Source: Actinomycetota bacterium (lineage in GTDB: Bacteria > Actinomycetota > Thermoleophilia > Gaiellales > Gaiellaceae). Taken from it: DNA of 35,583 nucleotides. The stretch covers positions 1 through 35,583 of the forward strand of contig JACDAN010000175.1 in NCBI GenBank assembly GCA_013695385.1. The letters run 5' to 3'. Below the pieces are notes generated by a model. That model did no database searches, was not told the origin of the DNA, and saw only the letters and a list, made by a program, of their open reading frames with translations. This document shows positions 1 to 35,583 of this stretch, piece by piece; within the stretch, counting starts at the first letter, position 1, and the number at the start of each line of letters is the position of its first letter. Made by a program: the position numbers and the translations under genes.

Positions 1-381
1 GATCCGGGGCGTTACGTGGTCGCCGAGCGGGTCGACGAGGAGGTTGCGCTCGGAGTCAGGGGCGATCTCCAGCGTGCGCGCCGAGCGCTCGACCTCGTCG
101 ATCTCGACGGGTTCGAGTCACGTCATCCGCGCGATCTCTCGAGCGGGGAGCGCGAGCGGGTGGCACTCGCGTCCGTGCTGGTCACCGCTCCCGACCTGCT
201 GATCCTCGACGAGCCGACGCGCGGCATGGATCCAGATCGGAAGAGTGCGCTGGCGGCGCTCCTTCGAGGCGGAGCCGGCCGGCGGGCGACGCTGGTCGTC
301 ACCCACGACGTCGCCTTCGCTGCCGAGGTTGCGGATCGCGTCGTCAGCCTGGCGCGGAGGCGCGAGGCGGTCCATGCCTAG
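1..381 (+). CDS. ABC/ECF transporter ATP-binding protein, C-terminal part (5' truncated by window)
   Basis: LSSGERERVALASVLVTAPDLLILDEPTRGMD = ABC signature plus Walker B; H-loop in VVTHD. Confidence 0.9.
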   Translation, partial: DPGRYVVAERVDEEVALGVRGDLQRARRALDLVDLDGFESRHPRDLSSGERERVALASVLVTAPDLLILDEPTRGMDPDRKSALAALLRGGAGRRATLVVTHDVAFAAEVADRVVSLARRREAVHA

Positions 382-1048
382 AGAGATCCTCCTCGGCGGC
401 GCAGCGGTCGCCTTCGCCGGCGCCTCCTGGGCCGCGCTCTCGCCCCGGGACGCGGGGCTCTCGTTGCTGCTAGTCGCCCTCGCTCTCGTGATCGCGGGTT
501 TCGCCTGGCTCGAGGCAGGTCCTGGATCGGCGAAGGAGGTCGCGCTGGTCGCGGTGCTCGGAGGAACCGCTGCCGCAGGGCGGATCCTGTTCGCCGCGGT
601 GCCTGGTGTCCAGCCGGTCACCGTCATCGCCGTCGCGGCCGGCGCCGCCCTGGGCGCCAGGATCGGTTTCGCCGTCGGCGCCGTCGCAGCGCTCGTCTCG
701 AACTTCTACCTGGGCCAGGGGATCTGGACGCCCTGGCAGATGCTGGCCTGGGGAGGCTGCGGGGTCGCCGGGGCGCTCGCCGCCGGCCTGATCCGGAATC
801 GCTGGGCGTTCGCGGCTCTGTGCTTCGCGCTCGGCTTCGCGTTCAGCAGCGCGATGGACCTGTGGCACTGGTACAGCTTCTGGCCGCACACCTGGGAGGC
901 GCTGACCCTCGTCTACGGACGGGGAGTCTGGTTCAGCGCTGCCCACGCGGTCGGCAACGTCGTCTTTGCTCTGGCGATCGGCCCGGAGCTCCGCCGCCTG
1001 CTGTCGAGGTACGGCCGGCGCCTCCGCGTGGAGATCGCGTGGGCCTGA
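374..1048 (+). CDS. ECF transporter S component-like integral membrane protein
   Basis: ATG at 374 overlaps the ATPase stop; multiple hydrophobic helices; follows the ECF ATPase. Confidence 0.75.
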   Translation: MPREILLGGAAVAFAGASWAALSPRDAGLSLLLVALALVIAGFAWLEAGPGSAKEVALVAVLGGTAAAGRILFAAVPGVQPVTVIAVAAGAALGARIGFAVGAVAALVSNFYLGQGIWTPWQMLAWGGCGVAGALAAGLIRNRWAFAALCFALGFAFSSAMDLWHWYSFWPHTWEALTLVYGRGVWFSAAHAVGNVVFALAIGPELRRLLSRYGRRLRVEIAWA

Positions 1049-1836
1049 AGCTCGCTGCGGTGACGCTTGCCGCGGCCGTTTCGATCGCTCCGGCCGACTA
1101 CCTCGCGAATCGCCAGCAGCCGGACGGAGGGTTTGCGGAGCCCGGAAGCCGCTCGGATCCCGCGCTGACCGCGTGGGCCGTCCTCGGCCTCCATGCGGCA
1201 GGCAAGCGCCCCGCTCGCCCAGCCGGGGCCTACCTCCGCGAGGCCCCGATCGCCGATACGACCGATCTTGCTCTTCGTGTGCTGGCGCTCCGGGCCCTGG
1301 GCGAGAGCGCCGACATATTCGTCGCCCGGCTCGAGCGACAGCGCCGGGCGGACGGCCGCATCGGCTCTCTGGTGAACTCGACCATCTGGAGCGTGATCGC
1401 ACTCGACCGGCCGGGAAGAGCGGCGATTCGCTACCTGCTTCGGCAGCAGCGCCGCTCGGGCGGCTGGTCGTGGGCGCCGAACGGGGCTCCCGACTCGAAC
1501 GACACTGCCGCGGCGATCCAGGCTCTTCGCAAGGCGGGTGTCCGTGGGCGGCCGATCCAACGCGGTCTGGTGTACATCAAGACCTTGACCGCGAAGGACG
1601 GCGGTGTTCGCCTCGTAGCGGGCCGCGCGCCCGACGCACAGTCGACCGCGTGGGCGATCCAGGCGTACGTCGCAGCGGGAGCCAGGCCGCCCGCTGCCGC
1701 CTTCCGCTTCCTGGCTTCGCTCAGGCGGCCGGACGGGAGCTACCGCTACAGCCGCCGCTACGCGGTCACGCCGGCCATCGTCACCGCCCAGGTGCTGCCG
1801 GCGCTCGCGCGCAGGCAGCACCCGTTGGGTGAATGA
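1039..1836 (+). CDS. prenyltransferase/squalene-cyclase-like (transcobalamin-type alpha/alpha barrel) repeat protein
   Basis: GTG start overlaps upstream stop; repeats such as NRQQPDGGFAEPGSRSDPALTAWAVLGL and QQRRSGGWSWAPNGAPDSNDTAAAIQAL. Confidence 0.75.
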   Translation: MGLKLAAVTLAAAVSIAPADYLANRQQPDGGFAEPGSRSDPALTAWAVLGLHAAGKRPARPAGAYLREAPIADTTDLALRVLALRALGESADIFVARLERQRRADGRIGSLVNSTIWSVIALDRPGRAAIRYLLRQQRRSGGWSWAPNGAPDSNDTAAAIQALRKAGVRGRPIQRGLVYIKTLTAKDGGVRLVAGRAPDAQSTAWAIQAYVAAGARPPAAAFRFLASLRRPDGSYRYSRRYAVTPAIVTAQVLPALARRQHPLGE

Positions 1837-1837
1837 A

Positions 1838-3280
1838 CTAGGGGGCGTCCAGCACCGGAAGCGCCGGGACCGGCTCGTCCAGCACCAGGTCGCGGTTCCG
1901 GACGAGAACGAGGGAGGCGACGATGCCGACGGCTGCGATCACCGCAGCCCCGATGAATGCCGCCTCGAATCCGTCGGTCAGGGCGAGCGGAGTCGGGGTT
2001 CCACTCGCCAGAGCATCCTTGGTCGTCGAAGTCGCGACTGCAGAGAGTGCGGCGATGCCGAGGGCGCCGCCGATCTGTTGGGACGTGTTGATCAGGCCCG
2101 ACGCCAGGCCCGCCTCGGAGTCCTTGACGCCCGCGAGCGCCGCGATCGAGATCGGCACGAAGGAGAAGCCCATGCCGATCGAGACCAGGAGGAAGCCGGG
2201 CAGGAGGTCACCCAGGTAGGAGCCGCCGACGTCCACCTGCGTGAAGTAGAGGAGGCCCACGCTCAGAAACGTCATCCCGGCGACCAGGACAGGCTTGACG
2301 CCGATCCGCGTCACGAGCTGCGCCGCGAGCGCGGACCAGACGATCGCGGTGCCGGCTACGGCGAGGTACCCGAGGCCGGTCCGCAGCGGCGAGTAGCCGA
2401 GCACCTGCTGCATGTACAGCGTCAGCATCAGGAACATGGCGAAGAGCGCGGTTCCCAGGATCAACCCGGCCACGTTTGCTCCCACGAGCGTCTGGAGCCG
2501 GAAGATCGAGAAAGGCATCAGCGGCTGGCTCGCGCGCGCCTCCCAGGCCACGAAGGCGGCAAGCAGCGCGCCTGCGGCGGCAAAGAGGCCGATGGTCTCG
2601 AGCGAGCTCCAGCCGTAGTCGTTCGCCTGAGTGATCGCATACACCAGCACCGTCAATCCGCCGGTGACGAGGACGGCGCCGGGAACGTCAAAGCTCCGAG
2701 CCTCCTCGTCGCGGCTTTCGCCGAGGAGGAACGGGGCGAGGGCGAAGCCGGCCGCGCCGATCGGGACGTTGACGAAGAAGATCCACTCCCAACTGAGGAC
2801 GTCCGTGAGGATCCCGCCCATGAGCACGCCGGCGACGGCGCCGAATGCTCCGACGGCGCCCCAGACACCGAGGGCGGTGTTGCGTTCCTTTCCTTCGGAG
2901 AACGTCGTCGTCAGGATCGACAGCGCGGCCGGTGAGATGATCGCCGCGCCGAGCCCCTGCAGCGCGCGTGCCGCGATCAGCGAGGTCTCACTCCAGGCCA
3001 ACCCGGCGAGGAGCGAGGCCACCGTGAAGACGACGAGGCCGACCAGAAAGATGCGTCGCCGGCCGAGAAGATCGGCCGCGCGTCCACCCAGCAGCAGGAA
3101 GCCGCCGAAGAACAGGGCGTAGGCGCTGATCACCCACTGGAGGTTCTCCTGGGAGAACCCGAGATCGGCCTGGATCGACGGCAGTGCCACGTTGACCACC
3201 GCGATGTCGAGCACGACCATGAACTGCACCAGGGCCAGGAGGGCCAAGGCGAGCCATTTGTTTCTCTCGTTCGCAACCAT
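1838..3280 (-). CDS. MFS drug exporter, DHA2/EmrB-QacA family
   Basis: 480 aa, MVVLDIAVVNVALPSIQADLGFS, GGRAADLLGRRRIFLVGLVVF motifs, about 14 hydrophobic segments. Confidence 0.93.
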   Translation of the reverse strand: MVANERNKWLALALLALVQFMVVLDIAVVNVALPSIQADLGFSQENLQWVISAYALFFGGFLLLGGRAADLLGRRRIFLVGLVVFTVASLLAGLAWSETSLIAARALQGLGAAIISPAALSILTTTFSEGKERNTALGVWGAVGAFGAVAGVLMGGILTDVLSWEWIFFVNVPIGAAGFALAPFLLGESRDEEARSFDVPGAVLVTGGLTVLVYAITQANDYGWSSLETIGLFAAAGALLAAFVAWEARASQPLMPFSIFRLQTLVGANVAGLILGTALFAMFLMLTLYMQQVLGYSPLRTGLGYLAVAGTAIVWSALAAQLVTRIGVKPVLVAGMTFLSVGLLYFTQVDVGGSYLGDLLPGFLLVSIGMGFSFVPISIAALAGVKDSEAGLASGLINTSQQIGGALGIAALSAVATSTTKDALASGTPTPLALTDGFEAAFIGAAVIAAVGIVASLVLVRNRDLVLDEPVPALPVLDAP

Positions 3281-3326
3281 TTAGCGCTCCCTTACTCCGT
3301 TTGTGCTTTCGAAAGTACAGAAGAGA

Positions 3327-3343
3327 CTTGCAGTTTGCAAGTG
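3327..3343. promoter_or_regulatory. palindromic operator candidate ACTTGCA-GTT-TGCAAGT between MFS and HxlR genes
   Basis: perfect 7-bp inverted repeat, 3-nt spacer, in the divergent intergenic region; extra half-site GCAAGT at 3359-3364. Confidence 0.6.
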
Positions 3344-3384
3344 TAAGCTATCCGAACGCAAGTTGGATCGCTACAATTCCCGGC

Positions 3385-4053
3385 ATGGCCCGCCAGTACC
3401 AGCAGTACTGCCCGGTTGCCCACTCGCTCGAGCTCGTCGGCGAGCGCTGGGCGCTCCTGATCGTTCGTGACCTTCTCAAGGGCCCCAAGCGCTACAGCGA
3501 TCTTCACGCGGGCCTGCCCGGTCTCGGGACGAACATCCTCGCCTCGCGCCTGAAAGATCTCGAGGAGGGCGGCGTGGTGGAGAAGCGCAAGCTGCCGCCC
3601 CCGGCGAACGTGAACGTCTACGAGCTCACGGAGTACGGCGCAGGGCTCGAGGAGGTCATTCAGGCTCTCGGGCGCTGGGGCTTTCGTTCACTCGGGCCTC
3701 CGCCCGCCGGTTGTGCGATGCCGGAAGGATGGCTCGTCCAGGGCGCGCTCACGCTGTTCGATCCGAGCCGTGCCGGCGGCATCACGGAGAGCTACAGGGT
3801 TCTGTGTGGGGAGGAGACGGCGACGATCCGCCTCGCCGACGCCGAGATCGAGGCGGAGTCCGGCGAGGCCGGCGAGGTCGACGCGGTGCTCGAGCTCGAT
3901 CCCGGGACTCTCTTCGCGCTCGCCTCGGGCGACATGGATCCCGCCGATGCCGTCTCCCACGGCCTAGTGAAGATCGAGGGCGACCCGGCGGCACTTGGGC
4001 GCTTCGTCTCGGTCTTCGACGCGGAGCGCTCGGCGCGCGCCGCGGCTGCCTGA
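3385..4053 (+). CDS. HxlR family transcriptional regulator
   Basis: YCPVAHSLELVGERWALLIVRDLLKGPKRYSDLHAGLPGLGTNILASRLKDLEEGGVVEK. Confidence 0.92.
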   Translation: MARQYQQYCPVAHSLELVGERWALLIVRDLLKGPKRYSDLHAGLPGLGTNILASRLKDLEEGGVVEKRKLPPPANVNVYELTEYGAGLEEVIQALGRWGFRSLGPPPAGCAMPEGWLVQGALTLFDPSRAGGITESYRVLCGEETATIRLADAEIEAESGEAGEVDAVLELDPGTLFALASGDMDPADAVSHGLVKIEGDPAALGRFVSVFDAERSARAAAA

Positions 4054-4057
4054 AATC

Positions 4058-4474
4058 TCAGTCGCTGTCCGGGTCGCGGAGGAACGACTTCGGGCTCGCG
4101 AGCGCGCCGTCGCGCCCGACGTAGCCGTCCTTGGCGCCCACGACCAGGATCACGAGCTGATCGGGGCCGGGGTTCGACACCCGGCGCGGCGTCGTGGATT
4201 CGACATGGAGCAAGCCGCCCGGCCCGAGCTCCACGCGGCCGTCCGGCAACTCGAAGATCGCGCGCCCCTCGTGGACGAAGTACAGCTCATCCTGCTCCTC
4301 GTGATAGTGCGGCCGGCCCGTGATGCCGGCCTCGATCACGATCACGTTGGCGCCGAACGCGGTGATCCCGAGTGCCTGGCGCACCTTGCGGAAGGTCTCG
4401 CCTCCGAGGTCGTCGATCGTGGTGTGCGCGTAGGCCACTGGGGGCCTGACGCTACCACCGTGCGCCCGGCTCAC
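4058..4474 (-). CDS. cupin domain protein
   Basis: GRPHYHEEQDELYFVHEGRAIFELPDGRVELGPGGLLHV. Confidence 0.85.
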   Translation of the reverse strand: MSRAHGGSVRPPVAYAHTTIDDLGGETFRKVRQALGITAFGANVIVIEAGITGRPHYHEEQDELYFVHEGRAIFELPDGRVELGPGGLLHVESTTPRRVSNPGPDQLVILVVGAKDGYVGRDGALASPKSFLRDPDSD

Positions 4475-4606
4475 ATTCTGCGCAGTCGCGTTTCACACGC
4501 GCGCGCCACGAGGGAATAGGCTCGCAGCGGAGGGAGGCCCGCGGCCGGCCCCGGGCAACCCCCGCCCTTTCGAGACACCCTAGGCAGGCCGCTAGCATCG
4601 CCACGC

Positions 4607-6763
4607 ATGGCGGTCGCCTCCCCGGAGAGCTATCTCGCGAACCTGAACCCGGCTCAGCGGGAGGCTGTCCTGCACACCGAGGGGCCGCTCCTCGTCATCG
4701 CCGGGGCGGGATCCGGGAAGACGAGGGTTCTCACCTACCGCGTGGCGCACCTGATCCTCGCGGCCGGCGTCCAGCCCAACGAGATCCTCGCGATCACGTT
4801 CACGAACAAGGCGGCGGGGGAGATGCGCTCGCGCCTCGAGGATCTCCTGCCTGACGTTGCCCGCCGCATCTGGATCCTCACGTTCCACGCCGCCTGCGGC
4901 CGCATCCTTCGCCGCGAGGCTCCACGTCTCGGCTATCGGACGAACTTCACGATCTACGACCAGGCCGATCAGGTGCGACTCGTCAAGCAGTGCCTCGAGG
5001 AGCTCGAGCGCGATCCGAAGCGGTTCGTCCCGCGCGGTATCCACGACCAGATTTCCTCGTCGAAGAACCAGCTCGTCGGCCCTGACGAGTATCGCCGCCG
5101 TGTCGAGTCCTTCTACGACCAGACGGTCGCCGATGCTTACGAGCTCTACCAGCGGCGCATGTTCGCCGCGAATGCCGTCGACTTCGACGACCTGCTGATG
5201 CTCACCGTCAAGGTGCTCGAGCAGTTCCCCGAGGCGCGGGAGCGTTGGCAGAAGTCGTTCCGCTACGTCCTCGTCGACGAGTACCAGGACACGAACCACG
5301 CGCAGTACCGCCTGCTTCAGCTTCTCGCGGAGAAGCACCGGAACGTCTGCGTCGTCGGCGACCCGGATCAGAGCGTGTACGCGTTCCGCGGCGCCGACAT
5401 CCGCAACATCCTCGAGTTCGAGCGCGATTTCGGTGAGACGAAGACCGTCCCGCTGGAGCAGAACTACCGCTCGACGAACACGATCCTCCGTGCAGCGAAC
5501 TCGGTCATCGCCGAGAACCGGGAGCGGAAGCCGAAGACCCTCTGGTCGGACCTCGGGGACGGTGATCCCGTGCGCGTGCTCGAGGTCGAGGACGAGCACG
5601 CTGAGGCGCGTTGGATCGCCTCCGAGATCTCCAGCCTCGTCGACGAGGGCTGCAACGGCAGCGACATCTCGGTCTTCTACCGGACGAACGCGCAGTCGCG
5701 CGTGCTGGAAGACGTTCTCGTCCGTAGCGACATTCCCTACCAGGTGATCGGCGGCCCGCGCTTCTACGAGCGCGCGGAGGTCAAGGACGCGATCGCCTAC
5801 CTCCAGGTGATCGACAACGCCTACGACGCCGTCAGCCTGCAGCGGATCGCCAACCGGCCCCGGCGCGGCATCGGCGACGCGTCGCTTGCGCGGCTGCAGA
5901 CCTACGCCGACGGCCATGGCTTCTCGCTCTGGGAGGTGCTCGAGTTTCCGGAGGAAGCGGGTCTAGGCCCCGCTCAGGCCCGCGCGGTCACGAGCCTCCG
6001 CAACCTCCTCCTGTCGCTTCAGGCCGGCGCGCTCGACATGCGGGTGGACGAGCTCGTCGAGCGCACGCTCGAGCGGAGCGGCTACCTCGAGTCGCTCGCG
6101 GCCGAGCGCACGATCGAGGCGCAGGGCCGGACCGAGAACCTGCAGGAGCTGGTCGGCGTCGCCCAGGAGTACCAGGCGACCGCAGAGGAGCCATCGCTTT
6201 CGACGTTTCTGCAGGAGATCTCGCTCGTCTCCGACCAGGACTCGCTGCGCGACCAGCAGAGCCTCGTGACGTTGATGACCCTGCACAACGCCAAGGGCCT
6301 CGAGTTTCGAGCCGTCTTCATGATCGGGATGGAGGAGGGAATTTTCCCACACTCGCGATCACTCGAGGAGAACTCGCTCGAGGAGGAGCGCCGGCTTGCC
6401 TATGTCGGAATGACGAGAGCCCGCGAGAAGCTGACCCTCACACATGCCTCGGCCCGCTCGCTCTACGGCTCGCGCAGCTACAACCTGCCCTCGCGGTTCC
6501 TCGACGAGTTGCCGCAGGAGGAGATCCACCGTGAGCGCCTCCGTCCGAGCTCCTGGTCGGGCTACGGAAGCCCGGTCGCGCAGATCAAGCCGCGCGGCGA
6601 CGCGCCGCAGCTGGGGACGGGCGACACGGTTCGCCACCAGACCCTCGGCGAGGGCATCGTCACCGCGGTCGAGCCCGGCGGAGTCGTGAGCGTGCGCTTC
6701 GCCGGCGAGGGGGTCGACCGCCGGCTCGTGCTGGACTACGCGCCGCTCGAGCGGGTGGGATGA
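4607..6763 (+). CDS. pcrA: ATP-dependent DNA helicase, UvrD/PcrA family
   Basis: LNPAQREAVLHTEGPLLVIAGAGSGKTRVLTYRVAHL; VDEYQDTNHAQYRLLQLL; GDPDQSVYAFRGAD; C-terminal PcrA-type domain. Confidence 0.93.
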   Translation: MAVASPESYLANLNPAQREAVLHTEGPLLVIAGAGSGKTRVLTYRVAHLILAAGVQPNEILAITFTNKAAGEMRSRLEDLLPDVARRIWILTFHAACGRILRREAPRLGYRTNFTIYDQADQVRLVKQCLEELERDPKRFVPRGIHDQISSSKNQLVGPDEYRRRVESFYDQTVADAYELYQRRMFAANAVDFDDLLMLTVKVLEQFPEARERWQKSFRYVLVDEYQDTNHAQYRLLQLLAEKHRNVCVVGDPDQSVYAFRGADIRNILEFERDFGETKTVPLEQNYRSTNTILRAANSVIAENRERKPKTLWSDLGDGDPVRVLEVEDEHAEARWIASEISSLVDEGCNGSDISVFYRTNAQSRVLEDVLVRSDIPYQVIGGPRFYERAEVKDAIAYLQVIDNAYDAVSLQRIANRPRRGIGDASLARLQTYADGHGFSLWEVLEFPEEAGLGPAQARAVTSLRNLLLSLQAGALDMRVDELVERTLERSGYLESLAAERTIEAQGRTENLQELVGVAQEYQATAEEPSLSTFLQEISLVSDQDSLRDQQSLVTLMTLHNAKGLEFRAVFMIGMEEGIFPHSRSLEENSLEEERRLAYVGMTRAREKLTLTHASARSLYGSRSYNLPSRFLDELPQEEIHRERLRPSSWSGYGSPVAQIKPRGDAPQLGTGDTVRHQTLGEGIVTAVEPGGVVSVRFAGEGVDRRLVLDYAPLERVG

Positions 6764-7971
6764 GCATCGAGATCCGGACCTGCGGGCCGGACGATCTTCC
6801 AGCCGCCCTGACGCCCATCTTCCACTACTTCGGCCGCACGCCGAACGAGGAGACGATGGAGCGGTTCGGGCCGATCCTGCCGCCTGACCGGGTGCACGCA
6901 GCCTCCGAGAACGGATCCATCGTCGGCAGCGGCGGCGTGTTCCCGTTCGAGACGAGTGTCCCCGGCGGGTTCGTCCGCGCGGCGGGCGTCACGCTCGTCG
7001 GGGTGCTCCCGACTCACCGGCGCAGGGGCATCCTGCGGCAGCTGATGCGAGCCCAGCTCGACGACGTGCACGAGCGAGGGGAGCCCATCGCGTACCTCTG
7101 GGCCTCGGACGACACGATCTATGGCCGCTTCGGATACGGGATCGCGTCCTTCACCGGCGGCATCGAGGTGCGCCTCGACCGCTCTCGCTTCCAGCGCGAG
7201 TTCGAGTCTGAAGGCCGTTTCCGGCCGGTAGACGTGGACGCTGCCGTGGAGGTCTTCTCGGGCATCCAGCGGCGAGCTGCGGAACAGCACCCCGGGATGT
7301 TCGTGCGGACGCCGGACTGGTGGCGGGCGAAGCGGCTGCCGGATCCGGAGTGGGCGCGTGAAGGCGGCGGCGAGATGCAGCGGATCCTGCTCGAGCTCGA
7401 CGGGCGCCCCGCGGGGTACGCGCTCTACCGCCTCCACTGGTCGTCGGACGTCGGGGTGCCGACGGGCTTCGTCAGCGTGATCGAGGCGGTCGGCGACTCG
7501 CCCGAGGCGACTCGCGAGCTGTGGCGGTTCCTGCTCGACACCGACTGGATGGACAGCGCGAAGGCACAGCTCCTTCCTCTCGACCACGAGCTTCTCTTGC
7601 TCGTCGCGGAGCCGAGGAGGCTCAACTTCGGAGTGCACGACGGCCTCTGGGTTCGAATCGTCGACGTCGAAGCAGCACTCGGCGCGCGAACACTCCGGGA
7701 CGGCGAGCCGGTCGTGCTGGAAATCACCGACGAGTTCTGCGCGTGGAACGCCGGGCGCTGGCGGGTTGGACGCGAGGGAGCCGAGCGGACCGACGCCGAT
7801 GCAGAGATCGACCTCGACGTGAGCGGTCTCGGTTCCGTGTACCTCGGAGGCTTCACGTTCGCTCAGCTGGCCAGGACATCGAGGGCGGAGGAGCTCGTCG
7901 CGGGGGCCGTCGGGAGGGCCGACGATCTCTTCCGCACCGACCGCTACCCGTGGTGCCCGGAGATCTTCTAG
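6760..7971 (+). CDS. GNAT family N-acetyltransferase, Eis-like with C-terminal SCP2-like domain
   Basis: GVLPTHRRRGILRQLMRAQLDDVHERGEPIAYLWASDDTIYGRFGYG; 4-nt overlap with helicase stop. Confidence 0.88.
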   Translation: MSIEIRTCGPDDLPAALTPIFHYFGRTPNEETMERFGPILPPDRVHAASENGSIVGSGGVFPFETSVPGGFVRAAGVTLVGVLPTHRRRGILRQLMRAQLDDVHERGEPIAYLWASDDTIYGRFGYGIASFTGGIEVRLDRSRFQREFESEGRFRPVDVDAAVEVFSGIQRRAAEQHPGMFVRTPDWWRAKRLPDPEWAREGGGEMQRILLELDGRPAGYALYRLHWSSDVGVPTGFVSVIEAVGDSPEATRELWRFLLDTDWMDSAKAQLLPLDHELLLLVAEPRRLNFGVHDGLWVRIVDVEAALGARTLRDGEPVVLEITDEFCAWNAGRWRVGREGAERTDADAEIDLDVSGLGSVYLGGFTFAQLARTSRAEELVAGAVGRADDLFRTDRYPWCPEIF

Positions 7972-8014
7972 GCCGAGCTCACAGAATCACCCGCCCGGTC
8001 GTTTCCCCAAAGTA

Positions 8015-8857
8015 GTGGCTCTCGCGGCAGCGCTCGTCACCGTCGTCCTCTGGGCGTCGGCCTTCGTCGGGATCCGCGCGGCCGGGGAAGATCTCTCTCC
8101 GGGCGCGCTGAGCCTCGGCCGCCTGGCGGTCGGGAGCGCGGTTCTCGGAGCGGTCGTGCTCGCCCGCCGCGAGCGGCTGCCCGGGCGGGCCGAGTGGCCG
8201 CTGATCGTGGTCTGTGGTGTCCTGTGGTTCGGCCTCTACAACATCTCGCTGAACGAGGCCGAGCGGCGCGTCGATGCCGGGACTGCGGCAATGCTCGTCA
8301 ACATCGGGCCGATCCTGATCGCGATCCTCGCCGGATTCCTCTTGAAGGAGGGCTTTCCGAGGAACGTGGTCATCGGGTGCGGCGTCGCGTTTGCCGGAGT
8401 CGTCGTGATCGGGGTGGCGACCTCGGAGCGCGGGGTGGCAGCAAGCTGGGGTGCGGCGCTCTGCGTCGCCGCCGCCGTGCTCTACGCTGCCGGCGTCGTT
8501 GCGCAGAAGCCGCTCTTGTCTCGAGCCTCGGCGCTGCACGTCACCTGGCTTGCGTGCACGGTGGGGCTCGCCGTCTGCCTGCCGTTCGCTCCCTCGCTCG
8601 TCGGCGAGCTCGGCCGCGCCGACGGAAGCTCGATCGCCTGGATGGTCTACCTGGGTGTCTTCCCGACCGCCGTCGGCTTCGTGACCTGGGCCTACGCGCT
8701 TTCCAGGACCACCGCAGGCCGCATGGGGGCGACGACCTATCTCGTTCCTCCGCTCGCGATCCTGATGGGCTGGGCGCTCCTGGGCGAAACGCCCGAGGCG
8801 CTCGCGCTCGCCGGAGGGGCGCTCTGCCTCGGCGGCGTCGTGTTCGCCCGTCGCTAG
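8015..8857 (+). CDS. EamA/DMT family transporter
   Basis: two EamA repeats, about 10 TM; AFVGIRAAGEDLSPGALSLGRLAVGS. Confidence 0.88.
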   Translation: MALAAALVTVVLWASAFVGIRAAGEDLSPGALSLGRLAVGSAVLGAVVLARRERLPGRAEWPLIVVCGVLWFGLYNISLNEAERRVDAGTAAMLVNIGPILIAILAGFLLKEGFPRNVVIGCGVAFAGVVVIGVATSERGVAASWGAALCVAAAVLYAAGVVAQKPLLSRASALHVTWLACTVGLAVCLPFAPSLVGELGRADGSSIAWMVYLGVFPTAVGFVTWAYALSRTTAGRMGATTYLVPPLAILMGWALLGETPEALALAGGALCLGGVVFARR

Positions 8858-10848
8858 ACGCCGGCAGGGGCGGCCACGGAGCCGCGGAGACGCGCGAGCG
8901 CCTCCTCGAAATCCTCGTGCGTGACAGACGGGGTCTGCGCGTCCTCGTCCCGGGCCATCGCCGCCAGGGCGGCTTCCTGGGCAAGCGCCTTCAGATCAGC
9001 CGGCGACATGCCGTCCGTGGTTCGCGCCAACTCGTCGAAGCGGACACCCGCTGTCGGCATCCGGGCGGTATGGAGACGGAGGATCTGCAGGCGGCCGGCT
9101 TCGTCGGGAAGCCCGAGGAGAATCGTCCGTGACAACCGTCCTCCGCGCAGGATTGCCGGATCGAGCTGGTCGGGCCGATTCGTCGCTCCGATCAGGAAGA
9201 CGCCTCGCTGCCCTGCCATTCCGTCGATCTCGGCGAGCAGTTGGTTGATCTGGCTGTCGTGCACCTCGATCGATCCGCGGCGGCCGGCGATCGCGTCGAT
9301 CTCGTCCATGAAGATGATCGAGGGCCGGTTCTCCCGCGCCCGCTCGAAGAGCCGGTGGATGTTCTGCTCGGACTCGCCGACCCATTTGCTCATCACGTCC
9401 GCGCCCGAGACCGGGTAGAACGACGCCCGCGCCTGAGCCGCGAGCACCTTCGCAATCGTCGTCTTGCCGGTTCCCGGCGGGCCCGCGAGCAGCAGGCCGG
9501 TAGGGGGCTCGACCCCGAAGCGCCGTGCCGACTCGGGATCCTCGATCACCGCCTGCAGCTGCTGCAGCTGTGCCTTGATCGCCGGGTCGAGGACGAGCGA
9601 GTCCCACGTCCAGTGCTCGACTGTCGGCCGGTCCTGTCCGCCAACTCTCTCGAGCGCGCTGAGAAGGTGGGGCGTGCCGAGCTCGACGTTCTCGTTCATC
9701 TCGGCCGCCTTCCGGAAGACCTCCAGCGCGGCCATGTCGATGACCTTCTCGATCGAGGCCGGGGTCATGCCCTCGGTGCGCTGAACCAGCTCGTCGAGAT
9801 CCACCGGCCCGGTGGGCCGGTCCTCGAGCTCGGTCTCGAAGATCGCGCGGCGCGCCTCGGCATCGGGCAGGTCGATGCGGATGTGCCGGTCGAACCGACC
9901 CGGGCGGATCACCGCTGGATCGAGGTGCTGGATCGAATTCGTCGCCGCCATGACGAGCAGCTGTCGCTCGTCCCGGCTCGCCTCCAGAGCGGTGAGGAGT
10001 TGGTTCACGGTGCGGCGGGATTCCTGATCGGGCGTGTTGTCCCGTCGCTGCGCGACGGAGTCGAACTCGTCGAAGAAGAGGAGGCACGGGAGGTTCTGAA
10101 GCGCCGTATCGAACGCCTTGTCGATGTTCCTGGCCGATCCGCCCACGAGCGAGGAGATGAGATCGCCGGTCGAGACGTGAATCAGGTTCAGGTCGTACTG
10201 GCCAGCGATCGCCCGGGCGAAGAATGTCTTGCCGACGCCGGGCGGGCCGTGCAGGAGGATCCCGTTCCACTCGATGCCGTACCGCTCCGCCTCGTCGGGG
10301 TGCTCGAGCATCAGGCCCACGGTGTCGCGCACCTCCTGCTTGAGCGCGTCCATCCCGCCGACGTCCTCGAAGTCGATCAGGTCGTGGGGGCTCTCGACGT
10401 CGAAGTCGCCGCTGCCGTCGCCGCCCATCATTCCGCCGAGGGAACCGAACATCGAGCTCTGCGGCTGCTTGCGGTTCCGCTTCGTGGCGCGCTTACGCTG
10501 CTGGCCGTTCGCGGCGGGCTCGGCCTCCGCCTCAGGCTCCTGCTCCGGCTGGACCTCGCTGATATCCACCCACTGGCCGGTCTCCGGGTCGAGGGTGTAC
10601 GAACGTGACATCCCCGCTCCGGAAAACAGCGATTCAAAGAGGCCCCCAAAGGGCGAACCGGCGAAGGGATCCTGAGGTGCGTCCGGATCCTGCGCGCGGC
10701 GTTGCAGCTCCTCCTCGTAGCGCGCCTGCTCCTCGCGCATGCGCCGTGCCCGCCGGATCGAGCCGATCACGCCGGAGACGATCATGACCAGGAAGAAGAC
10801 GAGCAGGATCTCCACGCCGCGCTCATACCCACTCGGCCGCCCGGGCAA
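8854..10848 (-). CDS. membrane-anchored tandem AAA+ ATPase (CDC48/FtsH-like ATPase modules, no protease domain)
   Basis: two Walker A (GPPGVGKT, GPPGTGKT), two Walker B (LLFFDEFDS, IIFMDEIDA); N-terminal hydrophobic ILLVFFLVMIVSGVIGSI. Confidence 0.9.
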   Translation of the reverse strand: MPGRPSGYERGVEILLVFFLVMIVSGVIGSIRRARRMREEQARYEEELQRRAQDPDAPQDPFAGSPFGGLFESLFSGAGMSRSYTLDPETGQWVDISEVQPEQEPEAEAEPAANGQQRKRATKRNRKQPQSSMFGSLGGMMGGDGSGDFDVESPHDLIDFEDVGGMDALKQEVRDTVGLMLEHPDEAERYGIEWNGILLHGPPGVGKTFFARAIAGQYDLNLIHVSTGDLISSLVGGSARNIDKAFDTALQNLPCLLFFDEFDSVAQRRDNTPDQESRRTVNQLLTALEASRDERQLLVMAATNSIQHLDPAVIRPGRFDRHIRIDLPDAEARRAIFETELEDRPTGPVDLDELVQRTEGMTPASIEKVIDMAALEVFRKAAEMNENVELGTPHLLSALERVGGQDRPTVEHWTWDSLVLDPAIKAQLQQLQAVIEDPESARRFGVEPPTGLLLAGPPGTGKTTIAKVLAAQARASFYPVSGADVMSKWVGESEQNIHRLFERARENRPSIIFMDEIDAIAGRRGSIEVHDSQINQLLAEIDGMAGQRGVFLIGATNRPDQLDPAILRGGRLSRTILLGLPDEAGRLQILRLHTARMPTAGVRFDELARTTDGMSPADLKALAQEAALAAMARDEDAQTPSVTHEDFEEALARLRGSVAAPAGV

Positions 10849-10935
10849 TCGGGCGTCGCGTGCCTCGGACGGAGCATGGAGCCATGCTCTAGGTTGGCGT
10901 ACTCACAACGGAGGGAGTTACCGGTGTATGCACGA

Positions 10936-11250
10936 ATGGCGACGTTCACGGTGAACGATTCGAGCACAGCTGAGGAGATCGGCCCGAAGATTCGAGAAAT
11001 CGTTGTTCCGATCGTGGAATCGATGGCCGGTTGGCAAGGTGGGATCCAGATGCTCGACCGAGAGAGCGGCAAGCTCGCGGTCATCAATTACTTCGACACC
11101 AAGGAGAGCATGGACGCCGCCGAGTCGACGTTCGAGAGCATGCCGCAGCAGTTTCCGGAGGAGCTCAGAAACCAGATGCAGCAGGCCATGGGAGGCCGAC
11201 CGTCTGTCGAGAGATTCGAGGTGCTCTCCGAGATGAGCGCGTCCGGCTAG
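10936..11250 (+). CDS. small hypothetical protein, ABM/dimeric alpha-beta barrel-like
   Basis: MATFTVNDSSTAEEIGPKIREIVVPIVESMAGWQGGIQMLDRESGKLAVINYFDTKESM; alternative GTG start at 10924. Confidence 0.6.
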   Translation: MATFTVNDSSTAEEIGPKIREIVVPIVESMAGWQGGIQMLDRESGKLAVINYFDTKESMDAAESTFESMPQQFPEELRNQMQQAMGGRPSVERFEVLSEMSASG

Positions 11251-11272
11251 TTCGGTGTTTCGGCAGCGCCGA

Positions 11273-11278
11273 TAGAAT
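11273..11278 (+). promoter_or_regulatory. -10 promoter element TAGAAT of tRNA-Val
   Basis: TAGAAT 10 nt upstream of the tRNA 5' end. Confidence 0.5.
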
Positions 11279-11288
11279 GGGCTGCTAA

Positions 11289-11361
11289 GGGCGGTTAGCT
11301 CAGTTGGGAGAGCACCAGCTCGACAAGCTGGGGGTCACTGGTTCGAGCCCAGTACCGCCCA
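11289..11361 (+). tRNA. tRNA-Val(GAC)
   Basis: hand fold: GGGCGGT/ACCGCCC acceptor, GCTC/GAGC D-stem, CCAGC-TCGACAA-GCTGG anticodon arm, ACTGG-TTCGAGC-CCAGT T-arm; 73 nt. Confidence 0.93.
11319..11361 (+). repeat. attL: 43-bp direct repeat copy 1 (3' half of tRNA-Val)
   Basis: identical to 13393-13435; last 20 bp identical to 23324-23343. Confidence 0.85.
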
Positions 11362-11366
11362 CTTCG

Positions 11367-11390
11367 AAAGGCCCCGGAACCGGGGCCTTT
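11367..11390 (+). terminator. intrinsic terminator-like hairpin after tRNA-Val
   Basis: AAAGGCCCCGGAACCGGGGCCTTT self-complementary hairpin. Confidence 0.6.
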
Positions 11391-11443
11391 CACGTCTGGT
11401 GCTGGCCTCGAGGGCGTTCGTTACGCGGCGATACTCGCGGCCC

Positions 11444-12109
11444 TCACGGAACTTGCGGAACTTGCGGAGCTGAAAGCGCATCACTCGTCGTTGCATGTGG
11501 GCGAACCAGCATGACGATGCTGGTGGCAACGATCCAGAGGGTAAACACGAGCCAAGCGATTGGGAAGAACGGCCATCCTGCCACTCCGGCGAGCCCGAGG
11601 ATAGCGGCCAGAAATCCCAACTTCGCGAGCCACCCGGGCCAGCGCGCGTTGCCGAGCATGAGCATCCCTGCCGCGAGCGTGATCGCTGCAATCGCTACAA
11701 CAGCGGTGCTCACAAATGATCCTGTCAGGTCGAACAATGTCTGCTGAATCTCCGCGCTTCGATCATCGCGGTCGACCACAGTGAGAGCGAAGCTCGGTGC
11801 GATCAGCAGCATCGATGCAAGCCCGGTGCCACCGGCGAACAGCAACGACGCCCACCGCCGGTCAGCAGCCCGCGCCGGAAACAACGCGCCGTGAAGTCCC
11901 GCCACAAACACAAACGCAAAAAAACCGGAGAGCAGCATCAATGCTGCAGCCACCCGCGTTTGCCCACGATCGTCGCTTGCGAAGCTGGCAACTTCCTTGA
12001 GGGAATCCTCGTACCCCGGACCAATCCCCACGACCGCGCTCGCGACGAACGATGTCAGGAACAGCAAACCGCTGGTGGAGAACAGCAGATCCGAACGGCG
12101 ATTCAGCAT
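11444..12109 (-). CDS. integral membrane protein of unknown function
   Basis: several hydrophobic segments; MLNRRSDLLFSTSGLLFLTSFVASAVVGIGPGYEDSL; lower GC than core. Confidence 0.65.
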   Translation of the reverse strand: MLNRRSDLLFSTSGLLFLTSFVASAVVGIGPGYEDSLKEVASFASDDRGQTRVAAALMLLSGFFAFVFVAGLHGALFPARAADRRWASLLFAGGTGLASMLLIAPSFALTVVDRDDRSAEIQQTLFDLTGSFVSTAVVAIAAITLAAGMLMLGNARWPGWLAKLGFLAAILGLAGVAGWPFFPIAWLVFTLWIVATSIVMLVRPHATTSDALSAPQVPQVP

Positions 12110-12147
12110 CAAAATCCCTTCAATCGTGTCAGCGTACCCGCTCCAAT

Positions 12148-12819
12148 CTATCCGGCCAGCAGATCTGGCGGCGTGTCTCGCCCTTCGACGGTGACGCTCA
12201 CGCTGCTCATTCCCCCCACCGCATGTGCCAGTAACAGCCATAGCGCCGCGAATGCGAGCAGGCCTAACTCAAGGAAGCGTTCACCCGCGAGTTCAGCGGC
12301 CATCGCACCCAGAATCATGAGCGGGATGAACATGATCGAAATGAGCAGTGCCCGGCGAGCGACCTTGGATGCGACCCCGCCGACGGCTCGCAAACGCAGG
12401 CCAATCAGCAAAGCCGCAACCATTGGCCCAAAACCGCCGAAGACCGCCTGCAAAGATTCGAGCGGTTCGGCAAGTTTCAGGAGAGCCTTACTCGCCGAAG
12501 CCAAAGCGGCAAGTGACGAGAGAATTGCCGCCACGACAATCAATCGTGATCGGCCGTACTGCGTAGTGCTCCAATGGCCGAGCATCAACAAACCGAGACC
12601 CAACGGTAACCCGGCGATCTCGAATAGCAGCGGCGGCTGCACCCCTGTCAGAAGAATTGCGAGTGCCTTCACGGCCAGACACATCCCCCCAAGCGCGATC
12701 AGAATAGCCGCGCTTCTTGGTATGGCGGTAGAACGGCGGTGGAAAATCTCGGCGGGCACAGGACCAGCATACGCTTCCGATTTGGGGCTCAACCGGTACG
12801 AGTGTGGACGAAATCTCAT
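12148..12819 (-). CDS. integral membrane protein of unknown function (start uncertain, probably downstream of 12819)
   Basis: multiple hydrophobic segments; annotated start overlaps the divergent ORF start. Confidence 0.55.
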   Translation of the reverse strand: MRFRPHSYRLSPKSEAYAGPVPAEIFHRRSTAIPRSAAILIALGGMCLAVKALAILLTGVQPPLLFEIAGLPLGLGLLMLGHWSTTQYGRSRLIVVAAILSSLAALASASKALLKLAEPLESLQAVFGGFGPMVAALLIGLRLRAVGGVASKVARRALLISIMFIPLMILGAMAAELAGERFLELGLLAFAALWLLLAHAVGGMSSVSVTVEGRDTPPDLLAG

Positions 12820-13234
12820 GGGCGCGACGTTCTGCGGAGACGATCTCGTACGAGCCCATGCGCGCGCCGCATCAATCCTCGACGCGGGTGCGGACTTCGT
12901 GTCGGAGGGGCCCGCTCACGAGGTAGTGCAGGACGGTGACGCGACGGACTATTGGGAGGGCGACTCCGATGCGAGGGCCAACAGTTCGGAGGCGCAGGCA
13001 AACGTCCTGGCTTCGATTTCAGCCGTCGAAACGTTCGCTGCCGAGCAGCCGGGTAGGGGATACGAGGGGATGACGCTCGAGGAGCTTCGTAATCTCGACC
13101 CCAGCGTGAATGTAGAGATCGGCTGGGCGACCATCGACTCATACTGTGTCGAAAGCTCCGTGGGAGGACAAAGCGCGAGCTACTCGATTGCTGAGTCGCC
13201 ACTCTCGGCCAGCGTGGTCTCGCAGTCCTGCTGA
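12818..13234 (+). CDS. small protein resembling the C-terminal head of a type IV pilin/pseudopilin, no N-terminal helix
   Basis: DARANSSEAQANVLASISAVETFAAEQPGRGYEGMTLEELRNLDPSVNVEIGWATIDSYCVESSVGGQSASYSIAESPLSASVVSQSC. Confidence 0.4.
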   Translation: MGATFCGDDLVRAHARAASILDAGADFVSEGPAHEVVQDGDATDYWEGDSDARANSSEAQANVLASISAVETFAAEQPGRGYEGMTLEELRNLDPSVNVEIGWATIDSYCVESSVGGQSASYSIAESPLSASVVSQSC

Positions 13235-13392
13235 GCTTCGGCACGAGGTGGCACGCGGGGTACCACCTGGAAAGATCGTGGAAAGCAGAGGCAGCGAACT
13301 GTGGCGAACCGCCACTTGCGCCTCAACCGAAATTCGCGCTGTCTGAGTCTGCCGGGGCAGTAAAGGGGACGGACGACGAAGCGTTCGACAGT

Positions 13393-13435
13393 CTCGACAA
13401 GCTGGGGGTCACTGGTTCGAGCCCAGTACCGCCCA
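13393..13435 (+). repeat. internal att site: exact 43-bp copy of the tRNA-Val 3' half
   Basis: ctcgacaagctgggggtcactggttcgagcccagtaccgccca identical to 11319-11361. Confidence 0.85.
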
Positions 13436-13512
13436 TTTAGATCTATCTGGCGATGCGGATTCCGCATGGTTCCGTGGGTCAGCCATGCCAGGAACGCCGG
13501 GAATGCTCGTGC

Positions 13513-13538
13513 GGTGCCTACCCCGGTGCTACCCCCGG
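13513..13538 (+). repeat. candidate integrase arm-type site, left end of unit B
   Basis: GGTGCCTACCCCGGTGCTACCCCCGG; one mismatch to 23270-23295. Confidence 0.5.
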
Positions 13539-13545
13539 ATCTCGC

Positions 13546-14056
13546 CTAGCGTGGCAACGCAAGGCGCTCGAGCTCAGCCCGCAGCTCGGCGAGGCGGGTC
13601 GAGACCCAGGAGCCCGTAGTCGAGAGCTCGCGTGCGATCTCTATCGGCTTCCAGCCCTCGGAGATCGGGATCGCGATCACCCGCAGGATCGCCCTCCCGC
13701 GCGGTGAGAGTTCGGTCCACTCGATCCCGTTCGTCGGTGGCCATGGAGTCGAGTGAGACGACCCCCGGCCGCTCGCGCTCGTAGGAGTGCTCCGAGAACT
13801 TCCAGATCGTTCGGCCGAACTCAGCCCTAAGCCAGTCCGTGACCCGGAGCCGGGCGGTCGAGTGGGCGAAGCCGGCGAAGCTGCCGCGTCCCGGCTCGAA
13901 GCGGAGGGAGAGCCGCCAGATCTCGGCGATGAGGTAGCCAGCGAGCTCTTCGCGCTGGTGGTGCCTGAGGTCGAGGCGCCGGTCAGCGGCGATCACCCTC
14001 CACGCGAGCGCCTCGACGTCGACGCCGTGAAGCAGAAAAGGGCTGCTCAGAAGCAT
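13546..14056 (-). pseudogene. sigma-70-like factor with a frameshift near 13700-13745
   Basis: region-2-like RFEPGRGSFAGFAHSTARLRVTDWLRAEFGRT in one frame; HTH region-4-like LSPRGRAILRVIAIPISEGWKPIEIARELSTTGSWVSTRLAELRAELERL in the next frame. Confidence 0.6.
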
Positions 14057-14118
14057 TCAACCGCCTCCCATTGTGCACGCCGATGCGGTCGAGCCGCTCG
14101 TAGCCGAAACCCATAGGT

Positions 14119-14406
14119 GTGAACAATGTCGACACCGTAAACCGGGAGCGCCGAGTGACGATCGCAGCGCGGGTTCCGCCCGAACTCGCCGAGGCCGTGG
14201 CCGCGCTCGCCGACGCCGGCGATCGCACCGTGAGCCGCGAGGTCTTCCGGGCAATCCGAACCCATGTTGAGACGTCGGCAGTGGGTGGCAGCTCCGCAAA
14301 TGCGGTGGGCCGCAGCTCCGTCGAGGCCCCGCAGAGCGCGACGACGGGACCTCCGGTAGTCGCGAGGCAGTCGAGCCCGCCGCTGCTCGCGGGGGAAGAA
14401 CGATGA
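14119..14406 (+). CDS. ribbon-helix-helix-type small DNA-binding protein
   Basis: RRVTIAARVPPELAEAVAALADAGDRTVSREVFRAIRTHVE. Confidence 0.55.
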   Translation: MNNVDTVNRERRVTIAARVPPELAEAVAALADAGDRTVSREVFRAIRTHVETSAVGGSSANAVGRSSVEAPQSATTGPPVVARQSSPPLLAGEER

Positions 14407-14648
14407 GCCTCCCGCAGGCGTTCTTCGATGCCCTCGATGAAACCCCGAGGGACCCGAAGGGCGTTCTAACTCGGACCGCTGAAGGCGAGGTGCGGGTGGT
14501 GCCGATCTCGGCCTTCGCTGCGCTCGGGCGCACCGAGTTTCGTTCCCGCCCCCGGCTCGAGCGGGCCCAGAACCGGACCGCGCTGCTCGGCCACCTACTT
14601 GAACTCGAACGCGAACGAGAGGAGAGGGATGAGCGTCGCCCCGACTGA
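14403..14648 (+). CDS. small hypothetical protein
   Basis: 4-nt overlap with upstream ORF and overlap with downstream ORF; operon-like. Confidence 0.45.
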   Translation: MSLPQAFFDALDETPRDPKGVLTRTAEGEVRVVPISAFAALGRTEFRSRPRLERAQNRTALLGHLLELEREREERDERRPD

Positions 14649-15497
14649 CCTTGCCCGCAAACGCTGGAGGCCGGTACGCAAAGCCTTCGAGAAACAGGAA
14701 AAGCTCTCGCTCGAACTCACCCAGGCGGGAGAACGTCTCTCTGCGCTCCAGGTTGAGCTTCAGCAGGCGGCGAAGGAAGACCGAGAAGCCTATGCCGAGG
14801 CGATTGCGGCCGGCAGGGACGAGCCGCCCCGCAAGGCTGAACAGCTTGCGGTCCGGATCGACGCCGAGCAGCGGCGGGTAGACGCCTGCGTTCGGGCCGT
14901 CGAGAACGCAAGCGACGAGGTTGACAAGCTACGAGCCGAGAACGCTATGCCCTGGCGCAGAGACGTACTCGGCAAGATCACGGAGGCTCACGGCGCCTAC
15001 GAGGCGTCGATCCGCGAGGTTGAGCGATGCCGGGAAGCACTCGCCGACGAGGTCGCGCTTCACGGCTGGATCACTGACGGGATCGGCGTGTCGCCGGTTC
15101 GGGATGCGCTCTCTGGCCGCACCGCCGAAGGACGCGAGCCGCTGTCGTTCGGCCGCGTCCTGCGGGAACTGACCGAGGACGCCGGCCAGATCGCCACCTA
15201 CCTCCGCGACTTGCCGGGGCCGGTGTCGGCCAGGTCGATCATGCGCGGGGCGGAGGCCCTGGTTGGCCCGGACGTCACGCGAGAGGAAGCGCTCAATCAG
15301 GCGGGTCGACCGAGGAGCCGTTCATCCACGTGCAGAGCGAGCCGCTCAAGGTCGGCGACACGTTCTTTCATCCACCAGCGGGGGCACCCCCGGGGAAGGC
15401 GGGCCACGGCTTCTGGAAGGTTTCCTCGCTCGAGTCGGCAGCCGACGACGTCGATGCGATCGTCAAGGCCATTCGGCTCGAAACGTATGGCCCCTAA
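14629..15497 (+). pseudogene. coiled-coil hypothetical protein, frameshift near 15301-15306
   Basis: frame 1 gives the long coiled coil to REEALNQAG; continuation GSTEEPFIHVQSEPLKVGDTFFHPPAGAPPGKAGHGFWKVSSLESAADDVDAIVKAIRLETYGP* is in the adjacent frame. Confidence 0.55.
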
Positions 15498-15593
15498 CGA
15501 CCTCGGGCCAGGGCCGTGACCACGACGTCCTTCTAGGTCCACGACCCGGCCGTTTTTTAAGGAACGCCGGGCCACACGTCCCCCTAGGTTTTC

Positions 15594-16073
15594 GCGAAAA
15601 AAAGCGAGCCGTTCGAACCCGCGTTCCGGCTGACGATCGACGAGCAGGGGTGGCTCGTGCTGTTCGCGGCGGACGACGATGAGATCGCATTCGAGCACGA
15701 GGACGGTCGATTCCTAGCCTTCACGCGCGTCTCGCGCGTCGTCGACCCGAAGACAAACAAGGACGTCCCGGTGCCGAAGGACCTCGCGCAGTGGCTGCGC
15801 AAGCATCCGGCGCTCCAGCCGACGCGGGCCGCATCCGTCACCGTCGGCGGCGCGAGGGGGAAGCGTATCGACGCCGCGCCGACGCGGAGCGAGACGGACA
15901 TCTTTTGGTACCCGACGGGAGCGATGCACGCCAACCCTGATGTCCGCTGGCGAATCATCGTCCTCGACGCCGGCGGAACGCCGCTGACAATCGTTATCGG
16001 GGCGCCTAAGGTGTCGTTCGACCGGGCCCTCGGGAAGACCCGACCGCTGCTCGCGAGCATCAAGTTCGACTAA
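15594..16073 (+). CDS. hypothetical protein, probably 5'-truncated
   Basis: open frame SEPFEPAFRLTIDEQGWLVLFAADDDEIAFEHEDGRFLAFTRVSRVVDPKTN continues upstream of GTG 15657 without a good start. Confidence 0.5.
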   Translation, partial: AKKSEPFEPAFRLTIDEQGWLVLFAADDDEIAFEHEDGRFLAFTRVSRVVDPKTNKDVPVPKDLAQWLRKHPALQPTRAASVTVGGARGKRIDAAPTRSETDIFWYPTGAMHANPDVRWRIIVLDAGGTPLTIVIGAPKVSFDRALGKTRPLLASIKFD

Positions 16074-16123
16074 CCCGAGCGCACACTGGCTCACGTGGAA
16101 CTCGACGCGACGAGAAAACGCTG

Positions 16124-16209
16124 ACTTGCGGGTTTTGCAGAGCCCTCTGACGGACTCGAACCGTCGACACCCAAGCGCGGGTCACCGCGGCCACGAAAAT
16201 CCCGCAAGT
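16124..16209. repeat. inverted repeat ACTTGCGGGTTTT / AAAATCCCGCAAGT enclosing a minus-strand tRNA 3'-end-like sequence
   Basis: arms 16124-16136 and 16196-16209; interior minus strand GACGG-TTCGAGT-CCGTC T-arm. Confidence 0.5.
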
Positions 16210-16459
16210 GGGACGATTCGTCCGAGAACGAAGACCGCGTGTGCGCGCGTGGCCGCGCTTGCGTTCCCTCAGTGTTCCCTCGGACGTGCGCGCGGCTGGA
16301 TGCGGCGCTTCGAACGAGAGCACGCTCGCACAGGCGACCTTCCTATCGTTGGACGCTGATCTGGGCCGAGTTAAAACACTTGAGGCTTGAGCCGCAAAAC
16401 CATCCCGGCCGCGGGGCCGACCGAGTCTCTCGCCGCCGAAAGTTGTGGGCTGACGTCTT

Positions 16460-16735
16460 CTAGTAGGTGGCCTGGTCTGCGGTTTCGATGATGGTGGGCG
16501 GGGTCTTGACGGTGGAGTTGTTGAGGGCGCCTGAATCGAGTAGTTGCTGGCGGACTTTCTTCGCGTCTTCGACGGACCTGTATTCGGTGCGGATGAAGAC
16601 GTCGTTGGGGTTCTCGACGTTGCGGGAGACGGTGTGTCCCGTGGCGATGCCTTTACGGCCGCCTGGGTCGGAGTCGAACAGTTTCTTCCATTCGTCGTAG
16701 TCGGCTACTTCGAGGTTTAGAACCATTGCGACCAT
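16460..16735 (-). CDS. small hypothetical protein, dimeric alpha-beta barrel-like
   Basis: MVAMVLNLEVADYDEWKKLFDSDPGGRKGIATGHTVSRNVENPNDVFIRTEYRSVEDAKKV. Confidence 0.6.
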   Translation of the reverse strand: MVAMVLNLEVADYDEWKKLFDSDPGGRKGIATGHTVSRNVENPNDVFIRTEYRSVEDAKKVRQQLLDSGALNNSTVKTPPTIIETADQATY

Positions 16736-16897
16736 GCCGCTCCTCTCGTGAGCCCGTGACGATACGCACGGGGGGTCTTGGAGAACTTGTCCGCGATCAT
16801 CGTCGACCCACGTCCTGCGCGCAAGACGACTTGCAGCGATCGGGCGTCACTCACGAACACTGGCCCAGGCGAGGCGGTTCGTGCCCACCCCCGCCGA

Positions 16898-17299
16898 TCA
16901 GGTCGTGCGCAGCGCGTCGATCGTCGCCGTCTTGACGAGGCCGGAGACCGCCCGTGCCAGATCGCTATTGGACGTGACGAAGACGTCGGCCCGTAGCTGC
17001 GTCAGCGCAACGAACTCAGCGTCGAACGTTGTCTCCCACCCCAGCTGATCCGCGACCTTCCACGCCTTGCGCTGGAGCACCTTGTCGCCGAGGAAGCGAA
17101 CCTTGAGCGAGTTGATCCGCGTTACCCGCTCGAGCCCCTTTGCGGCCGAGATCTCACCCCGGCGGGCCGCTCCGTAGAGCGCCGCCAGCGCCTGCGAGCG
17201 GACCAGTGTCGGCGCGACGAGCTTGTGCTCGGCGGCGACCTCGATCTCGCCGGCGGCAATCCGGAGCAGCGTCTCGCAGTCGATGACGAACCGGGTCAA
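16898..17299 (-). CDS. PIN-domain protein (VapC-like)
   Basis: MTRFVIDCETLLRIA ... WETTFDAEFVALTQLRADVFVTSNSDLARAV; PIN acidic residues. Confidence 0.7.
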   Translation of the reverse strand: MTRFVIDCETLLRIAAGEIEVAAEHKLVAPTLVRSQALAALYGAARRGEISAAKGLERVTRINSLKVRFLGDKVLQRKAWKVADQLGWETTFDAEFVALTQLRADVFVTSNSDLARAVSGLVKTATIDALRTT

Positions 17300-17310
17300 C
17301 TCCGAGGACG

Positions 17311-17520
17311 CTACACGCGCGTTTGGCCGGATCGCCGCGTTTCCTCAGGTGACATTCCCGGGTTGAACTCCCGGTCGTCGCACTCTGGGCAGTAGACCGC
17401 CACCTCGCCGAGATCGGCGAACCGAAGCGACCAGCATTCACCCGGAAGCGGGCCTCGGCCGCACTCGGTACAAGCGACTTCGACAAGCGATTCGGACACA
17501 GGTACGGGTCTCCCGGTCAC
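17311..17520 (-). CDS. small zinc-ribbon protein
   Basis: CTECGRGPLPGECWSLRFADLGEVAVYCPECDDREF; two CxxC pairs. Confidence 0.65.
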   Translation of the reverse strand: MTGRPVPVSESLVEVACTECGRGPLPGECWSLRFADLGEVAVYCPECDDREFNPGMSPEETRRSGQTRV

Positions 17521-17606
17521 GAGCGCTCTAGCGGCGTTTTTTCTGCCCGCTTGTGCGATTCGTACACAACTTTACTTCTGCACCCGCCGCTGACCCGACG
17601 AATGCC

Positions 17607-18563
17607 CTAATCCTTCTCCGGAACCTGTAGCTCCTGCTCCGCCGGCTCGCCCTTGCGGAGCTCCCGGCTTCGCTCGGTTTCGGCGTTCACCTCGGCGCCG
17701 AAAAGGAGCGCGAGACCGCTGATCCAGAGCCACGTCAGCATGATGATCACGGCCGCGAGCGACCCCCACGCCTTGTTGTAGGAGGAGAACTGACCCACGT
17801 AGAGCGCGAACAGGCCGGACGCGACGAGCCAGACGACGACGCTGATCGTCGTCCCGACCGTGAGAAAGCCCCAGCGCGGATGATCGACATTCGGCCCGAG
17901 GTAGAGGACCGTCGCGAAGGCGAGCAGGAGCCCGACGATCAGGATGGGCCACTGCGCCGTCCACCAGAGCCAGTCGATCATGTCCTCGAGGCCGACGGCC
18001 GACCCGATCCACCCTGAAACGTGGGGGCCGAGGACGAGGAGCCCGAACGCGAGGACGAAGGCGACGAGCAGCAGCGTCACCATCGCGAGCGCGGTCAGGC
18101 GTCGCTTCACGAACCCCCGTGTCTCCTCGCGGTCGTAGGCGGCGTTGAGCGCCCACATGAGTGTGTCCATGGCGCCGGTGATCGTCCAGAGGGCTAGCAA
18201 CGACCCGACCACGACCATCGCGATCCCGGAGTTCGCCTGCGACTCGACGACGCGCTGCAACGTCTGCCGGATCAGCGTCAGCGCCTCCTCCGGCGCGACG
18301 CCCTCGAGCCGCTGCACGATCCGCGTGATCAGATCGTCGTCGGCGACCAGGTTGAAGACGCCGACGGCGGCGAGGAAGACGGCCGGGATCGCCAGGAACG
18401 CGTAGTACGCGAGGGCGGCGGCCAGGTTGGTGATGTGGTCTTCGAGGGAGGACTTGCCGGCGCGGGTCAAGATGGCGCGGTAGTCGCGGGCGGAGAGGTC
18501 TGTAGGCGCCGGTTCGGCCAGCTTCGGCTCCGCACGCTCCGGCTGCGACTCGGTCATCGACAT
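17607..18563 (-). CDS. YihY/BrkB family membrane protein
   Basis: LEDHITNLAAALAYYAFLAIPAVFLAAVGVF; SSYNKAWGSLAAVIIMLTWLWISGLALLFGAEVNAE. Confidence 0.93.
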   Translation of the reverse strand: MSMTESQPERAEPKLAEPAPTDLSARDYRAILTRAGKSSLEDHITNLAAALAYYAFLAIPAVFLAAVGVFNLVADDDLITRIVQRLEGVAPEEALTLIRQTLQRVVESQANSGIAMVVVGSLLALWTITGAMDTLMWALNAAYDREETRGFVKRRLTALAMVTLLLVAFVLAFGLLVLGPHVSGWIGSAVGLEDMIDWLWWTAQWPILIVGLLLAFATVLYLGPNVDHPRWGFLTVGTTISVVVWLVASGLFALYVGQFSSYNKAWGSLAAVIIMLTWLWISGLALLFGAEVNAETERSRELRKGEPAEQELQVPEKD

Positions 18564-18863
18564 TCCGCTTCTTGTCTTGCCCAGAACGTGCGTTAGCTAA
18601 CGGCACGAGAAGGGGGCGCCCAGCGGACGCACCTTCTCTCGTCGTCAGAGGACGGTCAAGCGCACGCGGAGCGTGTTGCTCTGGGCGGCCAGGTAGCCTC
18701 CCTTCCGTCTCCAGCTGGGACCGAACGCAGGATGAGGCGTGTACCGCTGCCGCAGCGAGGCACCGCTGGGAGGCGCGCAAGCGCCTATCTCCTTCAGCGA
18801 CAAGCTGGACTTATCAGTGGGTTCGCCATATCGTCGTCGGCACCGACAGAAGGAGGAGTAGCG

Positions 18864-19289
18864 ATGCCGTTCATGCAACTCGCCAATGCCCAGGAGGTCG
18901 AGGTCGTCGTCGACGGCCCCGGAGACGTGAACCGTCTTTACCTCTGTAAAGGTCTCGCGCAGGGCAGCACCTCGGTCAACGTCCAGCCGGGCCAGGGTGA
19001 CACTGTGACCGACACCTGGCAGTTTCACATCGGGCCCCAGCTCGACGCCAACAAGTTTCGCCGTGCGATCGCCATAATGTCGTTCGCGGGCCTGCAGGAG
19101 CAGGATCCGGGCGCCGCGTGGATTTCTTACTACCTCCAGATGTTCGGGGCAGATTTCGACGATGACAACGGCAAGGTCAAGGTCAGCGTCACGAACTCGC
19201 TAAGTATGTCCAACTCGACCCCGACCGCTTGGGCGTCCAGCGCCATCACGCAGCTCGCGTACGACATCACGATTCTCGCCGCGGTGTAA
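18864..19289 (+). CDS. hypothetical protein, no recognised family
   Basis: AGGAGG RBS at about 18851; MPFMQLANAQEVEVVVDGPGDVNRLYLCKGLAQGSTSVNVQPGQGDTVTDTWQFHIGPQLDANKFRRAIAIMSF. Confidence 0.6.
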   Translation: MPFMQLANAQEVEVVVDGPGDVNRLYLCKGLAQGSTSVNVQPGQGDTVTDTWQFHIGPQLDANKFRRAIAIMSFAGLQEQDPGAAWISYYLQMFGADFDDDNGKVKVSVTNSLSMSNSTPTAWASSAITQLAYDITILAAV

Positions 19290-19295
19290 GCGCTC

Positions 19296-19410
19296 CGCCG
19301 AACTCCCGCTCGTCGCACTCGGGGCAGTAGACAGCCACCTCGCCGAGATCGGCGAACCGGAGCGTCCAGCGCTCACCGGGAAGCGGACGCCGACCGCAGT
19401 GCGCGGAGGG
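19296..19410 (-). pseudogene. zinc-ribbon gene fragment (duplicate of 17311-17520)
   Basis: minus frame AHCGRRPLPGERWTLRFADLGEVAVYCPECDEREF; first Cys lost, no start. Confidence 0.6.
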
Positions 19411-19440
19411 TCCAATCGGACTGCCGTCCCAGGCCGGTGC

Positions 19441-19854
19441 TCAGGAGCGAATCGAGTAGATCTGGACGCCATCGATGACGCTCTCGAGCTCAGACCATGC
19501 ACGGTCCGCAGTCATCACGGGAAGCCCAAGCCGCATCCCGAGGGCTAGACAGGCGCGATCACCAAGACTGAGACCGCGGTCCTTCGTTGGGGGGCGCAGC
19601 TCGGCAATCGCGATCGCATCGTCGGTCGTCAGCGGCTCGACCTCGAGAAGGCCCCCGAGGATGCCTCGCGCTTCTAGCTCCCCGATGACCTGACGGGGAT
19701 CCGCTCCGTGGAGGGCGACCGTCGAAAGAGCCTCCGCAAGGTTTACGGTGCCGATCGTCCCGGTCTGCGCGAGCGCCTCTTCAACTTCAGAGCCTCCGTC
19801 CTCGTCTTGCAGGTATGCGAGAAGGCCGGACGCGTCGAGAACGAAGGTGCTCAA
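19441..19854 (-). CDS. PIN-domain VapC-like toxin
   Basis: MSTFVLDASGLLAYLQDEDGGSEVEEAL ... LSLGDRACLALGMRLGLPVMTADRAW. Confidence 0.88.
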   Translation of the reverse strand: MSTFVLDASGLLAYLQDEDGGSEVEEALAQTGTIGTVNLAEALSTVALHGADPRQVIGELEARGILGGLLEVEPLTTDDAIAIAELRPPTKDRGLSLGDRACLALGMRLGLPVMTADRAWSELESVIDGVQIYSIRS

Positions 19855-20132
19855 CTGCGTGCGAGCTGGACTGCGTCCTCGCGTTCGGCTTCTGCGCGGC
19901 GATCCTGTATGAGCTCACCTGCGAGATCAACCTCAGACGCGAGATCACGGAGTAGGCCGCGCCCGGACCGTGCAACGTCGACCGCTTTCCGAAGCTGAAC
20001 GGTGTCGTTGTCTCCTTCAACATCGAGGACAAGGACACCGCCTTGATCAACATCGAGGCAGCGGCGCACCCCCGCTGGCAAGACGAAACGACCTCGCTCG
20101 TCCACCTGAACCTTGTAGCGCTTATTGGGCAT
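19851..20132 (-). CDS. AbrB/MazE-fold antitoxin (VapB-like)
   Basis: YKVQVDERGRFVLPAGVRRCLDVDQGGVLVLDVEGDNDTVQLRK; overlaps VapC start by 4 nt. Confidence 0.85.
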   Translation of the reverse strand: MPNKRYKVQVDERGRFVLPAGVRRCLDVDQGGVLVLDVEGDNDTVQLRKAVDVARSGRGLLRDLASEVDLAGELIQDRRAEAEREDAVQLARS

Positions 20133-20259
20133 ATCTCAACTATGCCACATTTCCACATATCCCACAAGTCACGCTTTTGGGTGATATCTGTCTTCCCTTG
20201 TTTGTGAGTATCCCACGCGTCCCACAACCAATGTCGTCCCCACCGGCCTTCCACAGGTG

Positions 20260-20484
20260 CTACCGAACTCGCGTGCGCCCGTCGTGAGTGGAGTCTTCGA
20301 GCAGCGCCAAGTAGTCGCGAACACGGATCACTGGCCGGCTGTAGCCAGGGAGAGCGACCACCGGGCAGGCGCGGAGGACGGCGTCGATAGCGCGCCGCTC
20401 GAGGCCGAGCTCGCGCAGGCGGCTTCGGTTGAGCAACGCGTCGGGGTTGGCGAGCAGCTCGGCGGCTGACGGGCGGACGCTCAT
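20260..20484 (-). CDS. excisionase/HTH-like small protein
   Basis: MSVRPSAAELLANPDALLNRSRLRELGLERRAIDAVLRACPVVALPGYSRPVIRVRDYLALLE; 4-nt overlap with ATPase ORF. Confidence 0.6.
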   Translation of the reverse strand: MSVRPSAAELLANPDALLNRSRLRELGLERRAIDAVLRACPVVALPGYSRPVIRVRDYLALLEDSTHDGRTRVR

Positions 20485-21389
20485 GTCGTCGGTGGGGTGT
20501 CGTGGGGGTTGACGACACCCGGAGCAGCCACAGTCGCGGTGTCGGGGGTGGGTGTCGTCATGGTGTCTCCCCTATAAGGGGACGACACCACGACACCCAC
20601 CTCCTCCGTTTCACCGGAAGCGCAGAAAAGTGGGGCGGTGTCGTCGGTGTCGTATGAGGCTGACGACACCCGCCAGCACTTCGCCGAGGGCTGCCTTCCG
20701 GACGGTCCAATGCGATGCTCGAGCAGGCCCTCGACCGTGAGCGCGTCGAGCATCGGCCGAATCGTCTTCGGGTCGGCGCCGATGCCGCCGTCCCCTTCCT
20801 TGCGCCGCAGTTCCGTCAGCGTTCGCCACTCGCCGTCGGCGAGCACGGCAAGGAGCTCGGCGCGAATGTCCCGCGTCTTGCCGTCGTTCGAGCCTTGTAG
20901 TAGGGGTCGAAGACGACGACCGAGAAGCCGCCGTCGACGGATCACTTGCTCGACTGCGGCAAGCTGCGCGTCGTCGGAGTCGAGCGAGAGGCCGTCGGGC
21001 ACGAGCGAGTAGCCGATCGCCTCCGACTGCTCGAGCCCTGCCTCGCGGAGCATCCGCTTCGCGTCGGCCTGCGACTGCTCGAGGTCGACGACGAGCGCCC
21101 TGATCTCGCCGGCGCCGTGCCAGTCGAGAAACTCGTTTCCCTGGACGCTCGCGGCGAGCAGGCGGGAGATCAGCGTCGACTTGCCTGCCCCGGTGTGGCC
21201 GAGCACGATCGTGCGAGCCGAGCGGACGATCAGCGGGCCAAGCAGCTCGTCGCCGTGCTCGGGATCGGGAAGCGCGCAAAGCTGACGGGCCGTCAGAACC
21301 TGGAAGATGGGCTCGGCGCCGCGCGCTTCGCGTACGAGCTTCGCGGGTCGCGGCGGTAGCCGCTCTCTCGGTCGAAGAGCAGTCCCCAC
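20481..21389 (-). pseudogene. RepA-like RecA-fold ATPase with C-terminal winged HTH, frameshifted and missing the middle of its ATPase domain
   Basis: Walker A VLGHTGAGKSTLISRLL; Walker B GGFSVVVFDPYYKA only in another frame at about 20893-20935; C-terminal LADGEWRTLTELRRKEGD...GLLEHRIGPSGRQPSAKCWRV. Confidence 0.65.
20548..20600. repeat. 53-bp imperfect palindrome built from GTGTCGTC/GACGACAC units
   Basis: GTGGGTGTCGTCATGGTGTCTCCCCTATAAGGGGACGACACCACGACACCCAC. Confidence 0.7.
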
Positions 21390-21667
21390 GCTTCGCCGAC
21401 GGGCAGGCGGCCGGCCCGATCTTTGAGGAACCGCAGCCGGGAGTAGCCGTCGGAGACGCGCTCGACCGCGACGATGATCTCGGCGCCGCGTACGGCTGCG
21501 CCTGAGCCAGCCAGGTCGTGGACCGTCAGCGCCGGTTGCACGCCGACGGGAGGCTTGCGCGGGTGGGCGCCGAGCACGAGCGCGAACTCGTGGCGGGCCC
21601 GGAGGCCGTCGAGCCGGCGCATCAGGTCGTCGATCTGGCGCTCGGCGTTCGCATCCTCGGCGCGGTG
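21293..21667 (-). pseudogene. detached middle segment of a RepA-like RecA-fold ATPase
   Basis: HRAEDANAERQIDDLMRRLDGLRARHEFALVLGAHPRKPPVGVQPALTVHDLAGSGAAVRGAEIIVAVERVSDGYSRLRFLKDRAGRLPVGEAWGLLFDRESGYRRDP. Confidence 0.6.
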
Positions 21668-21689
21668 AAGGAAAGGGCTGCGCTGGCCG

Positions 21690-22211
21690 TTGCCGGCGGA
21701 GAAGGCCGTGCGTGTCTGGGGTCTAGATCATTGGCCGTACACCGTCGACGTCGAGTTTGTGCAGGGTGACGGTGGCCCAGTTGCCACCGGGGTTCTGATC
21801 CGGCGGAACTTCGCTTACGACGAGCAGCAGGGCTTCGCCGACGGCTTGGAGCTCGTACCCGTTTCGGGCCGCGATGTACGGCGGATGCCGCTAGACAGGG
21901 TGATCGCGGCTGCGCTTGCCGCCGTCAGCGAGCCGTCTTCGGCCGAGGGCTGGGCCGGCCGTGTGGGGAAGGCAATCACCCCTCGCGGCTTGCCGGAGCG
22001 CGGCCGCTCGAGCAAGTTCTACGCCCAGATCGCCAACCTCTACCGGGAGCTGGCGCAGCGCGATGTCGCTTCCCCCGTCCAGGAAATCGCGCGGCGCAAG
22101 GGTGTTCCGCCGAACCGCGTACACCAGTGGGTGCATCGCGCCCGGGAGATGGGATTCCTCGAGCCGTCCGCGCGGAGTCGCCAGAGGAAGGGGCGGAACG
22201 GTGGCGAGTAG
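21690..22211 (+). CDS. HTH-containing hypothetical protein of the integrase operon
   Basis: SPVQEIARRKGVPPNRVHQWVHRAREMGFLEPS; overlaps integrase start. Confidence 0.65.
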   Translation: MPAEKAVRVWGLDHWPYTVDVEFVQGDGGPVATGVLIRRNFAYDEQQGFADGLELVPVSGRDVRRMPLDRVIAAALAAVSEPSSAEGWAGRVGKAITPRGLPERGRSSKFYAQIANLYRELAQRDVASPVQEIARRKGVPPNRVHQWVHRAREMGFLEPSARSRQRKGRNGGE

Positions 22212-23239
22212 CTGGATCGCGATTCGTGTCACGCGAGCGGGCGAGAAGCGCTACCGCGTCGAGTACCGCCTTGGTGGCCGCGAGGCTCCGACCCGCTACG
22301 CCGGTTCGTTCAAGACGAAGCGCGAGGCGCTCGCCCGCAAGGCGTACGTCGCCGGTGAGCTTGCCGCGCTGCGCATCCCCGAGCTCGCGACGCTCGAGCT
22401 GAAGCCGTCGTCGACGGTGGCCGCTGCCTGCGAGCGCTGGCAGGCGTCCCGTGTCGACGTTGCCGAGGCGACCGCGATCCAGCATCGAACGGCGGTCAAC
22501 CGGGCGCTGCCGATCCTCGGCGCCCGCCGCGTTGACGAGGTCAGCGCCCAGGACGTCGCCGATCTCGTCGCCGCCCTGCACGCTGCGGGCAAGGCTCGCG
22601 AGTCGATCCGCAAGACAAAGACCGCGCTCGGAATGGTCTTCGACCACGCCGGCGTGAGCCCCAATCCGGCCCGTCATCCGAGCGTGAAGCTTCCGCGGGA
22701 AGAGGCCGAGGAGCCGAGCCCGCCCCCCGGCCGCTCACCTGGAGGCCGTCTACCGGCTGCTGCCGACGAAGCACCGCCTGCCGTTCCTGTTTCTCGACTG
22801 GTCTGGTGCTCGCGTGAGCGCGATCGACCTGACGCTCGTCGGCGACTACGACGAGCAGCGTCGGCGCATCCGGCTCCGGAAGGCGACGACGAAGACGCGG
22901 GCGGCGCTCTGGATCGAGCTGCATCCCGTGCTCGCCGATGCGCTCGAGCAGGAGCTGGGGCCGCGTGAAGACCGCGACCCCGGTCGGCGGCTGTTCGCGG
23001 GGAGCGGCGCCGATGCGCTGCGCACGTCGATCGCGAAGGCGTGTCGGGCGGCTGCGATTCCGCTGTTCAGCCCGCATGACCTGCGGCACCGCCGCGTCAG
23101 CCTGCTCCACCTTCGCGGGGTTCCGTGGGCGCGGATCGGCGAGCAGGTAGGCCAGCGCAACCTCGCGGTGACCGCGAACACCTACAGCCACGTGCTCGCC
23201 GACGAGCGTGAGCTCGACTACGCGGAGCTGCTCGCGTGA
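22201..23239 (+). pseudogene. tyrosine recombinase (phage integrase), frameshifted at C6 tract 22722-22728
   Basis: N-terminal SAM-like domain in one frame, catalytic domain (GARVSAIDL, HDLRHRRVSLLHLRG, TANTYSHV) in another; removing one C restores PSPPPAAHLEAVYRLLPTKHRLPFLFLDWSGARVSAIDL. Confidence 0.85.
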
Positions 23240-23269
23240 GTTCGAGAATCGAGTCGGCGAGGCTCGCCT

Positions 23270-23295
23270 GGTGCCTACCCCGGTGCCACCCCCGG
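23270..23295 (+). repeat. candidate integrase arm-type site, right end of unit B
   Basis: GGTGCCTACCCCGGTGCCACCCCCGG; one mismatch to 13513-13538. Confidence 0.5.
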
Positions 23296-23323
23296 CGTCA
23301 AAAACTGCCGATTAGCAGGCTGC

Positions 23324-23343
23324 TTCGAGCCCAGTACCGCCCA
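23324..23343 (+). repeat. attR: 20-bp copy of tRNA-Val 3' end
   Basis: ttcgagcccagtaccgccca identical to 11342-11361; 23320-23343 matches over 24 bp with one mismatch. Confidence 0.8.
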
Positions 23344-23528
23344 TCACGGAAGGCGCTGGAAACAGCGCTCCCTAGCAGACGCGGAACTTCGAGATCGGCC
23401 TCTTCTGGCAGCGACCGACTACTTCGGGAGGAGCGGCGTGCGAGCGCGGTCGCAGAACCTCCTCGGGAGGCGTTCGGCGCACCGGCCTCAGGAATCGATC
23501 CTGCGTTCCCTGTGGAAGGAGGAACATC

Positions 23529-23762
23529 ATGCGGACACGTTTTGTCGCTTTGATAGCCACGACAGGTCTGCTCGCACTACCGGCTGCTCCCGCCGTCGCG
23601 GGAAACCCGTCGTGCGTCGGCCAGTATGCGTCGACGAACGCGCAGCAGGCCGGCGCAGCTTTTGGAGCCGACATCAGCTTCGGAGCGCAGTTTGCGAACC
23701 AGCCGAACTTCGGCGCGGGCGTCGTCGCTCCCTATGCACATCTGCAGCGTGACGCCTGTTAG
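23529..23762 (+). CDS. small secreted protein
   Basis: signal peptide MRTRFVALIATTGLLALPAAPAVAG; RBS AAGGAGG. Confidence 0.7.
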   Translation: MRTRFVALIATTGLLALPAAPAVAGNPSCVGQYASTNAQQAGAAFGADISFGAQFANQPNFGAGVVAPYAHLQRDAC

Positions 23763-23844
23763 TGAACGCGCTAGCTGGCCAAGCGAGAGCGAACACATCG
23801 ATGCGAATCGGAGGCGGACCAGCCAACACGGAGGGAGGGCTCGA

Positions 23845-24327
23845 ATGAGGAAGCTGATTCTGGTCGCGGCGGCGATCGCCGCGGTCGCGGGCGGCGGGAT
23901 GGCGCTCGCAAGTCATGTGCAGGAGGTCGATCCGGCGACCGTGCCGCCGGGATTCCTGGCGGCGCACAACCGCGTGTCCGACGTGCCCGTCTCCGCATTC
24001 GCGCGGGCAGCTGCGGCCGACGGGGCGGAGGTGACGGTTCAGCACATCCGACTCGTGGCGAACCAGCGGATCCCATGGCACACGCATCCGGGGCCGGTGT
24101 TCGTGCTCGTCGAGCGGGGAGCGTTCACATACGAGTACGCGCAGGGAACCAGGTGCATCCGGACGACCTACGAGGCCGGCTCAGGGTTCGTCGACCCCGG
24201 CTTCGGCGAGGTGCACCAGGCGGCCGCCGGCCCCGCGGGAGCGGAGATCTACGCCGTCACGTGCTCCCGCCCGGCAGCGCGAATCAACTCATCCCGACGG
24301 CTCCGGACCCGGACTGCACCTCCTGAG
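23845..24327 (+). pseudogene. secreted cupin-domain protein, frameshift near 24258
   Basis: signal peptide MRKLILVAAAIAAVAGGGMALA; IPWHTHPGPVFVLVERGAF; likely end VLPPGSANQLIPTAPDPDCTS* in the adjacent frame. Confidence 0.65.
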
Positions 24328-24410
24328 GTGACGCAGGCGCGGAGCCGACGCAATTCACGAGTAGCCGGCTCGGTGGGTTCGAGCCGAGGTCGTCGAACGG
24401 GCTCAGACAC

Positions 24411-24875
24411 CTACTCGGAAATGGCCACGATCGCGTCGATGATGACCGGGACGTCGAGCGGCGAAGGCCCTTGCCCTGGCGCGGAGCGGGCGTGCCGCCC
24501 GGCCTCACCCCAGATCTCGATGATCAGGTCGCTGAAGCCGTTCACAACCTTCGCGTTGTCGTGGAATTCCGGGGCACTCTGGACGTAGCCGACGGCCCGC
24601 AGCCAGCTCGTGACCCGGTCGAGATCCCCGAGCTCGTGTTTGAGCGAGGCAATGATCGAAAGCGCAGCCAGCCGCGCTGCCTCATACCCTTCTTCGACGG
24701 TCAAATCGCGGCCAACGACACCCTGGACGAGAACCGTCGAGCCGTCGATTGCAGGGTGCCCCGAGATGTAGGCGAGGCCGCCGTAGACGTTGACCAGCTT
24801 GAAGTTGCCCGGAGGAAGCATCGGTGCGGGCAGCGCCAGTCCCAGATCTTCGATGCGCGCCTCGATCCGGCTCAT
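24411..24875 (-). CDS. RidA/YjgF family protein
   Basis: GNFKLVNVYGGLAYISGHPAIDGSTVLVQGVVGRDLTVEEGYEAARLAALSIIASLKHELGDLDRV. Confidence 0.9.
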   Translation of the reverse strand: MSRIEARIEDLGLALPAPMLPPGNFKLVNVYGGLAYISGHPAIDGSTVLVQGVVGRDLTVEEGYEAARLAALSIIASLKHELGDLDRVTSWLRAVGYVQSAPEFHDNAKVVNGFSDLIIEIWGEAGRHARSAPGQGPSPLDVPVIIDAIVAISE

Positions 24876-25134
24876 ACGGCGAGGATAACTCTCCCGTCCC
24901 GGGCTACCAAGTCGACTCTTCGGGGATCTGACGGACGCGGGCCTGGTCGGAGACGAGCGTTCTTTGGGTAGGTGATGAACGTCCTAGACGGTGAGTTTCA
25001 GTTCTCGCGCTCGGAGTTCGACTGCACCTGAGGGTGGGTTGGGGGGTACCGTCTTCGGCGCCACTGACACCTCCTCGCTAGCATCGCCGGGGTGCGCGTC
25101 GCCAACTCTCCGAGGACGCGTTAGCCGTCTCGTC

Positions 25135-26094
25135 ATGCTCGACCGCCGCCTACTCCTCCTCTCCTACTTCGAGCCGGACGACGTTCCGAAGCTGATTCGT
25201 GCCGTCCGCGCGACGGCGACGCCGGCCGGCACCCGGATCTACGTCGGCAGCTACGGGGTCAACGCGCCCGTGGCCCGGCAGGTACAGGAGTTGAAGCGCG
25301 GCCTGTACGCGCCCATGTTTCCCATCAAGCCGACCTCGTTCTGGAACCGGCGCAGGGTCGACGGAGCCCACGACCCACGGTACGAGGGCAAGCTGCCGTC
25401 GCTCCCATCGCTCCTGGGACTGCCCTCGAGGGATCGGCTTGCCTGGGGGAGGGAACTGGGGCGACGGTTCCGCGACGAGATGCGGATCGCAGAGGAGGAG
25501 GGGGTCCGAGTCGACGCTTGGCAGTTCGACGAGCTCGTCTCGGAGCTCAGTGGGAAGGATGGGCGACGATGGCGCGACTTCACCCGGGGCGCCCTCCACG
25601 GCCTCAATCTTGGACGCCCGGAGTTCAGCGACGGGCCGCGGGTCGGCTTCGTCTGGGCGTCGCTTCCGGCCCTCCAAATTGCGCGCCTCCCGGTCGACTC
25701 GGAGCTCGGAGCGTTCTGGCGAGCCCTGGCGAGCGCCACGTTCCGGCTGGTCGGCGAGGAGTACCCGGTGTTCGCCGGGAACCCCGCGGACGCGGCGCGG
25801 GCGAATGCGGCCGAGTACCGGCTCTTGGCCGGCTCCCGCGGCACGATCCGCCGTGAGCTCGCCGCCCGCTACATGGTCGGGATGACACCGGGGTGGCACC
25901 TGGCCCGTGGGCTCCGGGGCAACACGTCTCACTGGCCGCGCGCCCAGGTCAACCGCTGGCGCGCGAAGTTCGTGGACGAGCGCGAGCAAATCGGATCGGC
26001 GGGGTTCGGCGCGTACCACTTCAGGTTCGAGAACAGCTCGGAGCAGGTGATGAAAGACACTCTCGCCGGCCTCGCCCGGGGCCTAGATGGGTGA
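25135..26094 (+). CDS. hypothetical protein
   Basis: long high-GC ORF, MLDRRLLLLSYFEPDDVPKLIRAVRATATPAGTRIYVGSYG; start uncertain. Confidence 0.65.
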   Translation: MLDRRLLLLSYFEPDDVPKLIRAVRATATPAGTRIYVGSYGVNAPVARQVQELKRGLYAPMFPIKPTSFWNRRRVDGAHDPRYEGKLPSLPSLLGLPSRDRLAWGRELGRRFRDEMRIAEEEGVRVDAWQFDELVSELSGKDGRRWRDFTRGALHGLNLGRPEFSDGPRVGFVWASLPALQIARLPVDSELGAFWRALASATFRLVGEEYPVFAGNPADAARANAAEYRLLAGSRGTIRRELAARYMVGMTPGWHLARGLRGNTSHWPRAQVNRWRAKFVDEREQIGSAGFGAYHFRFENSSEQVMKDTLAGLARGLDG

Positions 26095-26304
26095 TGCCAT
26101 GAGATCGTTCGTTCCGGGGCGCGAGCTGGCCGCTCTGGGGCGCGGCGTCAGGCCGGTGGCGATGCTGGCAGCATCGGTGGCGGACTGGCGACGTCGAAGC
26201 GGACGGTCGTGGGCGGGCGCCGCCAAGGCGCCCGGCTGGGGCCGGGAGCGGCCCAGACGCGTCAGATCGTCCATCCGGACGCGCGAGATCGTGGCATCAC
26301 CCAT
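26087..26304. repeat. 13-bp perfect terminal inverted repeats ATGGGTGATGCCA flanking a 218-bp segment
   Basis: arms 26087-26099 and 26292-26304. Confidence 0.55.
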
Positions 26305-27453
26305 TTAGCCTGAGAAGGCTCGGCGGAGCCGCTCGAGCCCGGTGTCCAGCTGGTCGTCGGTCACTGCGAGGGAGAGCCGGGCCCTGCCTGCACCCGACGG
26401 GCCGAACCCCTCCCCGGGCGCGAGCGCGATCCGAGACTCCGTGAGCAGACGCTCGACGGTGACGCCCTCCGGAAGCTCGAGCCAGACGTAGAAGCTCCCC
26501 TCACAGACGGGTCGTTCGATTGCGCACCCGTCGAGCACTTCGAAGACCCGGTCGCGACGCGCCTGATAGCGGTCGCGTCGCTCGAAGACCGAGTCCTGCG
26601 GGCCGGTGAGCGCGGCGATGCCCGCCTCCTGCACGGCGGTGAAGATTCCGGCTCGGGTGTGATCCTGGAGGAGGTCCAACCGCTCGACGATCTCGGAGTT
26701 GCCCACGACGAAGCCGAGGCGCCACCCGGCCATCCCGTAGGTCTTCGACATCGAGAACATCTCCACGCCCACGTCCTTTGCGCCCGGCGTGGCGAGGAAG
26801 CTCTCGGGGCTGCGCTCGTCGAACACGAGATCACCGTAGGCAAGGTCGTGCACGACGGCGGCCCCGGTCTGCTCCGCGAACGAGACCGCGTCGGCGAACG
26901 TCCCCGGCGGAGCCACGACCGCGCACGGATTGGAGGGATAGTTCAGGTAGACGGCGGCGATGTCGTCCCGAGGCGCCTCGTCGAAAGCCGGCGCCCATCC
27001 GGACGCAGGATCGAGCCGGAGGCCCACGAGCCTGGCCGCGGCGAGTGCGACGCCGGACGGGTAGTCGGGGTAGCCCGGGTCGGGGAGCAGAATCGTGTTG
27101 CCGCGCTCCGCGAGCACCAGCGCGAGCTCGACGAGCGCGGTCTTCGTCCCGGGGACGACGGCGACTTCCGTCTCCGGGTCGAGCTCCACGCCGTAGAGCG
27201 ACCGGTAGCGCTCGGCGATTGCCACACGGAGCTCGGGGAGGCCTCGAAACGGCGGATACCCGTGGGCCTGCGGCTCACTGGCAGCAGTCGCCAGACGCTC
27301 GACCACATGCCGGGGTGGGCCTACTTCCGGGTTTCCACGGCCGAGGTCGATGAGTGGCTCGCCGCTGCCTCGAGCCGCCTCCGACACTCGGGCGAGCAGG
27401 GCGGTGAAGTATTGAGGTGGAAGCCGGTCGAGTCTCGCCGGCCGTGGACGCAC
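26305..27453 (-). CDS. PLP-dependent aminotransferase class I/II
   Basis: GRGNPEVGPPRHVVERL; YLNYPSNPCAVVAPPGTF; SMSKTYGMAGWRLGFVVG. Confidence 0.9.
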   Translation of the reverse strand: MRPRPARLDRLPPQYFTALLARVSEAARGSGEPLIDLGRGNPEVGPPRHVVERLATAASEPQAHGYPPFRGLPELRVAIAERYRSLYGVELDPETEVAVVPGTKTALVELALVLAERGNTILLPDPGYPDYPSGVALAAARLVGLRLDPASGWAPAFDEAPRDDIAAVYLNYPSNPCAVVAPPGTFADAVSFAEQTGAAVVHDLAYGDLVFDERSPESFLATPGAKDVGVEMFSMSKTYGMAGWRLGFVVGNSEIVERLDLLQDHTRAGIFTAVQEAGIAALTGPQDSVFERRDRYQARRDRVFEVLDGCAIERPVCEGSFYVWLELPEGVTVERLLTESRIALAPGEGFGPSGAGRARLSLAVTDDQLDTGLERLRRAFSG

Positions 27454-27463
27454 CTCGCGGATC

Positions 27464-28081
27464 CTAGTGCGGGAGGAGCGCCTGCACGATCCGGCCGGTG
27501 ACATCGTCGCGGTCTTCGACACGGACTACGAGTCTCGGTCCGCGGTTCGACTCCCGGCTGTCAAAGGTGAGCTCACGTGCGCCGCGTGTGGTGATCGCCA
27601 GGCTGATGTCCTCGTCCCCGCTCACCAGTGAGGTGACCTCGACGGCGCTCCAGATGCCCTGGCGCACGGGCTTCGACGACGCATAGCGCAGCGAGAAGCG
27701 CGGCGCGTTCGAGTAGGTGAGGCCGGCTTCCCGCCAGCGGTGCTCGTCGACTCGTCGCACTTCGTAGCTCGTGCGCCTCGCCCGGCTTGTATGGAGGAGG
27801 AGGATCACGCTCGCCACGTTGCTCGTGAGCTTGCCGGGGTGAAAGCGCAGGTAGGTGGTCGCGACCGGCGAGCTGTTCACTCGGAGCACTTTCGCGCGGC
27901 CGTAGTTTGCGCGGGGCAGCGAAGCGGTGACATACGTGTCGGCCACTGGCTTGAACGCACGGATCTTGGCCGGAGGGTCGGTTGCGGCCGGCGCCTGGCC
28001 GGTCAGGGCCACGGTCGTGACCGTTCCGGCCGCGAGCAGCCTCCAGCCGTACCTAGTCCGTGCGGGCTCTTGGGAACGCAT
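27464..28081 (-). CDS. secreted DNRLRE/CBM96-like domain protein
   Basis: ADTYVTASLPRANYGRAKVLRVNSSPVATTYLRFHPG ... WREAGLTYSNAP. Confidence 0.8.
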   Translation of the reverse strand: MRSQEPARTRYGWRLLAAGTVTTVALTGQAPAATDPPAKIRAFKPVADTYVTASLPRANYGRAKVLRVNSSPVATTYLRFHPGKLTSNVASVILLLHTSRARRTSYEVRRVDEHRWREAGLTYSNAPRFSLRYASSKPVRQGIWSAVEVTSLVSGDEDISLAITTRGARELTFDSRESNRGPRLVVRVEDRDDVTGRIVQALLPH

Positions 28082-28150
28082 GCCTGTTCGACCTCATGAG
28101 AGGTCTACTCCAAGTAGCCCCCAGGGGAGCTGAACCCTTACGAGCCCGAG

Positions 28151-29461
28151 CTAGCTTGCGGCCGGGATGCGTCCGGCTGGGACCTGCACGGCCATCGCCT
28201 TCTTCAGCACGGCGAGTGCCTCGTCGGCCCGGCCCTCGGCTTCGTGAAGCGCGGCCAGCTTGCCGTACAGCTCGAGGAGATAACGGTCGGAGTCAGCCTC
28301 GAGCTTCTCGGCGGCCTCCTCGTAGAAAGTCCGCGCCTGCCCTGTGTCGCCAAGGAGCTCGTAGATCTCACCGAGCAGCGCGAGGCCGCGGCCGGCGTCG
28401 TTGGAAGCAGCGTCAGCCAGGGCGCGGGTGCTTTCAGAGGCCAGCTGCCTGGCCTCGTCACGGCGGTTCACCTGAACGAGCGCCCGCGCCCTCTCGAGCT
28501 GGAAGAGGGCGATCTCGAGCTTGCTTCCACCCGCTTCGATCAGGGGCAAACCGCGGTCGATGAGATCCAGCGCCTCCGCGGGGTTTCCGCGGTCGAGCTC
28601 GACGTGGGCCAGGAGCTGGTGCGCGCGAGCCGCATACTGGGTGTGCTCGGTCAGCTCCAGGAGCGCGAGTGCCTTCCGGGCGCAGCCCGCCGCGGTCGAA
28701 GCGTTGCCGCGCAATGCATGGAGCCGCGACTGGGACCAGTAGATGCGGGCGCGAAAAAGAGGGTCGGCAGCGTGGGGGGCATGCTCGACGGTCTTCTGCA
28801 GCAGCTCCTCTGCCTCCGAGAACTCCCCCGCGTCGATGTATGCGTTCGCGAGCAGCACGCCGAAACGGACGGTCTCGATCGAGTCTCCCCGCTCCTCCGC
28901 CTCTCGCAGCGCCTGCCGGAAGATCCTGATCGCCGGCGAGTAGTCACCGACCATCGCATGGGAGCGACCGAGGGTGTCCGCGAGCGCCGGCTGTGAGGCC
29001 GCCTCGAGATTCGCGATCCGAAGGGCTTCCTCGAGCAGCTCGATCGCCTTCCGCGGCTCGCCGCGGTCATGGGCGATCTGGCCGAGGCCCGCGAGCGCCC
29101 GTGATCGAATCGCGGTCGTCTGAGCTCCGTCGCTGACCTCGTTGTACAGACGGTCGGCCGCCTCGATGTCGCCCAGCCGGAGCGACACCTCCGCGTCGAG
29201 GAGCTTGCGATCCTCGCCTCCGGCTTCCCTCTCGAGCCCGGTCGCAAGAAAGTCCTCGCTGACCCCCAGCCTCCGGCCCATCTCGCGCAAGAGCTGCAGC
29301 GAGGGGATTCGTTCTCCGGCCTCGATCCGCGAGATGTAGGCCGGAGAGCAGCCGTCGAACGACAGTTGCCTCTGGCTGATGCCGACTCGCTCCCGAGCTC
29401 GGCGAAGGCGCCTGCCTACCGCAGCCGGGTCGTCGACATGAGTTGACTTTCGTCGTGGCAC
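28151..29461 (-). CDS. XRE-family HTH plus tetratricopeptide-repeat regulator
   Basis: LRRARERVGISQRQLSFDGCSPAYISRIEAGERIPSLQLLREMGRRLGVS; TPR repeats. Confidence 0.9.
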   Translation of the reverse strand: MPRRKSTHVDDPAAVGRRLRRARERVGISQRQLSFDGCSPAYISRIEAGERIPSLQLLREMGRRLGVSEDFLATGLEREAGGEDRKLLDAEVSLRLGDIEAADRLYNEVSDGAQTTAIRSRALAGLGQIAHDRGEPRKAIELLEEALRIANLEAASQPALADTLGRSHAMVGDYSPAIRIFRQALREAEERGDSIETVRFGVLLANAYIDAGEFSEAEELLQKTVEHAPHAADPLFRARIYWSQSRLHALRGNASTAAGCARKALALLELTEHTQYAARAHQLLAHVELDRGNPAEALDLIDRGLPLIEAGGSKLEIALFQLERARALVQVNRRDEARQLASESTRALADAASNDAGRGLALLGEIYELLGDTGQARTFYEEAAEKLEADSDRYLLELYGKLAALHEAEGRADEALAVLKKAMAVQVPAGRIPAAS

Positions 29462-29553
29462 GGCAGCAGCCTACCCCCCGATCTGAGGGGTTCGTCGTTT
29501 TCCATTGGCGAGGCCCTCCACGAACGACCCGGAGCGGGCGTGGCGGTCAAGTT

Positions 29554-29970
29554 CTACTGGGAGATCGCCTCGACGACCTGACCGGTCTGGCTGTCGTCCC
29601 CGTGACGCGCGACGTCGGCCTGCGCCACGATTCCGACCAGGCGGCCGTCCTCCTCCACCACCGGGAGCCGTCTGACCTGGTGCTGCGCCATCAGCCTCAG
29701 CGCCTCACCGAGCTCCTGTTGGGGGTCGACTGTGACCAGGTCGGTCGACGCCACCTCGCGTACGGTCGTCGAACGAGGATCCTGGCCTTCGGCGACCACG
29801 CGAATCGCGATGTCCCGGTCGGTCAGCGTGCCGACGAGCCGGTCTCCTTCGACCACGGGAACCAGGCCGACGTCGTCGTCGCGCATCGCCTGCGCAGCCT
29901 CGATCACCGTCTGGTTCGCGCCCACCGTGCGTGGGTTCTCCGTCATCAGGTCGCGAATGCTCTTTCCCAT
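29554..29970 (-). CDS. CBS-domain protein
   Basis: two CBS repeats: IRDLMTENPRTVGANQTVIEAAQAMRDDDVGLVPVVEGDRLVGTLTDRDI. Confidence 0.92.
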   Translation of the reverse strand: MGKSIRDLMTENPRTVGANQTVIEAAQAMRDDDVGLVPVVEGDRLVGTLTDRDIAIRVVAEGQDPRSTTVREVASTDLVTVDPQQELGEALRLMAQHQVRRLPVVEEDGRLVGIVAQADVARHGDDSQTGQVVEAISQ

Positions 29971-30048
29971 TGCTCTCTCCTTCCGTCGTTTCCCCCGGCG
30001 GCTTTCCCGTAGCCAGGGGGCGCGAAACGGAGTGGTGCAAGCGGCGAC

Positions 30049-30174
30049 CTAGTCCGCGCCGGGGTCGTCCTCGGCGTCTGTGTCTTCTTCTGCCTCGGGG
30101 TCCGGGATCGGCGACCCGTCGACCTCCTCGTTTCGATCGTCCTCTCGGGGATGCTGAGATACCGTCTCGTCCAT
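30049..30174 (-). CDS. 41-aa acidic microprotein candidate (below ORF-track cutoff)
   Basis: MDETVSQHPREDDRNEEVDGSPIPDPEAEEDTDAEDDPGAD*; ATG overlaps thrS ATG in CATG. Confidence 0.3.
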   Translation of the reverse strand: MDETVSQHPREDDRNEEVDGSPIPDPEAEEDTDAEDDPGAD

Positions 30175-32062
30175 GCGCGTCATCCTGCCCGATTCTTCCG
30201 AGCTGGAACTCCCCGACGGCGCGTCGGGGCTCGACGCCGCCGCTGCGATCGGCCCGAAACTCGCGCGCGAAGCGGTGCTCGTACGGGTGAACGGTGTCGT
30301 GCAAGACCTCCGGTTGCCGCTCGAGGACGGAGAGCCGATCCAGATCCTGACGACGCGCGATCGAGACGATCCGGACGCCCTCGCCGTCCTTCGCCATTCG
30401 ACGGCGCACCTCCTCGCCGAGGCCGTCCGCCGCCTGTATCCCGGCGTGAAGATCGCGATCGGGCCGCCGATCGCGAACGGGTTCTACTACGACTTCGAGT
30501 TCTCCGAGCCGATCGGCGAGGACGCCTTGCAGCGGATCGAGGCCGAAATCGGCCGCGAGCTCGAGGAAGGGCGGAGCTGGAAGCGGGAAGAGGTCTCCGG
30601 CGAGGCGGCCCGAGAGCGGTTCGAAGCAGAGGGCGAGCCGTACAAGGTCGAGCTCGTCGAAACCGCAGAAGGCGACATCTCCCTCTACACCCAGGGCGAG
30701 TTCACCGACCTGTGCCGCGGGCCGCACCTGCAGGACTCGGGGCCGATCAAGGCCGTCAAGCTCACCGGCCTCGCCGGAGCCTACTGGCGTGGCGACGAGC
30801 GCAACACGCAGCTGACGCGCATCTATGGAACGGCCTTCTACTCGGAGGCCGACCTGAAGGAGCACCTCGAGAGGCTCGACGAGGCGCGTCGGCGAGATCA
30901 TCGAAGACTCGGCCCGCAGCTCGACCTCGTCCATCTCTCCGATCACGCGCCGGGGATGCCGTTCTGGCATCCGAAGGGGATGGTGATCTGGAACACCCTG
31001 GAGGATCTCCGCCGCAGCGAGAATGCGAAGCGCGGCTACCTCGAAGTGAAGACGCCGCTGCTCTACGACGTCCAGACCTGGCAGACGTCCGGGCACTGGG
31101 AGAAGTTCCGGGACGACATGTTCGTCGTCCCCTATGGCGAGGAGCGGGCGCTCGGGCTGAAACCGATGAACTGCCCCGGCCACATGCTCATGTTCGGGAG
31201 CGCTCTCCGAAGCTATCGCGACCTGCCGCTCCGCTACGCAGAGTCGTCGACTCTCCACCGCAACGAGCGCGCCGGCACGCTTCACGGCCTGCTCCGCGTC
31301 CAGCACGTGACGCAGGACGACGCGCACATCTTCTGCACCCGCGAGCAGATCGAGGAGGAGATCTTCGGTTGCCTCGACTTCGCGAAATCGGTCTACGACC
31401 TCTTCGAGATGGAAGCGAGGTTCGAGCTCTCCACACGGCCGGAGAACAAGCTCGGCACCGACGAGGAGTGGGACTTCACGGAGGAGGCCCTGAAAGCGGC
31501 GCTCGAGCGCCGCGGAGTCGCCTACGAGCTCAACGAGGGAGACGGAGCGTTCTACGGGCCGAAGATCGATCTGCACATGAACGACGTCCTCGGCCGCTCC
31601 TGGCAGATGGGGACGATCCAGCTCGACGCCCAGATGCCGGCACGCTTCGGGTTGAGCTACATGGGCGCCGACAACGAGGAGCACACCCCATACGTCGTCC
31701 ATCGGGCGCTCCTGGGCTCGCTCGAGCGGTTCATCGGAATCCTGATCGAGCACTACGCGTGCGCCTTCCCGCTGTGGCTCGCGCCGATCCAGGTGCGCAT
31801 CGTCCCCGTCGGTGAGGGGCACCGGAAAGCCGCTGCGGCCGTGGCGGAGCGGCTCGCAGCAGCGGACATTCGCGTGGACTTGGACGAGCGCGACGAGACT
31901 GTCGGACGCAAGATCCGCGACGCGGAGGTCGAGAAGGTTCCCTATGTCGTCGTCTTCGGCGATCGTGAGTCCGAGGACTCGCTCTCCGTGCGCGAACGAG
32001 GTGGGGCGCAATCGTCACCGAGTCTCCACGAATTCCTACGCGAGCTCGTTGCTAAGGTATGA
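30173..32062 (+). CDS. thrS: threonyl-tRNA synthetase
   Basis: TGS domain, HSTAHLLAEAVRRLYPG, MNCPGHMLMFGS, LSTRPENKLGTDEEW. Confidence 0.97.
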   Translation: MRVILPDSSELELPDGASGLDAAAAIGPKLAREAVLVRVNGVVQDLRLPLEDGEPIQILTTRDRDDPDALAVLRHSTAHLLAEAVRRLYPGVKIAIGPPIANGFYYDFEFSEPIGEDALQRIEAEIGRELEEGRSWKREEVSGEAARERFEAEGEPYKVELVETAEGDISLYTQGEFTDLCRGPHLQDSGPIKAVKLTGLAGAYWRGDERNTQLTRIYGTAFYSEADLKEHLERLDEARRRDHRRLGPQLDLVHLSDHAPGMPFWHPKGMVIWNTLEDLRRSENAKRGYLEVKTPLLYDVQTWQTSGHWEKFRDDMFVVPYGEERALGLKPMNCPGHMLMFGSALRSYRDLPLRYAESSTLHRNERAGTLHGLLRVQHVTQDDAHIFCTREQIEEEIFGCLDFAKSVYDLFEMEARFELSTRPENKLGTDEEWDFTEEALKAALERRGVAYELNEGDGAFYGPKIDLHMNDVLGRSWQMGTIQLDAQMPARFGLSYMGADNEEHTPYVVHRALLGSLERFIGILIEHYACAFPLWLAPIQVRIVPVGEGHRKAAAAVAERLAAADIRVDLDERDETVGRKIRDAEVEKVPYVVVFGDRESEDSLSVRERGGAQSSPSLHEFLRELVAKV

Positions 32063-32152
32063 GCCTGCAAGTAGGGGCGCAGCCGTTCCTCACCTTCCGC
32101 AGCGCGGAGACGCGCGGCGCGGAGGTTCAGGCAAGACGAGGAAACGTGTGAG

Positions 32153-32173
32153 CCGCTGCCTGCAGCGGTTTTG
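32153..32173 (+). terminator. terminator/attenuator-like hairpin upstream of infC
   Basis: CCGCTG-CCTG-CAGCGG followed by TTTTG. Confidence 0.5.
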
Positions 32174-32214
32174 TCGTTGAGAAGGAGGAGAGAGCAGAGC
32201 TTGGTGAAGAGCCT

Positions 32215-32904
32215 TTGAGGCCACGGCGGTTCGTTCGCCCTGAGCCTGCCCCGGAGCCGCAGACCAGGATCAACGAGCGGATCCGTTCCGCGCAGGTGAG
32301 GCTGATCGACGAGGACGGGTCGCAGGTCGGCGTGAAGCAGACGAGCGACGCGCTCGAGTATGCGTACGGAAAGAACCTCGATCTCGTCGAGGTCGCCCCG
32401 CAGGCCGCACCGCCCGTCGCCCGGGTCATGGACTACGGGAAATTTCGGTACCAGGAAGAGCAGAAGGCGAAGCTCGCGAGAAAGCACCAGTCCCAGGTCC
32501 ACGTCAAGGAGATCAAGCTCAGACCGAAGATCGCAACGCAGGATTACGAGACCAAGAAGGGCCATGTCGTCCGGTTCCTCAACCAGCGGGCGAAGGTGAA
32601 GGTCACGATCATGTTCCGGGGCAGGGAGACCAGCCATCCGGAGCGGGGCCGGGATCTCCTGATGCGGCTCGCTGAGGACGTCAAGGAGCTCGGCATCGTC
32701 GAGTCGCCGCCGCTCCTCGACGGGCGGAACATGGTCATGGTGCTCGGACCTACGAAGAACGCGGGAGTTTCCAGAGATGCCAAAGCAGAAGACATCCAGA
32801 GCAGCCAAGAAGAGATTCAAGGTGACCGGAGCGGGGAAGCTGCTGCGCCGACGGGCGATGCAGAGCCACCTGCTCGAGAAGAAGTCCGCGAAGCGCAAGC
32901 GTAG
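32215..32904 (+). CDS. infC: translation initiation factor IF-3 with C-terminal extension (TTG start)
   Basis: [59 protein letters not shown]. Confidence 0.93.
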
Positions 32905-32989
32905 TTTCCGCCGGCTCGTCGATCTCTCCGGTCACGACGCGCGCGAGGTCACGCGCATGCTCGGCGGCCGCAAGAGAGGCGGCGGATAA
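32777..32989 (+). CDS. rpmI: 50S ribosomal protein bL35
   Basis: [46 protein letters not shown]. Confidence 0.95.
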
Positions 32990-33050
32990 TGGCTTGCGAT
33001 CCTTGGTTCTCGCGGCCGGTGACCACGATCTGGTCTGGATGTGATCGCTG

Positions 33051-33410
33051 ATGCCCCGCGTCAAACGTTCTGTTCACGGCCGCAAGAAGCGGCGGAAGGT
33101 GCTGGAGGCGGCGAAGGGCTACCGCGGTCTCAAGCACTCGACCTATCGCGCGGCGAAGGAGCAGGTCGAGCATTCCCTCGTCTACGCATACCGTGACCGA
33201 AAAGCCAGGAAGCGCGAGTTTCGCCGTCTCTGGATCATCCGGATCAACGCGGCCGTACGGGCGCACGGCCTCTCGTACAACCAGTTCGTCTCAGGGTGTC
33301 GCAAAGCCGGCATCGAGCTCGACCGGAAGGTGCTTGCCGAGATCGCCGTGACCGATCCGGACGGCTTCGGCAAGATCGCCGAACAGGCGCGCTCAGCGCT
33401 CGACAGCTGA
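33051..33410 (+). CDS. rplT: 50S ribosomal protein bL20
   Basis: MPRVKRSVHGRKKRRKVLEAAKGYRGLKHSTYRAAKEQVEHSLVYAYRDRKARKREFRRLWIIRINAA. Confidence 0.97.
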   Translation: MPRVKRSVHGRKKRRKVLEAAKGYRGLKHSTYRAAKEQVEHSLVYAYRDRKARKREFRRLWIIRINAAVRAHGLSYNQFVSGCRKAGIELDRKVLAEIAVTDPDGFGKIAEQARSALDS

Positions 33411-34384
33411 CCGCCGAGCTCGAGCAGGTCTTTCTCCAGCAGGCCGACCAGTGCGAGCGCACGGGCTCGCAGCTGTACGCCGACGTCTGCCGCCGCCTGG
33501 CGCGCGAGCCGGTCGTCGCCGACGTGGTGCGGGACGACCGATGGGATCGTGCCCTTCAGCTCCTCGGCGGGCTTCACTATCTGGCCCTCCGAGACGGGAT
33601 CGACCCCTGGGGCGACCCGGCGGCTGCCGTCACCGAGCACGCGGACTGGCTCCGTGGATTCGTTGCTGAACACGGCATCCAGACGAACGAGGTTCAGCGG
33701 AGCTGGATGCTGCTGCCCTGCTTCCTCGAGATCGTCAGGCGCACGGGCACCGAGATTCTCGACCTGATCGAGATCGGTCCGAGCGCGGGCCTCAACCTGG
33801 TCTGGGATCGCTACCGCTACCGGTACGAGAACGGCGGGTGGGGCAAGGCGGACGCCGCGCTCGAGCTCTCCGGCGAGGAGCGGCGACCGGTGCCGGGAAG
33901 CCTCTGGGGCTTCGTCCCGTGGGTTCGACGGCGGCGAGGCATCGATCTTTCACCGCTCGACCTGACGCGCGACGAAGACACTTTGCTCCTGAAGGCGTTC
34001 GTCTGGGCAGACCAGCAGCATCGCCTCGAGCGGTTGAACAGGGCCGTGGAGACTCTGCGAACCAATCCGCCGGTGCTCGAGCGCGGAGACGCCGCCGAAC
34101 GACTTCCCGAACTGCTTGCCGAACGACAGCCCGGCGCCCTGACGATCGTCGTCCAGACGGCGGTCACCGGGTACCTCGGCGAGCGTGCCGAGCGCATCGT
34201 CGGCGCTCTCGAGGACGCAGCTCGACAGTTTCCGCTGGCCTTCGTCTGGACCGCAAGGCCGGCTCCCGACGTCCACGACTACTGGGGGCTCTGGGTCCGG
34301 ATCTGGCCGGAGGGGGAGCCGTTCCTGATCGAACACGCCGGCTTCCACGGCCAGTGGCTCGAGTGGCTCGGAGAGGACGAGTGA
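33407..34384 (+). CDS. DUF2332-like protein (start uncertain)
   Basis: LQLLGGLHYLALRDGIDPWGDP; IEIGPSAGLNLVWDRYRYRYENGGWGKADAALEL. Confidence 0.75.
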   Translation: MTAELEQVFLQQADQCERTGSQLYADVCRRLAREPVVADVVRDDRWDRALQLLGGLHYLALRDGIDPWGDPAAAVTEHADWLRGFVAEHGIQTNEVQRSWMLLPCFLEIVRRTGTEILDLIEIGPSAGLNLVWDRYRYRYENGGWGKADAALELSGEERRPVPGSLWGFVPWVRRRRGIDLSPLDLTRDEDTLLLKAFVWADQQHRLERLNRAVETLRTNPPVLERGDAAERLPELLAERQPGALTIVVQTAVTGYLGERAERIVGALEDAARQFPLAFVWTARPAPDVHDYWGLWVRIWPEGEPFLIEHAGFHGQWLEWLGEDE

Positions 34385-35103
34385 TCACTTCCGCCTCCAA
34401 CCCACGGTTGCGGCTCGTACGCCGACTGGCCTCAAGCGGTCAGCGTGAGCGGCTGGGCCTCTTCAGTTGTGAGGGCGAAGATCTGATCCGGGCGGCGCTC
34501 GAGGCCGGGCTCGAGCCGGTCGACCTCCTGGTCGACGGCGAGCGTCCGCCGGATGGACTCCCTCCGGGCGGAGAGGTCGAACCGGGCCTCCTTGCGGAGC
34601 TGTCGGTGCTGGGCCATCCACCCAGGGCGATCGGAGTGTTCCGCCGCGAAGACCTTCCTCGCCTTGAATCACCAGACGCACCTCCTGTCGGTCTCGCTCT
34701 CTGGAAAGTTGCCGATCCAGGCAACATCGGAACATTACTTCGTGCGGCGGACGGACTGGGGCCTGCGTCCGTGGCCCTCTCGCCCGGATGCGCCGATCCG
34801 ACCAGTCCAAAGGCCCTCCGTGCCTCGGCGGGAGCGATCTTTCGAGTGCCCCTCGGGCGCTTCGACGATGCGGGTGCGAGGCGGATCGCGCTCGTGGCTC
34901 AGGGAGAGACGCCGCTCGAGTCGGTGGAGCTACCGGCCCGGACGACGTTCGTCCTCGGTGCGGAGCGTCAAGGCCTGCCGGACGACGTCCTCGCCGGTTG
35001 CGATGAGCGTGCGACGATTCCGCTGTCGCCGGCGTCAGAGTCTCTGAACGTCGCCATCGCGGGCTCGATCGCGCTCTACGAGTGGAGCCGACGCCACAGG
35101 TAA
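34381..35103 (+). CDS. SpoU/TrmH family RNA 2'-O-methyltransferase
   Basis: ITSASNPRLRLVRRLASSGQRERLGLFSCEGEDLIRAAL; KVADPGNIGTLLRAADGLG; VLGAERQGLP; ESLNVAIAGSIALYEW. Confidence 0.93.
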   Translation: MITSASNPRLRLVRRLASSGQRERLGLFSCEGEDLIRAALEAGLEPVDLLVDGERPPDGLPPGGEVEPGLLAELSVLGHPPRAIGVFRREDLPRLESPDAPPVGLALWKVADPGNIGTLLRAADGLGPASVALSPGCADPTSPKALRASAGAIFRVPLGRFDDAGARRIALVAQGETPLESVELPARTTFVLGAERQGLPDDVLAGCDERATIPLSPASESLNVAIAGSIALYEWSRRHR

Positions 35104-35106
35104 AAT
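35101..35106 (+). promoter_or_regulatory. -10 element TAAAAT upstream of MOSC gene, overlapping the upstream stop codon
   Basis: TAAAAT ends 6 nt before GTG 35113; TAA is the stop of the methyltransferase. Confidence 0.4.
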
Positions 35107-35112
35107 CGTGCC

Positions 35113-35532
35113 GTGGTGCGGGTCTCGAATGTCTGGGTGTCGCCTGCGAAGAACAGCGGGCGAATGGATCCGCGGGACCGGGTGCAGGCGATCGAGAACC
35201 ACGGGCTCGATGGATGCGCGCACGCTCGGCCCGGCACGAAGCGCCAGGTGCTCTTCGCCTCTGTCGAGCATCTCCGGGCGGTCGGAGTCGAGCCTGGCCT
35301 GACCCGCGAGAACTTCACGGTCGAGGGCGCCGACGTCGAGCAGTGGCCGGTGGGTCAGCAGGTGAAGGTCGGGGAGGCGCTCTTCGAGATCACGATGGTC
35401 TGCGACCCCTGCAGCAGGATGGACGAGATCCGTCCGGGGCTCCAGGAGGAGCTGATGAATCGCCGCGGGATGCTCGCCCGCGTGATCGAGACCGGCGAGG
35501 TCGCCGCCGGCGACGAGATCCAGCTGCTCTAG
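35113..35532 (+). CDS. MOSC-domain protein
   Basis: GLDGCAHARPGTKRQVLFASVEHL; LTRENFTVEG; FEITMVCDPCSRMDEIRPGL. Confidence 0.88.
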   Translation: MVRVSNVWVSPAKNSGRMDPRDRVQAIENHGLDGCAHARPGTKRQVLFASVEHLRAVGVEPGLTRENFTVEGADVEQWPVGQQVKVGEALFEITMVCDPCSRMDEIRPGLQEELMNRRGMLARVIETGEVAAGDEIQLL

Positions 35533-35583
35533 GAGGGTTTGGCGCAATACCGGCCTGTGCCGCCAGGCCGCGCTGCTCGCCCC

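Follow-up and report, generated by a model that had tools for sequence, protein, structure and literature searches.

An apparent relocation of the middle third of a probably dead phage-type ATPase gene in a decaying integrated element of an Actinomycetota genome

On the minus strand of an Actinomycetota contig (JACDAN010000175.1; assembly GCA_013695385.1), an ATPase gene at 21667-20481 reads in an unusual order: the middle third of the gene (segment B) stands at the front, followed by the part that carries the Walker motifs (segment A) and then by the C-terminal tail (segment C). How does a gene come to read B-A-C? Is this a working protein of a new kind, two decayed copies of an ordinary gene, a fault of the assembly, or a single gene broken and rejoined in the cell? 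We addressed these questions in a window of 35,583 nucleotides, the whole stretch of DNA that was analysed.

The closest cellular relative of the gene encodes an intact 399-aa protein on contig PMNA01000005.1 of the Actinomycetota MAG fen_453, from the same taxonomic family (G036, identical to L028). When this protein (L028:3001-4200) was compared with the window by tblastn, it matched in four pieces, without overlap and each found once, which span the relative from residue 24 to the HTH region. Residues 159-271 lie at 21667-21329 (-) (E = 2e-35), residues 24-146 at 21296-20928 (-) (E = 9e-30), residues 148-158 at 20923-20891 (-) in another frame (an 11-residue Walker B piece, SVVVFDPYYKA; E = 0.16), and residues 279-335 at 20846-20664 (-) (E = 3e-8). 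The B-A-C order on the minus strand is thus as the original prediction described it. Segment B (21335..21667, minus strand, 333 bp; HRAEDANAERQ...AHPRK...YRRDPRSS) shares 56-57% identity with the G036 protein over residues 159-271. Segment A1 (20937..21335, minus strand) is a truncated N-terminal part with a match to AAA_25 and with the Walker A motif GHTGAGKS (GxxxxGK[S/T]) at about 21200-21177; it is 43-48% identical to its relatives (44% for G036). Segment A2 (20891..20935, minus strand) holds Walker B (DGGFSVVVFDPYYKA) and is shifted in frame relative to A1. Segment C (20484..20888, minus strand, with the stop at 20481-20483) appears to be the winged-helix-like tail of the relatives, running into a low-complexity C terminus; the tail resembles that of the G036 protein in sequence, with 39% identity over 62 residues (residues 279-335). 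Third-position GC is 0.88 in B, 0.87 in A1, 0.93 in A2 and 0.79 in C, and coding periodicity is kept in the expected frames. The proposed derivation from an AAA_25/RepA-like ATPase holds: the frame that joins A to C matches AAA_25 at 1.9e-10, and the intact relative matches RSF1010 RepA (1g8y) at 1.4e-5.

Is the order Walker A, Walker B, middle and HTH, taken as canonical at the outset, in fact the order of this family? The closest relatives number nine, namely, the bacterial MAG and eight IMG/VR viral contigs, and all nine read A-B-C in one open frame (A1-A2-B-C in G036, where the neighbourhood differs). Seven of the viral relatives (L173-L179) were found in viral contigs with the G036 query, and L186 was added from an alignment of those seven. 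These phage primase/helicase-type ATPases (PHROG 239, which the ATPase here also matches) are 49-65% identical to segment B and have a similar C-terminal tail; unlike the gene studied here, all are canonical and unbroken. Two of them, L174 and L176, carry an N-terminal Toprim domain, so the family also occurs as primase-helicase-like fusions, and this fits the PHROG 239 match. Each of the eight viral relatives passes from its A2 alignment to its B alignment with no residue in between; the G036 protein aligns to B from residue 5 of that segment onward, which agrees with a boundary at this point. As had been foreseen, FDPYYKA connects to HRAEDANAERQ without a gap, in the manner of the close relatives. 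Against the G036 protein, the more distant L022, L023 and L024 each aligned as a single collinear match, and the relatives in phage and plasmid records, all of them distant, likewise matched as one collinear stretch. The original prediction had named intact permuted homologs as evidence of a real family; a search for them found none in genomes sampled at three overlapping levels (129 from the order, 399 from the class and 397 from the phylum) and none among viral contigs, phages or plasmids. The broken open reading frames of the window, used as queries against the genome contigs and viral contigs, retrieved no relative, whereas the intact G036 query succeeded. A structure prediction for the G036 protein (pLDDT 37.8) was left out of use.

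The upstream segment B is exactly what the A-C frame lacks, with nothing duplicated or lost at the A|B boundary. The suggestion that the middle piece appears to have moved upstream is borne out. The original prediction also allowed for a duplication in tandem, which would here involve A-B and be followed by deletions at two places, or for two gene copies that have both decayed. Decaying elements often undergo both duplication and deletion, and a duplication would place B upstream of A and could account for a lost 5' end. However, the sequence deleted from one copy would then have to match precisely, at each end of B, the sequence retained in the other, and no residual long duplicate remains in the region or the genome: we found no second copy of the ATPase in the assembly and no long repeat within 19-24.5 kb. 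Because B is complementary at both ends and a second copy is missing, moving a single fragment, or misassembling it, requires fewer coincidences, and we consider the duplication route, now the less supported of the proposals, improbable.

Could the pieces nonetheless work as they stand, as a split or permuted ATPase or as a gene unscrambled by programmed DNA rearrangement? In favor of such an arrangement, the A-C frame (20481..21389, minus strand) is open over 302 aa, and B lies in a frame that, counted from an internal ATG, continues for 109 aa without a stop. The A-C frame begins with a GTG in a non-coding frame of B, and it stays open because a +1 shift and the loss of 331 nt cancel. The shift, one extra base at 20936 (minus strand), falls between ...VEQVIR and DGGFSVVVFD, somewhere within CGTCGACGG. 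Between the flanking conserved residues, the codon count is that of the eight relatives plus one base, so the +1 frameshift precedes Walker B; the claim that Walker B lies in another frame is confirmed by this 1-nt excess. In consequence of the shift, VVVFD, although downstream of Walker A, is out of frame with it, Walker B is read wrongly in the A-C frame (as LRPLLQG), and the middle segment is absent from that frame. The B frame, for its part, has no proper start, continues into unrelated residues and meets a stop about 40 nt past its junction with A; B and A lie in different frames, so that no single open frame joins the segments. That junction and Walker A are separated by 45 codons. The first ~40 of these include no ATG, GTG or TTG, and the earliest such codon is a GTG immediately ahead of Walker A. 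Among the nine relatives, the most distal codon upstream that could serve as a start is at least 55 residues before Walker A, a candidate start only, since some relatives also have nearer ATG or GTG codons. Judging from these codons, the native start of the scrambled copy appears to be lost.

Neither fragment can form a complete ATPase. The locus is most likely a pseudogene derived from the AAA_25/RepA-like family and not a working member of it, because the middle segment (AHPRK and its surroundings), which should follow Walker B in one chain, lies upstream of Walker A and in a separate frame. With all relatives canonical, the neighboring integrase broken and no plausible start for the A-C frame, we regard a working arrangement as very unlikely. 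The more specific idea that recombination at the GCTC(G) ends of B reassembles the gene, as a bacterial programmed rearrangement switch, seems to us barely credible.

The ATPase gene most likely sits in a decaying integrated phage-like element, as the presence of an integrase gene alongside this phage-related replication gene indicates. The tyrosine integrase (22204..23239, plus strand) is identified by matches to Phage_integrase (E 4.6e-7), Phage_int_M and PHROG 1, and it is broken by one extra C (+1) in the C6 run at 22723-22728. Its relative in viral contig L181 (IMGVR_UViG_3300047160_008163) is intact at 350 aa and is 78% identical in the C-terminal part and 56% in the N-terminal part. A small protein of the element (20260..20484, minus strand) is 59% identical to the protein directly before the L181 integrase; here it lies on the strand opposite the integrase with the ATPase in between, so the module arrangement differs from that of the related element. 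Thus, the L181 element resembles ours in the integrase and the small protein, but its integrase is intact, it has no match to A, B or C, and another gene stands upstream. The protein encoded at L181:2265-3548 is a different one, of 428 aa, in which a P-loop-like sequence (recognized by eye) is accompanied by a C-terminal HTH domain. Between the ATPase and the integrase of our window lies a divergent gene for an HTH protein (21669..22211, plus strand; first listed start TTG 21690), which abuts the junction upstream of B; its homologs align over internal or C-terminal parts only, and its 5' end may be affected too. The best direct repeats shared as candidate attL/attR are 12 nt long and chance-like. 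Adjoining the element, 19441-20132 (-) encodes a protein with a PIN domain (Pfam E 1.4e-9) and a partner that weakly resembles MazE/AbrB; the two are likely a toxin-antitoxin pair.

The scrambled order implies three junctions. At the first (J1, 21668..21669), upstream DNA (CCCTTTCCT) meets the start of B (TCACCGCGCC); at the second (J2, 21334..21339, with the break at 21335/21334), the end of B (GAAGCTCG; GCTCG at 21339-21335) meets A (TACGCGAAGC); and at the third (J3, 20889..20893), A is joined to C at GCTCG. The sequence GCTC occurs at both ends of the segment missing from A-C, giving a 4-bp microhomology at J3, and when random deletions were simulated in this sequence, 3.3% of them showed microhomology of at least 4 bp. 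The J3 junction sequence had no match in viral contigs.

Are these junctions real? The main rival to a rearrangement in the cell is a local misassembly, in which the true gene reads A-B-C, and is perhaps intact, while the short B was misplaced in scaffolding or gap closing. The assembly is fragmented (292 contigs, 2.34 Mb), the B-A-C order occurs in no relative, and a misplaced contig would fit the exact, duplication-free cut-and-paste of 333 bp. Metagenome assemblies do contain local errors that reads fail to support, with IDBA-UD under particular suspicion (curation review, PMC7111523). However, the error would have to create three separate junctions, with intervals of about 334 and 445 nt between them, no more than some 5 nt of common sequence and no Ns, so that a read-overlap error of the assembler is no obvious cause. 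It would also not account for the 5' end of the gene, which seems to be missing too, or for the integrase, which is broken independently 1.4 kb away. The host genes of the window (MFS, UvrD, GNAT, AAA, aminotransferase, DUF2332 and BrkB) are unbroken. When the window and roughly 508 kb more of this genome were set against 1.6 Mb from a relative with a single contig, none of the 97 matched genes sampled from this assembly was permuted, and scrambling is thus no general fault of the assembly. Five two-piece matches among the sampled genes were considered as frameshifts and proved, on inspection, to be wrong-frame extensions of reference ORFs. On balance, we view misassembly as possible.

In total, these observations favor relocation of the middle third of a phage-type ATPase gene, now dead, within a decaying integrated element, a reading to which we assign a probability of about 0.58, as a matter of judgement and not of computation. 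Further lesions in the same element support it (the +1 in the ATPase, the +1 in the integrase and the lack of a plausible start), although a cluster of lesions would also be expected where an assembly has poor support. We infer that the rearrangement is present in the DNA of the cell and that end joining, Ku-dependent or microhomology-mediated, produced it. The genome encodes Ku (E 1e-43), and end joining is thus plausibly available to the cell. In the proposed mechanism, the ancestor would have been an ordinary phage-type replication ATPase, a RecA-fold AAA_25/RepA-like domain followed by a winged-helix tail, in the order A-B-C. Local breakage and rejoining would then have released B (333 bp) and reunited A with C at the GCTC microhomology; B, its orientation unchanged, would have been captured again at the 5' end of the gene or close to it, parting the gene from its native start. 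We also considered that excision and reinsertion were conservative and took place at a 2-bp TC core. Such an event would account for J1, J2 and J3 alike, but it would give the ATPase no start codon and is not preferred.

How does this locus compare with known systems? With the AAA_25/RSF1010 RepA-like hexameric helicase ATPases (PF13481; 1g8y), it has Walker A, Walker B and the middle RecA-fold segment in common; it differs in the B-A-C order, the frameshift before Walker B, the lack of a plausible start and the spread over several frames. The fen_453 gene has homologous segments (57% identity in B) but is intact, in the order A-B-C, and stands in another neighbourhood. In the literature on intragenic relocations, we found nothing directly comparable.

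The locus reveals no new protein architecture. It does carry a caution: draft genomes can hold locally scrambled genes, and automatic annotation would present this one as a shorter ATPase. Taken at face value, it offers a well-resolved example of the death of a phage gene in a bacterial chromosome, possibly by way of fragment relocation through end joining.
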